This document shows, in pieces, positions 1-64,000 of a stretch of DNA of 64,000 bases. A model generated the notes under the pieces. That model made no database searches, was not told the origin of the DNA, and worked only from the letters and a program-made list of their open reading frames with translations. Source of the DNA: Sphingomonas sp. (GTDB lineage Bacteria > Pseudomonadota > Alphaproteobacteria > Sphingomonadales > Sphingomonadaceae); NCBI GenBank assembly GCA_019635535.1, contig JAHBZH010000001.1, positions 2,632,995 through 2,696,994 on the forward strand. The letters are read 5' to 3'. The position numbers were made by a program, and so were the translations under genes. The number at the start of each line of letters is the position of its first letter. Within the stretch, counting starts at the first letter, position 1.

Positions 1-1
1 C

Positions 2-1600
2 AGCGCGGCGGAGCGGGGCGAGGGCCAAGGCGGGCTCGGACTGCTCTATCAAGCCGCCGCGGCGCCGACCCTGCCCGAGCTGCGCGAACTGTTGCAGGAA
101 ATCGCCCGCGCCGAGCGCGCCAATCTCAACCGGCGCATGGAGGAAACGCAGGGCTTCGTCGCCCGAGCCGATGCCTATACCGAATGGCTCGGCTGGCTCG
201 CTATCCTGATCGGACTGGGCGCGGTCGGCCTGGCCGTGCTCGCCTGGCGCTCCTTCCTCGAAGGCAAGCGGGCGCGGCGCGAGGCGGAGAGCGAGGCGAT
301 CCGCGCGCTGCGGCTGGAGGATGCGGTGCAGGCGCGCACGCAGGAGTTGAGCGAAGCCAATGCCGCGCTGAAGTCGGAGGCCGCCGAACGCGCCGCCGCC
401 GAGGAAAAGCTGCGCCAGGCCCAGAAGATGGAAGCGGTCGGCCAGCTCACCGGCGGCATCGCCCACGATTTCAACAATATGCTCGCAGTCGTCGTCGGCG
501 GCCTCGATCTCGCGCGGCGCAAGCTGCACGGTCCCGCCCGCGAGGTGGAATTCCATCTCGACAATGCGATGGACGGCGCCACCCGCGCCGCCGCCTTGAC
601 CCGCCGCCTGCTCTCCTTCGCCCGCGCCGAGCCGCTGGTGCCCGAGGCGATCGCGCCGTCCGAGCTGGTCGAAGACATGCTCGAACTGGCCGACCGCGCG
701 CTCGGCGAACGCATTCAGGTCCGCACCCGCTTCGCCGCCGAGTCCTGGCAGGTCTGGGCCGATCGCACCCAGCTCGAGAACGCGATCCTCAATCTCGCCG
801 TCAACGCGCGCGACGCGATGGACGGCAGCGGCGCGCTCACCATCGCGGTGGACAATGTCACGTTCAAGGACGGCGTCGATGCGCTCGCGCCCGGCGATTA
901 TGTCCGCATCCAGGTGATCGACACCGGGCGCGGCATCCCGCCGGAGAACCTGCACCGCGTATTCGAGCCTTTCTTCACCACCAAGCCGCTCGGCAAGGGC
1001 ACCGGCCTCGGCCTGTCCCAATTGTTCGGTTTCGCGCGCCAGTCGGGCGGCGACGTCACCATCGCCTCAGAGGTCGGCAAGGGCACGACCGTATCGGTTT
1101 TCCTGCCGCGCTCCGCCGCCACGGAAACCCGAACGGCGATGCGCGCCGCGACGCCGGACGCCGCCGCCATCGCCGACCGCACGGTCATGACGAAAGGCGG
1201 CGCGGCGATTCTGGTGGTGGAGGATGATCCGCGGGTCTGTCGCTCGACCGTGGATGCGCTGGAAGAGCTGGGCCATCGCCCGGTCGCCTGCGCCAGCGGG
1301 CCAGAGGCGCTCGACCTGCTCGCCGACGGCGCGGCGATGGATCTCGTCATCACCGACGTAATGATGCCGGAGATGACCGGCACCGAGCTCGCCGCCCTGA
1401 TCCGTCAGCGCCACCCTGAGCTGCCGGTGATGTTCGTAACCGGCTATGTCGGCGAGGCCGGGGAGACCGAGGACCTGATCGGCGGCGAGCTGCTGCGCAA
1501 GCCGTTCACCGTCGCCGCTCTGGCCGACAGCGTCGCGGCGGCGCTGGCCGGCGCGGTCAGCGGATCGCCCCGCCCCGCCACAGGCGGGGCAGCAGCGTAA
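2..1600 (+). CDS. Hybrid sensor histidine kinase with C-terminal receiver (5' truncated by window edge)
   Basis: The reading frame is open from base 2, so the N-terminal sensor part lies outside the window; the in-frame TTG at 92 is not a convincing start. Numbered from that TTG, one membrane segment lies near residues 32-52, followed by a charged linker coiled coil, a HisKA phosphoacceptor motif (GGIAHDFNN, His about 125), HATPase boxes ([16 protein letters not shown]) and a receiver domain with VVEDD and the phosphorylatable Asp in ITDVMMPE plus the conserved Lys in RKPF. It should autophosphorylate and pass phosphate internally to its receiver. Ligand and downstream target are not visible. 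The last 44 bases overlap the convergent gene at 1557-2447. Confidence 0.9.
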
Positions 1601-2447
1601 GCGCGCCCAGGATCGGCCAGCGCCGCTGCCAGGGCTTCACCTCGATCACCGTGCCGGCATGGCGATTGATCTTCCAGGCGATGTAATCGACCCCGCCGGC
1701 GAAGGTGGTGGTGGCCTTGGCAAGGCGGAGCAAAGTGAGCGCCTTGCCGCCGATCCTTCGCCGTCGCCAGGCCGATGCGCTCGCGTTGGTGCCGGCATCC
1801 GCCACACCGCCCGCCAGCACCGCGCCGCCGATCCGTTCGTAATAAGTGGAATCCGCATCGACGATCGATCCCGACCGTGCCGAGCGCTCTGCGCGCAGCT
1901 CGGCGCCATAAGTAAGCGCGAAGCCGGCACGGAACACCGCCAGCGGATCAGTCTCGCCGTCCGCCATTGTCGGCAAGGTCAGCGCGAACAAGGTAGGCGC
2001 GCAATTCGCCACGCTTGCGGCCACGCCCGCATCCGCCGCTGCATCCTTGGTCCAGACCAGCCGCGAAGGCTGCGCGAAACGCGCCCAGACCGAAACGCTG
2101 CCCGCATCGATTCCGCATTCCCGCGCGAAATCCTCTTCGCTGAGCACCGCATATTTGGCGATCAGCCCGTCATGCTCGAACGGAAAGACATTGGGGGGCA
2201 CCGCCTTGTTGGCGAAGACCAGCCAGGAGCTGTCATAGGCGTCGCGATAGTCGGAGACGATCAGGTAGAAATCGAGCATCAGCCCGTCCAGCTCGCGCTG
2301 GCGCAGACACGAACCGTAGAACAGCACCGCCCGCGCCGCCTTCGGATATTCCGCCGCCAATGCCGCCGCCATCGCGCCCACGCGCGGATCGACAGGTTGC
2401 GCCAGTTCGGCGGAGACGAGGTCGGACAGGGAAGACGGGGCGTTCAC
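1557..2447 (-). CDS. TAM41-like nucleotidyltransferase (possible phosphatidate cytidylyltransferase)
   Basis: 296 aa from a GTG start. The N-terminal part carries a nucleotidyltransferase-like FYGSCLRQ strand (Tyr44-Gly45-Ser46) followed by LDFYLIV with Asp59. Further on are KYAVLSEEDF and a later block, TLPTMADG then FRAGFALTYGAELR. From memory these line up in order with mitochondrial TAM41 (YGSG, DFI, KYGV, LPESF, AGLSYSGDFR), which makes CDP-diacylglycerol from phosphatidate and CTP. TAM41 is best known from mitochondria, so a bacterial homologue is notable. Substrate is inferred; it could instead be a divergent nucleotidyltransferase of unknown target. The 3' end overlaps the kinase gene by 44 bases. 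Confidence 0.6.
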   Translation of the reverse strand: MNAPSSLSDLVSAELAQPVDPRVGAMAAALAAEYPKAARAVLFYGSCLRQRELDGLMLDFYLIVSDYRDAYDSSWLVFANKAVPPNVFPFEHDGLIAKYAVLSEEDFARECGIDAGSVSVWARFAQPSRLVWTKDAAADAGVAASVANCAPTLFALTLPTMADGETDPLAVFRAGFALTYGAELRAERSARSGSIVDADSTYYERIGGAVLAGGVADAGTNASASAWRRRRIGGKALTLLRLAKATTTFAGGVDYIAWKINRHAGTVIEVKPWQRRWPILGALTLLPRLWRGGAIR

Positions 2448-2606
2448 CGGCCCGCTCTAGCCGCTCCGCCAGGATTGCGGGAGAGGGAAGCTACGGGGGT
2501 GGACTCCGGAGACGTAACGATTGACAATGGCCGCGTTCCCCCGGTGCGATCTAGCGAAGGGACGAGTGCCGCGTCGCTCTGTTTAACGAGACCGGAGCGC
2601 GAGAGC

Positions 2607-3509
2607 ATGAACCGATCGATTGCGATGCATCTATTGTGCGCGGCCTTGCTGGTCGGCGCGTCGATCCCCGCTTCGGCCTCGCAATCTCCACCCGAGCCGG
2701 ACGCGAGCGTCGATGAACAGCCAATGGACGAGGAAACCCGTCTTCGGACGGAAGCCGACGCGCGCTGGGAGCGATTGCAGGCCGAAGCCGAGGCGAGCCG
2801 GGCCGCCCAGCGCGCGGCGCAGGAAAATTACGAGCGTGGCGTCCGCGAGGCGGAGGAAGCCCGAGCACGCTATGAAGCCGAGGCCGCCCGACATCGCGAA
2901 GAGGTGACGCGAGCCCGCGAGGCGGAGGTCGATTACCAAAGGCGGCTGTCCGAGTATGATGTCCTGACCAGCGGCACCGCGCGCCGGCCCGCGCGAACGG
3001 ACAGGCCGCCGCAACCGGGGCAGGCGGAGCGGGAACGGTCGACGCAAACGGCGCGGACACGACAGCGGCCCCGCGTCACGCAAGGCGATTGCGAACGGCG
3101 CGCGGAACAGCGGCAGCGGCGCGGCCGCGCGTTCGGTACCTTGCTCGGCGGGCTCGCCGAAGGATTGGGCGGCCGGCTCGGCGCCACCGGCGATCTCCTG
3201 TCCGGACTCACGTCGGTGGGCCAAGTGCTTGGCGAGGCCATGGTCGGGCTGCTCGATTGCGACGAGCAGGTGCAGGCGGCGAACGCCACCGAACTCGCCG
3301 TGCAGGGCGGCGTCGGCACGACCTCGACATGGAGCAGCGAGACCCGGCCCGGCGTGACGGGTTCCTCCACCGTCACCGCGATGGAGGAGGAGCCCGGCGG
3401 CGGCGCCTGCGTGACTGTGACCGATATCGTCATCATTGACGGCGAGGAGACGCGCGCGCCCAAGCGGATGTGCCGCCGACCGCCTTCAAACCGTTTCGTC
3501 CGGGTCTGA
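2607..3509 (+). CDS. Secreted coiled-coil protein of unknown function
   Basis: 300 aa starting at an ATG followed by a clear signal peptide (MNRSIAMHLLCAALLVGASIPASA). Residues about 35-115 are dense in Glu/Arg/Ala heptads and predict a long coiled coil (TRLRTEADARWERLQAEAE onward). The middle is basic and Pro/Arg-rich; a Gly-rich hydrophobic stretch (FGTLLGGLAEGLGG) precedes a C-terminal domain with paired cysteines (LLDCDEQ, GGACVTV, KRMCRR). It is probably periplasmic or outer-membrane associated. I recognise no named family and assign no function. It stands alone between two minus-strand genes. Confidence 0.7.
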   Translation: MNRSIAMHLLCAALLVGASIPASASQSPPEPDASVDEQPMDEETRLRTEADARWERLQAEAEASRAAQRAAQENYERGVREAEEARARYEAEAARHREEVTRAREAEVDYQRRLSEYDVLTSGTARRPARTDRPPQPGQAERERSTQTARTRQRPRVTQGDCERRAEQRQRRGRAFGTLLGGLAEGLGGRLGATGDLLSGLTSVGQVLGEAMVGLLDCDEQVQAANATELAVQGGVGTTSTWSSETRPGVTGSSTVTAMEEEPGGGACVTVTDIVIIDGEETRAPKRMCRRPPSNRFVRV

Positions 3510-3540
3510 AAGGCCGCGCGACGCGGGTGTCGGTTCGGCG

Positions 3541-4515
3541 TCAGGCCGCCAGCCGCAGAAAGGGTACCGGCGCGGTCGGCTTCAGGATGATCGGGTGGTC
3601 GTCATTGGCTTCGAACATCTCGCCGTCCAGGATCACGCTGGAGCGGCTGCCCTCGATCCGGATCTCGTCACCCCGCTCGAGATGGACGCCGGTCAGCCGG
3701 TTGCGCCCCAGCCTCCCGCGCAAGGCGGCGACGAAGGCGCGCATCAGCGCGGGAACGCTGCGGTCGATCACCAGCAGCTGCATCGATCCCGCCTGCTGGC
3801 CGGCGCCACCCATATTTCCGTTGAACAGCAGCCGCTGCAGCGTCGTCACCATCAGGAAGGCGAAACGCCCCTGCAGCACGCCGCTCTTCGTCACCGAGAC
3901 GGTGAGCGGGCTCGGCGGCAGCGGCAGGAAGCGCGCCGGCCGACCGATCAGCACCGCGAGCAGGCCGAGCATCAGGGTCAGCCCGTGCGCCAGCCAGTTG
4001 GGCAGGCCCAGCGGATAGATTTTGTGGCGGCAATAGAGGATCGTGTCGGCCAGCCCCGCGCCGCCGAGAAACATACCGAGCACCGGACGGGCATGGCCGT
4101 CGCCCTCGCTGAGCGCGATCAGCTCGCGGCTGACGATATTGGCCGACATGTCGGTGCGGGCCAGCTCCAGCACACGCCTGAGTGCCGCGATCGGATCGCC
4201 GTCGGCGCCGAGATCGTGGGCGATGAGGTTGGTCTTGCCGTTGGGCAGCACCGCCACGGGAGGCGGCGCGTCGCCGAAATGGCCCCCATGATAAAGCTCG
4301 GTCAGCGCCGCCTGGACGGTGCCGTCGCCGCCATTGACGACCAGCACCCGGGGCTTCACCCGCGCGATGCTGCGCAGCGCAGCGCCGATCTGGCCGACCT
4401 CCTCCACCTCGTAGTGAAAGATATCGCGCTCCTCCGCGCAGAAGGCGCGCACGCGCGGCAGCAGCGACTGGTTGCCGGTCGAGCGCGGATTGGAGAGGAG
4501 GGCGACCAATGCCAT
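3541..4515 (-). CDS. Diacylglycerol kinase catalytic-domain family protein (lipid kinase)
   Basis: 324 aa. The DAGK/LCB5 fold is shown by LLSNPRSTGN at the N terminus, the nucleotide-binding VNGGDGTVQAAL loop near residue 60 and VLPNGKTNLIA, where related kinases usually have PxGTxN. The C-terminal half has the DGE element (VILDGEMFE). These enzymes phosphorylate diacylglycerol, sphingoid bases or ceramide at the inner membrane face; this sequence does not say which. The Lys-for-Thr change in the PNGKTN element is a departure from the usual motif. The start ATG at 4515 lies five bases after the DUF2141 stop, so the two are co-transcribed. In a sphingolipid producer a ceramide or sphingoid kinase role is a reasonable alternative. 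Confidence 0.85.
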   Translation of the reverse strand: MALVALLSNPRSTGNQSLLPRVRAFCAEERDIFHYEVEEVGQIGAALRSIARVKPRVLVVNGGDGTVQAALTELYHGGHFGDAPPPVAVLPNGKTNLIAHDLGADGDPIAALRRVLELARTDMSANIVSRELIALSEGDGHARPVLGMFLGGAGLADTILYCRHKIYPLGLPNWLAHGLTLMLGLLAVLIGRPARFLPLPPSPLTVSVTKSGVLQGRFAFLMVTTLQRLLFNGNMGGAGQQAGSMQLLVIDRSVPALMRAFVAALRGRLGRNRLTGVHLERGDEIRIEGSRSSVILDGEMFEANDDHPIILKPTAPVPFLRLAA

Positions 4516-4520
4516 GCGCG

Positions 4521-5036
4521 TCAGCCCCGCACTGGCCGGATGGACAGGCCGAAGCGATAGTTGAGCACGACGTTGATCGGCAGCACTTCGTTGCCGACGT
4601 CGATCGCCACCGCGCTCGCGCGCGGGCGCAGATTGGTGAGCGAAACGCGCGGATTGCGCGAGAAGCCACCGCCGTCGCTCCAGCCCGAGCGGCCGTTGCC
4701 GTCGAGATCGTGGCGCACCGCGATCGCATAGCTGCCCGCGCGCGGCACGGGGACGCACACCCGCATCGCGCCGGCGCGCGTCACCGGCACGTCGATCCGC
4801 TGCAGCCACTGGCCCCGCTCCAGGAAGGAGCTGTCGGCGCGATAGAGCGAGACGCGAAGATCGCCGGTCCGCTCCTTGAAGCCGTCGACGGAAACGAGCA
4901 CGGCGCCCTGCCCGCCACCCCGGCAGGCGGCGGCATGCTGGCCAAGGATCGATTGCGCGGCGGCGGGCGCCGCGGCGAGCGCGGCGACAGCGATGCCCAG
5001 GGCCGCTGCGGTGGGAAGGAATTTCGACATGATCAC
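4521..5036 (-). CDS. DUF2141 family secreted protein
   Basis: 171 aa (169 if translation starts at Met3). A signal peptide of about 27 residues ends in APAAAQS. The mature part is a beta-rich domain of the DUF2141 type: GAVLVSVDGFKERTGDLRVSLY, a central PRAGSYAIAVRHDLDGNGRSGW segment with the DxDGNG turn that is the family signature, then a terminal strand. The function of the family is unknown; the DxDGNG turn could bind calcium. It sits first in a two-gene unit with the lipid kinase downstream (five-base gap), which suggests a shared envelope role. Confidence 0.85.
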   Translation of the reverse strand: MIMSKFLPTAAALGIAVAALAAAPAAAQSILGQHAAACRGGGQGAVLVSVDGFKERTGDLRVSLYRADSSFLERGQWLQRIDVPVTRAGAMRVCVPVPRAGSYAIAVRHDLDGNGRSGWSDGGGFSRNPRVSLTNLRPRASAVAIDVGNEVLPINVVLNYRFGLSIRPVRG

Positions 5037-5267
5037 GCCACTCCAGGAGCTGCCACCCCGGCCGCGCGAACGGCCCGGGCGATGGTGACTCCCCCATTGC
5101 GTGCCTGATCGCCCAGCGATGCGGCCAAAATGTGGTCATGGAGCGTCAGAAGTTGGGGACAGGCCCTTGCGCCTCTCTTGTGCAGGCCCATTTCGCGCAT
5201 GACCGCGCACCGCGCGGCGGTTATAGACTTCGCCTCCCGTTCTTCGCCGTACCGGAAAGCCGCCTCT

Positions 5268-6482
5268 TTGAGTTTCGCGACGCAAATCGACCGCTACCTG
5301 GCCCGGCTGATCTTCGTGCCGCTGGTCGGCACGCTCGTCCTCGCCGCGATGCTGCTGCTGCTCGAGAAGATGCTGCGCCTGTTCGATTTCGTCGTCAGCG
5401 AGGGCGGACCGGTCAATGTCGTGTGGCGGATGATGGCCAATCTCATCCCCGAATATCTCGGGCTGGGCATTCCGATCGGGCTGATGCTCGGCATCCTGCT
5501 CGCCTTCCGCAAGCTCGCTTTGTCGTCGGAGCTGGATTCGCTGCGCGCCGTCGGCATCGGCTACGGCCGGCTGCTGCGCGTCCCCTTCCTCTACGCGATC
5601 GCGCTGATGGCGGTGAACGTCGCCATCGTCGGCTTCGTCCAGCCTTATGCCCAATATGCCTATCAGGAGCTGCGCTTCGACCTGCGCTCCGGCGCGCTGG
5701 GCGCGTCGATCAGGGTCGGCGAGTTCACCAATTTCGGGCGGCGCATGACGCTGCGGGTCGAGCGCAGCGAGAATAATGGCACCGATCTGCACGGCGTGTT
5801 CCTGCGCGCCGAGACGGGCGGCGGGCGCACGCTCGCCGTGACCGCCGATCGCGGCACCTTCCTCGCGACCGAGGATCCCAATGCGATCGTGCTGCGCCTC
5901 GCCAACGGCCGGCTGGTCCATGACGAGCCCGGCTTTCCGACCCCCCGGGTGCTGAGCTTCGAGCGCTACGACCTGCCGATCGACCTGCCCGCGATCGAGG
6001 CGTTCCGCGGGCGCGGCAATCCGCTCGACGAGCTGACATTGCCCGAGCTGTTCCGCGAAGGCGGGGCGGCTTCGGCCGACCAGGAACGGCGCAACGCCGC
6101 GCGCGCCAATCTCCATTTCCGGCTGGTCGAGATCGCGATGATCCTGATGCTGCCGCTGCTTGCCGTCGCGCTCGCCATCCCGCCCAAGCGCAGCACGTCC
6201 GGGCTCGGCATCTTCCTGTCGATCGTGATGGTCGTCACCTATCACAAGGTGAACCAATATGCCGAGCAGATGGGCGCGCTCGGACGGTTCGATCCGCTGA
6301 TCGCGCTGTGGGCGCCGTTCCTTCTGTTCGCCGCGCTGATCGCCTGGATGTACTGGACCGTGGCGCACAAGCCGGGCGGCCAGCCGATCGGCGCACTCGA
6401 ACGCGTCTTCGCGATGCTCGGCAAGCGGATCGGTAAGCTGCTGGGCCGGCGCCGACGGCGCCAGCTTCAGGCCGCCGAATGA
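5268..6482 (+). CDS. lptF: LPS export permease LptF
   Basis: 404 aa. LptF pairs with LptG as the membrane core of the LptB2FG ABC transporter that extracts lipopolysaccharide from the inner membrane and hands it to LptC/LptA. Six membrane segments are visible in the expected pattern: three N-terminal (IFVPLVGTLVLAAMLLLL, YLGLGIPIGLMLGILL and one near residue 100), a large periplasmic jellyroll domain (about 130-270), then three C-terminal. I chose the TTG at 5268 because a GGAAAG ribosome site lies eight bases upstream and the protein then begins SFATQIDRYLAR as in homologues; the longer open frame from 5130 is implausible. The stop overlaps lptG by four bases. Confidence 0.9.
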   Translation: MSFATQIDRYLARLIFVPLVGTLVLAAMLLLLEKMLRLFDFVVSEGGPVNVVWRMMANLIPEYLGLGIPIGLMLGILLAFRKLALSSELDSLRAVGIGYGRLLRVPFLYAIALMAVNVAIVGFVQPYAQYAYQELRFDLRSGALGASIRVGEFTNFGRRMTLRVERSENNGTDLHGVFLRAETGGGRTLAVTADRGTFLATEDPNAIVLRLANGRLVHDEPGFPTPRVLSFERYDLPIDLPAIEAFRGRGNPLDELTLPELFREGGAASADQERRNAARANLHFRLVEIAMILMLPLLAVALAIPPKRSTSGLGIFLSIVMVVTYHKVNQYAEQMGALGRFDPLIALWAPFLLFAALIAWMYWTVAHKPGGQPIGALERVFAMLGKRIGKLLGRRRRRQLQAAE

Positions 6483-7576
6483 TCAATCTCAGCTTCTTCC
6501 CGTCGCGTCCGATCGCCTTCTACATGGCGCGGCTGTTCGTCGTGCGCAGCCTCGCCGTGCTGGCGATGCTGGTGGTCGTGCTGATGACGCTCGACCTGCT
6601 CGGCAATTCGGGTGAGATCCTGGCGGTGGCGGGCAATGGCGACGCGGAGCTGTGGCGCTATGTCGGTCTCAGGCTGCCGCAGCTCGTCAACCGCTTCCTG
6701 CCCTTCTCCGTCCTGCTCGGCGCGCTGATCACGCTGGTGACGCTCAACCAGAACAGCGAGATCGTCTCGATGAAGGCGGCGGGCATTTCGGCCCACCAGA
6801 TCATTGCGCCCCTGATCCTCGCCGCCTCGCTCTTCGCGCTGGTCCATTTCCTGTTCAACGAGCGGATCGTGACCCGCGCCAATGCCGCGCTCGACGCCTG
6901 GGAAGCGGCCGACTGGGGCCCGGTGCCGCCGGGCAGCGGCGTCCAGAACAACGTCTCGCTCGCCCATGGCGACGATCTGATCTTCGTGCGTCAGGTGAGC
7001 GGGCGGGGCGACGGCGTGCGCCTCGCCGGCATCGCCATCTATGAGCGTGCTGGCGGCACGTTGCGGCGGATCACGCGCGCCGAGACCGGGCGGCGGACCG
7101 GCGACGGCTGGGCGCTGACCGGCGTCACTCTGTTCGATCTGGACAGCGGACAGCAGGCCCAGGCTCCGACCCTGACCTTCGGGCCCGACATCACGCCGGA
7201 CCAGTTCACCCTCGCCCGCGTCGATCCGGACGAGCAGGACTTCATGACGCTGCGCCGTTCGATCGCCGAGTTGAAGGCCGCCGACCGGCCGGTGGACTCG
7301 CTCCAGGCCAATCTGTGGCGCAAGATCGCCGCGCCGATGTCGTCGATCCTGATGCCCCTGCTCGGCGCGATCGCCGCCTTCGGCCTCGCGCGATCGGGGC
7401 AGGTCTTCGCCCGCGCCGTGCTCGGCATGGCGCTCGGCTTCGCCTATTTCGTCGCCGACAATTTCGCCCTCGCCATGGGCAATTTCGGCGCCTATCCGCC
7501 CTTCCTCGCCGCCTGGGGGCCCTTCCTGCTCTTCGCGCTGGTCGGCGAGGCGGTGCTGATCCGGACCGAGGAATGA
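6479..7576 (+). CDS. lptG: LPS export permease LptG
   Basis: 365 aa, typical for LptG. It begins [18 protein letters not shown], has three N-terminal membrane segments, a periplasmic beta domain in the middle (about 120-255) and three C-terminal segments ending in the [21 protein letters not shown] helix. It forms the heterodimer with LptF that moves LPS. Its ATG overlaps the lptF stop (ATGA) and its own stop overlaps ynfA, so the three are translationally coupled. The ATPase LptB is not in this window. Confidence 0.93.
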
Positions 7577-7905
7577 CGCTTCCCGCCTATGTGGCCGCGG
7601 CCCTGTTCGAGATCGCGGGCTGCTTCGCCTTCTGGGCGTGGCTGCGGCTCGACAAGTCGCCGCTCTGGCTGATCCCCGGCATGGCCAGCCTCGCCGCTTT
7701 CGCCTGGCTGCTGACCCTGGTCGAGACCGATGCGGCGGGGCGGGCCTATGCCGGCTATGGCGCGATCTACATCACCGCCTCGCTCTTCTGGCTCTGGGCG
7801 GTCGAGGGCGTGCGGCCGGACCGGTGGGACACGATCGGCGCCACCATCTGCCTGATCGGCGCGGCGATCATCATCCTGGGCCCACGCACGCCGGGCGCGG
7901 CGTGA
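7573..7905 (+). CDS. YnfA/UPF0060 family small membrane protein
   Basis: 110 aa, the usual family length. Four membrane helices fill the protein ([76 protein letters not shown]). YnfA proteins resemble a small multidrug resistance subunit; the physiological substrate is not established in general and not shown here. The ATG overlaps the lptG stop by four bases and the stop overlaps the next gene by four, placing it inside the LPS export operon, which hints at a membrane-homeostasis role. Confidence 0.88.
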
Positions 7906-9419
7906 GCGAGGCGGGGGGCAGGCCCGCCGTCACCCGCGACGAGGTCGCGCGCGGCGCGGCGCTGGCGGGGCTGGCACGGCTCGGCGCGCTTATCGAGGCG
8001 CTGGCCCAGCCGCTCTACACCTGGCTGTTCGGCATCGCGACCTACGGCATCTATGTCGTGCTCTGGGCCGCGATCAGCCTCGCCACCAACCTGACCGGCC
8101 TCGCCATGACCGCCGCGCTCCAGCGCATCGTGCCGACCCGGGCGAGCGAGGCCGAGGCGCATGGCGCGGTGAAGCTCGCCCTGATCGCCTCGGTCGGGCC
8201 GGCGGCGCTGCTGGCGCTGATCGTGACGCTCAACGCCGAGGCGGTCGCGAGCATCTTCTCGGTCGCGCCGCAGGATGCCGCGCGGCTCCCCACCGCCATC
8301 GCCCTGTTCGCCTGGGCGCTGCCGCTGTGGAGCTTCGTCGAGACCGCCACCGCGGCGGCCCGCGCCCGGCGCGCCTTCGGGCCGGAAATCCGCCTGCGCA
8401 TCTTCTGGGAGCAGATCGCCCGCATCCTCTTCGCGCTCGGCTTCTTCCTGCTCGGCTTCGCGACCGAAGGGCTGATGCTCGCTCATCTGAGCTCGCTCGG
8501 CCTCACCGCCCTGCTCTGCGTCCGGCTGCTCGGCCGCTATTACGACCTTCGCCAGCTCCTCGCCGCGCCGATCCCCGCGCGGCTGCTGCGCGAGCTGCTG
8601 ATCTCCGGCGCAGCCCTCCTGCCCGCCGATCTTTCCCGCCGGCTGCTGATCGACGCGCCGGCGCTGGTGCTCAACCTCCTCTTCCCCGGCGCGGCGGGCG
8701 CGGCGGCGGCGGGGCTGTTCGAGATCGCGCGCAAGCTCTCCACCGTGCCGCTGATCGTGCGGCAGGCCTTCCAATATGTGCTCGGCCCCCTCTCCTCCGC
8801 CCAGGCCCATGTCGACCGCGCCGAGGTCGCGCCGCTCTACCGCTTCGCCAGCCGCGTCTCGACCGCTTTGGTCGTGCCGCTGGCGGGCCTGCTGATCTTC
8901 GCCGGGGTCGACATCCTCAGCATCTACCGCCCCGAGGCGGCGGCCGCGCTGCCGATCCTCTACATCCTCGTCGCCGCGCGGGCGTTCGAGGCGGTTGTGG
9001 GGCCGGCCTCCACTCTGATCGAGATGATCGGCCACCGCGCCTTGCCTTTGCTCAACAGCCTGATCGCCGCCATCGCCTGGGCGGCGCTCGCCATCTGGCT
9101 CGCCCCGGCTTACGGCGCGATCGGCATGGCGATCGCGGTCGGCGCGGCGACCATGGCCTCCTCCTATGCGGCGACGCTGGAGCTGCGCGTCGCCGACCGG
9201 CTTTCGCCCTTCGACTACAAGCTCTTCCAGGGCCTCGGCGTCGCGCTCGTCGGCGTCGTCCTGATGGCCGGCGCCGCCTGGGCGGCGGGCGGCCCGCTGC
9301 GCTTCGCCCTCGTGCTGGCGCTGTGGGCCGCGACAAGCTGGCTGGCCCTGCGCCACGGCCTCACCCGCGACGACCGCCTCGCGCTCGGCGGCGTGGCGCG
9401 CAAGCTGCGGCTGGTGTGA
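7902..9419 (+). CDS. Oligosaccharide/polysaccharide flippase family protein (MOP superfamily)
   Basis: 505 aa from a GTG that overlaps the ynfA stop. Twelve or more hydrophobic helices with few charged loops match the Wzx/RfbX type of the MOP exporter superfamily, which flips lipid-linked sugars across the inner membrane. Typical features are the N-terminal [25 protein letters not shown] region and duplicated six-helix halves. Position at the end of the lptF-lptG-ynfA operon suggests a substrate linked to the cell surface, but no glycosyltransferases are adjacent, so the substrate cannot be named. Confidence 0.82.
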
Positions 9420-9846
9420 GCGCGCAGAGGGATAAGTTGACAAAGTTGACAGGGTGAGGGGTGTTTTGGCGGGGGCGCCCGGCCGCAACGATGGATGAAT
9501 GGCGGTGATATCAAAGAGCCGGGGAAACGGGGCAAGTCCCGAGTCGGACGCCACCTGACAGAGCTTTTCCTATTTGTATCCAACAATCGTTAGTGGCGGC
9601 TATCGGCCGTTCCCGCCTTTTCTCCCCTCCCTGCAAGGGAGGATGATCAGGTGCGAATGTCCCCCGGACATTCGCAGCCCTGTCCGGGGGACAGGGCGAC
9701 CTGCTCATGGAGGTGGGTAGCGCCGAAGACGCTCCTAGGGCTTGATCGAAAGCTCGCTGCGCTCGCACCCACCCCTAGCCCCTCCCTTCCAGGGAGGGGA
9801 ATTCAGGCCGGTTCCCTTCCTCCGCCGAACCCCCTATCTCCCCGCC
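9420..9846. repeat. Gene-free interval packed with short palindromes
   Basis: This 427-base gap has no credible gene. It holds a series of perfect or near-perfect hairpins: 9626-9642 (CCTCCCT-GCA-AGGGAGG), 9652-9675 (TGCGAATGTCC around CCC), 9678-9696 (CCCTGTCC around GGG), and 9779-9799 (CCCCTCCC...GGGAGGGG). The first and last are copies of the same short motif, which recurs in related form at 63500-63644. They look like mobile palindromic (REP-type) repeats; some may end transcription of the flippase operon. Confidence 0.6.
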
Positions 9847-11247
9847 ATGACCGATACCCCCATCCTCGCTTACGGCCGCTGGATTGCGGAAACGCCGGAC
9901 GACTGGCCCGAGGCAGCGGTCGAGGCGGCGCGGCGGCAGTTCATCGATGTGATCGGGGTTTCGATCCCCGGTGCGGTCGAGCCCGTGACGCGGCGGGTGT
10001 TCAAGACGGTGGCGGAATGGGGCGACGGGCCTTCGACGGCGATCGGGTTCGGCCGGTCGCTGGCGCCGCCCTGGGCCGCGCTGGTGAACGGCACGGCGGC
10101 GCATGCGCTCGACTTCGACGACAATTTCGATCCGGCCAAGGCGCATGCCACCGCCGTGCTGGTGCCTGCGATCCTGGCGCTGGCCGAGGCGGAGGGTGCG
10201 TCCGGGCGGCAGTGCATCGACGCCTATATCGCGGGCCTCCAGATCCTCGGCCGGGTGGGGCAGGGGGTGAACCCCGTGCACCGCAACCGGGGCTGGCACG
10301 CGACCGCCACGGTCGGCGCGATCGGGGCGGCGGCTGCCTGCGCGCGGCTGCTGAAGCTCGATGCGGAGCGTGCAGCCTATGCGGTGTCCATCGCGACCAG
10401 CATGGCGGCGGGCTTCATGTCGCAGTTCGGCACGATGACCAAGCCGCTCCATGCCGGCCTCGCCGCCAAGTCCGGCGTGATGGCCGCCAGCCTCGCCCGC
10501 GCCGGGATCGACGCCGGGCGCGACACTTTGGACGGGGCGACGGGCATGAACCGGCTGATGGTCGGCCCCGATTACGAGGCGCTGCGCGGTGGGCTCACCC
10601 ATGTCGAGCATGGCCAGAATTTGCGGTTCGAGACGGCCAGCATCGGCGAGCCGCTGCTGATCCTCTCCAGCGGGCTCAAGACCAAGCGTTTCCCGAATTG
10701 CGGCAGTGCGCACCGCGCGATGGACGGTATTTTAACCCTAAAGCAAAATGAGAATATCACACCGGATCAGGTGGATGCGATCCATGTCTATGCCCCGGTC
10801 ACACATCTCAACAATCTGATGTACGCCGATCCGCAGGATGCGCTGCAGGCCAAGTTCAGCCTGGAATATGGCGTGGCCTGCGCGCTCGTGACGGGCAATG
10901 CGGCGCTCGGCGACTTCACCGACGACGCGGCGATGCGGCCGGACATCCGCGTGCTCTATCCGCGCATCCATCGCCATCCGGTGGACAAGGCGGAGGGCGA
11001 ATTCCCGACCCGCGTCGAGGTCATTCTGACCGACGGGCGGCGGTTCGAGACGGAGGTGCCGATGCCGGCGGGCAGCCTTGCCGCGCCGTTCACGATGGCG
11101 CAGGTCTGGGCGAAGCTGGACGGCTGCGCGGCCAGGTCGATCGCGCCGGATGCGCTCGAAGACCTGCGCGGGGCGCTTGCAAAGCTGCCGCAATTGCCGT
11201 CTATCGCGCCCGTGACGGCGCCGCTGAGGGGACCGTTCCCCTCTTGA
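9847..11247 (+). CDS. MmgE/PrpD family protein
   Basis: 466 aa. The MmgE/PrpD fold (2-methylcitrate dehydratase, cis-aconitate decarboxylase and relatives) is recognisable from AARRQFIDVIGVSIPGA, NGTAAHALDFDDNFDPAKAHATA (with the HALDFDD motif near residues 86-92), LQILGRVGQGV and GWHATATVGAIGAAAA. The C-terminal domain begins near residue 290 (KRFPNCGSAHRAMDG). No methylcitrate synthase or prpB is nearby, so a propionate pathway role is not supported and the substrate is open. The NTP transferase follows immediately; an upstream TTG for that gene would overlap this stop. Confidence 0.88.
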   Translation: MTDTPILAYGRWIAETPDDWPEAAVEAARRQFIDVIGVSIPGAVEPVTRRVFKTVAEWGDGPSTAIGFGRSLAPPWAALVNGTAAHALDFDDNFDPAKAHATAVLVPAILALAEAEGASGRQCIDAYIAGLQILGRVGQGVNPVHRNRGWHATATVGAIGAAAACARLLKLDAERAAYAVSIATSMAAGFMSQFGTMTKPLHAGLAAKSGVMAASLARAGIDAGRDTLDGATGMNRLMVGPDYEALRGGLTHVEHGQNLRFETASIGEPLLILSSGLKTKRFPNCGSAHRAMDGILTLKQNENITPDQVDAIHVYAPVTHLNNLMYADPQDALQAKFSLEYGVACALVTGNAALGDFTDDAAMRPDIRVLYPRIHRHPVDKAEGEFPTRVEVILTDGRRFETEVPMPAGSLAAPFTMAQVWAKLDGCAARSIAPDALEDLRGALAKLPQLPSIAPVTAPLRGPFPS

Positions 11248-11276
11248 GAAGCGCCGAACCGGGAGACGAGGCCGAC

Positions 11277-12068
11277 ATGACCGACACGCGCTATGCGGCG
11301 CTGGTGCTCGCCGCCAGCCGGGGCAATCTCGATCCGCTCGCCAAGGCCGGCGGCGTCAGCCACAAATGCTTCATCGACATCGCCGGCCAGCCGATGCTGC
11401 GCCGGGTGGTCGCCGCCGTGCTGGAGTCGGGGCGGATCGGCCAGACCATCGTCGCGATCGAGGAAGAGAGCATCGAAGAGGCCAAGGAGATTCTCGCCGG
11501 CCTGCCCGGCGCGGACGCCATCTCCTATGTCCCCAGCCGCGACACTATCGCGACCAGCGTCGCCGCCGTGGCGAGCGCGGACATGCTGCCGCTCGTCATC
11601 ACCACCGGCGACAATGCGCTGCACACGGCCGAGATGGTCCGTTTCTTCTGCGACGCGCTGGACGGCGTGGAGGCGGACGCCGCTTTGGGCCTGACGCCCG
11701 CCAGCTACGTGCTGGAGAAATATCCGGAAGGGAATCGCGCCTTCCACCGCTTCCGCGACGGCGCCTTCTCCTCGTGCAACCTCTATGCGCTGCTGACCCC
11801 GAAGGGGATCGAGGGGGCGCAGGTGTTCCGGGGCGGCGGCCAGTTCGGCAAGAAGCCCAAACGGCTGATCGGCGCCTTCGGCCTGTTCGCCTTCCTCCTC
11901 TACAAGAGCCGGCTGTTCACCCTGCAGACCGTGCTGAACGCGCTGTCGCGGGCGGTCGGCGTGAAGACCAGACCGGTGCCGATGCCCTTCGCCGAGGGGC
12001 CGATCGACGTGGACCGGCAAGTGGACTGGGATCTGGCGAACCGGATCGTGGCGGCGCGGGAGGGCTGA
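11277..12068 (+). CDS. MobA-like NTP transferase domain protein
   Basis: 263 aa. The N terminus has the sugar/molybdopterin nucleotidyltransferase fingerprint: LVLAASRGNLDPLAKAGGVSH followed by KCFIDIAGQPMLRRV, then an ITTGDNALH acidic motif near residue 105 that would hold the metal. It should transfer a nucleotide to a phosphorylated acceptor; the acceptor is unknown. I prefer the ATG at 11277 with GGAGA upstream over the TTG at 11244. The C-terminal third (FGLFAFLLYKSRLFTLQTVL) is hydrophobic and suggests membrane association, consistent with a lipid-linked substrate. It lies upstream of the hydroxylase and acyltransferase genes on the same strand. Confidence 0.75.
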   Translation: MTDTRYAALVLAASRGNLDPLAKAGGVSHKCFIDIAGQPMLRRVVAAVLESGRIGQTIVAIEEESIEEAKEILAGLPGADAISYVPSRDTIATSVAAVASADMLPLVITTGDNALHTAEMVRFFCDALDGVEADAALGLTPASYVLEKYPEGNRAFHRFRDGAFSSCNLYALLTPKGIEGAQVFRGGGQFGKKPKRLIGAFGLFAFLLYKSRLFTLQTVLNALSRAVGVKTRPVPMPFAEGPIDVDRQVDWDLANRIVAAREG

Positions 12069-12073
12069 ACCTT

Positions 12074-12216
12074 CCCGTCATTCCAGCGAAAACTGGAATC
12101 TACCTTTTCTTCTTCGCGTCTTCGCGCCTTCGCGTGAAATAAGCAGCCTGGTTCACGCGAAGACGCGAAGGAAGGAATGGAAAGAAGCTGGATTCCCGCT
12201 TTCGCGGGAATGACGA
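12074..12216. repeat. Nested inverted repeat element
   Basis: The outer arms are CGTCATTCCAGCGAAAACTGGAATC (from 12076) and GATTCCCGCTTTCGCGGGAATGACG (to 12215). The inner arms are at 12111-12138 and 12152-12172, built on CTTCGCGTCTTCGCG and its complement. The two pairs nest to give a long cruciform or stem of about 140 bases. The outer arms belong to the GTCATTCCCGCGAAAGCGGGAATC repeat type widespread in sphingomonads. No gene lies in 12069-12365; the remaining 150 bases contain nothing I can identify. Confidence 0.7.
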
Positions 12217-12365
12217 TGGGTTGATGCGGCCCGTCCCGCTTTCCGACCGCCCTCTCCGCGCCCCAAAAGCGCCTTATTGCGCATTCATCTGGCCGTCACA
12301 TATCGGGGCGCAAAGGCGCTCCCTTCGTCGCGCCGGACGCGCTACAAGGATATCGGACAAGAGAC

Positions 12366-13148
12366 GTGAAGATCGCCCAGACCCTCCGCCCGTCATTCTG
12401 GCGCCGCGAGCATCATCTCGACAAGATGACGCTGCGCGAGCTTGTGATCGCCTATTTCCAATATCCGGCGATCATCGCCTATCTGCTGCTCGCCGCCGCC
12501 TCGATCGGCGCCTTCGCCTGGCAGCCGGCGCCGCTGGTGCCGACCTTACTCGCCATCGGCGTGGCCAGCGTCGCCTATCCGCTCATCTGGTACCTGCTGC
12601 ACCGCTGGGTGCTGCACAGCCGCTGGATGTTCAAGATGCCGCTGCTCGCGTCGACCTGGAAGCGCATCCATTACGATCACCACCAGGATCCGAACCATCT
12701 GGAAGTGCTGTTCGGCGCTCTGCACACGACGCTGCCGACCATCGCGCTGGGCGTGATCCCGATCGGCTATGCGATCGGCCTGCCCTGGGACGCCAGCTTC
12801 GGCGCCGCCGCGATCGCCTTCGCGACGGGGCTCATCACGACCTGCATCTACGAATTCGTCCACTGCATCCAGCATCTGGCCTACAAGCCCAAGCACAAGC
12901 TGCTGGTCGAAATGAAGAAGCGCCACATGGCCCATCATTTCCACGACGAGAACGGCAATTACGGCATCACCACCTTCTTCTGGGACAAGGTGTTCGGCAC
13001 CTATTACGACCGCCCCGAGCGGCCCGCGAAGAGCCCGACCGTGTTCAATCTCGGCTACACGCCGGAGGTGGCGGAGCGTTATCCCTGGGTGGCGCAGCTC
13101 TCCGGCGGCGTGGCGACGGGGCATCCGCGGCAGCGGGACCGGGACTGA
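12366..13148 (+). CDS. Fatty acid 2-hydroxylase-like / sterol desaturase family protein
   Basis: 260 aa integral membrane di-iron oxygenase. The histidine boxes are in order: HRWVLH (79-84), HYDHH (102-106), HCIQH (166-170) and HMAHH (187-191), with hydrophobic helices between. The segment after the last box (GITTFFWDKVFGTYY) and the preceding ELKK-like EMKK resemble eukaryotic Scs7/FA2H rather than sterol C4 oxidases. FA2H enzymes hydroxylate the C2 of the ceramide acyl chain. Sphingomonads carry 2-hydroxymyristate in their glycosphingolipids, so this is a good candidate for that step, but the substrate is inference. The acyltransferase gene follows 43 bases later. Confidence 0.75.
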   Translation: MKIAQTLRPSFWRREHHLDKMTLRELVIAYFQYPAIIAYLLLAAASIGAFAWQPAPLVPTLLAIGVASVAYPLIWYLLHRWVLHSRWMFKMPLLASTWKRIHYDHHQDPNHLEVLFGALHTTLPTIALGVIPIGYAIGLPWDASFGAAAIAFATGLITTCIYEFVHCIQHLAYKPKHKLLVEMKKRHMAHHFHDENGNYGITTFFWDKVFGTYYDRPERPAKSPTVFNLGYTPEVAERYPWVAQLSGGVATGHPRQRDRD

Positions 13149-13191
13149 GCTTCCCCTCGACTGTCTCTTTGACCGGCGATAGGGCGCGACC

Positions 13192-14325
13192 ATGAACATC
13201 ACCGTCCGCCCCGTCGCCTCCAAGGCCGACAGACGCGCCTTCATCGATCTCGCCTATCGCCTGAATGCGGGCGATCCGAACTGGGTGCCGCCGCTGAAGG
13301 ACGAGGTGAACGGGCTCATCACGCCGGGCAAGAATCCCTGGTTCGAACATGCCGAGGCGGCGCTGTTCCTCGCCGAGCGGGGCGGGCGCGTGGTCGGGCG
13401 CATGTCGGGCCAGGTGGACGAACTGGTCCAGACCCATATGGGCGCGGGCATCGGCCAGTGGGGCATGTTCGAGGGCGAGGACGAGGCGGTGTACCGCGCG
13501 CTGATCGAGGCGGTGGAAGGCTGGCTGCAGGGCAAGGGCATGACCCGGTCGATGGGCCCCTTCTCGCTCGGCATCTGGGACGAGCCGGGGCTGCTGGTGC
13601 AGGGGCACGACCATCCCCCCATGGTGATGATGGGCCACAACAAGGCCACGTATCAAGCCTGGGTTGAGGGCGCGGGCTATGCCGGCATCAAGGACCTCTA
13701 CACCTACGATCTCGACGTCGTGAAACCCTTCCCGCCGCTGATCCAGCGCATCGTCGCGGCGGGCGAGAAGAACGAACGCATCCGCGTGCGCAAGATCGAC
13801 AAGAGCCGCTTCGACGCGGAGGCTGCGCTGATCCTGTCCATCCTCAATGAGGCCTGGGCCGACAATTGGGGCTTCATTCCGCTGACCGACAGCGAGATCG
13901 CCTATGCGGGCAGGAAGCTGAAGCCGATCGTGCTCGAGGACATGATCCTGATCGCCGAATATGATGGCGAGCCGGTCGCCTTCATGATGGCGCTGCCGGA
14001 CCTCAACCAGTTCCTGCCGGCGCTGAAGGGCAATCTCTTCCCGTTCGGCTGGGCGAAACTGCTCTGGGCGCTGCACCGCAAGCGGTTCAAGGGCGGGCGC
14101 GTGCCGCTGATGGGGGTGGTCCGCAAGATCCACGCCACCCGGCTGGCCAGCCAGCTTGCCTTCATGATGATCGAATATATCCGCCGCAACGGCACCGGCC
14201 ATTACGGCATCGCGCGCGCCGAGGTCGGCTGGATCCTCGACGACAATCAGGGAATGATCTCGATCGCCGACGCGATCGAGAGCAAGGTCAACCGGGTCTA
14301 CCGGATCTACGAGAAGGCGCTCTGA
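13192..14325 (+). CDS. GNAT-superfamily N-acyltransferase, candidate bacterial ceramide synthase
   Basis: 377 aa, a single large acyl-CoA N-acyltransferase with a GNAT-like N-terminal half (ITVRPVASKADRRAFIDLAYRL, FLAERGGRVVGRMSG) and a second acyltransferase-like half (ILSILNEAWADNWGFIPLT, YDGEPVAFMMALPDLNQ). Proteins of this architecture are often labelled N-acetyltransferase or, wrongly, dATP pyrophosphohydrolase. The Caulobacter ceramide synthase bCerS is a GNAT-type acyltransferase outside the eukaryotic family, and this protein resembles my recollection of it, but I could not align them. Adjacency to a fatty-acid-2-hydroxylase-like gene supports a ceramide N-acylation role. Confidence 0.65.
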   Translation: MNITVRPVASKADRRAFIDLAYRLNAGDPNWVPPLKDEVNGLITPGKNPWFEHAEAALFLAERGGRVVGRMSGQVDELVQTHMGAGIGQWGMFEGEDEAVYRALIEAVEGWLQGKGMTRSMGPFSLGIWDEPGLLVQGHDHPPMVMMGHNKATYQAWVEGAGYAGIKDLYTYDLDVVKPFPPLIQRIVAAGEKNERIRVRKIDKSRFDAEAALILSILNEAWADNWGFIPLTDSEIAYAGRKLKPIVLEDMILIAEYDGEPVAFMMALPDLNQFLPALKGNLFPFGWAKLLWALHRKRFKGGRVPLMGVVRKIHATRLASQLAFMMIEYIRRNGTGHYGIARAEVGWILDDNQGMISIADAIESKVNRVYRIYEKAL

Positions 14326-14334
14326 CGTCCGTTC

Positions 14335-15024
14335 CTAGAAGCGATACAGGAACGCCACGCGCCCGACATGCATGGTCTGGTCGATCGACCAGCTGTCGTT
14401 CGCGATCCGGTAGTCGTTCGCGCCGAAGTTCAGATAATTATATTCGCCGCGGATCGACCAGTGACTGCCGAGCAGATATTCGAGCCCGGCGCCGAAGACG
14501 AAGCCGTTGCGGGTGTCGGACACGCTCTGCGTGAGGTTGACGGGGCCGCCGCGCGAATCGGTCACCCTATATTCGCTCCCGGTGAAGGCGATGCCCGCCT
14601 CCAGATAGCCGTGGACGCGGCCGGTGTGGATGCCGGCCTGGGCGGTAAGCGTCCCCAGCCAGTCGATCTCGGCCGAATTGGCGAAGCCGGCGACCGACGT
14701 ATTGGGCGCGCTGTCGTCGAGATTGGCGAAGCTCGCCTCCGCCTCGATCCCCAGCACGAGATAGCCGCTCTGCCAGCGCCCGCCGATCGTACCGCCGAAC
14801 AGGGCGCCGCTGGCGCTCAGGCCGGCGGTGTTGGCCGAGGTGAAGGGCGGCACCGGATTGGGATTGGCGGTGCCGGCCCAATCGGAGGAATCGCTGCCCA
14901 GCCCGGCATGGACGCCGATATAGAAGCCGCCAATATCTTCGCCTTCGGCGGCCGAGGCGGTCGCCGGAAGCGCGGCCAGCGTCACGGCTGCGGCCAAAGT
15001 GGCGATCGTGGATTTGGATGTCAT
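14335..15024 (-). CDS. Outer-membrane beta-barrel protein (Omp25/opacity-like)
   Basis: 229 aa with a signal peptide cleaved near LPATASAAEGE. The mature protein shows the small eight-strand barrel pattern: GGFYIGVHAGLG at the start, alternating hydrophobic strands with WQSGYLVLGIEAEASFAN and HWSIRGEYNYLNFG, and a terminal strand ending in aromatic Phe (RVAFLYRF), the usual BAM signal. It is probably structural or a small-solute barrel in the outer membrane; no specific ligand is evident. It is divergent from the lipoprotein at 15157 with 132 bases between. Confidence 0.85.
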   Translation of the reverse strand: MTSKSTIATLAAAVTLAALPATASAAEGEDIGGFYIGVHAGLGSDSSDWAGTANPNPVPPFTSANTAGLSASGALFGGTIGGRWQSGYLVLGIEAEASFANLDDSAPNTSVAGFANSAEIDWLGTLTAQAGIHTGRVHGYLEAGIAFTGSEYRVTDSRGGPVNLTQSVSDTRNGFVFGAGLEYLLGSHWSIRGEYNYLNFGANDYRIANDSWSIDQTMHVGRVAFLYRF

Positions 15025-15156
15025 GATCCGTTCCCCCTGCCTGATCCGTCGCGCTTCAAACATGCTTTGCGGGGCGAGGCAAGCCAATCGGAACGCTTTA
15101 CGCCCGCGCCGTGCGGGGCTTATGATCGTGCCGAGCGGACAGGGCGGAGTGAAGCC

Positions 15157-15702
15157 ATGAAGGCGAAGCTGGGGATGCTGTGCGGGGCGGCGCTCACGCT
15201 GGGCGGTTGTCATCTGATCGGCAGCGCGTTCGCCGGCAACGAAACCGCCGAACCCGGCAATGTCGCCGCGACGGCCGATGCGAACCTCGCGGCGCCGGCC
15301 GGCGGCAAGCGCTCCGGCGACGGCGGAGACAATGGCGGCGATCCGCGCATCGCGGATGCCGGCATCACCACCAGCCGCTCGCTCCAGGCCTTCGCCGGCG
15401 GCGGGCCGGGCGGCAAGGATCCCTCGGTCGGCGGCGGACCGGGCGGAGTGGTCGGGCTGAGTCCCCAGACCCTGGTCGGGCGTTGGGCCGACGACGCCAA
15501 TTGCGCGACCTTCATCCAGATCAACGCCGACGGCACCTTCCGCTCTTATACCGGCGGCAGCGGCGGCTGGCGGCTCGACGGCGACCAGCTCCATCTCAGT
15601 GGCGACGGCGGCACCTTTACCCTGGCCATCCAGGCCTATGACGGGCGATCGATGCAGGTCGTCAATCCGGACGGATCGGCCGGCCGCTCGATCCGCTGCT
15701 GA
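15157..15702 (+). CDS. Lipoprotein with a C-terminal repeat domain shared with the next gene
   Basis: 181 aa. A lipobox (LTLGGC, Cys18) predicts a lipid-anchored envelope protein. After a low-complexity Gly/Ala/Asp linker (about 30-105), residues 107-181 form a compact domain: LVGRWADDANCATFIQINADGTFRS, then YTGGSGGWRLDGDQL and NPDGSAGRSIRC at the very end, with two cysteines likely disulphide bonded. The same domain makes up the whole mature part of the following gene, so the two arose by duplication. Function unknown; the WxxDGxF...W pattern recalls small lipocalin-like domains. Confidence 0.75.
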   Translation: MKAKLGMLCGAALTLGGCHLIGSAFAGNETAEPGNVAATADANLAAPAGGKRSGDGGDNGGDPRIADAGITTSRSLQAFAGGGPGGKDPSVGGGPGGVVGLSPQTLVGRWADDANCATFIQINADGTFRSYTGGSGGWRLDGDQLHLSGDGGTFTLAIQAYDGRSMQVVNPDGSAGRSIRC

Positions 15703-15721
15703 ACGGGAGGAAGAAGAGCGA

Positions 15722-16066
15722 ATGAAGACAGCCTTGCTGTTGCCGGCGATCACCGCCTTCCTGGCCGCCGCGCCCGTGTCCGCCCAAAGTGGCAAGCCGG
15801 TCATGGCGCCGGAGCGCCCGGTGACCGCCGCGGCTTTGGTCGGCCGCTGGGGCGACAATGGCGATTGCAGGCAGGACGTGATCTTCCGTGCCGACGGCAC
15901 CTTCCTGTCCTATACGGGCGGCGAAGGACGCTGGACGCTGAACGGCGACCGGCTGGCCCTGACCGGCCCCGGCGGCGAATTCGTGATGCGGGTCCGCTGG
16001 GGCGATAGCGGGCGGCTCATCATCACCAATCCGGACGGCTCTATCGGCTCGTCGCAACGCTGTTGA
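15722..16066 (+). CDS. Small exported protein, paralogue of the preceding lipoprotein domain
   Basis: 114 aa. A signal peptide ends at APVSAQS, then the same domain as the lipoprotein upstream: LVGRWGDNGDCRQDVIFRADG, YTGGEGRWTLNGDRL and NPDGSIGSSQRC. The two conserved cysteines match in position (GDC and terminal RC). The start follows the previous stop by 19 bases with GGAGG in between, so the pair form an operon. Role unknown. Confidence 0.75.
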   Translation: MKTALLLPAITAFLAAAPVSAQSGKPVMAPERPVTAAALVGRWGDNGDCRQDVIFRADGTFLSYTGGEGRWTLNGDRLALTGPGGEFVMRVRWGDSGRLIITNPDGSIGSSQRC

Positions 16067-16079
16067 GCCGGCGAGCCGA

Positions 16080-16097
16080 GCCCGCCCGACGGCGGGC
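16080..16097 (+). terminator. GC-rich hairpin after the small exported protein pair
   Basis: Stem GCCCGCC, loop CGAC, stem GGCGGGC, 14 bases after the stop of the 114-aa protein. There is no U tract, so it is at best an imperfect intrinsic terminator. Confidence 0.3.
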
Positions 16098-16140
16098 GGC
16101 GGGGATCGGCGGTTCGCAACCCGGCCCGATCATGTTATGA

Positions 16141-16255
16141 ACGAGTCGGCGCGCGCGACACGGTGAATCTTGCGGCCGTAGCGCGGGTACGGCCCTCAGG
16201 CCGACCGACGCATCAAGTGGGGAATGCAAGTCCCACCGCGCGCCACCGACCCTTC
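16141..16255. ncRNA. Candidate structured RNA of unknown class (either strand)
   Basis: This non-coding stretch folds well by eye: a closing helix between GTCGG-CGCGCG (16145-16156) and CGCGCG-CCA-CCGAC (16237-16250) encloses two hairpins. The first is GGCCGTA/TACGGCC (16174-16194) with a seven-base loop; the second is GTGGG/CCCAC (16217-16236) with a ten-base loop. The nearby genes have no obvious link to a riboswitch ligand. I recognise no Rfam class; the strand is undetermined. Confidence 0.35.
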
Positions 16256-16324
16256 CGTTACGCTCCTGTTCCGACCTGACGGCACTCATGTTATCCTCTC
16301 GCTTTCTTCGGGGGGAGAATGACG

Positions 16325-16798
16325 ATGCCGATAGGGACGATCCTGGCGACCGCGCTCAAATCCGCGGTCGTGCTGCTGGTCTGCATGGCGCTTGCGATCG
16401 TCGTCGGCGTGATCGCCGCCACGATCTTCGACGTGGCGCCGGTGCGCGGCCAGAGCGACGTGCTGCCTTATGCGATCTGGCTGGTGCTCGGCATCTTCAC
16501 CGGGCTCATCGCCTATGGCTCCGCCGGGGGCTGGGCGACGCCGGGCGTGGAGGATTGGACCGCCGCGCCCGGCGCCCGCCGCACGGGCCGCATCGTCCTC
16601 GTCACCAGCATCGCGCTGCTGGCGGGGCTGACCATGTTCTTCCACTGGCTTTATTGGAGCCGGGGCGTCGCCGGCGAATATTTTGTGCCGGACAGCGCCT
16701 CGCACTCGATCCTGTTCTTCGTCTCGGTGCTGGCCGGCATGGTCTTCGCGAGCTTCGCGCTGATCTCGGACAAGAAGGACGGCGCGGACGCTCAGTAG
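16325..16798 (+). CDS. Membrane protein of unknown function
   Basis: 157 aa with four hydrophobic helices (about 10-32, 45-68, 92-115 and 128-148), a short loop carrying WATPGVEDWTAAPGARR and a charged C terminus. The strong purine run GGGGGGAG at 16310-16317 fits the ATG at 16325 (seven-base spacing) much better than the one at 16319, so I take the shorter form starting MPIGTI. I recognise no family. The stop overlaps the convergent gene by seven bases. Confidence 0.65.
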   Translation: MPIGTILATALKSAVVLLVCMALAIVVGVIAATIFDVAPVRGQSDVLPYAIWLVLGIFTGLIAYGSAGGWATPGVEDWTAAPGARRTGRIVLVTSIALLAGLTMFFHWLYWSRGVAGEYFVPDSASHSILFFVSVLAGMVFASFALISDKKDGADAQ

Positions 16799-17184
16799 AA
16801 CACGCCGAACCAGGCGAAATAGCCGACCAGCGCAGCCGCGATCGTGCCGCAGCCGAGGCCGAGGCAGCCAGGTTCCTCCTTTTTGTTCGTGGGCGCGGGC
16901 GTCGGCCGGCCCCCGCGCCGCCAGACGCGATCGATGCCCTGATATATGCACATCAGGGCGATGGCGGCGCTCATCAGCAGGACGAAGGCGAAGAACAGGC
17001 GGAACAGCAGATCGCCGATCGCCTCGATCCAGCCGCCATTGGCATCGAGCCAATTGTCCACGTCGCCCAAGCTGAAGCCGAACAGCAACGCGACGGCGCC
17101 GACCGCGAAGAAGAACAGGAACAGGACGACGTAAAGCCAGGCCGCGCCGCGAAACGGGCTCAGCAAAAGCCGCAGGAAACCCAT
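16792..17184 (-). CDS. Membrane protein of unknown function
   Basis: 130 aa. Helices lie near residues 14-38 (AAWLYVVLFLFFFAVGAVALLFGF), 60-82 (LLFRLFFAFVLLMSAAIALMC) and at the end (IAAALVGYFAWFGVFY); a basic Pro/Arg-rich loop (DRVWRRGGRPTPAPTNKKEE) lies between the last two, with a Cys pair in GCLGLGCG. The start ATG has a GGGGGGAGGGGGT ribosome site just upstream. Unassigned; probably an inner-membrane accessory protein. Confidence 0.6.
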   Translation of the reverse strand: MGFLRLLLSPFRGAAWLYVVLFLFFFAVGAVALLFGFSLGDVDNWLDANGGWIEAIGDLLFRLFFAFVLLMSAAIALMCIYQGIDRVWRRGGRPTPAPTNKKEEPGCLGLGCGTIAAALVGYFAWFGVFY

Positions 17185-17249
17185 ACCCCCTCCCCCCGAA
17201 GGACGTTTCGCGCGCCTATAGCAGAGACGATACGCGCCGTCGCGCGGGA

Positions 17250-18029
17250 TCAGCCGGCCAGCGTGGCCCAGGTCGGCGCATGATCGCTGGCCTTGTCGCG
17301 GCCGCGATAATCCTTGTCGACGCCGGCATCGGCCAGCCGGTCGGCCGCCTGCGGGCTGAGCAGGAGGTGATCGATGCGGAAGCCCGCGTCGCGCTGCCAG
17401 GCGCCGGCCTGATAATCCCAATAGGTATAGACCTGCCCCGTGGGATAGCGGGCGCGGATCGCATCGGTGAAACCGAGATTGAGGATGCGGCGCAGCGCCG
17501 CGCGGCTTTCCGGCTGGGCGAGCGCGTCCGTCGCCATCGCCCTGGCGGAGAAGACGTCGTCGGGCGAATCGGTCGGGATCACGTTCCAGTCGCCGGCCAG
17601 CACCACCGGGCGCTCTTCGGCGAGCAATGCGGCGGCATGGGCGCGCAGCCGGTCCATCCAGGCGAGCTTGTAGGCGAATTTCTCCGTGCCCACCGGATTG
17701 CCGTTGGGCAGGTAGATGGAGGCGACGACCACGCCGTTCGCCTCCGCCTCGATATAGCGGCTGTGCGTGTCGTCCGGATCGCCGGGCAGACCCATGCGGC
17801 GCAGCACGGGCGCGCCGCCCGGCGTCAGGATCGCGACGCCGTTGAAGCCCTTCTGCCCGTGCCAGACGCCGTCATAGCCGGCCGCGCGAATCTCGTCGGC
17901 CGGGAAGGATTCGTCGGCACATTTCAGCTCCTGGAGGCAGAGCACGTCCGGCTTCTGCTCCTCGAGATATTCGAGGAGGCGGGGCAGCCGGGCGCGGATG
18001 CCGTTGAGGTTGTAGGCGACGATCTTCAT
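17250..18029 (-). CDS. xthA: Exodeoxyribonuclease III
   Basis: 259 aa, standard length. The AP-endonuclease/exonuclease III fold is shown by MKIVAYNLNGIRARL, the metal ligand in CLQELKC, GVAILTP, GDWNVIPTDSPDDVF (active-site Asp/Asn) and the terminal SDHAPTW with catalytic Asp-His. It cleaves abasic sites and trims blocked 3' ends in base-excision repair. It is monocistronic or co-transcribed with erpA, whose stop is 24 bases upstream. Confidence 0.95.
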   Translation of the reverse strand: MKIVAYNLNGIRARLPRLLEYLEEQKPDVLCLQELKCADESFPADEIRAAGYDGVWHGQKGFNGVAILTPGGAPVLRRMGLPGDPDDTHSRYIEAEANGVVVASIYLPNGNPVGTEKFAYKLAWMDRLRAHAAALLAEERPVVLAGDWNVIPTDSPDDVFSARAMATDALAQPESRAALRRILNLGFTDAIRARYPTGQVYTYWDYQAGAWQRDAGFRIDHLLLSPQAADRLADAGVDKDYRGRDKASDHAPTWATLAG

Positions 18030-18053
18030 GGCGGCCGTGATAGCCGCCGGCGG

Positions 18054-18389
18054 TCAGATCGAAAAGCTCGTCCCGCAGCCGCAGCCGGAGGCGGCGTTGG
18101 GGTTGGTCACCTGGAAGGACGCGCCGCCGAGGCTTTCGACGAAATCGACCATGGCGCCGCGCACCAGATCGAGCGAGATCGCATCCACCGCGAGCGTGAC
18201 GCCGTCCTGTGTGGCGACGGTATCGTCCGTTTCCACCGCGTCGGCGAGGCCGAAGCGGTACTGGAAGCCCGCGCAGCCGCCGCCGTCCACGGTGAGGCGC
18301 AGGATCGCCGGCTTGCCCTGCTTCGCCGCGATCGCCGCCACCCGCGCCGCCGCGCTGGGGGAGAGGGAGATGTCCGCCGTTTCGCTCAT
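18054..18389 (-). CDS. erpA: A-type iron-sulfur cluster carrier/insertion protein (ErpA/IscA-like)
   Basis: 111 aa. HesB/IscA domain with the three cluster-binding cysteines in their usual frame: GGGCAGFQYRF near residue 42, and GCGCGTSF at the end. It accepts a 2Fe-2S or 4Fe-4S cluster from the assembly machinery and passes it to apoproteins. No suf or isc genes are in the window; ErpA is the likely subtype but IscA or SufA cannot be excluded from sequence alone. Confidence 0.9.
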   Translation of the reverse strand: MSETADISLSPSAAARVAAIAAKQGKPAILRLTVDGGGCAGFQYRFGLADAVETDDTVATQDGVTLAVDAISLDLVRGAMVDFVESLGGASFQVTNPNAASGCGCGTSFSI

Positions 18390-18493
18390 GGGAGAGAGAT
18401 AGGGTGGCACGGCGCGGGAAACCAGCCCTGACCGCTTGTGCCCGGCGTCATCCGAGTCCATATGGCCGGCAAATCCAGACCGCCGGAGATGCC

Positions 18494-18736
18494 ATGAAGA
18501 CCCGTGTCTATGTGACGCTGAAGAACGGGGTCCTCGACCCGCAGGGCAAGGCCATCCATCACGCGCTGGAGGGATTGGGCTTTTCGGGCATCAACGACGT
18601 GCGCGCCGGCAAGCTGATCGAGCTGGACCACGCGCCGGGCCTGACCGAAGGCGAGATCGAGGAGATGTGCCGCAAGCTGCTGGCCAATACCGTCATCGAG
18701 AATTTCCGGATCGAGCGGACGGAGCCGGCGGCATGA
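18494..18736 (+). CDS. purS: Phosphoribosylformylglycinamidine synthase subunit PurS
   Basis: 80 aa, the typical size. The signature [20 protein letters not shown] and the [15 protein letters not shown] strand are diagnostic. PurS bridges the glutaminase PurQ and the synthetase PurL to make FGAM in step four of purine synthesis. The stop overlaps the purQ start (ATGA). purL does not follow purQ here, which differs from the common purS-purQ-purL order. Confidence 0.95.
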
Positions 18737-19407
18737 AGAGCGCGGTCGTCGTCTTCCCCGGCTCCAATTGCGACCGGGACATGGCGGTGGCGCTGGAGCA
18801 GGTCACCGGCCGCGCCCCGGCGATGGTCTGGCACCGCGAGACCGAGCTGCCGGAGGGCCTCGACCTCATCGCCATTCCGGGCGGCTTTTCCTATGGCGAC
18901 TATCTGCGCTCCGGCGCGATGGCGGCGCAATCGCCGGTGATGCGCGCCGTGCGCCAGGCGGCGGAGCGCGGCGTTTTCGTGCTGGGGGTGTGCAACGGCT
19001 TCCAGGTGCTGACCGAATCCCACCTGCTGCCCGGCGCGCTGATGCGCAACGCGGGCATCTCCTTCATCTGCCGGGATGTCCCGCTCGTCGTCGAGAACAG
19101 CCAGAGCGCCTTCACCTCCCGCTATGCGGCCGGTGAGGAGATCGCCCTGCCCGTCGCCCATCATGACGGCAATTTCCAGGCCGATGCCGAGACGCTCGAC
19201 CGGCTGGAGGGCGAAGGCCGGGTGGCGCTGCGCTATGCCGCGCCGGTCAACGGCTCCGCCCGGAACATCGCCGGCATTCTCAACGAAGCCGGCAACGTGC
19301 TCGGCCTGATGCCCCATCCCGAGCGGGCGGTGGAGCCGGCGCACGGCCGCACCGACGGCCGCCGGCTGTTCGAAGGGCTGGTGGAGGCCGCGCTCCAGCC
19401 GGCCTGA
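18733..19407 (+). CDS. purQ: Phosphoribosylformylglycinamidine synthase subunit PurQ (glutaminase)
   Basis: 224 aa class-I glutamine amidotransferase. The nucleophile is Cys in [11 protein letters not shown] (about residue 86) and the His-Glu pair is in [11 protein letters not shown]. It releases ammonia from glutamine for PurL. Start overlaps purS by four bases. Downstream is a repeat-bearing gap and then minus-strand genes, so the operon ends here. Confidence 0.96.
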
Positions 19408-19443
19408 GCCAGGGCAGCTTCGTGCTGGATTGCCCCATACACT

Positions 19444-19560
19444 CCGTTCGCCCTGAGCCTGTCGAAGCCTGTCCTGAGCGCCTGCAAGGCAGTCGAAGGG
19501 GGCTGTCCTTTCTTTGTGCAGAAGAGAAGGGCAGGGCTTCGACAAGCTCAGCCCGAACGG
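19444..19560. repeat. Sphingomonad inverted repeat pair (CCGTTCGCCCTGAGC / GCTCAGCCCGAACGG)
   Basis: Left arm CCGTTCGCCCTGAGCCTGTCGAAG at 19444-19467 and right arm CTTCGACAAGCTCAGCCCGAACGG at 19537-19560 are near-perfect inverse complements, with a partial third copy (CTGTCCTGAGC...AGTCGAAGG) inside. This palindromic family is scattered through sphingomonad chromosomes. It fills the gap between purQ and the convergent small gene and may act as a transcription barrier. Confidence 0.8.
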
Positions 19561-19612
19561 AAGAAGAGATTCAAATCAACCCCTCAATGCTCTAGCGGCG
19601 TCCTGTCGATGC

Positions 19613-19909
19613 CTACCAACCCAGTGCGTCGCGGGTCTCGTCGAGCACGGAGATGACCTGCGGATAGCGCGCGAAGCGATGGCGCAGCGCCACCTCGTCC
19701 GCCTCGATCTGCCCGCAGCGGTCCCGCCGCAGCGCCCGCTCGATCTCGCGGCGGCGCGCGTCGTCATAGGGCTCCTCGTCAACCCAGTGACGGCACATCT
19801 CCCGCCGCGCGACGAAGTGGCGGACGGCGCGCGGCTGCTCCGCGATGCGGGCGCGCAGCTCTTCCTCGCTCGCCTGCGCCGACAGCAAGAGGGCGGCGAG
19901 CGCGATCAT
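19613..19909 (-). CDS. Small protein of unknown function downstream of PHA depolymerase
   Basis: 98 aa. A short hydrophobic N terminus (MIALAALLLSAQA) looks like a minimal signal peptide; the rest is strongly charged with two cysteines (REMCRHWVDEE, RRDRCGQIE). The start lies three bases after the stop of the PHA depolymerase gene, so it is translated from the same message. No family recognised. Confidence 0.6.
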   Translation of the reverse strand: MIALAALLLSAQASEEELRARIAEQPRAVRHFVARREMCRHWVDEEPYDDARRREIERALRRDRCGQIEADEVALRHRFARYPQVISVLDETRDALGW

Positions 19910-19912
19910 CGT

Positions 19913-21148
19913 TCAGCTATTGTGCCTGGCGATCCACGCTTCCAGCACCGGCGCGATGCGACCTCGCCACTTGCTGCCGTGGAAGATGCCGTAATGGCCG
20001 ACGCCTTCGGCCAGCAGATATTTCTTCTTCGCCGCCGGGAGCTTGGTGGCGATGTCGAGCGCCGCCCGAGTCTGGCCGATGCCGGAAATGTCGTCGCGCT
20101 CGCCCTCGATCGCCAGCAGCGCCACGTCGGTCAAAGCCGCCGGATCGACCTTGCGGCCGCGATGCATCAGCTTGCCGCGCGGCAGCAGATGGCGCTGGAA
20201 CACATTGTCGATCGTCTGGAGATAGAATTCGGCGGTCATGTCGCAGACCGAGCGATATTCCTCGTAGAAATCCTTGGTCGCCTCGGCGCTGTCGCCGTCG
20301 CCCTCGACGAGGTGCTTGAACATGCCCCAGTGGCTGACGAGATGGTTGCCGAGATTCATCGCCATGAAACCGGCGAGCTGAAGGAAGCCCGGATAGACCC
20401 GCCGCCCCGCGCCCGGATAGAGATAGGGCACGGTGACGATCACGTTGCGCTGGAACCATTCGAACGGGCGTTGCGTGGCGACGGTGTTGACTTCGGTCGG
20501 CGCCTTGCGGGTGTCGATCGGCCCGCCCATCATGGTCAGCGTCCTCGGCCGGGCCGGGTTCTTGTCCGCGCTCATCAGGCAGGCGGCGGCGAAGGCCGGC
20601 ACGGAAGGCTGGCAGACCGCGAGCATGTGGGCACCCGGGCCGATATGCTCGAGGAACTCGATCAGATAATCGACATAATCGTCGAGATCGAAGCGGCCCT
20701 CATCCAGCGGCACCAGCTTCGCGTCGCGCCAGTCGGTGATGTAGACGTCGTGGCCGGGGATCATCCGCTGGACGGTGTCGCGCAGCAGGGTCGCATAGTG
20801 GCCGGACATCGGCGCGACGATCAGCAGCTTGGGGCTGCCCTCGACCGGCTTGCCGCGCGCGCCGACGCGGCGGAAATGCTTGAGCTGGCCGAAGGGCTTG
20901 CGCAGGACGATCTCCTCCTCGACGCGGACCTCCTTGCCGTCGACGATCGCGGTCTCGATGCCGAATTCCGGCTTGCCGCGTGGCGCGGCGGCATGGGCGA
21001 AGACGTCGAGCGCGGAGGCGACGATCGGCCCCATGTGGGAATAAGCCAGCGGATTGATCGGATTCTGCATCCAGCCCGCGCCCATATTGGCCAGCGTGCT
21101 GGCCCCGGCGAGCAGCGAGCGCTGCATCTCATAGGCGTCGTAAAGCAT
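19913..21148 (-). CDS. phaZ: Intracellular polyhydroxyalkanoate depolymerase
   Basis: 411 aa. Alpha/beta hydrolase of the intracellular PhaZ type that breaks down native PHB granules. Evidence: N-terminal MLYDAYEMQRSLLAGAS, DVYITDWRDAKLVP, and the nucleophile elbow LAVCQPSVP in which Cys (about 179) replaces Ser, as is characteristic of this group. The acid is in EGERDDISG and the His in GVGHYGIFHGSKWR. No PHA synthase or phasin lies nearby. It is followed by a small exported protein of unknown role. Confidence 0.93.
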   Translation of the reverse strand: MLYDAYEMQRSLLAGASTLANMGAGWMQNPINPLAYSHMGPIVASALDVFAHAAAPRGKPEFGIETAIVDGKEVRVEEEIVLRKPFGQLKHFRRVGARGKPVEGSPKLLIVAPMSGHYATLLRDTVQRMIPGHDVYITDWRDAKLVPLDEGRFDLDDYVDYLIEFLEHIGPGAHMLAVCQPSVPAFAAACLMSADKNPARPRTLTMMGGPIDTRKAPTEVNTVATQRPFEWFQRNVIVTVPYLYPGAGRRVYPGFLQLAGFMAMNLGNHLVSHWGMFKHLVEGDGDSAEATKDFYEEYRSVCDMTAEFYLQTIDNVFQRHLLPRGKLMHRGRKVDPAALTDVALLAIEGERDDISGIGQTRAALDIATKLPAAKKKYLLAEGVGHYGIFHGSKWRGRIAPVLEAWIARHNS

Positions 21149-21307
21149 CCGTGTCCTGTTCCCCGCCGCAGTGCAGCAACCTTATGGGCGGCGATGGAGC
21201 GCAGGTCCACAAGGGAATGACACCGGGGGGCAATTGCACCGGAGCGGGGCAGAGCGGTATCAGGTCCGGGAGGCGAGAGAGTATCTTACCCGGTTGGGAG
21301 TGGAACC

Positions 21308-21643
21308 ATGAGCAACGTATTGAAGCACAAGGGCTATGCGGCGCGCGTCGAATTCGATGCCAAGGACGGTATTTTCTTCGGCCGCATCGCCGGCATCGAG
21401 GACAAGGTCTCCTTCCACGCCGACAGCGTGAAGGAGCTGGTGGACGCCTTCGAGGAGGCGGTCGAGGATTATCTGGAGACCTGTGAGAAGATCGGAAAAC
21501 GGCCGGACAAGCCCTATTCGGGCAATCTGATGCTTCGTGTCGATCCCGGCGTTCACGCCCAGGTTGCCTTGGCCGCCGAACTGAGCGGCAAGAGCGTCAA
21601 TCAATGGAGCGAGGAAGCTCTCAGGACTGCCGCCGCTCGCTGA
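21308..21643 (+). CDS. HicB-family antitoxin-like protein without adjacent HicA
   Basis: 111 aa. The N-terminal part is a degenerate HicB fold (GYAARVEFDAKDGIFFGRIAGI, FHADSVKELVDAFEEAVEDYLE) and the C-terminal part is a ribbon-helix-helix/HicB DNA-binding segment (LMLRVDPGVHAQVALAAELSGKSVNQW). HicB normally neutralises the HicA mRNA interferase and represses its own operon. No HicA-like frame of about 60 aa is present in the 160 bases on either side, so this is an orphan, perhaps a free-standing regulator. Confidence 0.8.
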   Translation: MSNVLKHKGYAARVEFDAKDGIFFGRIAGIEDKVSFHADSVKELVDAFEEAVEDYLETCEKIGKRPDKPYSGNLMLRVDPGVHAQVALAAELSGKSVNQWSEEALRTAAAR

Positions 21644-21825
21644 GGTTATGCTGGCCCGGATGTCCGGCCCGGCGGGTCAAGCGAAATCCTGCATTGGAAG
21701 GACGCGGCCCTTGGGTGAATATATACTATCCCGGTTTTCGTCCCGGTTTTCACTGAGAATTGAAGTTATCCTAAATTCAAGCACACTATGGCCGCCGTAG
21801 AGCGGTGACCAAAAGGGGGCGCATG
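21644..21825. other. AT-richer gap before the low-GC gene
   Basis: The second half of this gap is clearly lower in GC than its surroundings and contains a short direct repeat (CCCGGTTTTCGT CCCGGTTTTCA, about 21731-21753) and ATATACTATC, which could serve as a -10 element. No gene seen. Confidence 0.4.
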
Positions 21826-22572
21826 ATGGACGTGCTTTATTGGGTGCTCGGAATCTTCGGGGTTCTAGTGGTGATCGCGATAGTCATCGGAATCGATGCG
21901 GCACAATCGACAAATGCGCGAATCAGTGAGGGGATGCGGCGGCTCACTGAGCTAGGCTCAGTCGACTCCTATGCGAGTGGATTCGACGGGAGTTGCCTAG
22001 GAATCGACTGGGATAAGAGACAGATATTTGCTGGGATCACACCTGACATTCAGAATTACGACTTCAACCTTCTGCAACGCGCTGAAATTGATATCGATGG
22101 CGTAACAGTCACCACTACTGAATCTACCACGAAGACCAGGCGTGGAGCCCAAATTGCTGGCGCTGCGGTAGGGGGGATTGCCTTTGGGCCTGTTGGACTT
22201 TTAGTTGGGGGATTTACTGGTGGCAATAAGATGGCTGCGTCATCGCTCGACAAGAGATTTGTCAACTCGATCACCATAGTTATGCATTTTCGTGACCGCG
22301 CTCATCCCATTCAATCTGTCACCTTTTTCAAATGGGAAATGAGCGGGAAGGGCGTTGCCCACAACGCTCCTATCCTAAAGGATGTCGTCCAAAAGGCAAA
22401 TCGCTACCATGCCCTGCTCAGCCAAATCATTGAGGAGCGTCAAGAACCCAAGGAGGAATCATTTGAGCAGCAAGATGTTTCGATTGAATTAGAGCGACTC
22501 TGGAGTCTGCGCCAAGCTGGCGCGCTCACCGAGGCGGAGTTTAATGATCGTAAGCGCAAGTTATTGCGCTAA
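21826..22572 (+). CDS. Membrane-anchored protein of unknown function with C-terminal SHOCT-like tail
   Basis: 248 aa. One N-terminal membrane helix (VLYWVLGIFGVLVVIAIVIGI), a central region with a glycine-rich hydrophobic hairpin (GAAVGGIAFGPVGLLVGGF, about 110-130), a beta-rich domain, and a C-terminal SIELERLWSLRQAGALTEAEF segment that matches the short SHOCT motif (L..L...G.lT..EF...K..LL). Start chosen at the ATG with GGGGG six bases upstream. Base composition is around 50 percent GC, far below its neighbours, and codon use is atypical, so it was probably acquired by transfer. Confidence 0.65.
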   Translation: MDVLYWVLGIFGVLVVIAIVIGIDAAQSTNARISEGMRRLTELGSVDSYASGFDGSCLGIDWDKRQIFAGITPDIQNYDFNLLQRAEIDIDGVTVTTTESTTKTRRGAQIAGAAVGGIAFGPVGLLVGGFTGGNKMAASSLDKRFVNSITIVMHFRDRAHPIQSVTFFKWEMSGKGVAHNAPILKDVVQKANRYHALLSQIIEERQEPKEESFEQQDVSIELERLWSLRQAGALTEAEFNDRKRKLLR

Positions 22573-22713
22573 CGAGACCAAGCTCCGGTGCAAGCACTCC
22601 ATTGACAGCTCACTCAATCTCTCGAGCAACGCCAAGCGGCAACCCCGTGGCACAGTAGGCGAAGCGCCACCCCCACCATTGAGCCCACCGCCCCGCGCTG
22701 CTAGGCCGCGCTC

Positions 22714-24492
22714 ATGGCTGGGGGAAAGACGAGCGAGGCGCCGCGGGGCAGGATCGGGAACCTGATCGTCATCTGGCGCTATGCGCTGCGCTACAAGGGG
22801 ACGCTGGCGGGGGCGGGGATCGCGCTGTTGGTCGCCGCGCTGGCGACGCTCGCCATTCCGGACGGCTTCCGCCGGCTGATCGACCAGGGCTTCGCGGCCG
22901 GCGGCGACGGGCGGATCGGGCATCTGTTCAACTATCTGCTCGCCATGGTGGTGGTGCTCGCCGTGGCGACGGCGCTGCGTTTCTATTTCGTGTCGATGCT
23001 GGGCGAGCGGGTCGTCGCCGACATACGCGGCAAGCTGCACGACAACATGCTGCGGCTCGAGCCGCGCTTCTTCGAGGAGAACCGGCCGTCCGAGATCGCC
23101 TCGCGCATCACCGCCGATACCGGCGTGATCGAGATGGTGGTCGGCTCCACCGTGTCGCAGGCGCTGCGCAACATCGTGATGGGCGTGGGCGGGATCATCT
23201 ACCTGTTCACGCTGGCGCCGATGATGACGCTGGGGCTGCTCGCCGGCATCCCGCTCGTCGTCATCCCCGTCGTGCTGCTCGGCCGGCGGGTGCGCAACAT
23301 CTCGCGCGCCAGCCAGGACCGGATCGCCGACCTGGGCTCGATCGTCGCCGAGACGCTGGGCGCGATGAAGATCGTCCAGGCCTTCGGGCAGGAGGAACGC
23401 GAGAGCAGCCGCTTCCGCGCGGCCGTGGCGCGCACCTTCGCGACCGCGCGGCGGCGCATCCTCTTGCGCGCGATCCTCACCGCCATCGTCGTCACCATGG
23501 TGTTCGGCGGCATCACCCTCTTGATGCGCCAGGCGGCGATCGACGTGTCGCAGGGCGCGATCAGCGGCGGCACGGTGGCGGCCTTCGTCATCACCGGGGC
23601 GATCGTCGCCGGCGCGTTCGGCGCGCTCACCGAGGTCTATGGCGAATTGCTGCGCGGCGCCGGCGCGGCCGGACGTATCGCCGAGCTGATGGCCGAGGAG
23701 CCGGGGATCCGCGCGCCCGCCGATCCGGTCGCCCTGCCCGAACCGGCGCGGGGGGCGCTGGCGTTCGAGAATGTGACCTTCCACTATCCGACCCGGCCCG
23801 ACGCCAGCGCGCTGGAGGGCTTCAGCCTGGCCGTGGCGCCGGGCGAGCTGGTCGCGGTGGTCGGGCCGTCCGGCGCGGGCAAGTCCACCTTGTTCCAGCT
23901 CGCCCAGCGTTTCTACGATCCGCAGGACGGCGCGGTGACGCTGGACGGCGTGGACCTGCGCGCGGCCGATCCCGCCGACGTGCGCGCACGCATCGCCTAT
24001 GTGCCGCAGGAGAATGTGATCTTCGCCGCCTCGGCGCGCGACAATCTGCGCTACGGCCGCTGGGAGGTGGGCGACGAGCAATTGTGGGAGGCCGCGGAGG
24101 CCGCCAATGCCGCCGAGTTCCTCAGAAAGCTGCCCGAGGGCCTCGACACCTTCCTTGGCGAAGGCGGCGCGCGCCTCTCCGGCGGGCAGCGCCAGCGCAT
24201 CGCCATCGCCCGCGCCTTGCTGCGCGACGCGCCGCTGCTGCTGCTCGACGAGGCGACCTCGGCGCTCGACGCGGAAAGCGAGCGGCTGGTCCAGTCCTCG
24301 CTCGAACGCCTGTTCCAGGGCCGCACCACGATCGTCATCGCCCACCGCCTCGCCACGGTGCGCGCCGCCGACCGGATCGTCGTGATGGAGCATGGCCGGA
24401 TCGTCGAGGAAGGCAATCACGACGCGCTGAACGCCAAAGGCGGCCTCTACGCCCGCCTCGCCCGCCTCCAGTTCGAGGGCCTGGCGGCCTGA
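22714..24492 (+). CDS. ABC exporter, MsbA-related half transporter (membrane + ATPase)
   Basis: 592 aa. Six membrane helices in the first 300 residues, then an ATPase: Walker A GPSGAGKST (about residue 389), Q-loop YVPQENVIF, signature LSGGQRQR, Walker B LLLLDEATSALD and the switch His in IVIAHRLATV. It should dimerise and export a lipid or amphipath; the sequence fits the MsbA-related subfamily common in Alphaproteobacteria. Lipid A-core flipping is possible but not shown. It is monocistronic, ending in the repeat-rich gap at 24493-24800. Confidence 0.9.
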   Translation: MAGGKTSEAPRGRIGNLIVIWRYALRYKGTLAGAGIALLVAALATLAIPDGFRRLIDQGFAAGGDGRIGHLFNYLLAMVVVLAVATALRFYFVSMLGERVVADIRGKLHDNMLRLEPRFFEENRPSEIASRITADTGVIEMVVGSTVSQALRNIVMGVGGIIYLFTLAPMMTLGLLAGIPLVVIPVVLLGRRVRNISRASQDRIADLGSIVAETLGAMKIVQAFGQEERESSRFRAAVARTFATARRRILLRAILTAIVVTMVFGGITLLMRQAAIDVSQGAISGGTVAAFVITGAIVAGAFGALTEVYGELLRGAGAAGRIAELMAEEPGIRAPADPVALPEPARGALAFENVTFHYPTRPDASALEGFSLAVAPGELVAVVGPSGAGKSTLFQLAQRFYDPQDGAVTLDGVDLRAADPADVRARIAYVPQENVIFAASARDNLRYGRWEVGDEQLWEAAEAANAAEFLRKLPEGLDTFLGEGGARLSGGQRQRIAIARALLRDAPLLLLDEATSALDAESERLVQSSLERLFQGRTTIVIAHRLATVRAADRIVVMEHGRIVEEGNHDALNAKGGLYARLARLQFEGLAA

Positions 24493-24511
24493 TCTTCACT
24501 CCCCCGATCAT

Positions 24512-24706
24512 CGGCGCGCAGCGCCCTTTCTCGAACATCGTGCCGCACCGCCCACAGTCATGGTTCGCGCAGAGACGCAGAGGCGCGGAGAGACCGAAGC
24601 GTGAATGCGCGTAAGCGCCTTTCTGATCCCGCTTCGAGAAAGGGCCCTGCGCGCCGAGGAAAGGTGCTGGAACCGTAGCCTCTCTGCGCCTCTGCGTCTC
24701 TGCGCG
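24512..24706. repeat. Interleaved inverted repeats (A-B-A'-B')
   Basis: Arm A (24512-24535, CGGCGCGCAGCGCCCTTTCTCGAA) is complemented by A' at 24633-24656; arm B (24566-24592, GCGCAGAGACGCAGAGG core) is complemented by B' at 24680-24706. The arms interleave rather than nest, so only one stem can form at a time unless a pseudoknot forms. B/B' belong to a repeat type common in related genomes. No gene is present in 24493-24800. Confidence 0.7.
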
Positions 24707-24745
24707 AATAAAAATGCGGCCTTCGGCCGCGCGGCGTTCCTGCAC

Positions 24746-24775
24746 AAAAAAAGGGCGGCCCCGCAGGACCGCCCC
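24746..24775 (-). terminator. Rho-independent terminator of the tonB-exbBD operon
   Basis: On the minus strand GGGCGGTCC, loop, GGGGCCGCCC is followed by a run of seven T. It lies 26 bases past the exbD stop, exactly where the operon should end. Confidence 0.85.
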
Positions 24776-24800
24776 ATATCCTCGCGAAAGCCGCGCCGCC

Positions 24801-25232
24801 TCAGTTGAAGGTGGCGTAGGCCTCGTTGCCGACGAAGCCCATCGACTGGACGTTCGCGCGCTTGGTGATCGCGAGCACCTCGTCCACCCGCTCGTAACGG
24901 GCTTCGGGGTGCGGCTGGAGGTGAAGCTCCGGCGTCGGCCGCATCGTCGTCGTGATGTCGAGATACTGGCGAAGCTGGACGTCGTTCACCGGCGCGCCGT
25001 TCCACGTCACGACATTGTCCGGCATGATGACGATCTTGTTCTTCACAGGATCGATCGGCGGCGGCGTGCGGCGGCTCGGATCGTCGACCGGCAGGTCGAG
25101 CTTTACCGCGTGGGTTTGCACCGGGATGGTGATGATGAACATGATGAGCAGCACCAGCATGACGTCGATGAGCGGCGTCGTGTTGATGTCCATCATCGGT
25201 TCGCCGGAGTCGGAAGATACCGCGGCACCCAT
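24801..25232 (-). CDS. exbD: Biopolymer transport protein ExbD (second copy)
   Basis: 143 aa. One N-terminal membrane helix with the proton-path Asp in MDINTTPLIDVMLVLLIMF, then a periplasmic domain. With ExbB it forms the motor that converts proton flow into TonB movement. This is the distal of two exbD genes; its periplasmic domain ends VGNEAYATFN and differs from the other copy. The start is 25 bases after the stop of the first exbD. Confidence 0.93.
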   Translation of the reverse strand: MGAAVSSDSGEPMMDINTTPLIDVMLVLLIMFIITIPVQTHAVKLDLPVDDPSRRTPPPIDPVKNKIVIMPDNVVTWNGAPVNDVQLRQYLDITTTMRPTPELHLQPHPEARYERVDEVLAITKRANVQSMGFVGNEAYATFN

Positions 25233-25257
25233 GTCAATTGCTCCTAACTAAACCGGA

Positions 25258-25734
<477 letters not shown>

Positions 25735-25822
25735 AATTCAGTTCCTATCCTCGTATTTCACCGCGTCGCCGACGGCGGCAAGCGGCGGCGGGCCCGTGCG
25801 GGAGCCCGCCGCTCTTCGCTCA

Positions 25823-26584
25823 TCAGGCCTTGGACGCCGTGCCGGCGGTGCCGGCCGCCGCAGCCGGACGGGCCGGAGCCGCCGCGCGCGCGGCCGGAAC
25901 CGGCGGACGCAGATTGCCGCCCGACATCATGTAGCCGTGCACATCGGCGGCGAAGCGGGCCAGCTCCTCGCCGATCGCCTTGTTGCGGCGCATCAGCCAG
26001 TTGTACTGCATCACGGCCGGAACCGCGACGACGAGACCGAGCGCGGTCATGATCAGCGCCTCGCCGACCGGACCGGCGACCGCGTCGATCGAGGCCTGGC
26101 CGGACGCACCGATCTTGATCAGCGCGCGATAGATGCCGACGACGGTACCGAACAGGCCGACGAACGGCGCGGTCGAACCGACGGTGGCGAGCAGCGCCAG
26201 GCCGGTCGACAGCTTGGCGTTGATCGCGCCCTGGCTGCGCGCCAGCGACGTCATCATCCAGTCATGCTGATCGACCGGATCGGTGAACTTGGTGTGCTGA
26301 TCGTCGGCAAGCAGGCCGTCATCGACGATCTGCCGATAGGCGCCGTTCTTGGTGAGCTTGTTCGCGCCTTCGCGCAGGTTCGCCGATTGCCAGAAGGCCG
26401 TGCGCGCGCGGCGCCCCTCGTTGAGAATCTTCTGCTGCTCGATGAACTTCACGAAGAAGACGTACCACGACCCCACCGACATGAGGACGAGGATGCCGAA
26501 GGTGAGATAAGCGATGACACCGCCCTGCTCGAGCGCCGCCATCAGGCCATAGGGGTTTTCACCGCCATGTGCTGGTGCTGCCAT
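25823..26584 (-). CDS. exbB: MotA/TolQ/ExbB proton channel family protein ExbB
   Basis: 253 aa. Three membrane helices: VIAYLTFGILVLMSVGSWYVFF near residue 28, LALLATVGSTAPFVGLFGTVVGIY (about 155) and ALIMTALGLVVAVPAVMQYNWL (about 195), with the Thr and Pro positions typical of the channel. It assembles as a pentamer around ExbD. The C-terminal tail is Ala/Pro-rich. It lies between tonB and the two exbD genes. Confidence 0.95.
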   Translation of the reverse strand: MAAPAHGGENPYGLMAALEQGGVIAYLTFGILVLMSVGSWYVFFVKFIEQQKILNEGRRARTAFWQSANLREGANKLTKNGAYRQIVDDGLLADDQHTKFTDPVDQHDWMMTSLARSQGAINAKLSTGLALLATVGSTAPFVGLFGTVVGIYRALIKIGASGQASIDAVAGPVGEALIMTALGLVVAVPAVMQYNWLMRRNKAIGEELARFAADVHGYMMSGGNLRPPVPAARAAAPARPAAAAGTAGTASKA

Positions 26585-26644
26585 TGTATCAATTCCTCTC
26601 AGTTAATTCGGTTGAAGCTGAAATTCGGATGCCTCGCGGCGCGA

Positions 26645-27307
26645 TCACTGATCCTGGATCTGCCACCTGATGGGAGGCGAATTGTACGTGTCCGTGGTCG
26701 GATTGCCCTGATTGTCGCGCGCCGGCGTGAACCGCGCGCGGCTGCGCAGCAGCCGGCACGTGGCCGAATCGAGCGTCGAGTGACCGCTGCTGGACGTCAC
26801 CTCGCACCCGGAGACGCGGCCATTGGGATCGACGGTAAGCCGGACCCGCACGGTGCCCTGATCGCCGCTGCGCAGCGCGCCCGACGGATAATCGTCGGCG
26901 GAGATCAGGCCGCGAAGATCGGCGCGCGGAGCGACCGGCTGGACGACGCGCGGCGGCGGCGGCGGGGCCGGCGGCGCGGGCGGCGCCGGCGGCGCGGTCG
27001 GCGTGATCACCGGCGGCGGGGCCACCTGAACGGTGGTGATCGGCGGCGGCGGCGTGTTGGTGCGCACCAGCGGCGGCGGCGCCACCACGGGCGGCGGCTG
27101 AACCTGCTTCGGCTGCTCGGGCGGCGGCTCTTCGGGCGGCGGCGGCTCGTCGATGACGTCGAACGTCTTGAGATCCTCCTGGATGCTCTTGACGTACTTG
27201 TAAGCCAAGCCGGTCACAAAGGCGTAGCCAAGCAGCGCGTGCAAGGCAAAAACCAGGACGATGGCCCACACCCGTCCCTTGCTCATTCCCTGATCAACGT
27301 AAGACAT
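26645..27307 (-). CDS. tonB: Energy transducer TonB
   Basis: 220 aa. N-terminal membrane anchor (WAIVLVFALHALLGYAFVTGL, His in the helix as in TonB), a long Pro-rich spacer (about 50-130, PPPEEPPPEQPKQVQPPPVV type) and a C-terminal domain of the TonB family (YPSGALRSGDQGTVRVRLTV, SGCEVTSSSGHSTLDSATCRLLRSRARF). It couples the ExbBD motor to outer-membrane receptors for iron complexes, vitamin B12 and, in sphingomonads, many glycans. First gene of the tonB-exbB-exbD-exbD operon; the gap to exbB is 60 bases. Confidence 0.95.
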   Translation of the reverse strand: MSYVDQGMSKGRVWAIVLVFALHALLGYAFVTGLAYKYVKSIQEDLKTFDVIDEPPPPEEPPPEQPKQVQPPPVVAPPPLVRTNTPPPPITTVQVAPPPVITPTAPPAPPAPPAPPPPPRVVQPVAPRADLRGLISADDYPSGALRSGDQGTVRVRLTVDPNGRVSGCEVTSSSGHSTLDSATCRLLRSRARFTPARDNQGNPTTDTYNSPPIRWQIQDQ

Positions 27308-27375
27308 TAATCAGCCGCGCTCCCTCTCTCGTGATGTCGATCCGTCTGGCAAAACGCAGCGGCCGCATATCGGTT

Positions 27376-27398
27376 CATCCATGTAACGGACATGGATG
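27376..27398. promoter_or_regulatory. Perfect palindrome between divergent tonB and 27533 genes
   Basis: CATCCATGT, spacer AACGG, ACATGGATG: nine-base perfect arms five bases apart, 69 bases upstream of the tonB start and 135 bases before the forward gene. Size and symmetry suit a dimeric repressor. It does not match the alphaproteobacterial Fur or Irr consensus that I know. Confidence 0.45.
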
Positions 27399-27532
27399 CG
27401 GTCGGTGTCTCTATCGCCACACTTTGCCGGACGCAATCCTTCATCGCCCGGGAAAGCTTGGCGGATTTCCGCCGCAATGCAAGGTTAATGCGAAACGCTC
27501 TAGCGCAAGGCCGTCACGGCTCCAGGAGGAAC

Positions 27533-28375
27533 ATGCGTCAGCTTTATCCGCTTTTCGCCGCCGCAGCGATTTGCGTTGTCCATCAACCCGTTGAGTCCCA
27601 GAGCCTTATGCCGGATTCTTCGGAAGCGTTCAGCTATGCCGACCTCGCCGATCTCGCCCTGGCCGCACCGATCGCGGCGCATGTCCGGGTCGATCGCGCG
27701 CGCGCGCTTGCCGCCCGCGACGCACCAAATGTCCCGTCCGGATACAGGCGATTCCTGATCGAAGGGCGGGTCGCGGCGTTGATTCGCGGTCCCGCCGAAC
27801 TCGCGCAACAGGTCCGCTTTCTCGCCGATCTGCCGGACCAGAACGGCCGCGCGGCGCGGATTCGCCGGAACACCGAATATCTGCTGCTCGCGGCGCCGGT
27901 GAGCGGCCGGCCGGGCGAATTGCGGCTGATCGCGCCCGATTCGCTGATCGCCTTCGATCCCGCGGCCGCCGCGCGGCTGCGCGCCATCCTGCGCGAATCG
28001 CTGGCCCCGGACGCGCCGCCGCGAATCACCGGCATCGGCCGCGCCTTCAACGTGCCGGGCTCGCTGCCCGGCGAGAGCGAGACGCAGATTTTCCTGCAGA
28101 CCGGCGACGGCCGGCCGATCTCGCTCAGCGTGCTGCGCCGGCCGGGCGAACGGCCGCACTGGTCGGTGGCTTTGTCCGAGATCGTCGACGAAGCCGCGGC
28201 GCCGCCGGAGCCCGACACCCTGCTCTGGTATCGGCTCGCCTGCACGCTGCCGGCACAGCTGCCCGCGCAAAGCCTGCAGGAAGCGAACGACCCCGAGCGC
28301 CGCGCGATCGGCGCCGACTATCGCCTCGTCAAGGAGCGGCTCGGCCCCTGCGTCCGCAACCGCCGGCCGAGATAG
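27533..28375 (+). CDS. Secreted protein of unknown function
   Basis: 280 aa. The ATG is preceded by a perfect AGGAGG (27524-27529), which decides the start. A signal peptide (LYPLFAAAAICVVHQPVESQS) is followed by a beta-rich domain (YADLADLALAAPIAAHVRVDRARAL, GYRRFLIEGRVAALIRG, VRFLADLPD) and a C-terminal part with two cysteines (YRLACTLP, LGPCVRN). The pattern around VRFLADLP suggests a secreted beta-sandwich. No family recognised. It ends immediately next to the convergent folB stop. Confidence 0.7.
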   Translation: MRQLYPLFAAAAICVVHQPVESQSLMPDSSEAFSYADLADLALAAPIAAHVRVDRARALAARDAPNVPSGYRRFLIEGRVAALIRGPAELAQQVRFLADLPDQNGRAARIRRNTEYLLLAAPVSGRPGELRLIAPDSLIAFDPAAAARLRAILRESLAPDAPPRITGIGRAFNVPGSLPGESETQIFLQTGDGRPISLSVLRRPGERPHWSVALSEIVDEAAAPPEPDTLLWYRLACTLPAQLPAQSLQEANDPERRAIGADYRLVKERLGPCVRNRRPR

Positions 28376-28780
28376 CTAGAAGGACGCGATCTCCACCCCC
28401 ACGCCCGCGCAATCGGGGTAGATGTCGGGCTTGCGGGTGGAGATGCGCAGCGCCGTGACGCCCCGCCGCGCCGCGACCAGATCGTAGATCTCGCGCGCCA
28501 GCGTCTCCTGGAGATTGAAGCGCCGCCCCGCGACCAGCCGGCCGATCTCGGAGCGCAGGAAATCATAGTCCCAGGCATGCGACACCGAATCGGTCGAAGC
28601 GAAGGCGCGCTCATCGACCCAGACCTCGACCGTCACCAGCAAGCGCTGCGGATTGCCGACCTCGAATTCATGGAAGCCGATGTCGAGCTTCAGCTCATAA
28701 TCCTCGAGCACGATCTTGCGCGCCTTCGGCTGGAGCCGGTCCGGCACCAGGCCGTCGAGCGTGGCGAGATTCTGTGTCAT
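28376..28780 (-). CDS. folB: Dihydroneopterin aldolase
   Basis: 134 aa. FolB fold with VLEDYELKLDIGFHEFEVGNPQRLLV (the Glu that binds pterin) and the later KPDIYPDCAGVGVEI. It converts dihydroneopterin to hydroxymethyl-dihydropterin in folate synthesis. The ATG overlaps the stop of the upstream SDR by four bases, a pairing seen in sphingomonads. The N-terminal 20 residues (MTQNLATLDGLVPDRL) are an extension beyond E. coli FolB. Confidence 0.92.
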   Translation of the reverse strand: MTQNLATLDGLVPDRLQPKARKIVLEDYELKLDIGFHEFEVGNPQRLLVTVEVWVDERAFASTDSVSHAWDYDFLRSEIGRLVAGRRFNLQETLAREIYDLVAARRGVTALRISTRKPDIYPDCAGVGVEIASF

Positions 28781-29586
28781 TTCGGCTCCATGAATTGGCC
28801 GTCGCCGGAAGGCGACAGAAATTGGCCGTCGCCGGAGGGCGACAGAAATTGAACGTCGCGCGGCAGCGACAGAAAGCGCTGGCCCCCGTCCAGCACGATC
28901 GTCTGGCCGGTATAGGTCGGCGTCGCGACGATGAAGCGCAACGCGGCGACGATCTCCGCCACGTCCACGCCGCGTCCCAATGCGTTGAGATCGTGGACCT
29001 GCGCGAAATTGTCGCGGCTCTGCGGGCCCGACACCATCGTGACCGACGGCGCGATGCCGCACACCCGGATCGCCGGCGCAAACGCCCGCGCGCAAAGCTC
29101 GGTGAGGCCGGCGAGGCCCATCTTCGAGACGGTGTAGCTGAAGAAGTCCGGATTGGGCTGGGCAAGCTTGGCATCGAGCAGATTGACGATCAGCCCCGGC
29201 CCCTCCCCCACCCGCGCCGCGAAAGCGCGCGAGAGCAAGGCGGGCGCGCGCAGATTGATGTCGAGATGGGCGTCCCAGCCCTCGACCGTGAAATCGCCGA
29301 CCGAATCGAGCGCGAAGCGCGAGGCGCTGTTCACCAGCAGCCGCGCCGGCGGCAGCCCGTCCAGCGCGGCCATGATCGCGTCGGCGGCGCCCGGATCGGC
29401 CAGTTCGGCCTGGACGGTGGAGCCGCCAATCTCGGCGGCCAGCGCCTCGGCCTCCGCGCGCGACCGGTTGCAGTGGACAAGCACGTGCCAGCCGTCGGCG
29501 GCAAGCGCGCGGGCCAGTGCGGCGCCGATCCGCTTCGCGCCGCCGGTCACGATCGCCGTGCGCGGGCCTTCGAATTCCTGCGTCAT
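28777..29586 (-). CDS. Pteridine-reductase-like short-chain dehydrogenase (FolM/PTR1 type)
   Basis: 269 aa. Rossmann motif TGGAKRIG with Arg in the third variable position, NSAS strand motif and the catalytic YTVSK. A preceding LLDAK...P segment gives the Asp that is characteristic of PTR1 and FolM, so reduction of dihydromonapterin or dihydrofolate is the likely reaction. Translational coupling to folB supports a pterin role. The extreme C terminus is built from three in-frame copies of a 27-base repeat (FLSPSGDGQ unit) that most homologues would lack; see the repeat entry. Confidence 0.82.
   Translation of the reverse strand: MTQEFEGPRTAIVTGGAKRIGAALARALAADGWHVLVHCNRSRAEAEALAAEIGGSTVQAELADPGAADAIMAALDGLPPARLLVNSASRFALDSVGDFTVEGWDAHLDINLRAPALLSRAFAARVGEGPGLIVNLLDAKLAQPNPDFFSYTVSKMGLAGLTELCARAFAPAIRVCGIAPSVTMVSGPQSRDNFAQVHDLNALGRGVDVAEIVAALRFIVATPTYTGQTIVLDGGQRFLSLPRDVQFLSPSGDGQFLSPSGDGQFMEPK
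28793..28873 (-). repeat. Three tandem 27-base palindromic repeats inside a coding end
   Basis: Units at 28793-28819, 28820-28846 and 28847-28873. The first two are identical apart from one base; the third is degenerate. Each contains a hairpin GTCGCC-GGAA-GGCGAC (imperfect in the third) and, as 27 is divisible by three, each adds nine residues (FLSPSGDGQ) to the C terminus of the SDR. The repeat may have originated as a REP-like palindrome that was recruited into the reading frame. Confidence 0.85.
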
Positions 29587-29646
29587 CGCCTCCGCGATTA
29601 GCGGCGCGCTTGGCGCAAGGCCAGCGCGAGGTTAGGGCGTGTAGCC

Positions 29647-30204
29647 ATGCCGGAATCCTTTCCCCTGCCCGACGACCTTGCCGGCCTCGGCCTCGCCGAG
29701 ATCGCGCGGCTGGCGGAGGAGCGGAAGCTGCCGCCGGTCGAGAAATGGAATCCCCAGCATTGCGGCCACAGCCAGATGCGGATCGCGCGCGACGGCACCT
29801 GGCATCACGAAGGCAGCCCGATCGGCCGGCCGGCGATGGTGCGGCTCTTCTCGACCATCCTGCGGCGCGAGCCGGACGGGCGCCATGTGCTGGTCACCCC
29901 GGTCGAGAAGCTCGATATCGACGTCGAGGACGCGCCCTTCGTCGCGGTCGAGCTGAAGAGCGAGGGCAAGGGCGAAAGCCGCCGCCTCGCTTTCCGCCTC
30001 AACACCGGCGATCCGGTCGTGGCGGGGCCGGAACACCCGCTGCGGCTGGGCGCGCGACCCTATCTGGCGGTGCGCGGCGGGATGGAGGCGCTGATCGCCC
30101 GTCCGGTCTATTACGAGCTGGCCGAGCTGGCGCTGGCCGAAGGCGCGCAGCCGTCCGGCCTGTGGAGCGGCGGCGCCTTCTTCCCGCTGGAGGGCGGCGC
30201 ATGA
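29647..30204 (+). CDS. DUF1285 family protein
   Basis: 185 aa. Family markers: PPVEKWNPQHCGHSQMRIARDG, WHHEGSPIGRPAMVRLFSTILR (the HEGSPI motif) and EKLDIDVEDAPFVAV. The fold is a small alpha/beta domain of unknown function; some members bind a small ligand at the fold's cleft. First gene of a three-gene operon with a NUDIX hydrolase and cca; the stop overlaps the next start (ATGA). Confidence 0.9.
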   Translation: MPESFPLPDDLAGLGLAEIARLAEERKLPPVEKWNPQHCGHSQMRIARDGTWHHEGSPIGRPAMVRLFSTILRREPDGRHVLVTPVEKLDIDVEDAPFVAVELKSEGKGESRRLAFRLNTGDPVVAGPEHPLRLGARPYLAVRGGMEALIARPVYYELAELALAEGAQPSGLWSGGAFFPLEGGA

Positions 30205-30794
30205 CTCTCGCCGATACCCTGCGTGCGGCGCTGGAGGCCGGACGGCGGCGCACTCCCGAGCTGATCGCCGGCGACATATTGGAAACCGAGGAAGGGGGAA
30301 TCACCCCGGCGGCGGTGCTGGTCGGCGTGGTCGATCGGCCGGACCCGTCCGTGATCCTGACCTTGCGCCCCGACACGATGCGCCGCCATGCCGGCCAGGT
30401 CAGCTTCCCCGGCGGCCGGATCGATCCCGACGATGCCGACGCCATCGCCGCCGCCCTGCGCGAAGCCGAGGAGGAGATCGGCCTGCCGCCCGCCGCGGTC
30501 GAGGTGATCGGCACCGCCGATCCCTATCGCACCGTGACCGGATTCGAGGTGATCCCGGTGGTCGGCATCGTGCCGCCGGGCCTGACGCTCACGCCCCATC
30601 CCGGCGAGGTCGCGGCAGTGTTCGAAGCGCCGCTTCACTTTCTGCTCGATCCCGCCCACCAGCATGTCCGCTCCGCGATGTGGCGCGGCGCCGAACGGAC
30701 CTATTACGAGATCGAATGGGAGGACCGCCGCATCTGGGGGGCGACCGCGGCGATGATCGTCAACCTGTCGCGCCGGCTGGAGCTGGCGACATGA
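30201..30794 (+). CDS. NUDIX hydrolase, CoA pyrophosphatase type
   Basis: 197 aa. The NUDIX box GGRIDPDDADAIAAALREAEEEIGL is complete (G-5x-E-7x-REUXEEXGU with a longer internal spacing, as in this subgroup), and HAGQVSFPGGR just before it is typical of the NudL/CoAse group. It probably hydrolyses CoA or a CoA derivative to 3',5'-ADP and phosphopantetheine. It overlaps DUF1285 upstream and cca downstream, each by four bases. Confidence 0.88.
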   Translation: MTLADTLRAALEAGRRRTPELIAGDILETEEGGITPAAVLVGVVDRPDPSVILTLRPDTMRRHAGQVSFPGGRIDPDDADAIAAALREAEEEIGLPPAAVEVIGTADPYRTVTGFEVIPVVGIVPPGLTLTPHPGEVAAVFEAPLHFLLDPAHQHVRSAMWRGAERTYYEIEWEDRRIWGATAAMIVNLSRRLELAT

Positions 30795-31990
30795 GCGCCA
30801 CTCTCCCCGGCGCGCCATGGCGGGAGCGGCCCGGGCTCGACAAGCTGCTTGATGCGCTCGAGGCCCCCGGCGGCGCGACCCGCTTCGTCGGCGGCTGCGT
30901 GCGCGACACCCTGCTCGGGCTGGAGGTCAGCGATGTCGATCTCGCCACCCGGCTGGCACCTGATGAAGTGGTGAAACGGCTTGAGAAAGCCAGGATCAAG
31001 GCGGTGCCGACCGGCATCGCGCACGGCACGATCACGGCGGTCATCCAGGGCTGGCCGGTCGAGGTGACGACCCTGCGCCGCGACGTTTCGACCGACGGGC
31101 GGCGCGCCACCATCGCCTATACCGACGACTGGCGCGAGGATGCCGCCCGGCGCGATTTCACCATCAACGCGCTCAGCGCCGATCCGGCGAGCGGCGAAAT
31201 CTTCGACCATTTCGGCGGGCTCGCCGACCTGGCAGCCCGCCGGGTGCGCTTCATCGGCGATCCGCTGACCCGGATCGCCGAGGATCACCTGCGCATCCTG
31301 CGCTTCTTCCGCTTCCACGCCCGCTTCGGCGCGGGCGATCCGGACCCGGCCGGGCTGGAGGCCTGCGCCGTGCGCGCCAACGACCTGATGGCGCTGTCCC
31401 GCGAGCGCATCGCCGACGAATTGCTGAAGCTGCTCGCTCTGCCCGACCCGGCGCCGACCGCCGCGCTGATGATCGAACGCGGCATCCTCAAGCCGGTGTT
31501 GCCGGAGATCGCGAGCGCGGACCGGCTGGCGGCGCTGGTCGCGGCGGAGCGGACGGCCGGCATCGCGCCGCAGCCCGTGCGCCGGCTCGCCGCCTTGCTT
31601 CCCGCCGATCCGGACAGCGCGGCAAGCGTGGCCGCGCGGCTGCGCCTGTCGAAGCGCGCGGCGGCCCGGCTCGTTGCGGCAATCGGCCCGGCCGACCGCC
31701 CCGGCGACATCCTGGCCTATGAGATCGGCGCGGCCGAAGCGGTCGACCGCCTGCTCCTCGCCGGCAAGCTGGAGACGGATTTGGCCGCGCTGGAAAGCCG
31801 CCCGCGGCCAGAGCTCGGCATAAGCGGCGGCGATCTCATCGCGATGGGCCTGCCCGCGGGCCCGATCGTCGCGAAGACGCTGCAGACGATCGAACGGGAG
31901 TGGGCGCGGAACGGGTTCGACAGCGACAGCGAAGCGATCCGCGCATTGGCGCGGCGCCATGTCGATCAGGCGCTGCGGTCGAGCCAGTAG
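30791..31990 (+). CDS. cca: CCA tRNA nucleotidyltransferase (class II)
   Basis: 399 aa. Poly(A) polymerase/CCA-adding head: ATRFVGGCVRDTLLG, DVDLATRLAP (two metal-binding Asp), RRDFTINALSADP and RIAEDHLRILRFFRFHARF. The C-terminal half is the helical tRNA-binding body. It adds or repairs the CCA end of tRNAs. It ends the DUF1285-NUDIX-cca operon and overlaps the convergent GGDEF/EAL gene by 25 bases. Confidence 0.94.
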   Translation: MSATLPGAPWRERPGLDKLLDALEAPGGATRFVGGCVRDTLLGLEVSDVDLATRLAPDEVVKRLEKARIKAVPTGIAHGTITAVIQGWPVEVTTLRRDVSTDGRRATIAYTDDWREDAARRDFTINALSADPASGEIFDHFGGLADLAARRVRFIGDPLTRIAEDHLRILRFFRFHARFGAGDPDPAGLEACAVRANDLMALSRERIADELLKLLALPDPAPTAALMIERGILKPVLPEIASADRLAALVAAERTAGIAPQPVRRLAALLPADPDSAASVAARLRLSKRAAARLVAAIGPADRPGDILAYEIGAAEAVDRLLLAGKLETDLAALESRPRPELGISGGDLIAMGLPAGPIVAKTLQTIEREWARNGFDSDSEAIRALARRHVDQALRSSQ

Positions 31991-33750
31991 GCCAGCGCCT
32001 GGTCCGCCGGCATCGCGCCGGAGAAATGGAAGCCCTGGCCGTAGGTGCAGCCCAGCTCGCCGAGCGAGGTCGCCAGCGCCTCGTTCTCGATGCCCTCGGC
32101 GGTCGTGTCCATGCCGAGCGCGGCGGCGAGCGAGAGGATGGCGCGCACGATCGCGCGGGAGTCGCTGTCGGCGAGCATCCCGCCGACGAAGCTCTGGTCG
32201 ATCTTCAGGATATCGATCGGCAGCTTCTGCAGCGAAGCGAGCGAGGTGAAGCCGGTACCGAAATCGTCCATCGCGATGCGGACGTCGAACCGCTTCAGCG
32301 CGCTCAGCGCCTTGGCCACCCGGTCCGGATCGTGGATGATCGCGCTTTCGGTGAGCTCGATGGTCAGCCGATCGCCGCCGATGCCGGCGGCGGCGAGCGC
32401 GCCGGCGACCGCGCCGGCAATGTCGTCGCGGCTGATCTGGATGAGCGAAACGTTGACGTTGATGTTGATCGGCAGGCGGGTGCCGGTCTGCCGGTCCCAG
32501 TCGGCGAGGGTGCGCGTCGCTTCCTCAAGCGCCCAGCGGCCGAGCTGGACGATCAGGCCCGATTCCTCCGCCACCGGGATGAACTCGGCGGGCGAGATCA
32601 CCTGGCCCTCATGCTCCCAGCGCGCCAGCGCCTCGAAGCCGGCGACCCGGCCGGTCTCGAGCTCGACGAGCGGCTGATAGGCGAGAGTCAGGGCTTCCGC
32701 CTCGATCGCCACGCGCAGCTCGGTCTCCAGGCTGAACTGGCGACGCACCGCCTGCGCCTCGATCGGCTCGTAAATCTGGGTGGTGCCCGATTTCTTGGCG
32801 CGCTTCAGCGCGAACTGGGCGTTGCGCAGCACCTCGTCGGCGCTGGCCACGCTCTTGGTCAGGATCGCGCAACCGATCGCGCAATCGACCCGAATCTCCA
32901 GCTCGGACAGGCGGAACGGCAGGGTCAGCACCGTCTTGATGCGCTCGGCGGCGCGCAGCGCGTCGGCCATGCCCCGATTGAGCCGCATCAGGATGCCGAA
33001 TTCGTCGCCCGAGGTGCGCGCCAGCATGTCGCTGGGGCGCAGCGCCGAAACCAGGCGGCGCGCGAAGGTGATGAGCAGTTCGTCGCCCGCCATCGCGCCC
33101 ATGCACTCATTGACCCGGCTGAAGCGGGTCATGTCGACCGCGAGCACCGCATAGCTGCCGTCCGCGAAAGCGGGATCGGCCAGCACATTGTCCACCTTCT
33201 CGTTGAAGGCGAGCCGGTTGGGCAAGCCGGTCAGCGTATCGCGCAGCATTTCGGAGCGCAGGCTCTTCTCGGTCTCGACCTGCGCGGTCTTGTCGATCAG
33301 CGACACCAGGAGGCGCTTGGGCTGGCCCGAAACCTTCTTGAGCCGGGCGAAGCGCACCGTGAAATGCCGCCCGCCGATGCTGCGCCCGTCCGTCGTCTCG
33401 AACTGGTGGGCCATCTCGCCGCCCTTGATGAAGCCGGTGAGCCGGGTCCCGATCGGGCCTTCGCGCAGGATCGGCACGCGCTCGATCTGGCGATCGCCCA
33501 TCCGCTCGTCCCATTCGACGACGAGACGGAAGAGATCGTTGGCACATTCGATATAGGCGCCGTCTTCGGCCATGGTGATCATCGCCGCGGCGATCGGCAG
33601 CGCATCGAGATAGGCCTGGCGGACATGATCGAGGACGACGCCGACCTGCGCGCCGGTAACCGCCGCCGCGGCAGCATTCGCGTCCGCCAAGGGCGCAGGC
33701 ACTGCCACCGGTTTCCCCGCCGGACGCTTCGCTGCGGTCGTCATGCGCAC
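31966..33750 (-). CDS. GGDEF-EAL bifunctional-type c-di-GMP protein with PAS-like N terminus
   Basis: 594 aa, soluble. A PAS-like sensor lies at about 45-160 (AAMITMAEDGAYIECANDLFRLVVEW). A diguanylate cyclase domain follows (DTLTGLPNRLAF, about 175) whose signature is SGDEF, not GGDEF. The EAL phosphodiesterase domain (about 345-590) has all catalytic motifs: FEALARW, NVNVSLIQI, IELTES, MDDFGTG, KIDQSFV and TAEGIE. Net activity is probably c-di-GMP hydrolysis, with the GGDEF part weak or allosteric. Start may be Met1 or Met3. Confidence 0.93.
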   Translation of the reverse strand: MRMTTAAKRPAGKPVAVPAPLADANAAAAAVTGAQVGVVLDHVRQAYLDALPIAAAMITMAEDGAYIECANDLFRLVVEWDERMGDRQIERVPILREGPIGTRLTGFIKGGEMAHQFETTDGRSIGGRHFTVRFARLKKVSGQPKRLLVSLIDKTAQVETEKSLRSEMLRDTLTGLPNRLAFNEKVDNVLADPAFADGSYAVLAVDMTRFSRVNECMGAMAGDELLITFARRLVSALRPSDMLARTSGDEFGILMRLNRGMADALRAAERIKTVLTLPFRLSELEIRVDCAIGCAILTKSVASADEVLRNAQFALKRAKKSGTTQIYEPIEAQAVRRQFSLETELRVAIEAEALTLAYQPLVELETGRVAGFEALARWEHEGQVISPAEFIPVAEESGLIVQLGRWALEEATRTLADWDRQTGTRLPININVNVSLIQISRDDIAGAVAGALAAAGIGGDRLTIELTESAIIHDPDRVAKALSALKRFDVRIAMDDFGTGFTSLASLQKLPIDILKIDQSFVGGMLADSDSRAIVRAILSLAAALGMDTTAEGIENEALATSLGELGCTYGQGFHFSGAMPADQALAYWLDRSA

Positions 33751-33806
33751 AGGCGATAGTGAAACAAGGTTAACGCTTCGTTGAACGAAGATTGCGAATC
33801 CTGCGA

Positions 33807-36056
33807 TCAGAAACGGTTATCGCGCGGAAAGCCGCCCGGCGGCATCCGGCCCGCCGCGCCGCGCGCCGTGCGCCAGGCGCCGATCTCGGTTTCGGTCCGC
33901 ATCCGGCCGCTCTCGCCGCCCATGGCCCAGGACAACCCTTCGGCGATTGGAAAGGTGGTGGCGTCCGAAAGGCCGCCGTCGCGATAGCGCTGGAGCTGCA
34001 CGCCCTGCCCGCGTCCCATTTCGGGCAGCTCCGCCAGCGGATAGACCACCATCTTGCGGTTCTCGCCGACCACCGCGACATAATCGTGGCCCGCCGGGAT
34101 CGGCCGCACGATGCGCAGCCTCGCGCCGGCGCGCAGGTTCACCACCTGCTTGCCCTTGCGCGTCTCCGCCACCGCGCCCGCCGCCGCCGTCAGGAAGCCG
34201 CGCCCGTCCGAGGAGGCGAGCAGCAATTTCTCCGCCCGCGCCGCCGGGAAGAGCGCGACGATGTTCCCCTCGCCCTCGATGTCGACCATCAGCTTCACCG
34301 GCTCGCCGAAGCCGCGTCCGCCCGGCAATCTGTCGGCGGCGAGCGTGTAGAAGCGCCCGTCCGAGGCGGCGAGCAGCAATTTGTCAGTGGTCTGGGCGTG
34401 GAACAGGAAGGCGAGCGCGTCTCCTTCCTTGAACTTCAGCGCGTCGGCGTTGGTGACCTCGACATGGCCCTTCATCGCCCGGATCCAGCCGCGCTTCGAC
34501 AGGATCACCGTGATCGGCTCGCGCTCGATCATCGCCTCCAGCGGAATCTCCCGCGCCGGCGCGGCCTCTTCGATCAGGGTGCGACGGCGGCCGATCTCCG
34601 TCTCGGGACCGTAGCGTTTGCGGAGGTCCGCGAGGTCCTTCTTGAGCCGCTTCTTCTGGAGCTTCGGTTCATCGACCAGCTTCTGCAGGTCCTCGCGCTC
34701 GGCGATCAGCGTGTCGCGTTCCTTGCGAAGCTGCATTTCCTCCAGCTTGCGCAAGGAGCGCAACCGCATGTTGAGGATCGCCTCGGCCTGCCGGTCGGTG
34801 AGCTGGAATTCGGCGATCATCACCGGCTTGGGCTCGTCCTCGGTGCGGATGATCTCGATCACCCGATCGAGGTTGAGGAAGGCGATGATATAGCCTTCGA
34901 CCAGCTCCAGCCGGTCGTCGATCCTGCCAATCCGGTGCAGCGCCCGGTTGACCAGCATCTCGATCTGGAACGCGACCCACTGGCCGAGCACCGCGCGAAG
35001 GCTCATGACGCGCGGCGTGCGCTGCGCGTCGAGCACGTTGAGGTTGAGCGAGACGCGCACTTCCAGGTCGGTCAGCCGGAACAGGCTGTCCATCAGCACG
35101 TCCGGCTCGACGGTCCGCGCGCGCGGCTCCAGCACGATGCGGATCCGGGTGTCGGATTCGTCGCGCACGTCGGCGAGGATCGGCAGCTTCTTCTCGGAGA
35201 TGAGCGCGGCGATCTGCTCGATCAGCTTGCCCTTGGGCACCTGATAGGGGATTTCGCTGACGACCGCCGCCCAGCTTCCCTGCGGCCCCTTCTCGATCTC
35301 CCATTTCGCCCGCACCCGGAAGGCGCCGCGCCCCGTCGCATAGGCCAAAGCGATGATCTCGGGGGCGTCCACCACCCGGCCGCCGGTCGGGAAATCCGGG
35401 CCGGTCACATAGGCCATCAGCTCCGCATTGTCGGCGCCGGGCGCGTCGATCAGGTGGGTCGCGGCATCGATCAGCTCGGCGACATTGTGCGGCGGGATGG
35501 AGGTCGCCATGCCGACCGCGATGCCGCTCGCGCCGTTGGCGAGCAGGTTGGGGAACAGGCCCGGAAAGACCTCCGGCTCCTCCTCCTCGCCATTGTAGGT
35601 GGGGCGGAAGGCGACGGTGCCTTCGTCCAGCCCGGCCATCAGCTCGCCCGCCGCCGCGGTCAGCCGTGCCTCGGTGTAGCGCATCGCCGCGGCGTTATCG
35701 CCGTCGACATTGCCGAAATTGCCCTGCCCGTCGACCAGCGGGTAGCGCAGCGAGAAATCCTGCGCGAGGCGGACCATCGCGTCATAGACGGACTGGTCGC
35801 CATGCGGATGATATTTGCCGATCACGTCGCCGACGACGCGCGCGCACTTCTTGTAACCGGCGGCCGGATCGAGCTTCAGCAGCCGCATCGCCCAGAGCAG
35901 CCGCCGATGCACCGGCTTCAGCCCGTCGCGCAGGTCCGGCAGCGAGCGCGCCGTGATCGTCGACAGCGCATAGACCAGATAACGCGACGACAGCTCTTTT
36001 TCGAAAGGCGCATCGTCGAAAGGCTGGGCGACGACGGCGTCGAATTCATCACTCAT
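33807..36056 (-). CDS. parC: DNA topoisomerase IV subunit A
   Basis: 749 aa. Active-site Tyr127 in AMRYTEARL, winged-helix [17 protein letters not shown], tower and coiled coil, then a beta-pinwheel C-terminal domain (about 500-740). It decatenates daughter chromosomes with ParE, which is not in the window. In the quinolone-resistance region the Ser of E. coli ParC (position 80) is Gln88 here (HGDQSVYDA). The gene is alone on its strand with 190 bases before the divergent lipoprotein gene. GyrA is excluded because the C-terminal region lacks a GyrA box that I can find and the length is short. Confidence 0.92.
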
Positions 36057-36165
36057 GAGAGGCGCGATAGCAAAGCGGAATTGGCGAGGCGAGCCTTCTC
36101 ATCGCCGCCGTCCACAGCTTTGCACGAGAGACGCCGAACCGGCCCGGAATTTATTTGTCTACTGC

Positions 36166-36197
36166 ATCGGTAGAAATATCTTGCATTCTCTACCGAT
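36166..36197. promoter_or_regulatory. Inverted repeat upstream of the DUF4349 lipoprotein
   Basis: ATCGGTAGA (36166-36174) and TCTACCGAT (36189-36197) are perfect nine-base arms around a 14-base AT-rich spacer. The spacing of about two helical turns suits a dimeric regulator. The site lies between parC and the lipoprotein gene, 50 bases before the latter's start. Confidence 0.45.
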
Positions 36198-36246
36198 CAG
36201 ATAGACTATCCGGCTCAAACGAAACCAACAAAGAGAGGAGAGTGCC

Positions 36247-37158
36247 ATGAGACGTGCGTTGCCCTTCCTTGTTCTGCTTCTCGCCACCACCGCCTGCGGT
36301 GTCGCCGAACCGGATTCCCGGTCCGGCATCGAGCCGCCCAACCGGACGGCCGCCGGCGGCGCTCCCGATGCCCAGGATGCGGCCTTCACCGGCGGCGAGG
36401 CCAGCCGCGAGGCCGGCCCCGATATCGGCACCGCCGCCGCGCCGGACGTCGCCTTCAGCTATCGCTACGGCTTCCGCCTGAGCGCCGACCGGATCGCCGC
36501 GGTGCAGGGCCAGCACCAGGAGATCTGCGAACGGCTCACCCTCGCCCGCTGCCGGATCACCGGCATGAGCTACCGCGCCGACAACGAACGTGACGTGGAG
36601 GCGATGCTCGCCTTCGCCGTCGATCCGGCCGCGGCCGGCGCGTTCAGCCGCGAGGCGGTCCAGCGCGTCACCGCGGCCGACGGCGCGATCGCCGAGAGCC
36701 GGATCACCGGCGAGGATGCCGGCACGCCGCTGCGCGCCAGCCAGCGCGGCCGCGCCGAGCTCGAGGCCGATCTCGCCCGGATCGAGACCCGCCTGCGCGG
36801 TCTCGATCCGATGGCGGCGGAGAAGGGCGGGCTGGAGGCGCAGGCCGCCCGGCTCCGCGCCGAAATCCGCGCGCTGCGCGAAGCGGGCGATGCGCAACAG
36901 GCCGCGCTCGCCACCACGCCGGTCCTGTTCCGCTATGGCGCGGGCCGCTACGCGCCGGGGCCGGCGCCGACCCCGACCCTCGCCGAGACCGCGCGCGACA
37001 GCGGCGAGACGGCGCTGGCCGGCCTGCTCCTGCTGCTGCGCCTGATCATCATCGCCGCGCCCTGGGCGCTGGCCGGCCTCGCCGGCTGGTGGATCGTCCG
37101 CCGCCTGCGCCGTCACCTGCCGCCGCTGACCAACCGGCCGGAAACCGACGCCGCCTGA
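36247..37158 (+). CDS. DUF4349 family lipoprotein
   Basis: 303 aa. Signal peptide with a lipobox-like LATTACG (Cys17). A domain at about 70-185 (FSYRYGFRLSADRIAAVQGQH, GMSYRADNERDVEAMLAFAV) is followed by an amphipathic helix pair (RAELEADLARIETRLRGLDP...QAARLRAEIRALREAGD), and a C-terminal membrane helix (LLLLLRLIIIAAPWALAGLAGWWIV) with a basic tail. That matches DUF4349 proteins, which have no firm function. Good AGAGAGGAGA ribosome site upstream. The perfect palindrome upstream suggests regulated expression. Confidence 0.8.
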   Translation: MRRALPFLVLLLATTACGVAEPDSRSGIEPPNRTAAGGAPDAQDAAFTGGEASREAGPDIGTAAAPDVAFSYRYGFRLSADRIAAVQGQHQEICERLTLARCRITGMSYRADNERDVEAMLAFAVDPAAAGAFSREAVQRVTAADGAIAESRITGEDAGTPLRASQRGRAELEADLARIETRLRGLDPMAAEKGGLEAQAARLRAEIRALREAGDAQQAALATTPVLFRYGAGRYAPGPAPTPTLAETARDSGETALAGLLLLLRLIIIAAPWALAGLAGWWIVRRLRRHLPPLTNRPETDAA

Positions 37159-37164
37159 TCGCGC

Positions 37165-37188
37165 GCCGCGCCCCGGCCGGGGCGCGGC
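37165..37188 (+). terminator. Strong GC hairpin between the lipoprotein and Lrp-type gene
   Basis: GCCGCGCCCC, loop GGCC, GGGGCGCGGC is a perfect ten-base stem starting six bases after the lipoprotein stop. No U tract on either strand; likely a bidirectional pause or terminator between convergent genes. Confidence 0.4.
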
Positions 37189-37255
37189 AGGGGGCGGGCG
37201 CCGGCCGCGTCCGAACCTCGCCGGGCATGACGGCCCGGCGCCCGCCCCGCCCTTC

Positions 37256-37675
37256 TCAGCCTTTATCGCGCTTGAGGATCGGGGCGGTGCGCGCGCGCGT
37301 CACGCCGGGCAGGACCGAAAGCCGGTCGCGCGCTTCGTTGAGCGCGCCGCTGTCCGGCGCCGCGATCTCGACCAGCAAGTCCACCTCGCCGGCCAGCGAA
37401 TAGCAGCGCAGCACCGCCGGATCGGCCACGACCAGCGCGACCGTATCCGGCAAGGGCGTGCCGGCCAGTTCGAGGCTCACCACCGCGCCCGCGCCCCCGG
37501 CGCGGTCGGGCGCGAACTCGGCGCGATAGCCGGTGATGATGCCGTCCGCCTCCAGCCGGGCGATCCGCGCCGCGACCGAGCTGCGCGCCAGCCCGACCGC
37601 CCCGGCTATGGTCTTCAGCGGCGCCCGCGCATCGGCGCGCAGCAGCTCAAGGATTTGCCGGTCGATCGCGTCCAT
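37256..37675 (-). CDS. Lrp/AsnC family transcriptional regulator
   Basis: 139 aa. N-terminal winged helix (DAIDRQILELLRADARAPLKTIAGAVGLARSSVAARIARLEADGII) and a C-terminal RAM ligand-binding domain (GAVVSLELAGTPLPDTVALVVADPAVLRCYSLAGEVDLLVEI). Divergently transcribed from the RidA gene with 108 bases between, so ridA is the most likely target. Effector is presumably an amino acid but is not visible. Confidence 0.92.
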   Translation of the reverse strand: MDAIDRQILELLRADARAPLKTIAGAVGLARSSVAARIARLEADGIITGYRAEFAPDRAGGAGAVVSLELAGTPLPDTVALVVADPAVLRCYSLAGEVDLLVEIAAPDSGALNEARDRLSVLPGVTRARTAPILKRDKG

Positions 37676-37783
37676 GCCGGTCAGCCCGCCGGCAAAAGGA
37701 CGGCCGGGCCGCCATTCGGGCGGCGGACATCCGGCCCCGTTCCGCGATAGACGGGCGCATTCCCGACCGGAGATTCACACCTC

Positions 37784-38152
37784 ATGCGCAAGAGACCCAT
37801 CGATCCGACGCCCGCTTCCTATGCCCAGGCGATGGAGGTGACCGACGCCCGCCGCCTGCTCTTCGTCAGCGGCCAGGTGCCGGCCGACGAGGACAACCAT
37901 GTCCCCGAACATTTCGCCGATCAAGCGCGGCTCGCCTGGTCCAACCTCTTCGCCCGGCTCGAAGCCGCCGATATGTCGCCGGACGATCTGGTCAAGGTCA
38001 CCATCTTCCTCTCCGACCGCCGCCACCGCGAGGAGAATGCGGCGGTGCGCCGCGAGATGCTGGGCGAGCATTCCCCCGCGCTTACCATCATCATCGCCGG
38101 TATCTGGGACGAACAATGGCTGCTGGAGATCGAGGCGATCGCCGCCGCCTGA
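37784..38152 (+). CDS. RidA/YjgF family protein
   Basis: 122 aa. RidA fold with FVSGQVPADEDNHVPEHFADQARLAWSNL and KVTIFLSDRRHREENAAVRREML. The Arg that anchors the 2-iminoacid in RidA (usually within the P-A-R-S motif) is not present: the corresponding segment here reads HSPALTIIIAG. Deamination of reactive enamines is therefore uncertain; it may be one of the Rid subfamilies with another function. Divergent from an Lrp-type regulator that probably controls it. Confidence 0.85.
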   Translation: MRKRPIDPTPASYAQAMEVTDARRLLFVSGQVPADEDNHVPEHFADQARLAWSNLFARLEAADMSPDDLVKVTIFLSDRRHREENAAVRREMLGEHSPALTIIIAGIWDEQWLLEIEAIAAA

Positions 38153-38215
38153 TCGTCCTTAAGTTCGAACACCCGTGTCCAACATATTGCGGACGATCGT
38201 CAATAGCGTCATCAG

Positions 38216-38638
38216 ATGTCAATGAGTGAAAAGCGCGAGCTTACAGAATCCGAACGACGACAGGCTGGCTGTGGATGCTTTCTCCTTGTCATTCTCTTTT
38301 TTATTGCCTGCTTTTACTCACTTGGCGACGCCATGTGCGAAACAACGACTTACGCCGAAAGCCGCTCGCCGTCGGGCGCTATGGACGCGCGGGTGCAGAT
38401 GACGGATTGTGGAGCGACCACAGGTTTCTCACGGGTCGTCTGGGTGCAATCTACTTGGCTACCTCGTGATCGAGCGCTTTCGTGTCGCGCGGTCGCGCTG
38501 AAAGGTCAGCCATCCGTCGATTTGGATTGGAGGACAGACGCCCTCGTCGTCACCACCAATGCTTCGCAAAGCGATGTCATCGCCGCCGCCGACAGCTGCT
38601 ATGGCTGGCCAGTCGCATTGAGGCATGCTCCACGCTGA
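38216..38638 (+). CDS. Small membrane-anchored protein of unknown function
   Basis: 140 aa (138 from Met3). An N-terminal charged segment, one helix (CFLLVILFFIACFYSLG) and a mainly polar outer domain with several cysteines (AMCETTTYAE, MTDCGATTG, LSCRAVAL, DSCYGWP) suggests a periplasmic disulphide-bonded domain. Lower GC than its neighbours. No family recognised. Confidence 0.5.
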   Translation: MSMSEKRELTESERRQAGCGCFLLVILFFIACFYSLGDAMCETTTYAESRSPSGAMDARVQMTDCGATTGFSRVVWVQSTWLPRDRALSCRAVALKGQPSVDLDWRTDALVVTTNASQSDVIAAADSCYGWPVALRHAPR

Positions 38639-38743
38639 TGGCAACGTCCGGCAGCTACCCATAGCGACATTCAAACTGAGACACGACCGCCGGCTGGGAT
38701 GGCTTGCACCGGCGGACTCGACCGGCTAGGCATCCGCCCAGTC

Positions 38744-38850
38744 ACTTGGGGAGTAGCCGCCGCGCCGAGGCGCGGAACCCCGCGTCAACATGCTCGGCCG
38801 AGAGGCCGTGGCGCGGAGTGATCGGGATGCCGATCGGGCGAGACCAATGG
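38744..38850 (+). ncRNA. yybP-ykoY (Mn2+) riboswitch
   Basis: The three conserved blocks are present in order: GGGGAGTAGCC (38748-38758), CGTCAACATGCTCGG (38782-38796) and GGCGAGACCAATG (38837-38849), joined by pairing arms such as GCGCCGAGGCGC. These form the Mn2+-sensing loops of the class known from alx and mntP leaders. Location 71 bases upstream of a GDT1-family exporter gene fits the usual targets, and excess Mn2+ should turn it on. Confidence 0.9.
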
Positions 38851-38920
38851 CGTCGCACCCCGTCTTGCCGGGCGGGGCGTGCGATGTCGTTGGATCACGC
38901 CGCCCGGCCGGAGTTCGCCC

Positions 38921-39493
38921 TTGGAAGCCTTCCTCGCCTCCACCTTCGTCGTCGCGCTCGCCGAAATGGGCGACAAGACCCAACTCCTCGCCATCGTGCT
39001 CGCCGCGCGCTTCCGCAAGCCCGTGCCGATCATCCTCGGCATCCTCGCCGCGACACTCGCCAACCACGCCATCGCCGCCTTCCTCGGCGCGCAGGCCGCC
39101 GCCTTCCTGTCCGGCGACTGGTTCCGCTACCTCGTCGCCGCCTCGTTCATCGCCATGGGCCTGTGGACGCTGATCCCCGACAAGCTGGACGAGGAGGAGG
39201 CCAGGCCCTCCCGCTACGGCGCCTTCCTCACCACGCTCGTCTGCTTCTTCCTGGTCGAGATCGGCGACAAGACCCAGGTCGCGACGATCGCGCTCGCCGC
39301 GCGCTACGAAGCGGTGATCGCGGTCACGGCCGGCACCACGCTCGGCATGATGCTCGCCAACGTCCCGGCCGTCTTCCTCGGCGACGCGCTGCTGAAGAAG
39401 GTGCCGATCCGGCTGGTCCACGCCGTCGCCGCCGCGATCTTCATCGCGATCGGCAGCCTGATGCTGGCGGGGCTGATCTTCGGCTGGGGCTGA
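38921..39493 (+). CDS. GDT1/TMEM165-family manganese exporter (MneA-like)
   Basis: 190 aa from a TTG start. Two repeats carry the family motif: VALAEMGDKTQLLAI near the N terminus and FFLVEIGDKTQVATI in the second half, each with the acidic residue that binds cation. Six membrane helices. The family moves Mn2+ or Ca2+ outward in exchange for protons. I place the start at the TTG at 38921 (CGGAG nine bases upstream), because a start at 38879 would add a tail that overlaps the riboswitch region. Control by the upstream Mn2+ riboswitch is strongly suggested. Confidence 0.9.
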   Translation: MEAFLASTFVVALAEMGDKTQLLAIVLAARFRKPVPIILGILAATLANHAIAAFLGAQAAAFLSGDWFRYLVAASFIAMGLWTLIPDKLDEEEARPSRYGAFLTTLVCFFLVEIGDKTQVATIALAARYEAVIAVTAGTTLGMMLANVPAVFLGDALLKKVPIRLVHAVAAAIFIAIGSLMLAGLIFGWG

Positions 39494-39572
39494 GGCGGGG
39501 CCGGTGACATCCGTGCTTGCGGATCGTCCCGAACCCCGCCAGACCGAAACCGGATGACGGGGGCATAACTCT

Positions 39573-41357
39573 TTGACAAACAACGCGCTCGATGCGCTGA
39601 CGACATTCGTCGATTCCTATCGCGCCGAGCTGGGGTTGCTCATTCTGGTGGGCATGTTCGCCGCCTTCGTGCGCGAGCGTTACCCGGCGACGGTCGTCGC
39701 GGTGCTCGGCGTGTGCGCGTTCCTCGCCACCGGGCTGCTGGACAGCGGCGCGCTGCTCCAAGCCTTCGCCAATCCGGCGCCGCTGACGATCGGGGCGATG
39801 TTCATCCTCTCCGCCGCCTTGATGCGGACGGGGACGCTCGATCTGATCGGCAGCTGGATTGTGGCGCGCGCCAAGGCCCATCCGATCCGCGCGACGATCG
39901 AGCTGATCCTCGGCACCTTCGCGGCCGCGGCCTTCATCAACAACACGCCGGTCGTGCTGATCATGATCCCGATCGTCCTGCGCCTCGCCGCCGCGATCAG
40001 CGTGTCGGCGAAGAAGCTGCTGATCCCGCTCTCCTATCTCGCCATGCTGAGCGGTACGCTCACCCTGGTCGGCACATCGACCAACCTGCTGGTGGACGGC
40101 GTCGCGCGCGATCAGGGGCTGGCGCCGTTCGGCATTTTCGAGATCACGCCGATCGGCATCCTCGTCGCGCTGGCCGGGACGATCGCGCTGCTGGTGCTCG
40201 CGCCCTTCCTCCTGCCCGACGGCGACACCGATCCCTATCACAGCCCCGAGGACGAACCCTTTCTGAGCGAGATCCGGATCGGCAAGGACAGCCCGTTCAT
40301 CGACAAGGCCATCGCCGATGTGGGCGAACTGAAGCGCCTGCGCATCATCGGGCTGAACCGGGGCGGGCAGCGCGTCGACATGCCGGACCGGCCGCTCGCC
40401 GCCGGCGATCGCCTGATCGTGCGCGTGACCCTCGCGGAGCTGATGACGCTCCACCAGCACAAGGACATGGAGGTCGGCATCTCGATGCGGGGCAGCCCGC
40501 CGGAGACGGCCGATACGGTGGTGGAGGCGACGATCAGCCCCAGCCATCCCAGCCTCGGCCGCCTGATCCGGGAAATCCCCTTCCTCAACGCCAATCCCGT
40601 CCGCCTGCTCGGCATCACCCGCCACGGCCATCTGCCGGGCCCGAGCCTGGCCGAAGTCCGCATCCGGGCGGCGGATACCGTGCTGGTGGCGGGATCGCGC
40701 GCCGCCATCCATGCGCTGCACGAAAATCCGAACCTGATCGGAGTGGAGGAGACGGAGACCCAGGCCTTTCGCCCCGCCAAGGCGCCGATCGCGATCGCGG
40801 CGCTGGCGGGCGCCGTCCTGCTCTCCGCGCTCGGCATCGTGCCGATCATGATTTCCAGCCTGATGGCGATGGGCGTGGTGCTGGCGACACGCTGCATCGA
40901 CGCGGACGAGGCCTGGGCCTCGCTCAACGGCGACGTGCTGGTGCTGATCTACGCGATGCTGGCGGTCGGCGCGGCATTGCAGAATGCGGGCAGCGTCTCG
41001 CTGGTCGTCGATGCGATCACGCCCTGGATGGTGGGATTGAGCCCGATCGCCCTGCTGTTCGTCGTCTATGCCTGTTCGAGCGCCTTGACCGAGGCGATCA
41101 GCAACAATGCCGTCGCCGTGATCATGACGCCGATCGCCATCGCGCTTGCGTCCAGCCTGGGCGTCGATCCGCGCCCGCTGGTGATCGCCGTCATGTTCGC
41201 CGCCTCGGCCAGCTTCGCGACGCCGATCAGCTACCAGACCAACACGATGGTCTATGCGGCCGGCAATTACCGCTTCATCGATTTCGTAAAGATCGGCCTG
41301 CCGATGAACCTCGTCGTCGGCACGACCACCTGCGTGGCCCTGACCTACGTCTATTGA
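39573..41357 (+). CDS. SLC13/DASS-type permease with internal TrkA-C domain
   Basis: 594 aa from a TTG. About ten or eleven hydrophobic helices, an internal cytosolic insert (about 225-400) with two RCK-C/TrkA-C-like segments (EDEPFLSEIRIGKDSPFIDKAI and PSHPSLGRLIREIPFL), and the DASS motifs NNTPVVLIMIPIV and the repeated SNNAVAVIMTPIA. Homologues transport citrate, sulfate or dicarboxylates with sodium. The substrate is not determined. The gene begins 80 bases after the GDT1 stop and is not clearly in one operon with it. Confidence 0.85.
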   Translation: MTNNALDALTTFVDSYRAELGLLILVGMFAAFVRERYPATVVAVLGVCAFLATGLLDSGALLQAFANPAPLTIGAMFILSAALMRTGTLDLIGSWIVARAKAHPIRATIELILGTFAAAAFINNTPVVLIMIPIVLRLAAAISVSAKKLLIPLSYLAMLSGTLTLVGTSTNLLVDGVARDQGLAPFGIFEITPIGILVALAGTIALLVLAPFLLPDGDTDPYHSPEDEPFLSEIRIGKDSPFIDKAIADVGELKRLRIIGLNRGGQRVDMPDRPLAAGDRLIVRVTLAELMTLHQHKDMEVGISMRGSPPETADTVVEATISPSHPSLGRLIREIPFLNANPVRLLGITRHGHLPGPSLAEVRIRAADTVLVAGSRAAIHALHENPNLIGVEETETQAFRPAKAPIAIAALAGAVLLSALGIVPIMISSLMAMGVVLATRCIDADEAWASLNGDVLVLIYAMLAVGAALQNAGSVSLVVDAITPWMVGLSPIALLFVVYACSSALTEAISNNAVAVIMTPIAIALASSLGVDPRPLVIAVMFAASASFATPISYQTNTMVYAAGNYRFIDFVKIGLPMNLVVGTTTCVALTYVY

Positions 41358-41366
41358 GTCCGGATC

Positions 41367-42275
41367 CTAATTCTCGGCCAGCGCCTCGAGATCGCGCTTC
41401 ACCTCGGCCAGCAACCAATCGCGGAAACGCCTGATCTTGGGCACGCTGCGGCGGTGCTCGGGATAGACCAGCCAATAGCCCCAGCCGCGCGTGGAGAGCT
41501 GCGCGAAGGGACGCACCAGCCGTCCTTCGGCGAGGTCGTTGCGCCAGAAGAAGGGCGTGAGCATCGCCATGCCCTGTCCCGCCATCGCGGCATGGCCTTC
41601 ATTGGCCTGATAGCCGAGCCGGATGCCGCGCCGGGGCAGGCTTTCCGGGACAGCAACGCCCGCCTCGCGCAGCCAGACCTCCCACCAGGGGTCGTCGTCG
41701 CCGATCCGGGTGAGGCCCAGGATATCCTCCGGCCGGAGCGCATCGCCACCGTGCCGGACCAGGAAATCCGGGCTGCACATCGGGGTGAAATTGACCCGGA
41801 ACAGAAGCTCGGCGGCGAGGCCGGGCCATTCGCCCATGCCGGTGCGGATGCCGACATCGACCTCGCTCGCGGCGAAATCGGCGAGCCGGTCGTCGGCCAG
41901 CACGCGCGCCGCCATTTCCGGATGGGCCATCTGGAAAACGCCCACTCGCCAGGCCAGCCAGGTGTTGGCGAAAGTGTAGGAGGTGGTGATGGTGAGCGTC
42001 GCCTCGTCCTCCGCGCGCAGCGCCGCGAAGGCGGCGTCGAGCGTGTCGAAGGCCCGGCCCGCCGCCGCCGCCAGCCGCCGCCCCGCATCGGTCAGCGCGA
42101 CGCGCCGTTTCTCGCGCGCGAAGAGGGGCAGGCCGACCCGCTCTTCCAACAAGCGTATTTGATAACTGACAGCCGCCTGGGTCATCCCCAGCTCGCCCGC
42201 TGCCTTGGTGAAATTCTCGTGACGCGCCGCAGCTTCGAAGACACGTACGGCGGCGAGGGGCGGAAGGCGGCGCAT
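41367..42275 (-). CDS. LysR family transcriptional regulator (GcvA-like)
   Basis: 302 aa. Helix-turn-helix in the first 60 residues (LAAVRVFEAAARHENFTKAAGELGMTQAAVSYQIRLLEERVG), then the substrate-binding domain (VRADDR... with VGIRTGMGEWPG and SPDFLVRHG). The GcvA/AmpR subgroup features are PPLAAVRVFEAAARH. It binds a T-N11-A type site. The palindrome ATAAGC-ACA-GCTTAT twelve bases before its start codon is the likely operator. Divergent from two microprotein genes. Confidence 0.9.
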   Translation of the reverse strand: MRRLPPLAAVRVFEAAARHENFTKAAGELGMTQAAVSYQIRLLEERVGLPLFAREKRRVALTDAGRRLAAAAGRAFDTLDAAFAALRAEDEATLTITTSYTFANTWLAWRVGVFQMAHPEMAARVLADDRLADFAASEVDVGIRTGMGEWPGLAAELLFRVNFTPMCSPDFLVRHGGDALRPEDILGLTRIGDDDPWWEVWLREAGVAVPESLPRRGIRLGYQANEGHAAMAGQGMAMLTPFFWRNDLAEGRLVRPFAQLSTRGWGYWLVYPEHRRSVPKIRRFRDWLLAEVKRDLEALAEN

Positions 42276-42286
42276 GCTGTTTTGAT

Positions 42287-42301
42287 ATAAGCACAGCTTA
42301 T
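42287..42301. promoter_or_regulatory. LysR-type operator palindrome
   Basis: ATAAGC-ACA-GCTTAT is a perfect dyad of T-N11-A type, located 12 bases upstream of the LysR-type start and 94 bases before the microprotein start. The extended GATATAAGC...GCTTATTATC is also nearly symmetric. Confidence 0.6.
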
Positions 42302-42394
42302 TATCCGCGTCGAGCCTTTCGTTGGACCGCCGACCCGCTCCGGGCCATATCGGGCGGCATGAAGACGGAACCCGACAGGACAGAGGAGGCGATC

Positions 42395-42592
42395 ATGCGC
42401 GACGAACTCGACGCCCGGATGTGGAACGACAATCATCAGCAGTTTTCGGTCGCGATGGACGGCGCGATCGGCGCCATCGGCGGCGCGCTGCGCTTCGGCG
42501 CCTCGCGGGCCGCCAGCCTGCCCGGCCAGATCATCTCGCTGATCGCCGCGTTCGGCATCACGGCCCTCTCGCTGGGCGGCACCATCGCCTGA
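42395..42592 (+). CDS. Small protein with a hydrophobic C terminus
   Basis: 65 aa. The start is fixed by AGAGGAGG five to six bases upstream of the ATG at 42395 (MRDELDARMWNDNHQQ). A C-terminal hydrophobic helix (SLPGQIISLIAAFGITALSLGG) would tail-anchor it in the membrane. Divergent from a LysR-type regulator with an operator between. No family recognised. Confidence 0.65.
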   Translation: MRDELDARMWNDNHQQFSVAMDGAIGAIGGALRFGASRAASLPGQIISLIAAFGITALSLGGTIA

Positions 42593-42615
42593 CAATCGAC
42601 GGAAAGGAGATCGAC

Positions 42616-42744
42616 ATGACCTTTCTCATCCATGCCGTGGCGGCGCTGCGTCATGGCCTCGCCAATCTCGAAGCGGGGTTCGACCGGCTCGTATGCATCC
42701 AGTTCCGCGCGCCCTGGCGCACGCCGCAAAGCTGCGGGCGCTGA
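42616..42744 (+). CDS. Microprotein (42 aa) downstream of the LysR-divergent gene
   Basis: MTFLIHAVAALRHGLANLE continues to a stop at 42744. A clear AAAGGAGA lies six bases upstream, and the gene starts 24 bases after the previous stop. The N-terminal amphipathic helix with an Ala-His pattern suggests membrane-surface association. Short and unsupported by homology, but the ribosome site and spacing make translation likely. Confidence 0.5.
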   Translation: MTFLIHAVAALRHGLANLEAGFDRLVCIQFRAPWRTPQSCGR

Positions 42745-42785
42745 TCCGCTTTGCCTGACCGGCGCGGCGGTCTATTCCCTCGGGA

Positions 42786-43697
42786 ATGAGGCCGCGCCGG
42801 AAATTGCTTGCCCTTGCCCTGCTCCTGTCGCTAGCCGCTGGCGCGGTGGCAGAGGGCAGCGGGACAGGTGTGGCAAGCGGGGCGGACGGCCTGATGGTCT
42901 GGCCGGACCTGCTCGAACGCCCCCGGCCCGCGGCCGACCGCTTTATCGCCTATGGCGATGACGCCCTCCAGGTCGTCGATCTGTGGCTCCCCGAAGGCCC
43001 CGGCCCCCATCCCACCGTGCTGATGGTGCACGGCGGCTGCTGGCAGACCGAAATCGCCGACCGCCGGATCATGAACTGGATCGCCGACGATCTGCGCCGG
43101 CGCGGCATCGCGGTCTGGAACATCGACTATCGCGGCGTGGACCGGGACGGCGGCGGCTACCCCGGCACCTTCCTCGACGCCGCCGCCGCCGCCGACGCCT
43201 TGCGCGACCATGCCGCGACTTACCATCTCGACATTTCCCGCCTCGTCGCCATCGGCCACAGCGCCGGCGGTCATCTCGCGCTCTGGCTCGCCGCGCGGCC
43301 CCGGCTGCCCGAAGGCTCGCCGCTGCGCAGCGTCGATCCGCTGCCGATCCACGCCGTCGTAAGCCTGGGCGGGCTGCCCGATCTGGAGGAAGCGGCACGC
43401 CCGCCCGGCAGCGGCTGCGGCACCGAGGTGATCGCGCGGATCAGCGGCGGCCGCTTCGCCGAAACCTCCGTCCCCCGCCTCGCCCCGCTCGGCATTCCCC
43501 AGGTGCTGGTCAACGGCCTGCAGGACCGGATCATCCCGGCCGCCTATGCCGAGGGCTATGCCCGGCCGGCCCGCGCCGCCGGCGATGCCATAGAGGTTCG
43601 CATGATCGACCGCACCGGCCATGTCGAGCTGATCGCCCCCGAAAGCGCCGCCTGGACCGTGGCCGTCGAAGAGATCGAAAGGCTGCTGCGGCCATGA
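42786..43697 (+). CDS. Alpha/beta hydrolase, likely kynurenine formamidase, with an N-terminal signal peptide
   Basis: 303 aa. An N-terminal hydrophobic stretch (KLLALALLLSLAAGAVA) looks like a signal peptide. The oxyanion motif HGGCW (HGGxW type) and the nucleophile elbow IGHSAGGHLALW match the eukaryotic-type formamidases (BNA7/AFMID) that hydrolyse N-formylkynurenine to kynurenine and formate. Acid and His are in NGLQDRIIP and GHVEL near the end. The stop overlaps kynureninase (ATGA), which strengthens the assignment. A signal peptide is unexpected for a cytosolic tryptophan pathway enzyme. Confidence 0.72.
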   Translation: MRPRRKLLALALLLSLAAGAVAEGSGTGVASGADGLMVWPDLLERPRPAADRFIAYGDDALQVVDLWLPEGPGPHPTVLMVHGGCWQTEIADRRIMNWIADDLRRRGIAVWNIDYRGVDRDGGGYPGTFLDAAAAADALRDHAATYHLDISRLVAIGHSAGGHLALWLAARPRLPEGSPLRSVDPLPIHAVVSLGGLPDLEEAARPPGSGCGTEVIARISGGRFAETSVPRLAPLGIPQVLVNGLQDRIIPAAYAEGYARPARAAGDAIEVRMIDRTGHVELIAPESAAWTVAVEEIERLLRP

Positions 43698-44917
43698 GCT
43701 TCACCCTCGCCGAGGCGCGCGCCGCCGATGCCGCCGACCCGCTGCGCGCCTGGCGCGACCGCTTCGATCTGCCCGAAGACGTCATCTATCTCGACGGCAA
43801 TTCGCTCGGCCCCCTGCCCCGCGCCACCGCCGCCCGCCAGCAGGAGCTGGTGACGAAGGAATGGGGCGAAGGGCTGATCCGGAGCTGGAACAGCCATGAC
43901 TGGATCGGCGCGCCGCAGCGGATCGGGACGAAGATCGCGCCGCTGATCGGGGCGAAGCCGCACGAGGTGATCGTCGCCGATTCGACCTCGGTGAACATCT
44001 TCAAGCTGCTCGTCGCCGCCGCGCGCCTCTCAAATCGCCGCACCATCCTCTCCGAAAGCGGCAATTTCCATACGGACCTGCATATCGCCGCCGGCATGGC
44101 GGCGCTGACCGGCATGACCCTCGACATCGCTCCGCGCGGCGAGATCGAGCGGCGGATCGGCGCCGACACCAATCTCCTGCTGCTCACCCATGTCCATTAC
44201 AAGACGGCCGAGCGCTTCGACATGGCGGCGCTCACCGCCCGCGCCCGCGATACCGGCGCCCGTGTCGTCTGGGACCTGAGCCACAGTGCCGGCGCGGTGC
44301 CGGTCCATCTGAACGACAGCGGCGCGGAGCTGGCCGTCGGCTGCGGCTACAAATATCTGAACGGCGGCCCCGGCGCGCCGGCCTTCCTCTATGTCGCCGA
44401 GCATCTGCAGGACCAGCTCGCCACTCCGCTGACCGGTTGGATGGGCCATGCCCGGCCCTTCGCCTTCACCGACGATTACCAGCCGGCGGCGGGCATTTCC
44501 CGCTTCCTTGCCGGCACGCCGCCGATCCTGGGCATCGCCGCGCTGGAGAGCGGGCTCGCCACGTTCGACGGGCTGACGATGGAGCGGGTCTGGTCCAAGT
44601 CCCGCGCTTTGTTCGACGTCTTCCACGCGCTGATGGAGCAACGCTGCCCGGAGCTCGCCTGCATCACTCCGCGTGGCGAGGAGCAGCGGGGCAGCCACAT
44701 CTCCTTCGCCCATCCCCACGCCTTCGAAATCTGCCAGGCGCTGATCGCCGGCGGCGTGATCGGCGATTTCCGCGCGCCCGACGTGCTGCGCTTCGGCCTC
44801 ACCCCGCTCTATCTCGGTTTCGAGGACATCTGGGAGGGTGTGGAGAAACTGGCGCGGATCATGGAAATCGAGAGCTGGCGGGCACCGGAATATGCGGTGC
44901 GCGGCAAGGTGACGTAA
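43694..44917 (+). CDS. kynU: Kynureninase
   Basis: 407 aa PLP enzyme. IYLDGNSLGPLP at the N terminus, FHTDLHIAAG, VVWDLSHSAGAVPV and the PLP lysine in CGYKYLNGGPGAPAF. It cleaves kynurenine to anthranilate and alanine. It forms an overlapping pair with the formamidase-like gene, so the pair covers two consecutive steps of tryptophan breakdown. Tryptophan dioxygenase is not in the window. Confidence 0.95.
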   Translation: MSFTLAEARAADAADPLRAWRDRFDLPEDVIYLDGNSLGPLPRATAARQQELVTKEWGEGLIRSWNSHDWIGAPQRIGTKIAPLIGAKPHEVIVADSTSVNIFKLLVAAARLSNRRTILSESGNFHTDLHIAAGMAALTGMTLDIAPRGEIERRIGADTNLLLLTHVHYKTAERFDMAALTARARDTGARVVWDLSHSAGAVPVHLNDSGAELAVGCGYKYLNGGPGAPAFLYVAEHLQDQLATPLTGWMGHARPFAFTDDYQPAAGISRFLAGTPPILGIAALESGLATFDGLTMERVWSKSRALFDVFHALMEQRCPELACITPRGEEQRGSHISFAHPHAFEICQALIAGGVIGDFRAPDVLRFGLTPLYLGFEDIWEGVEKLARIMEIESWRAPEYAVRGKVT

Positions 44918-45013
44918 GGCAAGTTTGCCCTTCGCCAAGTGCTCCTATATAGGCGCCGTCTTTCCACGGCCCGGCAACGGGCTCCCCCACGCGCAGCCGG
45001 AGGCCCTCGCCCC

Positions 45014-45793
45014 ATGTCCCGCCGCCGCCAGATCTACGAAGGCAAGGCCAAGATCCTCTATGAGGGTCCGGAGCCGGGCACGCTGATCCAGTATTTCAAG
45101 GACGACGCGACCGCCTTCAACGCGCAGAAGAAGGGGCAGATCGCCGGCAAGGGCGTGCTCAACAACCGCATCTCCGAGCATATCTTCACGCTGCTCGGCA
45201 CGATCGGCGTGCCGACTCACTTCATCCGCCGGCTCAACATGCGCGAGCAGCTCATCCGTCAGGTCGAGATCGTGCCGATCGAGGTGGTGGTGCGCAATGT
45301 CGCCGCCGGCTCGCTGTCGACGCGGCTCGGCATTGAGGAAGGCACCCAGCTCCCGCGCACGATCATCGAATATTATTACAAGGACGATGCGCTCGGCGAT
45401 CCCCTGGTCGCCGACGAGCATATCGCCTGCTTCGGCTGGGCCAGCCAGGAAGAGATGAACGACATCGCCGACATGGCGATCCGCGTGAACGACTTCCTGT
45501 GCGGCCTGTTCGCGGCGATCGGCATCCGGCTGGTGGATTTCAAACTGGAATTCGGCCGGCTCTGGGAAAACGATTTCGCCCGCGTCATCCTGGCCGACGA
45601 GATCAGCCCGGACGGCTGCCGGCTGTGGGACATGGCTTCGGGCGAGAAGCTCGACAAGGACCGGTTCCGCCGCGACCTGGGCGGCGAGGCGGAGGCCTAT
45701 CAGGAAGTCGCCCGGCGCCTCGGCCTGATGCCGGAAGGCGAGGCCAGCGCGGTCCTGGACCTCGCCGAGCACCGCCAGAAGCGGGGCAAGTAG
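45014..45793 (+). CDS. purC: Phosphoribosylaminoimidazole-succinocarboxamide synthase
   Basis: 259 aa. [40 protein letters not shown] and [12 protein letters not shown] are diagnostic. It joins CAIR and aspartate in step eight of purine synthesis. It is about 26 kb from purS-purQ, unlike the clustered arrangement in many Alphaproteobacteria. A terminator follows at 45830-45866. Confidence 0.96.
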
Positions 45794-45829
45794 GCACGCG
45801 GCCTTCCCGTCTTTGGGCAGGAAACGAAA

Positions 45830-45866
45830 AAGGCCCCGTCCTACTGCGAGAACGGGGCCCTTCTTT
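45830..45866. terminator. Bidirectional hairpin terminator after purC
   Basis: AAGGCCCCGT, loop, ACGGGGCCCTT with T-rich flank (CTTCTTTC) on + and A-rich (CGAAAAAGG) on the other side, so it can stop both purC and the convergent M23 peptidase gene. Confidence 0.75.
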
Positions 45867-45896
45867 CAGGCTCTCCCTAGCCCTGTTTCGTGACGC

Positions 45897-47039
45897 TCAG
45901 CGCGATCCGCCGACCGGGCCGCCGATCGCCATCGCCGGCACGGGGCGCTCGCGATCGACCCGCTCCTGCAACGCGAGCAGCGTCTCGTTGGACTGCATGA
46001 AGGGGATCGGATTGACGGCGCGGCCGTCGATGCGGACTTCGTAGTGGAGGTGGCTGCCGGTCGAGCGGCCCGTCGAGCCCATCAGGCCGATCAGATCGCC
46101 GCGCCGGACGCGCTGGCCCGGCTGGGCGATCAGGCGCGACAGGTGGCCGTAGCGGGTCTGGATGCCCTGGCCGTGATTGATCTCGACCAGATTGCCGTAG
46201 CCGCCGCGATTATATTCGGAACGCTGAACGATGCCGTCGGCGGTGGCGTAGATCGGCGTGCCGACCGGGCCGGCGAGATCGATGCCGCCATGCATGGCGG
46301 CGCGGCCGCGAAAGGGATCGGAGCGGACGCCGAAAGCACTGGTGAAGCGGATCGAATCACGCACCGGACGGGCGGAGGGAATGGCGACCACGCCCTGCTC
46401 GAGCTGCTCCAGCCGGCGCCAGCTCGTGAACAGCTCGCGGAACTGCGGATCGGCGCTGTCGACCTCCTCGAGCGGGCCGCCGACGCCGCCGCGAGCGCGG
46501 TGGAAACGGGCCGGATTGAGGCCCAGCTCGCGCACCGCCTGGGCGGTCTCGCGATAGCGGGCCTGATTGGCGTGCTTGGCCTGCTCGGCCAGCTCATGCT
46601 GCCGGCCCTCAATGCCGGCATAGGCTTCGGCCAGCGGATTGTCCGGGGTCTCGCCGGTTTCCGGCAGCAGCGTCGCGAGCGTATCGGCATCGGCCTCGCC
46701 CGACAGCATCTGCGCGAGGAAGGCCTGACGGCGCTCCAGCAGGGCCGCATGATCCTGGGTCCGGGCGCGCATCTCGGCGAGGTCGGCCTCCATCTGCGCG
46801 ACCTGGCTCTGCATCCGCGCCACGTCGCCGTTCATCGCGGCGATCGCCTGGAAGGTCGCGAAAGCGGACCAGGCCAAAACGACAATGGCGGCGAAAGCCG
46901 CCGCCATCTGCACCCGCGCGCCGATCGTGAAACGGCGCAGGCTCTTGCCATCGTGAAGGAAAATGTCACGCGGCTTGAAGATGTCACGGAACCTCGCGGC
47001 GATCCCAGCGTTGGCCGTGACAGTCGAATTCGTCATCAT
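45897..47039 (-). CDS. M23 family metallopeptidase (membrane-anchored murein hydrolase type)
   Basis: 380 aa (379 from Met2). Basic N terminus, one membrane anchor (VQMAAAFAAIVVLAWSAFATF), a coiled coil (about 70-115) and a C-terminal LytM/M23 domain with the zinc motifs MHGGIDLAG (HxxxD) and SHLHYEVRIDG (HxH). All metal ligands are present, so it is likely active on peptidoglycan crosslinks. It is the sphingomonad relative of coiled-coil M23 proteins such as those acting in division and growth. Confidence 0.9.
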   Translation of the reverse strand: MMTNSTVTANAGIAARFRDIFKPRDIFLHDGKSLRRFTIGARVQMAAAFAAIVVLAWSAFATFQAIAAMNGDVARMQSQVAQMEADLAEMRARTQDHAALLERRQAFLAQMLSGEADADTLATLLPETGETPDNPLAEAYAGIEGRQHELAEQAKHANQARYRETAQAVRELGLNPARFHRARGGVGGPLEEVDSADPQFRELFTSWRRLEQLEQGVVAIPSARPVRDSIRFTSAFGVRSDPFRGRAAMHGGIDLAGPVGTPIYATADGIVQRSEYNRGGYGNLVEINHGQGIQTRYGHLSRLIAQPGQRVRRGDLIGLMGSTGRSTGSHLHYEVRIDGRAVNPIPFMQSNETLLALQERVDRERPVPAMAIGGPVGGSR

Positions 47040-47164
47040 CTTCCCCGGTCGGCCCGTCCACCCGGGCCGGCTCGGCCACGCTCGGCGACCGCGTTGAAAT
47101 CATGGGCAACCGCCCCGCTACAGACGCCGGAAGGTGCCCACCCCAAGCGTGTGGCCGGAGAATG

Positions 47165-47968
47165 TTAATGAAAGTCGGAGGCGGCAAGCCCGTGATGGTA
47201 ATCGCGGGACAAACCGGCTTCGTCGCGCGCTGAGTCGTTGAACGGCGGCTTAACGGCGCCCCGAAAATGTCGCCGAACCAATTCATGCCAGTGCGGAACC
47301 GGCACGAATCCCGCAGATTCGCAGCCATATGAGAACCAGCGCGTGCCCGCCGCGACGTGGCGGATTTCGTCGCGATAGATGCGGGTCAGGATCGCGGCGG
47401 AGCGGTTGTCCCCCGCTCGCTCGAAGCTGGCCACCGTGGCGGGCGTCACGTCCAGCCCCCGCGCCTCCAGCACCATCGGCACGACGGCGAGCCGGGCGAG
47501 GAGATCGTGCGCGGTTTCGGTCGCCGCCTCCCACAACCCGTCATGCGCCGGCAGCGCGCCGTAATGCGACCCCAGCGCCCGCAGCCGCCGGTCGAGCAGG
47601 GCGAAGTGCATCGCCTCGTCCGCGCCCACCCCGATCCAGTCGTCGACGAAGGCGAGCGGCAGGCCGGCGCCGAACCGCCCGGCCATGTCGAAGGCAAGGT
47701 CGATCGCGCCGAACTCGATATGGGCGAGCGCATGGAGCAGCGCGATCCGGCTGCGCACCGATCCCGCCTTGCCGCGCTTCGGCATCCGGTTGGGCGGCAG
47801 CAATTCGGGGCAAGCGGGCCGCGCCGGCCGATCGGGCATCGCCGCGTCGAAGCGGTGCGCCAGATCGCCGCGCCGCCACGCGCGCGCCGCCGCCCGCGCC
47901 GCCTTCACCTTCGCGGCCGGCGCCGCCGCCAGCAGCACATCCCGGCAGGCCTCGGCGATGCTCGTCAT
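47165..47968 (-). CDS. DUF455 family ferritin-like protein
   Basis: 267 aa. The ferritin-like helices are seen as [40 protein letters not shown] and [14 protein letters not shown], giving the Glu/His ligands for a di-iron site (ExxH twice). A 5' basic region (MPKRGKAGS) precedes it. Some related di-iron proteins act on tRNA or sulfur species, but this one is not characterised. Head-to-head with purT, with 42 bases between starts. Confidence 0.82.
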
Positions 47969-48010
47969 GCCTCTTCCCTCGTCACGCCGGGCGCTGTACC
48001 CGGCTCGGCC

Positions 48011-49180
48011 ATGACTTTCACCGCCAAAATCCTCCTGCTGGGCTCGGGCGAGCTGGGCCGCGAGTTCGTCATCTCCGCCAAGCGGCTCGGGGCGCAGGTC
48101 GTCGCCTGCGATTCCTATGCGGGGGCGCCCGCCATGCAGGTCGCCGACGCCTGCGAGGTCTTCTCCATGCTCGACGCGGCGGCGCTGCGCGCGGCGGTCG
48201 AGACGCATCGGCCGGACTATATCGTGCCGGAGATCGAGGCGATCCGCACCGAGGAGCTGGTCGCGCTGGAGGCGGAGGGCTGGCATGTCGTGCCTTCGGC
48301 GCGCGCCACCCAGATGACGATGAACCGCGACGCGATCCGCGCGCTCGCCGCCGAGACTCTGGGCCTGCGCACCTCGCGCTACCGCTTCGCCGAGAGCCTG
48401 GACGAAGTGCGTGCCGGGGCGGATCACACCGGCCTGCCCTGCGTCATCAAGCCGGTCATGTCCTCGTCCGGCAAGGGCCAGTCCACGGTGCGCGACGCGG
48501 CGGAGCTGGAAGCGGCGTGGGGCTATGCCGTCGCCAACATGCGCGGCGACCGGCCCCGGGTGATCGTCGAGGAGTTCGTCGATTTCGATTACGAGATCAC
48601 CCTGCTGACCGTCCGTACCCGCGACGGCGTGCTGTTCTGCCCGCCGATCGGCCATCGGCAGGAACGCGGCGACTATCAGGAAAGCTGGCAGCCGATGGCG
48701 ATGTCCGATGCCGCGCTGGCCCAAGCGCAGGAGATGGCGCGCAAGGTGGTCGACGATCTCGGCGGCCACGGCATTTTCGGTGTCGAATTCTTCGTGAAGG
48801 GCGAAGAGGCGATCTTCTCGGAGCTGTCGCCCCGTCCGCACGACACCGGCATGGTTACGCTGATCTCGCAAAATCTGAGCGAATTCGATCTCCACGCCCG
48901 CGCGATCCTGGGCCTGCCGATCCCGGCAATCCGGCTCCACGGCGCCTCCGCCTCGGCGGTGATCCTGGCCGATCGAAACGCCGACGGCTTCACTTATGAA
49001 GGGCTGGCGAACGCCCTGGCGCCGGGCGGGGCCGACGCAGTGGACGTCCGCATTTTCGGCAAGCCGGTCACGCGGCCGTATCGGCGCATGGGCGTGGCGC
49101 TGGCGCGGTCGAGCGATACGCAAGCCGCGCGGCGAGCGGCCGCCGAAGCGGCCGCGCAGGTGCGCATCGTCTATTCCTGA
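48011..49180 (+). CDS. purT: Phosphoribosylglycinamide formyltransferase 2 (formate-dependent)
   Basis: 389 aa, ATP-grasp enzyme. [22 protein letters not shown], then the grasp domain ([38 protein letters not shown]). It uses formate and ATP to formylate GAR, bypassing the folate-dependent PurN. Together with purSQ and purC the window holds three scattered purine loci. It overlaps the convergent minus-strand gene by 10 bases. Confidence 0.95.
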
Positions 49181-49671
49181 TCGTCGTCGGCAACCGCATC
49201 TTCGACCAAAAGCGGCTCGGCGGGCGCGGGCTTGCGCGCATCCGCATCGGCCTTGGCGAAAGCGTCGTCGATCGCCGTGCGCGCGGCACGCTGCGCCTCG
49301 GCCAGTTCTTCGCGGCTGCCGAAATAGGGAACGTGCGCGGAATAGCCGCCGTCTTCATCGCACGCCTCGCCACACGCCACGGTCCGGGCCATTTCGCCGG
49401 CATCCCATCCGTAGAGCTCGCCATAGCTCGGCGTCTGGCGTGCCAGGGTGGCCGGATAAGGGGCCTCGGGCGCAACCCTCGGGCGCGGCGCGGCTGGCGT
49501 CGCGTAATAAGCCGGATTGATCCCTTCGACGGCGGCATTGCCGAGATTGACGCCGGCCAGCACGGCCAGCAACAGGCCGCCGCCGACACCGGCCAGGACA
49601 TAGGGACGCGTCATCCATGCGACAACGGGCCGGCGACCGCGGCGTTCCCGGACGCGGCGGGGGGTGCTCAC
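49171..49671 (-). CDS. Membrane-anchored protein of unknown function
   Basis: 166 aa from a GTG that overlaps the peroxiredoxin stop. An Arg-rich cytosolic start ([17 protein letters not shown]), a single membrane helix ([23 protein letters not shown]) and a long polar tail with a [11 protein letters not shown] element and acidic C terminus. Likely a periplasm-facing accessory protein. No family recognised; coupling to the peroxiredoxin suggests shared expression. Confidence 0.6.
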
Positions 49672-50132
49672 GGCAGCTCCCTCGCGGCCTCCAGCACCGT
49701 CTCGGCATGGCCGGGCACCTTCACCTTGCGCCAGATGCGCGCGATCGTCCCGTCGCGGTCGATCAGGAAGGTCGCCCGGTCGATCCCCATATATTTGCGG
49801 CCGTAGAGGCTTTTTTCGACCCAGGTGCCGAACGCCTCGCAGGCGGTGCCGTCCTCGTCGCTGGCGAGGCGGACCTTGAGGCCGTGCTTGTCGGTGAACT
49901 TGCGGTGCTTGGCCGGGCTGTCCTTCGAAACGCCGAGAATCCACGTCCCCTGCTTTTCGAATTCTCCGGCAAGCGCGCTGAAATCCAATGCTTCGCGGGT
50001 GCAGCCCGTCGTATCGTCTTTCGGATAGAAATAGAGGATCAGCTTGTGCCCCCTGAAATCGGCCGGGCTCACCGTTTCGCCAGCCATGCCGCCCAGCTTC
50101 ACGTCCGGCACCAGATCGCCTTCACGCAACAT
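49668..50132 (-). CDS. bcp: Thioredoxin-dependent thiol peroxidase (Bcp/PrxQ type)
   Basis: 154 aa. LILYFYPKDDTTGCTREALDF contains the peroxidatic Cys. The resolving Cys that follows five residues later in E. coli Bcp is absent (REALDF), so this is a one-Cys form that would need an external thiol. It reduces organic hydroperoxides. Its ATG overlaps the glnE stop by 11 bases and its stop overlaps the start of the next small gene. Confidence 0.93.
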   Translation of the reverse strand: MLREGDLVPDVKLGGMAGETVSPADFRGHKLILYFYPKDDTTGCTREALDFSALAGEFEKQGTWILGVSKDSPAKHRKFTDKHGLKVRLASDEDGTACEAFGTWVEKSLYGRKYMGIDRATFLIDRDGTIARIWRKVKVPGHAETVLEAARELP

Positions 50133-52902
50133 GTTCAGCCTCCTCGCCGGCGACCGCGCGCCACAACGCGCCAATGGTCTGCCGTGCGCGATCGTGCGCG
50201 GCAAGCAGTTCCTGCCAGTTCTCCAGCCCGCACGCCCTCGCGACAAGCTGATGCGAGGCGGCGGCAGGCTCGGCGGAATCGGGCGCCACCAGCCGCAACA
50301 CGACCAGCATCCGGGTGAGCAGCCGCCATGCATCGCTTATGCCCTCCGGCACGAGTCCGGCTGCGGCCAACGCGTCGATCGCCGCGCCCGCATCGGTGTG
50401 CAGCCCCTCCCCATGGACGAGCTGGAGCACCTGCATGGCGAATTCCAGATCGACAAGCCCGCCTTCCCCCAGCTTGATGTCGAACGGACCTCTGGGCTGC
50501 TTGTGCCGCGCGATCTCGATGCGCATCCGCACGGCAGCGGCGCGGACGGTGGCGGGATCGCGATCCATCCGCAGGATACCACCGATCGTGCGATCCAGCG
50601 CCTGGCAAGCGTCCACCGGGCCGTAAAGCGGCCGCGCCCGGGTCAACGCCATATGCTCGAAGGTCCAGGCTTTGTCGCGCTGATAGTCCCCGAAGCTCGC
50701 CGCCGAAATGGCGAGCAGGCCGTCCGCGCCAGAGGGGCGCAACCGGGTGTCGACATCGTAGAGCGGCCCGGCCGCGGTCGGCACGCTGAGTGCGGCGGTG
50801 ACGCGCGGCGCGAGGCGGTTGAAATAATCGGTGGCGCGCAGCGGCCGGGGTCCATCCGATTCCGCTTCGTGGCTGCCGCTGAACAGGTAGATGAGATCGA
50901 GATCGGAGGCGTGGGTGAGCGCACCGCCGCCGAGCCGGCCGAGGCCGAGGATCATCAGCTCAGCGCCCGGCACGCGGCCATGCGTCTTTTCGAACTCCGC
51001 GATCGCGGCATCGGCGAGCACCCCGATCGCCGCCTCGGCAACTCGCGCATAACCGCGCGCCGCATCGATCGGATCGGTCCGCGCCAGCACGATCTGGGCA
51101 CCGAGCGCGAAGCGTGCCTCGTTGACGCTGCGCCGGACGCGATCGAGGAAGAGCTGATAGTCCTCGTCCGCCCGGTCCGACCGGGCGAAACGCGCCGCCA
51201 GCGCGTCCACGCCCCTGGCCGGCGCGAAAGCGCTGGCGTCGATCAGCCCGTCGAGCAATTCGGGCCGCCGCGCCAGTTGGTCGGCGAGCGCCGGCGCGTG
51301 GCTCAAAATGGCGCCGAGATGCTGGGTGAGCCCGGGCCGCGCCTCCAGCAACCGATAGAGGTTGATTCCGCTGGGGAGCTTCTCCACCACATCGTCGAAG
51401 CGGTTCATCGCCCGCATCGGATCGGGTGCGTCGGCGAAGGCGTCGATCAGCACCGGCAGCATCGCCTCGAACGCCTCGACCGCCGCCGGCGTCCTGAGCG
51501 AGCGCGCCTTGCCGGAGCGCCAACCTTCGATCCGCGCCCGTGCCGCCCCGGCTTCTGCGAAACCCGCCTCGGCCAGGCTCGTCTCCAGCGAGTCCGGATC
51601 GGACGGCAGCCGGCGTTCGCCCGCGTCGCCGAGCGCGTCATAGGCGGCGCCGACCCGCTCGACATGGGGTGCGATCAGGTCGAGCAGCGCGGCGCCGTCG
51701 TCCAGACCGTGCAGCCGCGCGACATTGTCCAGCGCCTCGGCATCGCGAGGCAGGCTGTGCGTCTGGCGATCGTCGACCATCTGGAGGCGATGCTCGATCG
51801 TGCGCAGCAGCGGATAAGCCGCGGCGAGTGCCCCGGTTTCCGCCGCCTCGATCCGCCCGGCGGCCGCCAGCGCCGCCAACGCCGCCAGCGTGTCGGGCGT
51901 GCGCAAGCCCGGCTCGCGGCCGCCATGGATGAGCTGGTGGATCTGGACGAAGAACTCGATCTCTCGAATGCCGCCGCGTCCGCGCTTCAGATCGTAGCCC
52001 GGCCCGAATGTCTGCCCTTGCGCATAATGGTCGCGGATGCGCCGCGTCATCGCCTGAATCTCGCCGATCGCGCCGAAATCGAGGCTGCGGCGCCAGACGA
52101 AGGGATGGATCGCGTCGAGGAAATAGCGGCCCAGCACGGGATCGCCCGCGGCCTGGCGGGCGCGGATGAAGGCGGCGCGCTCCCAAGGGAGGGCCGAGGA
52201 TTCGTAATAGCCGATCGCAGCATCCACCGGCAGCGCGATCGGCGTCACCTCGGGCGAGGGCCTGAGGCGCAGATCGACGCGGAAGGCATAACCGTCGCCG
52301 GTACGCTGCTGGACGATTTCGGTAAGCCGGTTGCCGATGCGGACCGCCGCCTGATCCGGCTCTTCGCGCGGCTTTCGCGGCAGGGTCGCGGGATCGTAGA
52401 CATAGATGAGATCCACGTCCGACGAATAATTGAGCTCGCGGCCGCCCAGCTTGCCAAGGGCGATCACAGCGAAGCCGCTTGGGCTCCCGTCCGGCGTGCG
52501 CTCCGCAATCGCCGCAGCCATCGCCCGTTCCAGCGTCCGATCGGCAAGATCGGACAGCGCGCCCGTCACTTCGCCCAAAGTCAGCGCGCCGGCGAGATCG
52601 CCGATGGCCAGCGCCAGCGCCAGCGCGCCGCGTTCGTGTCGCAGCGCCGCCAAGACGTCGGCCCCCGCCGCCGCCCGGGCAAGATCGAGCGCGGCGGCGA
52701 TATCGCCGGCCGCGAGCGCATCCGTTACCGCGGGATGGCGTTCGATCAGGAAGCGCAGGAAGGGCGAGTGAGCGCGTCCGCGCGCCAGCGCCGCACCGAA
52801 ATCGGTCTTCCGCGGCTCATGTGCGCCTGTCGCTTTCATGCCACAGTCGGCGGCCGCGTGATGTTCACGCTCCGCAACCTTTGCAACCCGAGCCCGCAAC
52901 AT
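50122..52902 (-). CDS. glnE: Bifunctional glutamine synthetase adenylyltransferase/deadenylase
   Basis: 926 aa (or 905 from Met22 at 52839; no clear ribosome site decides). Two nucleotidyltransferase domains, each with the GxDLIY motif: LGGRELNYSSDVDLIYVYD (about 150) and LGGGALTHASDLDLIYLF (about 640). They remove and add AMP on glutamine synthetase in response to PII and glutamine. Between them lies the helical linker. Upstream overlaps the divergent nepR promoter region, and bcp follows with an 11-base overlap. Confidence 0.94.
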   Translation of the reverse strand: MLRARVAKVAEREHHAAADCGMKATGAHEPRKTDFGAALARGRAHSPFLRFLIERHPAVTDALAAGDIAAALDLARAAAGADVLAALRHERGALALALAIGDLAGALTLGEVTGALSDLADRTLERAMAAAIAERTPDGSPSGFAVIALGKLGGRELNYSSDVDLIYVYDPATLPRKPREEPDQAAVRIGNRLTEIVQQRTGDGYAFRVDLRLRPSPEVTPIALPVDAAIGYYESSALPWERAAFIRARQAAGDPVLGRYFLDAIHPFVWRRSLDFGAIGEIQAMTRRIRDHYAQGQTFGPGYDLKRGRGGIREIEFFVQIHQLIHGGREPGLRTPDTLAALAALAAAGRIEAAETGALAAAYPLLRTIEHRLQMVDDRQTHSLPRDAEALDNVARLHGLDDGAALLDLIAPHVERVGAAYDALGDAGERRLPSDPDSLETSLAEAGFAEAGAARARIEGWRSGKARSLRTPAAVEAFEAMLPVLIDAFADAPDPMRAMNRFDDVVEKLPSGINLYRLLEARPGLTQHLGAILSHAPALADQLARRPELLDGLIDASAFAPARGVDALAARFARSDRADEDYQLFLDRVRRSVNEARFALGAQIVLARTDPIDAARGYARVAEAAIGVLADAAIAEFEKTHGRVPGAELMILGLGRLGGGALTHASDLDLIYLFSGSHEAESDGPRPLRATDYFNRLAPRVTAALSVPTAAGPLYDVDTRLRPSGADGLLAISAASFGDYQRDKAWTFEHMALTRARPLYGPVDACQALDRTIGGILRMDRDPATVRAAAVRMRIEIARHKQPRGPFDIKLGEGGLVDLEFAMQVLQLVHGEGLHTDAGAAIDALAAAGLVPEGISDAWRLLTRMLVVLRLVAPDSAEPAAASHQLVARACGLENWQELLAAHDRARQTIGALWRAVAGEEAEHVA

Positions 52903-52907
52903 ACGTT
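52883..52907 (+). promoter_or_regulatory. Candidate EcfG-type promoter for nepR (GCAAC-N16-CGTT)
   Basis: GCAAC at 52883-52887 and CGTT at 52904-52907, 16 bases apart. It differs in one base from the GGAAC-N16/17-CGTT consensus for the general stress response sigma factor. It lies 40 bases before the nepR ATG. It sits within the 5' end of divergent glnE. Confidence 0.45.
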
Positions 52908-52946
52908 AGGGCCAGCGTGGAAAAGGTGAATGCGAAAGATCTGGCC

Positions 52947-53096
52947 ATGAAGGGCGGTTCCCTCCGGCGCTTCGAGCGGGTGATCCCGCCGGCTGAACAT
53001 GCCGGCCTGGGCGCCGCCTTGCGCCGCGCCTTTCACATGAACGGCGAAACGCGTTCGCTCAAGCAGTTTGAGGACTTGCTCGCCCGGCTCGATTGA
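52947..53096 (+). CDS. nepR: Anti-sigma factor NepR
   Basis: 49 aa from the ATG (in-frame GTGs at 52917 and 52926 would give 59 or 56). The core GLGAALRRAFHMNGETRSLKQFEDLLARLD follows the NepR pattern of LR..Y......P.P..F..LL..L. NepR holds EcfG inactive until phosphorylated PhyR titrates it. It is convergent with ecfG, with 15 bases between the stops. PhyR is not in the window. Confidence 0.72.
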   Translation: MKGGSLRRFERVIPPAEHAGLGAALRRAFHMNGETRSLKQFEDLLARLD

Positions 53097-53111
53097 TCCG
53101 CGATCGACGGA

Positions 53112-53765
53112 TCAATCCTTGGCGGCGGCTTCGCGATCGCGGCTGAGCTCGTCGACCGCGCCCATGATCGTCTGCAGCGCCGTCTTGCCGCTGACCGGAG
53201 CGTCCCGCCGCGACGGCAGATCGCTGCCGGCGAGCAGCGTCTCCAGCGCGACCCGACCGCGCGCCACGCGGCTTTTGATCGTGCCGACCGCGCAGCCGCA
53301 GATTTCGGCCGCTTCCTCATAGGCGAAGCCGCCCGCGCCGACCAGGATCAGCGCCTCGCGCTGAGGCTGAGGCAGGTGCATCAGCGCGCGCTGCATGTCG
53401 CCCAGTTCGATATGCCGGTCCTGGCTCGCCGGCGCGGCGAGCAGCTTGGACGCGGTGATTTCGTCCCATTCGCCCTTGAAGCGGGCGCGGCGCATCTGGC
53501 TCAGAAACAGGTTGCGCAGAATGATGAAGGTCCAGGCACGCATGTTGGTGCCCGCCTGGAAACGCTTGCGCGCCGCCCAGGCCTTGAGTAGCGTCTCCTG
53601 CACCAGATCATCGGCCAGGTCGCGGCTGCCCGACAGCGAACGGCCGAAGGCACGCAGATGCGGGATGACCTGAGTGAGCTGCTGCTTGAACTCAGAGTCG
53701 GTCAGCGGCACCGTCTCGGCGCCGCCCTTGCCGTCTCCGTAGCTTGCCGGCTTCACGCCCGCCAT
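53112..53765 (-). CDS. ecfG: General stress response ECF sigma factor EcfG
   Basis: 217 aa. Sigma-2 region (LTQVIPHLRAFGRSLSGSRDLADDLVQETLLKAW, then MRAWTFIILRNLFLSQMRR) and sigma-4 (LPQPQREALILVGAGGFAYEEAAEICGCAVGTIKSRVARGR) match the ECF15/EcfG group. It directs RNA polymerase to GGAAC-N16/17-CGTT promoters under stress. I use the ATG at 53765; a TTG at 53792 is also in frame. The upstream small gene carries a perfect EcfG promoter, so the sigma factor may drive its own transcription from there. Confidence 0.9.
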   Translation of the reverse strand: MAGVKPASYGDGKGGAETVPLTDSEFKQQLTQVIPHLRAFGRSLSGSRDLADDLVQETLLKAWAARKRFQAGTNMRAWTFIILRNLFLSQMRRARFKGEWDEITASKLLAAPASQDRHIELGDMQRALMHLPQPQREALILVGAGGFAYEEAAEICGCAVGTIKSRVARGRVALETLLAGSDLPSRRDAPVSGKTALQTIMGAVDELSRDREAAAKD

Positions 53766-53843
53766 CAATCCGCCCTTATACCAACGCGACAAGGGGCCGT
53801 AGATGCAACCTGCGGCATCGACACCCCAAGGTCAGGATAGACC

Positions 53844-53981
53844 TTATCGCCAGACAAACAACAGGATCAGGAAGATTGCGGTGACCAAGGCCAGACCCCA
53901 GCCAAGGACGTAGCGCGTCACATGCGGGGTCGATCCCGCACGCGCATCTGTCTTGCTGATATGCCGCCCTTCCTGATCCAT
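53844..53981 (-). CDS. Tail-anchored microprotein upstream of ecfG
   Basis: 45 aa. A polar, charged N-terminal half (MDQEGRHISKTDARAGSTPHVTRYV) and a single C-terminal membrane helix (GWGLALVTAIFLILLFVW). It is too short for routine gene calling. It lies directly behind a perfect EcfG-type promoter and 78 bases before ecfG, so it would be a general-stress-induced membrane peptide and possibly the first gene of the ecfG operon. Confidence 0.55.
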   Translation of the reverse strand: MDQEGRHISKTDARAGSTPHVTRYVLGWGLALVTAIFLILLFVWR

Positions 53982-54021
53982 GCGAAAAGCACCCCTCGGG
54001 TTCCATTCGTTACAGGAAGGC

Positions 54022-54046
54022 AACGCCCGCCGCCCGGGCCGGTTCC
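54022..54046 (-). promoter_or_regulatory. EcfG-type promoter (GGAAC-N16-CGTT)
   Basis: Read on the minus strand: GGAAC (54042-54046), 16 bases, CGTT (54022-54025). This is an exact match to the EcfG consensus and lies 40 bases before the ATG of the 45-aa gene at 53981, with ecfG next downstream. Confidence 0.75.
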
Positions 54047-54093
54047 CACAATCCACCGCGCGGAGCGCACGTTTTCGCGCGCGCGCCGACGGG

Positions 54094-55644
54094 TCAGCCG
54101 CGCAATTCCGGAAGGTGGTCCGCGTCGATATGGTCGGAGAAGCGGGTGATCTTCGCGTCGAACTTCAGCCGCACCTTGCCGGTGGCGCCGTGGCGCTGCT
54201 TGGCGACGATCATCTCGGCCATCTGGTAGACGCGCTGCATGTCGCGCTGCCATTCCTCATGCGCTTCCCAGACCTTGGAATCGTCGCCCTCGATCGGCCG
54301 CTTGGGCTCGCGCGCCGCGACATAATATTCCTCGCGATAGACGAACCAGACCATGTCGGCGTCCTGCTCGATCGACCCGGATTCGCGCAGGTCCGAAAGC
54401 TGCGGGCGCTTGTCCTCGCGCTGCTCGACGGCGCGGCTGAGCTGGGAGAGGGCGAGCACCGGCACGCTCAACTCCTTGGCGAGCGTCTTCAGGCCGCGCG
54501 AGATTTCGGAGATTTCCTGCACGCGATTGTCGTTGTTGCCCCGTCCCGTGCCCTGGAGGAGCTGGAGATAATCGACGATGACGAGGCCGATCCCCTTCTG
54601 CCGCTTCATCCGCCGGGCGCGGGTGCGCAACGCCGCGATGGTGAGGCCGGGCGTGTCGTCGATATAGAGCGGCAGCGTCTCCAGCTCGGCGGCGGCGCGG
54701 GCGAGATTGCGGAAATCGTGCTGGCTGATCTTGCCCATGCGCAGGGCTTCGGAGCTGATCCCGCTATTCTCGGCGAGGATACGCGTGGCGAGCTGGTCGG
54801 CCGACATTTCGAGGCTGAAGAAGGCGATGCCGGCGCCGGCGCGCTTGGCCGGATCGATCCCGTCCTCCTCGTCCTGCAGCCAGCGCCGCGCGGTGTTGAA
54901 GGCGATGTTGGTGGCGAGCGCCGTCTTGCCCATGCCGGGGCGGCCGGCGAGGATGACGAGATCGGAGCCGTGCAGGCCGCCGGTCTTGGCGTTGACCGTC
55001 TCCAGGCCGGTGGTGAGGCCGGAGAGGCCGCCGCCGGAATTGAGCGCCTTTTCCGCCATCTGGACGGCCATGCGGGTGGCTGTCGCGAAGCTCTTCACCG
55101 AGCCCTCGCCGCCCCCTTCCTCGGCGACGCGGTAGAGCGCGGCCTCGGCACTCTCGATCTGGCCCTTGGGATCGACCTCGTCCGACGTGTCGAGCGCCTG
55201 CTCGACCATCTCGCGCCCGACGCCGACCAGGGCGCGCAGCAGCGCGAGATCGTAGATCTGGTCGGCGAAATCGCGCGCGCCGATCACGGTGGCGGAGCCG
55301 GAGCCGGTGAGCTGCGCCAGATAGGCCGGGCCGCCCAGCTCCTTCATCTGCTCGTCCGCCTCGAACAAAGGGCGCAGCGTGACGGGGCTGGCGATCATGT
55401 TCCTGTCGAGCAGGCGCAATATCTGATCGTAGATGCGCGCGTGGAGCGGCTCGAAAAAATGCTCCGGGCGCAGGCGAATCTGGATGTCCTCGGCCAGCCG
55501 GTTGTCGATCATCAGCGCGCCGAGCAGCGCCGCCTCGGCCTCGACATTGTGCGGGAGCGACTGGGTCGCGGGCTCGGATTCGACGACGTTGAACGAGGGT
55601 TGGGCCATGCCCGACTCATTGGACCCTTCCGCCGCGGCGCTCAA
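54094..55644 (-). CDS. dnaB: Replicative DNA helicase DnaB
   Basis: 516 aa (504 from Met13). N-terminal domain (PHNVEAEAALLGALMID) and RecA-like helicase domain with Walker A AGRPGMGKTA, FSLEMSADQLATRI, DYLQLL Walker B and ALSQLSRAVEQREDKRPQLSDLRESGSIEQDADM. It opens the replication fork as a hexamer. No DnaC/loader gene adjacent. Divergent from the UPF0262 gene with 59 bases between starts. Confidence 0.97.
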   Translation of the reverse strand: MSAAAEGSNESGMAQPSFNVVESEPATQSLPHNVEAEAALLGALMIDNRLAEDIQIRLRPEHFFEPLHARIYDQILRLLDRNMIASPVTLRPLFEADEQMKELGGPAYLAQLTGSGSATVIGARDFADQIYDLALLRALVGVGREMVEQALDTSDEVDPKGQIESAEAALYRVAEEGGGEGSVKSFATATRMAVQMAEKALNSGGGLSGLTTGLETVNAKTGGLHGSDLVILAGRPGMGKTALATNIAFNTARRWLQDEEDGIDPAKRAGAGIAFFSLEMSADQLATRILAENSGISSEALRMGKISQHDFRNLARAAAELETLPLYIDDTPGLTIAALRTRARRMKRQKGIGLVIVDYLQLLQGTGRGNNDNRVQEISEISRGLKTLAKELSVPVLALSQLSRAVEQREDKRPQLSDLRESGSIEQDADMVWFVYREEYYVAAREPKRPIEGDDSKVWEAHEEWQRDMQRVYQMAEMIVAKQRHGATGKVRLKFDAKITRFSDHIDADHLPELRG

Positions 55645-55703
55645 GCCAGCAACCCTGTGGAACTGATGTGGATAAGCGATGCTGCACCTGCTAACAGATC
55701 AAT

Positions 55704-56222
55704 ATGGGCCATCCGCGCATCATCGCCATCGAGCTGGACGAGCGGTCGATCCTGCGCCGCAGCGCGGATATCGAGCAGGAGCGGCGGATCGCGATCTTCG
55801 ATCTGCTGGAGGCGAATCATTTCGACGTCGCGGGCCATGCGGGGCCGTTCCGGGTGATGCTCCGGGTCGAGGAAGGGCGGCTTGCGATCGAGCTGGGCGA
55901 CGAGGCCGGCGCGGCATTGGACACGATCCGCATCGGCCTGGCCCGCTTCCGCCGCCCGATCCGCGACTATTTCCAGATCTGCGAATCCTATTTCCGGGCG
56001 GTGCGTTCCGACAGCCCGCGCGGCATGGAGGCGATCGACATGGCGCGGCGCGGCCTGCACAACGAGGCGGCGGCCCTGCTCGTCGAGCGGCTGAAGGACC
56101 AGGTCGAGATGGATTTCGACACCGCCCGGCGGCTCTTCACCCTGATCTGCGTGCTGCACATCAGGGCCTCGACGACGGCGGTTGACTCGCACGGCGGCCA
56201 CCACGCATCCAACGCGGCATGA
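55704..56222 (+). CDS. UPF0262 family protein
   Basis: 172 aa. RIIAIELDERSILRRSADIEQERRIAIFDLLEANHF and the IRDYFQICESYFRAVRSDSPRGMEAIDMARRGLHNEAAALL segment define the family, which is found mainly in Alphaproteobacteria. The function is unknown. It precedes dcd with 41 bases between. Confidence 0.9.
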   Translation: MGHPRIIAIELDERSILRRSADIEQERRIAIFDLLEANHFDVAGHAGPFRVMLRVEEGRLAIELGDEAGAALDTIRIGLARFRRPIRDYFQICESYFRAVRSDSPRGMEAIDMARRGLHNEAAALLVERLKDQVEMDFDTARRLFTLICVLHIRASTTAVDSHGGHHASNAA

Positions 56223-56263
56223 CCCGTCGCCCGCTTCCCCGTTCGATTCGGGGCCTCGCCTAG

Positions 56264-56818
56264 ATGTCCATTCTCTCCGACCGCTGGATTCGCGCGCAGG
56301 CGAACGCCCACGGCATGATCGAGCCCTTCGTCGAATCGCAGCGGCGCGAGGGATGCATCAGCTACGGCCTCTCCTCCTACGGCTATGACGCGCGCGTGGC
56401 GGACGAATTCAAGATCTTCACCAATGTCGACAGCGCCATCGTCGATCCCAAGGATTTCGCGGCCAACAGCTTCGTCGACCGCAAGACCGACGTGTGCGTC
56501 ATCCCGCCCAACAGCTTCGCGCTGGCGCGGACGGTGGAATATTTCCGGGTGCCGCGCGATGTGCTCGTCATCTGCCTGGGCAAATCCACCTATGCGCGTT
56601 GCGGCATCATCGTGAACGTGACGCCGCTGGAGCCGGGCTGGGAAGGCCATGTGACGCTGGAATTCAGCAACACGACGCCCCTGCCCGCGAAAATCTACGC
56701 GAACGAGGGCGCCTGCCAGTTCCTGTTCCTGCAGGGCAACGAGCCGTGCGAGACCAGCTATGCCGACCGCGCCGGCAAATATATGGGCCAGAAGGGCGTG
56801 ACCCTGCCGAAGCTGTGA
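56264..56818 (+). CDS. dcd: dCTP deaminase
   Basis: 184 aa. [67 protein letters not shown] with the catalytic Glu. It deaminates dCTP to dUTP, a source of dTMP. The gap at 56819-57005 that follows contains nothing I can identify. Confidence 0.97.
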
Positions 56819-57005
56819 CGTGGATCGACGGCGTTGCACGCCGCGGAAGTTGACGAACCTGACGCCACGTCGGGGATGAATCCCTTCCGCGCCAGCAGTT
56901 TCAGGCCGCAACGAAAGACAAGGCGAGAGGGCGAAGGTCATGGCGCGCTCCAAATCGCGGCGAGCCTGACAGAGCAATTCCTACATTCCAAGCCCCGGTC
57001 AAAGA

Positions 57006-57599
57006 TCAGCTTGCCGCGTCGTCGGCCAGTTCGCCGGGACCGCGCAGGATCTTCTCTACCCAGTCCGCATAGCAGGCAATGAAGTTGGTCAGGAGCCTGA
57101 CCGCCTTCCCGTCCTTCAGCGCGCCATTCTCGTCGAACCAGTCGCCGACATTGGCGAGATAGGCCTCCGGCTGCTGCATCAGCGGAATGTCGAGGAAGAC
57201 GCAGGACTGGCGCAGATGATGGTTGGCGCCAAACGCGCCGAGCGCCCCCGGCGTCGCGCTGACGATGGCGCCAGGCTTCTTGGCGAAGACCGACTGGCCA
57301 TAGGGCCGCGAGCCGACGTCGATCGCATTCTTGAGCACGCCGGGCATGGAGCGGTTATATTCGGGTGTGACGAACAGCACGCCGTCGGCCGGCCGGACCT
57401 GATCGCGGAACATCCGCCACGCGGCGGGGGCTTCGTCCGGATCGAGGTCCTGATCGTAGTGCGGCAGATCGCCGATCTCGACGATCGCCAGTTTCAGCCG
57501 GTCCGGCGCCAGGTCGGCGAGGATATGAGCGATGCGGCGGTTGAAGGAATCCTTGCGCAGGCTGCCGACAAGGACGGCGATGTCGCGGGGAGTGGCCAT
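57006..57599 (-). CDS. NADPH-dependent FMN reductase family protein
   Basis: 197 aa, flavodoxin-like. VGSLRKDSFNRRIAHILADLAP binds the FMN phosphate, FVTPEYNRSMPGVLKNAIDVGSRP is the family motif and SATPGALGAFGANHHLRQ follows. It reduces FMN, quinones or azo/chromate compounds. It lies 15 bases after the stop of the cytochrome gene and is probably co-transcribed with it. Confidence 0.92.
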   Translation of the reverse strand: MATPRDIAVLVGSLRKDSFNRRIAHILADLAPDRLKLAIVEIGDLPHYDQDLDPDEAPAAWRMFRDQVRPADGVLFVTPEYNRSMPGVLKNAIDVGSRPYGQSVFAKKPGAIVSATPGALGAFGANHHLRQSCVFLDIPLMQQPEAYLANVGDWFDENGALKDGKAVRLLTNFIACYADWVEKILRGPGELADDAAS

Positions 57600-57614
57600 G
57601 CCCCTCCCTACGCT

Positions 57615-58475
57615 CTACCGGGCCAGTCGTTCCGCCCGCGCGACGAGGTAGGCATGGATCGCATCGATCTCCGTGTCGGAATAGTGCCGGGTGTCGTTCT
57701 CGGCGATCTCCCGCATCAGGCCGAGATCGCGGCCGTGCGGCGCGACGCCGGCGCGCATCAGGGTACGGAACTGCGCCCGGTCATAGGCGCCCGCGATGGT
57801 AAGATCCGGCGCGAGCACCTCCGGCATCGGCTCCCCGCCCGTCAGGTCCGGGCCGTGACAGCCGGCGCACTGAACCTCGGCGAGCCGGCGGCCCGCCGCA
57901 TGTTCGGCGCCGAGATCGTAGGGCCGGGTCACGCGGAATTCCTCGATCATCGCCATTGCGGGGCGAATGCCGCCACTCGCCAGCGCAAAACGCCCGATCG
58001 GCCCCCATTCGAGCGGCGACACCGGCGCCCCGGCGCGCGGCACCGAGCGGATATAGGCGATCAGGGCGGCGACCTCCTGATCGGTGAGCCGCGCATAGAC
58101 TTCGGACGGCATGTCGAACAAAGCCCGCCCGTCGGCCCCGATGCCCTGACGGATCGCCTGGGCGAGCTGCTGGTCGCTGACCCGCGTCGCCAGCTCGTTG
58201 AGATTGGGCGCCCAGAGCCGAACGACGTTCGGCACATCGGCCATCATCCGCCCGCGCAGCCCCTCGCCATGGCAGTTCACGCAGCCGAGGATGCGCGCCT
58301 GCCGGCCGGCATCGGCGAGCTGGACGGGCGTGGGCGCGGCGAGGCGTTCGGGCGCGGCCTCGTGGCGCGCGCCCAGCACCTGCGCCGAGGTGAACCAGAC
58401 CCAGCCGACGAAGGCGAGCGCCAGAACGGTCAGGCCGGCCAGGGCATAGCCCAGCCAGCGGAACAGCATCTTCAT
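57615..58475 (-). CDS. Dihaem c-type cytochrome, membrane-anchored
   Basis: 286 aa. N-terminal helix (YALAGLTVLALAFVGWVWF), then two cytochrome c domains with haem sites CVNCH (near 65) and CAGCH (near 203) and axial Met candidates such as DMPSEV and MPEVL. It carries electrons in the periplasm, probably with a dehydrogenase or oxidase that is not adjacent. Downstream is an FMN reductase. 126 bases separate it from RNase R. Confidence 0.92.
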   Translation of the reverse strand: MKMLFRWLGYALAGLTVLALAFVGWVWFTSAQVLGARHEAAPERLAAPTPVQLADAGRQARILGCVNCHGEGLRGRMMADVPNVVRLWAPNLNELATRVSDQQLAQAIRQGIGADGRALFDMPSEVYARLTDQEVAALIAYIRSVPRAGAPVSPLEWGPIGRFALASGGIRPAMAMIEEFRVTRPYDLGAEHAAGRRLAEVQCAGCHGPDLTGGEPMPEVLAPDLTIAGAYDRAQFRTLMRAGVAPHGRDLGLMREIAENDTRHYSDTEIDAIHAYLVARAERLAR

Positions 58476-58601
58476 GCGAGGAACCTTTCTCTCCCCAGAA
58501 ATTCGCCGTGTTATTTATATAACACAGTCTGTCGGGAAAATGAACGAAACGCTCCCGGAACCATTACCCCATGCCGCGCCCGAAAAGAAGCGGGCCTGCC
58601 G

Positions 58602-60911
58602 CTAGCGACGGCCCCGGTGGCGGATGTTCGCGGGCCGGCCGCGCTTGCCGACCATGTGGCCGGCCGTGTCGCGGCGGGGGCCGCGCGGGGGCCGCGCCCG
58701 CTCTTCCCCGCCGCGCGGGCCGTCGGGCAGCTCGAAGCGCAGATTGCCGCTCACCGGATCGGCTTCGGCGAGGCGCAGCGGCAGGCGCTGACCGATCGTG
58801 AAGGTCTCGCCGCTGTCCTCGCCAGTCAGGCTGTGGCTGCTCTCGTCGTAACGGAAATATTCGTTGCCCAGCAGAGCCGCCGGGACGAGGCCGTCGCCGC
58901 CCAGTTCCTCCACCGTCGCGAAGAAGCCGAAGGGCTGCACGCCGGTGACCCGGCAGTGCAGCACCTGACCGACATGATCGGCGAGATAGGCGGCGACATA
59001 GCGGTCCATCGTTTCGCGCTCGGCGATCATCGCCCGGCGCTCCAGATTGGAGATGAGCTCACCCGTCGCCTCCATCGACGCGGCCTCCTCACCGCTCAGC
59101 GCGCCTTCGCCCAGCCGATACGCGCCGACCAGCGCGCGGTGGACGAGGAGGTCGGCATAGCGGCGGATCGGCGAGGTGAAGTGGGCGTAGGAGCCGAGCG
59201 CGAGACCGAAATGCCCCTGGTTGCGCGGGGCGTAATAGGCCTGGGTCTGGGTGCGCAGCACCTGCTCCATCACCTGCGGGCGGAAATCCGCATCGCCGAT
59301 CCGCGTCAGAATGTGATTGAACGTCGCCGGGCGGATCACCTGCCCCATCGCGAATTCGAGGCCAAACGTGTCGAGATAGTCCTTCAGCGCGACCAGCTTC
59401 TCGCGCGCCGGCGGCTCGTGGACGCGGTACATGACCGGGGCTTGTCTTCCCTCCAGCGCCTTGGCCGCCGCGACATTGGCGGCGATCATGTAATCCTCGA
59501 TGAGCTTGTGCGCGTCGAGCCGCTCGCGCGGGGCGACGGAGAGGATGCGGCCCTTCTCGTCGAGCGTCACCCGGCGCTCGGGCAGGTCCAGCTCCAGCGG
59601 GGCGCGCTTCGCCCGCGCCTTGTAAAGCGCCCGCCAGCACTCCCAGAGCGGGATCAGGGTGGAATGGACGAGGGCGGGAAGGACGGGGCCATTGCTCTCG
59701 ATCTCCGGCATGGCGCAGGTCGGCGAAGACACTTCGATCCGATCCTGCCCGGCTTCCGCATCGATCGCCGCTTGGGCGTCCTCATAGGCGATGTTCGCGG
59801 CGATGCGGACGCGAGCGCGGGTGAAGCGCCAGGATTTAAGCGCGCCGACCTTCGTCACCTGGAGATGGCAGACCAAAGCGGCGCGATCCTCGCCCTGCTT
59901 CAGCGAGCAGATGCCGGCGCTCAATTCCTCCGGCAGCATCGGCACGACGCGGTCGGGGAAATAGACGCTGTTGCCGCGCTTGCGAGCCTCCCTGTCCAAA
60001 GCCGAGCCGGGGCGGACGTAGAAGCTGACATCGGCGATCGCGACGATCGCCTGCCAGCCGCCTTCGTTGGCGGGATCGTCGTCCGGCGCGGCCCAGACCG
60101 CATCGTCATGGTCGCGCGCGTCCGCCGGATCGATCGCGACGATCGGGATGTGGGTGAGGTCTTCGCGATCCCCCAAAGGCTGCTTGGCCGCCCGCGTCGC
60201 CTCGGCCAGCACCGCGTCGGGGAAGACATGCGGAATCTCATGCTTGTGGATCGCGATCAGGCTGAAGCTGCGTGGGGCGAAGGGATCGCCGAGGATCGTG
60301 TCCACCCGCGCGGAGAGGCGCGGGGGCCGGCCGGTCTTTTCGGCCAGCACGAGATCGCCGACCTGTGCGTCGCCGAGATCGGAAATGGGCAGCTCGCGCC
60401 GCTCCTTCTTCTCGACGGGCTTCAGCCAATGCTTGTCGCCCTCCCGATGGATGACGCCGAGCAGCAGCTCGCTGCCTTTCAGCAGCTTCTTCATCGGATG
60501 GGCGACCCAGCCGCCGTCCCGGCCCTCCTCGTTGCGCGCCAGGATGCGATCGCCGACGCCGAGCGCCGGCCCGCGCCCCTTGCGCTCCATCACGCGCAGG
60601 CGGGGCGGCGGCGCCTCCGCCTCCCAGCGTTCCGGCACCGCGAAGGCGCGGCCCGCATCGTCCACGTCGACGACGCGCAGCACCGTCACCTTCGGCACCC
60701 CGCCGAACCGGTGGAAGGCGCGCCCCGGCCCGGCGTCGATCAGCCCCTCGTCGCCCATATCCTTGAGCAGTGCCTTCAGCGCGATCTTCTCATTGCCCTT
60801 CAGGCCGAACGCCCTGGCGATCTCGCGCTTGCCCGCCGTCCGGTCGGACGACTGGAGGAACTCGAGAATCTGCTCGCGGGTGGGAAGGCCGGGCTTGGGC
60901 TTTCTGGCCAT
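58602..60911 (-). CDS. rnr: Ribonuclease R
   Basis: 769 aa. Winged-helix N-terminal domain, cold-shock domains, the RNB catalytic domain (AIDPADARDHDDAV with four Asp; PMLPEELSAGICSLKQGEDRAA) and an S1 domain near the end, followed by an Arg/Gly-rich tail (PRGGEERARPPRGPRRDTAGH). It degrades structured RNA 3' to 5'. The ATG abuts the stop of the FAH-family gene. Confidence 0.95.
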   Translation of the reverse strand: MARKPKPGLPTREQILEFLQSSDRTAGKREIARAFGLKGNEKIALKALLKDMGDEGLIDAGPGRAFHRFGGVPKVTVLRVVDVDDAGRAFAVPERWEAEAPPPRLRVMERKGRGPALGVGDRILARNEEGRDGGWVAHPMKKLLKGSELLLGVIHREGDKHWLKPVEKKERRELPISDLGDAQVGDLVLAEKTGRPPRLSARVDTILGDPFAPRSFSLIAIHKHEIPHVFPDAVLAEATRAAKQPLGDREDLTHIPIVAIDPADARDHDDAVWAAPDDDPANEGGWQAIVAIADVSFYVRPGSALDREARKRGNSVYFPDRVVPMLPEELSAGICSLKQGEDRAALVCHLQVTKVGALKSWRFTRARVRIAANIAYEDAQAAIDAEAGQDRIEVSSPTCAMPEIESNGPVLPALVHSTLIPLWECWRALYKARAKRAPLELDLPERRVTLDEKGRILSVAPRERLDAHKLIEDYMIAANVAAAKALEGRQAPVMYRVHEPPAREKLVALKDYLDTFGLEFAMGQVIRPATFNHILTRIGDADFRPQVMEQVLRTQTQAYYAPRNQGHFGLALGSYAHFTSPIRRYADLLVHRALVGAYRLGEGALSGEEAASMEATGELISNLERRAMIAERETMDRYVAAYLADHVGQVLHCRVTGVQPFGFFATVEELGGDGLVPAALLGNEYFRYDESSHSLTGEDSGETFTIGQRLPLRLAEADPVSGNLRFELPDGPRGGEERARPPRGPRRDTAGHMVGKRGRPANIRHRGRR

Positions 60912-61919
60912 TCAGGCCGAAACCACTTCCTGCGCGATGGTTCCGAAGATCGGGTGGCCGTGCGCGTCGTCCATCCAGATGCGGACGGTGTCGCCGGGCT
61001 TGAGGAAGGGGGTGGCGGGCTTGCCGTCGAGGATGGTCTCGACGGTGCGGATTTCGGCGAGGCAGGAATAGCCCTTGCCGCCGCGATCCACCGGCTTGCC
61101 GGGGCCGCCGTCCGCGTCCTTGTTGGAGACCGTGCCGGAGCCGATGATCGTGCCGGCGCCCAGATTCCGGGTCTTTGCCAGATGCGCGATCAGGGTGCCG
61201 AAATCGAAGGTCATATCGACGCCCGCATCGGCGCGGCCGAAGGGCTCGCCGTTGAGGTCGACCTTGAGCACGCCATGCAGCTTGCCGTCCGCCCATGCGT
61301 CGCCCAGTGCGTCGGGCGTCACGAAGACGGGCGAGAGCGCGGAAGCCGGCTTGGACTGGAGGAAGCCGAAGCCCTTGGCCAGCTCGGCCGGGATGAGGCC
61401 CCGGAGGGACACGTCGTTGACCAGGCCGATCAGCCGGATGTGGCCGAGCGCGTCGGCGCGGGAGACGCCGCGCGGCACGTCGCCGGTGACGACGACGATC
61501 TCCGCCTCGAGATCGCAGCCCCAGGCCTCGTCCGCCAGCGGGACCGGATCGCGGGGGGCGAGCATCTCGTCGGACGCGCCCTGATACATGAGCGGATCGG
61601 TCCAGAAACTCTCCGGCATCTCGGCGCCGCGCGCCTTCCGCACCAGCTCGACATGGTTCACATAGGCCGATCCGTCCGCCCACTGATAGGCGCGCGGCAG
61701 CGGCGCGTCCGCCTCGCGTTCGTGAAAGCGCTCGCGCGGGATCGCCTCATGCGCCAGATCGGTCGCGAGCAGGCGCAGGGCCGGCTCCGCGTTCGCCCAA
61801 TCGTCCAATGCCGCCTGCAAGGTCGGCGCGATGTGGCGCGCGTCCGCGCACCAGGCGAGATCGTCCGAGACCACCACCAGCCGCCCGTCGCGACCGCTCT
61901 TCATGCTGCCAAGTTTCAT
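60912..61919 (-). CDS. Fumarylacetoacetate hydrolase (FAH) family protein
   Basis: 335 aa from MKLGSMKSGRDGRL. Metal-binding Glu motif DLEAEIVVVTGDVPRGVS (EAE), VNDVSLRGLIP, and IIGSGTVSNKDADGG characterise the family. Members hydrolyse fumarylacetoacetate, fumarylpyruvate or act as decarboxylases; the substrate here is unknown. It lies next to rnr with zero spacing; mmsA is divergent. Confidence 0.88.
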   Translation of the reverse strand: MKLGSMKSGRDGRLVVVSDDLAWCADARHIAPTLQAALDDWANAEPALRLLATDLAHEAIPRERFHEREADAPLPRAYQWADGSAYVNHVELVRKARGAEMPESFWTDPLMYQGASDEMLAPRDPVPLADEAWGCDLEAEIVVVTGDVPRGVSRADALGHIRLIGLVNDVSLRGLIPAELAKGFGFLQSKPASALSPVFVTPDALGDAWADGKLHGVLKVDLNGEPFGRADAGVDMTFDFGTLIAHLAKTRNLGAGTIIGSGTVSNKDADGGPGKPVDRGGKGYSCLAEIRTVETILDGKPATPFLKPGDTVRIWMDDAHGHPIFGTIAQEVVSA

Positions 61920-61995
61920 GGCCCTGCACTGGCATTTCCGCGCCGGCTTGGCTAGGGCCACGGGCGATCCGGCCCTTTCGAGTCACGAGGATATC

Positions 61996-63492
61996 ATGCG
62001 CAACATCGATCATTTCGTCGCGGGCGCCGCGTTCGCGTCCGGCGAGCGCCACGGCGACGTCTTCAACCCCAGCGAAGGCAATGTGCAGGCGCGGGTCCGC
62101 CTGGGTACCGCCGCCGATCTCGAGAAAGCCGTGGCGGCCGCGCGCGAGGCCTTCCCCGATTGGGCCGCGACCAATCCGCAGCGCCGCGCGCGCGTCATGT
62201 TCAATTTCAAGGCGCTGGTCGAAGCCAATATGGACGATCTCGCCCTCCTGCTCGCCAGCGAGCACGGCAAGGTCGTCGCCGACGCCAAGGGCGACGTGCA
62301 GCGCGGGCTGGAGGTGATCGAATATGCCTGCGGCATCCCGCATGCGCTGAAGGGCGAATATACGATCGGCGCCGGCCCCGGCATCGACGTCTATTCGATG
62401 CGCCAGCCGCTGGGCGTCGTCGCCGGCATCACACCGTTCAACTTCCCGGCGATGATCCCGATGTGGATGTTCGGCGTCGCCATCGCCTGCGGCAACACCT
62501 TCATCCTCAAGCCCTCCGAGCGCGACCCCAGCGTGCCGGTGCGCCTCGCCGAGCTGATGAAGGAAGCGGGCCTGCCGGACGGCGTGCTCAATGTCGTCCA
62601 TGGCGACAAGGAGATGGTCGACGCGATCCTCGACCATGACGACATCAAGGCGATCAGCTTCGTCGGCTCCTCCGACATCGCGCAGTACATCTATTCGCGC
62701 GGCACCGCGAACAACAAGCGCGTGCAGGCGTTCGGCGGCGCCAAGAATCACGGCATCGTCATGCCCGACGCCGATCTCGACCAGGTGGTGAACGACCTCG
62801 CCGGCGCCGCCTTCGGCTCGGCCGGCGAGCGCTGCATGGCGCTGCCGGTGGTCGTGCCGGTGGGCGACAAGACCGCCAATGCGCTGCGCGAGAAGCTGAT
62901 CCCGGCGATCGAGGGGCTGCGCGTCGGCGTCTCCACCGATCCCGACGCCCATTACGGCCCGGTCGTCACCGCCGCGCACAAGGCGAAGGTGGAAAGCTAC
63001 ATCCAGATGTGCGCCGACGAGGGCGGCGAGCTGGTGATCGACGGGCGCGGCTTCACGCTGCAGGGCCATGAGCAGGGCTTCTTCGTCGGCCCGACCTTCT
63101 TCGATCATGTGCAGCCGAGCTTCCGCTCCTACAAAGAAGAGATTTTCGGCCCCGTGCTCCAGATGGTCCGCGCCGACAGCTTCGAGGAGGCGGTGCGCCT
63201 GCCCAGCGAGCACGATTACGGCAACGGCGTCGCCATCTTCACCCGCAACGGCCACGCGGCGCGTGAGTTCGCGGCGCGGGTCAATGTCGGCATGGTCGGC
63301 ATCAACGTGCCGATCCCGGTGCCGGTCGCCTATCACACGTTCGGCGGCTGGAAGCGCAGCGGCTTCGGCGACATCGACCAGCACGGGCCGGAAGGCGTGC
63401 GCTTCTGGACCAAGAACAAGAAGGTGACGCAGCGCTGGCCGGACGGCAGCGCAGGCGGCGAGAACGCGTTCGTGATTCCGACGATGGGGTGA
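61996..63492 (+). CDS. mmsA: CoA-acylating methylmalonate-semialdehyde dehydrogenase
   Basis: 498 aa aldehyde dehydrogenase. VFNPSEGNVQARVRLG, GITPFNFPAMIPMWM and FGGAKNHGIVMPDADLDQVV with the catalytic Cys in GSAGERCMALPVVV are diagnostic of MmsA. It converts methylmalonate semialdehyde to propionyl-CoA in valine breakdown. An acyl-CoA dehydrogenase of the isobutyryl type follows after a repeat-bearing gap. Confidence 0.95.
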   Translation: MRNIDHFVAGAAFASGERHGDVFNPSEGNVQARVRLGTAADLEKAVAAAREAFPDWAATNPQRRARVMFNFKALVEANMDDLALLLASEHGKVVADAKGDVQRGLEVIEYACGIPHALKGEYTIGAGPGIDVYSMRQPLGVVAGITPFNFPAMIPMWMFGVAIACGNTFILKPSERDPSVPVRLAELMKEAGLPDGVLNVVHGDKEMVDAILDHDDIKAISFVGSSDIAQYIYSRGTANNKRVQAFGGAKNHGIVMPDADLDQVVNDLAGAAFGSAGERCMALPVVVPVGDKTANALREKLIPAIEGLRVGVSTDPDAHYGPVVTAAHKAKVESYIQMCADEGGELVIDGRGFTLQGHEQGFFVGPTFFDHVQPSFRSYKEEIFGPVLQMVRADSFEEAVRLPSEHDYGNGVAIFTRNGHAAREFAARVNVGMVGINVPIPVPVAYHTFGGWKRSGFGDIDQHGPEGVRFWTKNKKVTQRWPDGSAGGENAFVIPTMG

Positions 63493-63499
63493 GGCCAAG

Positions 63500-63644
63500 C
63501 CTCTCTCCCCCTTGCGGGAGAGAGGTTGGAGAGAGGGGCGGCCGGCGTCCGCCGGCCAAGAGACTCCTTCCTCAACTTCCTCAGCGGCATCGAGCCGCTT
63601 CGGAGGTCCCCCTCTCCCTACCCTCTCCCGCAAGGGGAGAGGGG
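63500..63644. repeat. Palindromic repeat pair between mmsA and the acyl-CoA dehydrogenase
   Basis: CCTCTCTCCC-CCTTGC-GGGAGAGAGG (63500-63525) is a hairpin, and a related CCCTCTCCCGCAAGGGGAGAGGGG copy occupies 63619-63644. They are members of the same family as the elements in 9626-9799. The CDS-free gap 63493-63661 contains nothing else I can identify. Confidence 0.65.
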
Positions 63645-63661
63645 CTGCTAGAGCGAGGACT

Positions 63662-64000
63662 ATGACCAACCAGTTCGACCTCACCGACGAGCAGCGCCAG
63701 ATCCAGGAGATGGCGCGCCAGTTCACCACCGATGCGATCTCGCCTTATGCCGGGGAGTGGGACGAGAAGCATATCTTTCCGCGCGACACGATCCGGTCGG
63801 CCGCCGAGCTGGGCTTCGGCTCCATCTATGTGTCCGAGGATTCCGGGGGCATCGGGCTGGGGCGGCTGGAGGCGGCCCTCATCATGGAGGCGATGGCCTA
63901 TGGCTGTCCCTCCACCAGCGCCTTCATCTCGATCCACAACATGGCGTCGTGGATGATCGACCGTTTCGGCGCGCAGGCGGTGAAGGACAAATATCTCCCC
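63662..64000 (+). CDS. Acyl-CoA dehydrogenase, isobutyryl-CoA type (3' truncated by window edge)
   Basis: 113 codons to the window end. The N-terminal acyl-CoA dehydrogenase domain is clear: FDLTDEQRQIQEMARQFT, DEKHIFPRDTIRSAAELGFGSIYV and LGRLEAALIMEAMAYGCPSTSAFISIHN, which is typical of the valine/isobutyryl branch. It follows mmsA on the same strand, consistent with a valine catabolism operon. The active site and rest lie outside. Confidence 0.9.
   Translation, partial: MTNQFDLTDEQRQIQEMARQFTTDAISPYAGEWDEKHIFPRDTIRSAAELGFGSIYVSEDSGGIGLGRLEAALIMEAMAYGCPSTSAFISIHNMASWMIDRFGAQAVKDKYLP

Follow-up and report, generated by a model that had tools for sequence, protein, structure and literature searches.

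The window analysed here is a stretch of 64,000 nucleotides from Sphingomonas sp. (contig JAHBZH010000001.1), in which a short frame preceded by an EcfG-type promoter lies between dnaB and ecfG. On the minus strand, in window coordinates, a GGAAC box (54046-54042) is followed by a spacer of 16 bases, a CGTT box (54025-54022), 40 bases and then an ATG (53981-53979), which opens a frame of 45 codons whose stop ends at 53844. The preliminary description of this DNA had placed GGAAC-N16-CGTT 40 bases before a short frame, which is correct base for base, and its location of the site between dnaB and ecfG is confirmed. The single C-terminal helix that it ascribed to the 45-aa frame is found too: AlphaFold2 predicts one helix at residues 19-44, for most of which pLDDT exceeds 90, behind a low-confidence N-terminal tail, and the best 19-residue hydropathy window spans residues 25-43. 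The features of the locus, and those of the same genome to which the text refers, are as follows.

54094..55644, minus strand: dnaB, the upstream neighbour on the same strand (Pfam DnaB, DnaB_C)
54042..54046, minus strand: EcfG-type promoter, -35 element GGAAC (same element and place in 28 of 79 loci; GGACC or GGAGC variant in about 48 further loci of the 79)
54022..54025, minus strand: -10 element CGTT, after the 16-base spacer and 40 bases 5' of the ATG
53999..54014, minus strand: conserved 5' UTR element TGTAACGAATGGAACC, near-identical by eye in L001, L004, L007 and L010
53844..53981, minus strand: bitopic membrane peptide of 45 aa, MDQEGRHISKTDARAGSTPHVTRYVLGWGLALVTAIFLILLFVWR, orthologue of S. 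melonis Fr1 #1446
53766..53843, minus strand: gap of 78 bases between the peptide stop and the ecfG ATG, with an alternative ecfG TTG start at 53792
53112..53765, minus strand: ecfG, general stress response sigma factor (Pfam Sigma70_r2, Sigma70_r4_2, PhyR_sigma2)
52914..53096, plus strand: NepR2-like ORF (60 aa, GTG start), which converges on ecfG and lies at the same place in 16 relatives
C1:2710680-2713590 (= L087 3681-6591): phyR, nepR and a PhyT-like kinase
C1:2711854: the NepR proper of this genome

The EcfG encoded in the window shares 75-88% identity with 80 sphingomonad EcfG proteins. The convergent NepR2-like ORF (HAGLGAALRRAFHMNGETRSLKQFEDLLARLD) was unrecognised by the Pfam NepR model at E 1, and the NepR2 of S. 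melonis (#1448), which adjoins ecfG, is likely its orthologue. A longer frame of 70 aa opening at a GTG (54056) was rejected, since its start lies upstream of the -35 box and therefore cannot be on the EcfG transcript; an ATG start is common to the peptide orthologues, in line with the ATG at 53981. Taken alone the promoter site is weak evidence, because the loose pattern GGAACN{15,18}CGTT occurs four times in the window against 1.27 expected from shuffling, and 5 of 100 shuffles reach four occurrences. The case for the peptide and its promoter rests on conservation rather than on the occurrence of the motif. Elsewhere in the window, at 60944 on the minus strand, a GGAAC-N16-GTT ends 9 bases short of the ATG that opens an RNase R-like gene (769 aa), which is possibly a second EcfG target or a chance match.

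To assess conservation, 80 contigs encoding a close EcfG were found through ecfG, and the peptide was called present where a stop-to-stop frame on the ecfG strand, directly upstream of ecfG, matched the peptide profile with E below 1e-6. Such a frame was present in 78 of the 80 sphingomonad loci; the two remaining are L013, where the contig end cuts it, and L027 (S. montanisoli). All copies start with ATG and measure 44-54 aa. Among 79 sequences there is no variation at M1, R23 or L26 (window numbering) and almost none at R14, G16 and A13, and TPH/TPG, TRY and S/G at position 29 are well conserved. In pairs under 25% different, codon positions 1, 2 and 3 carry 362, 188 and 1133 substitutions, respectively, and between the window peptide and that of its nearest relative (L001) pS is 0.50 and pN 0.12. 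These close pairs and codon positions were used in place of a pooled dN/dS, whose value of 0.48 is distorted by saturation. The conservation and the substitution pattern identify the frame as a real gene under purifying selection. One of the loci, L074 (RPSH01000017.1), is titled Bacillus sp. 2B10 and shows a typical Sphingomonas phyR-peptide-ecfG arrangement, so that it is probably mislabelled or contaminated.

An EcfG-type promoter precedes about 76 of the 79 sphingomonad copies, in two architectures that are newly described here. An exact GGAAC...GTT is found in 28 copies, ending 28-53 bases 5' of the ATG. In 42 others the -35 box is of the GGACC or GGAGC type, the start of the spacer is conserved, and only 8 or 9 bases separate GTT from the ATG, which suggests that the EcfG mRNAs of Sphingomonas proper would be nearly leaderless. 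The pattern missed nine copies, six or seven of which show a GGACC/GGAGC box by eye (e.g., L025, L039, L054, L057, L062); in L023 and L065, where the peptide is present, no clear EcfG-type promoter was seen by pattern or by eye. In L028-L079 the GGACC-type promoters lie about 35 bases before the ATG, with the conserved spacer start CAAAACG. In the window's clade (L001, L004, L007, L010) the 5' UTR element TGTAACGAATGGAACC is conserved in the leader, 3' of the -10 box and 5' of the peptide ATG; it resembles the promoter region GATACGGACCC found in the other clade and might be what remains of a second promoter, or else an RNA or operator element. Two marks of an EcfG regulon member were found for the peptide gene, namely a perfect GGAAC-N16/17-CGTT match within about 100 bases of the start, here at 40 bases, and a promoter kept with the gene in relatives and enriched in distant copies.

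The position of the promoter bears on ecfG itself. In the window, neither a terminator nor a second EcfG-type promoter was found in the gap at 53766..53843. Across the sphingomonad loci another EcfG-type promoter is absent from all 78 peptide-ecfG gaps, which makes it likely that the peptide and ecfG form an operon under autoregulation; a terminator-like site within 100 bases after the peptide was seen in 1 of the 78 loci. In S. montanisoli (L027) no peptide precedes ecfG, yet GGAACCCGTTACGGCGACGTCCGTT is kept there, and the peptide gene has been relocated beside gyrA (L192) with its own perfect GGAAC-N16-CGTT (GGAACAACCGCCAACGCTACCCGTT). The promoter is thus found at both of the separated genes, and each therefore appears to keep one when they are apart.

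Evidence at the level of expression comes from S. melonis Fr1, whose transcriptome table numbers nepR as #1444, phyR as #1445, ecfG as #1447 and nepR2 as #1448, and lists #1446 as a 'hypothetical protein' with the motif GGACCCAAAACGGGTTTCGGGGGTT 2 bases from its start and a log2 change of -6.2 in the ecfG deletion (PMC6599016). Among the rows of this table that are listed, only one value (-6.3) is more negative. The 25-base string GGACCCAAAACGGGTTTCGGGGGTT was matched in 2 of 151 Sphingomonas genomes (L193, L194), and in both the ATG 2 bases past it opens MIMADPNEPVHVTATEARAGATPGVARYVLG..., between phyR and ecfG; since it directly precedes the peptide orthologue in both genomes, #1446 is that orthologue. 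The S. parapaucimobilis copy (WP_042489965.1) is likewise a RefSeq 'hypothetical protein' between a response regulator and a sigma factor. The EcfG dependence of #1446 sits unremarked in the table; this entry was the only trace of the peptide found in the literature, and no experiment on it in any organism was found. The preliminary description had proposed that EcfG drives expression of the peptide, and the dependence measured for #1446 (PMC6599016) supports this; the autoregulation of ecfG that it suggested is inferred from the peptide-ecfG gaps. It had also raised conservation of the frame in other sphingomonads, which holds in the loci described above and, through homologues, beyond the family, and it missed that these homologues make up a family spread over the class and linked to the locus of the general stress response.

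The window's species departs from most relatives in what lies upstream. The phyR gene is directly upstream of the peptide in L093 and L094, of the same genus, and in most relatives. In the window's genome phyR, nepR and the PhyT-like membrane kinase are together about 24 kb from ecfG, and the comparison indicates a recent split of the stress-response locus. After the apparent break the promoter, the peptide, ecfG and the convergent NepR2-like ORF have stayed together, with dnaB now upstream on the same strand. Because dnaB, the peptide and ecfG share a strand and no terminator was found between them (53844-55644), including the dnaB-peptide interval, transcription of dnaB might read into ecfG and lead to its constitutive expression in this species.

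With the profile, the peptide was found in 129 of 150 genomes of Sphingomonadaceae, mostly as a single copy, and a wider profile (E 1e-5 or better) recovered it in at least 45 of 385 genomes drawn across the Alphaproteobacteria. The family consensus is [E/D]AR[QA]GxTxGxMRYVLxISLxLxV, in which the motif [E/D]ARxGxTxGxMRYVL is followed by one helix. No Pfam or NCBIfam model matches the family above its curated cut-off; the best chance-level match, for a distant member, is YbgT/CydX PF08173 (E 0.24, 11.9 bits against a cut-off of 26.2). Membership of other known small membrane families (YbgT/CydX, Hok) was rejected on this absence of matches above the cut-off. An identity as a NepR anti-sigma factor (PF18557) was also rejected, as the peptide has no Pfam match and a single membrane helix at 19-44, whereas NepR is a soluble two-helix protein.

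The neighbourhoods of 40 copies not adjoining ecfG, nearly all the class matches, were then compared. Outside the Sphingomonadaceae, PhyR, EcfG or NepR is encoded within about 12 kb in 16 of 37 loci and 9 of 24 families, or in 17 loci and 10 families when the weaker L171 is counted. In an unselected clustering of the neighbour proteins of the 40 loci, the PhyR/EcfG group is the sole one to exceed four families, with 13 loci in 9 families, and no non-stress neighbour recurs in five or more; the next two groups reach four families, and one of these consists of loci in the stress-response region. The peptide and NepR occur together in 31 genomes against 7.7 expected, a comparison uncorrected for genome size and phylogeny. 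Within 160 bases upstream of the 40 distant copies, an EcfG-like site scoring at least 8/9 was found in 18 loci against 2.0 expected from control stretches, an enrichment of about ninefold, and one scoring 9/9 in 7 against 0.2; about half of the distant copies have no recognisable EcfG promoter. A peptide unique to ecfG neighbourhoods was rejected, as some sphingomonads and other families have copies elsewhere. A NepR match is absent in 14 of the 45 peptide-bearing class genomes. That the peptide depends strictly on the stress-response cascade was rejected on the genus g128 (G181, G309, G406; L167, L180), which has the peptide with no NepR and no convincing PhyR. New here are the identity of the peptide across the class, its recurrent linkage to the stress locus, and the natural separations, which argue for a function in trans.

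The most likely reading of these data, held with moderate confidence, is of a peptide that is induced by stress, sits in the inner membrane and would modulate a membrane partner by binding it. Under stress, EcfG would be freed and would bind GGAAC-N16-CGTT, with transcription beginning in a short mRNA leader and passing through the 45-aa peptide into ecfG. The peptide would insert in the inner membrane with its N-tail of about 22 residues in the cytoplasm, an N-in topology suggested by the arginines at positions 6, 14 and 23 on the N side. The juxtamembrane motif ARxGxT...R and the small-residue face of the helix may then bind another membrane protein, whose activity or stability would change during stress, as with induced single-helix peptides such as MgrB. 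Binding of a membrane partner is suggested by the conserved juxtamembrane motif together with the small residues in the helix, and by a tail that is not long enough for catalysis. The first candidate partners, put forward with low certainty because the family recurs in the stress-response locus, would be the membrane-anchored kinases PhyT and Paks; PhyT, formerly PhyP, is described as a membrane-anchored protein whose gene lies at the phyR locus (PMC5898713). A bolder and more doubtful extension of partner binding is that the peptide may be an unrecognised, class-wide and EcfG-induced core component of the general stress response (GSR), feeding back on the membrane kinase and phosphotransferase layer (PhyT, Paks and equivalents). 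If true, membrane-side control would be added to the PhyR-NepR-EcfG switch.

Against binding and modulation of a partner, it is quite possible that the peptide is a downstream effector, protecting the envelope directly or serving as a small accessory subunit of a respiratory or transport complex, to which the ecfG promoter is merely convenient. Because some lineages keep the peptide without PhyR or NepR, its function may be other than dedicated regulation of the stress response, its partner could lie outside the cascade, and an envelope effector role is nearly as likely as kinase feedback. The distant copies point the same way: a terminator-like site follows 7 of the 40, against 4 of 200 controls, so that the peptide is often apparently its own transcription unit there. 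EcfG targets of known role are, moreover, mostly effectors (PMC6599016). An effector is harder to reconcile with the neighbourhoods, where only the regulatory core of the stress response recurs in distant families and no conserved adjoining membrane complex was found. It is improbable that the frame is a cis-acting leader whose translation tunes ecfG expression with no role for the peptide itself; the frame does lie directly 5' of ecfG on the same putative transcript, but its amino acids are conserved in copies far from ecfG (beside gyrA in S. montanisoli, and in other families), and the gap to the EcfG domain, 97-167 bases, is too long for direct translational coupling. The short, hydrophobic and stress-induced character of the peptide would also suit a toxin-like pore peptide of type I (TisB/Hok style), by which the membrane would be depolarised during stress and growth slowed; this is equally hard to credit, given a usually single copy per genome, vertical conservation at a syntenic place, a conserved soluble motif and no noteworthy match to a toxin model in Pfam or NCBIfam. 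A chance frame behind a real promoter whose sole target is ecfG, as the promoter without a peptide at the one sphingomonad locus L027 might suggest, is ruled out by conservation, with the codon-position bias, the class-wide homologues and the relocated L027 copy with its own promoter also against it.

The GSR of the Alphaproteobacteria, which include plant symbionts, pathogens and environmental strains, is described as PhyR, NepR, EcfG and kinases. A tiny gene accompanies ecfG in nearly all the sphingomonad loci examined, ranks in the S. melonis transcriptome among the genes most dependent on EcfG, and belongs with relatives that bear no family name in some 24 other families, often close to that locus. 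The response may have a missing membrane component. As to known systems, the nepR2-ecfG1 operon of Sphingopyxis granuli TFA (PMC7083833) similarly has a short gene and ecfG behind one GGAAC-N16-CGTT promoter, but the short gene of the window encodes a membrane peptide unrelated to NepR, and its nepR is elsewhere. The orthologue S. melonis Fr1 #1446 shares with the window peptide an EcfG-type promoter and the place just before ecfG; it has phyR upstream and a measured EcfG-dependent expression, whereas the window's species has dnaB upstream and differs by a promoter of the GGAAC type that stands 40 bases before the gene and leaves a leader. The MgrB-type peptides of enterobacteria offer an analogy, being of about 45-50 aa, with one helix, and induced by the response whose kinase might be touched. 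MgrB has conserved periplasmic cysteines, which are absent in the window peptide, and no sequence similarity is claimed; the stress-locus linkage is only a hint of an MgrB-like binding and regulation of a sensor kinase. In E. coli, the RpoS-controlled, tail-anchored proteins ElaB and YqjD resemble the window peptide in induction by general stress and in a C-terminal membrane anchor; they are about 100 aa long, their soluble part binds ribosomes, and homology is not claimed.
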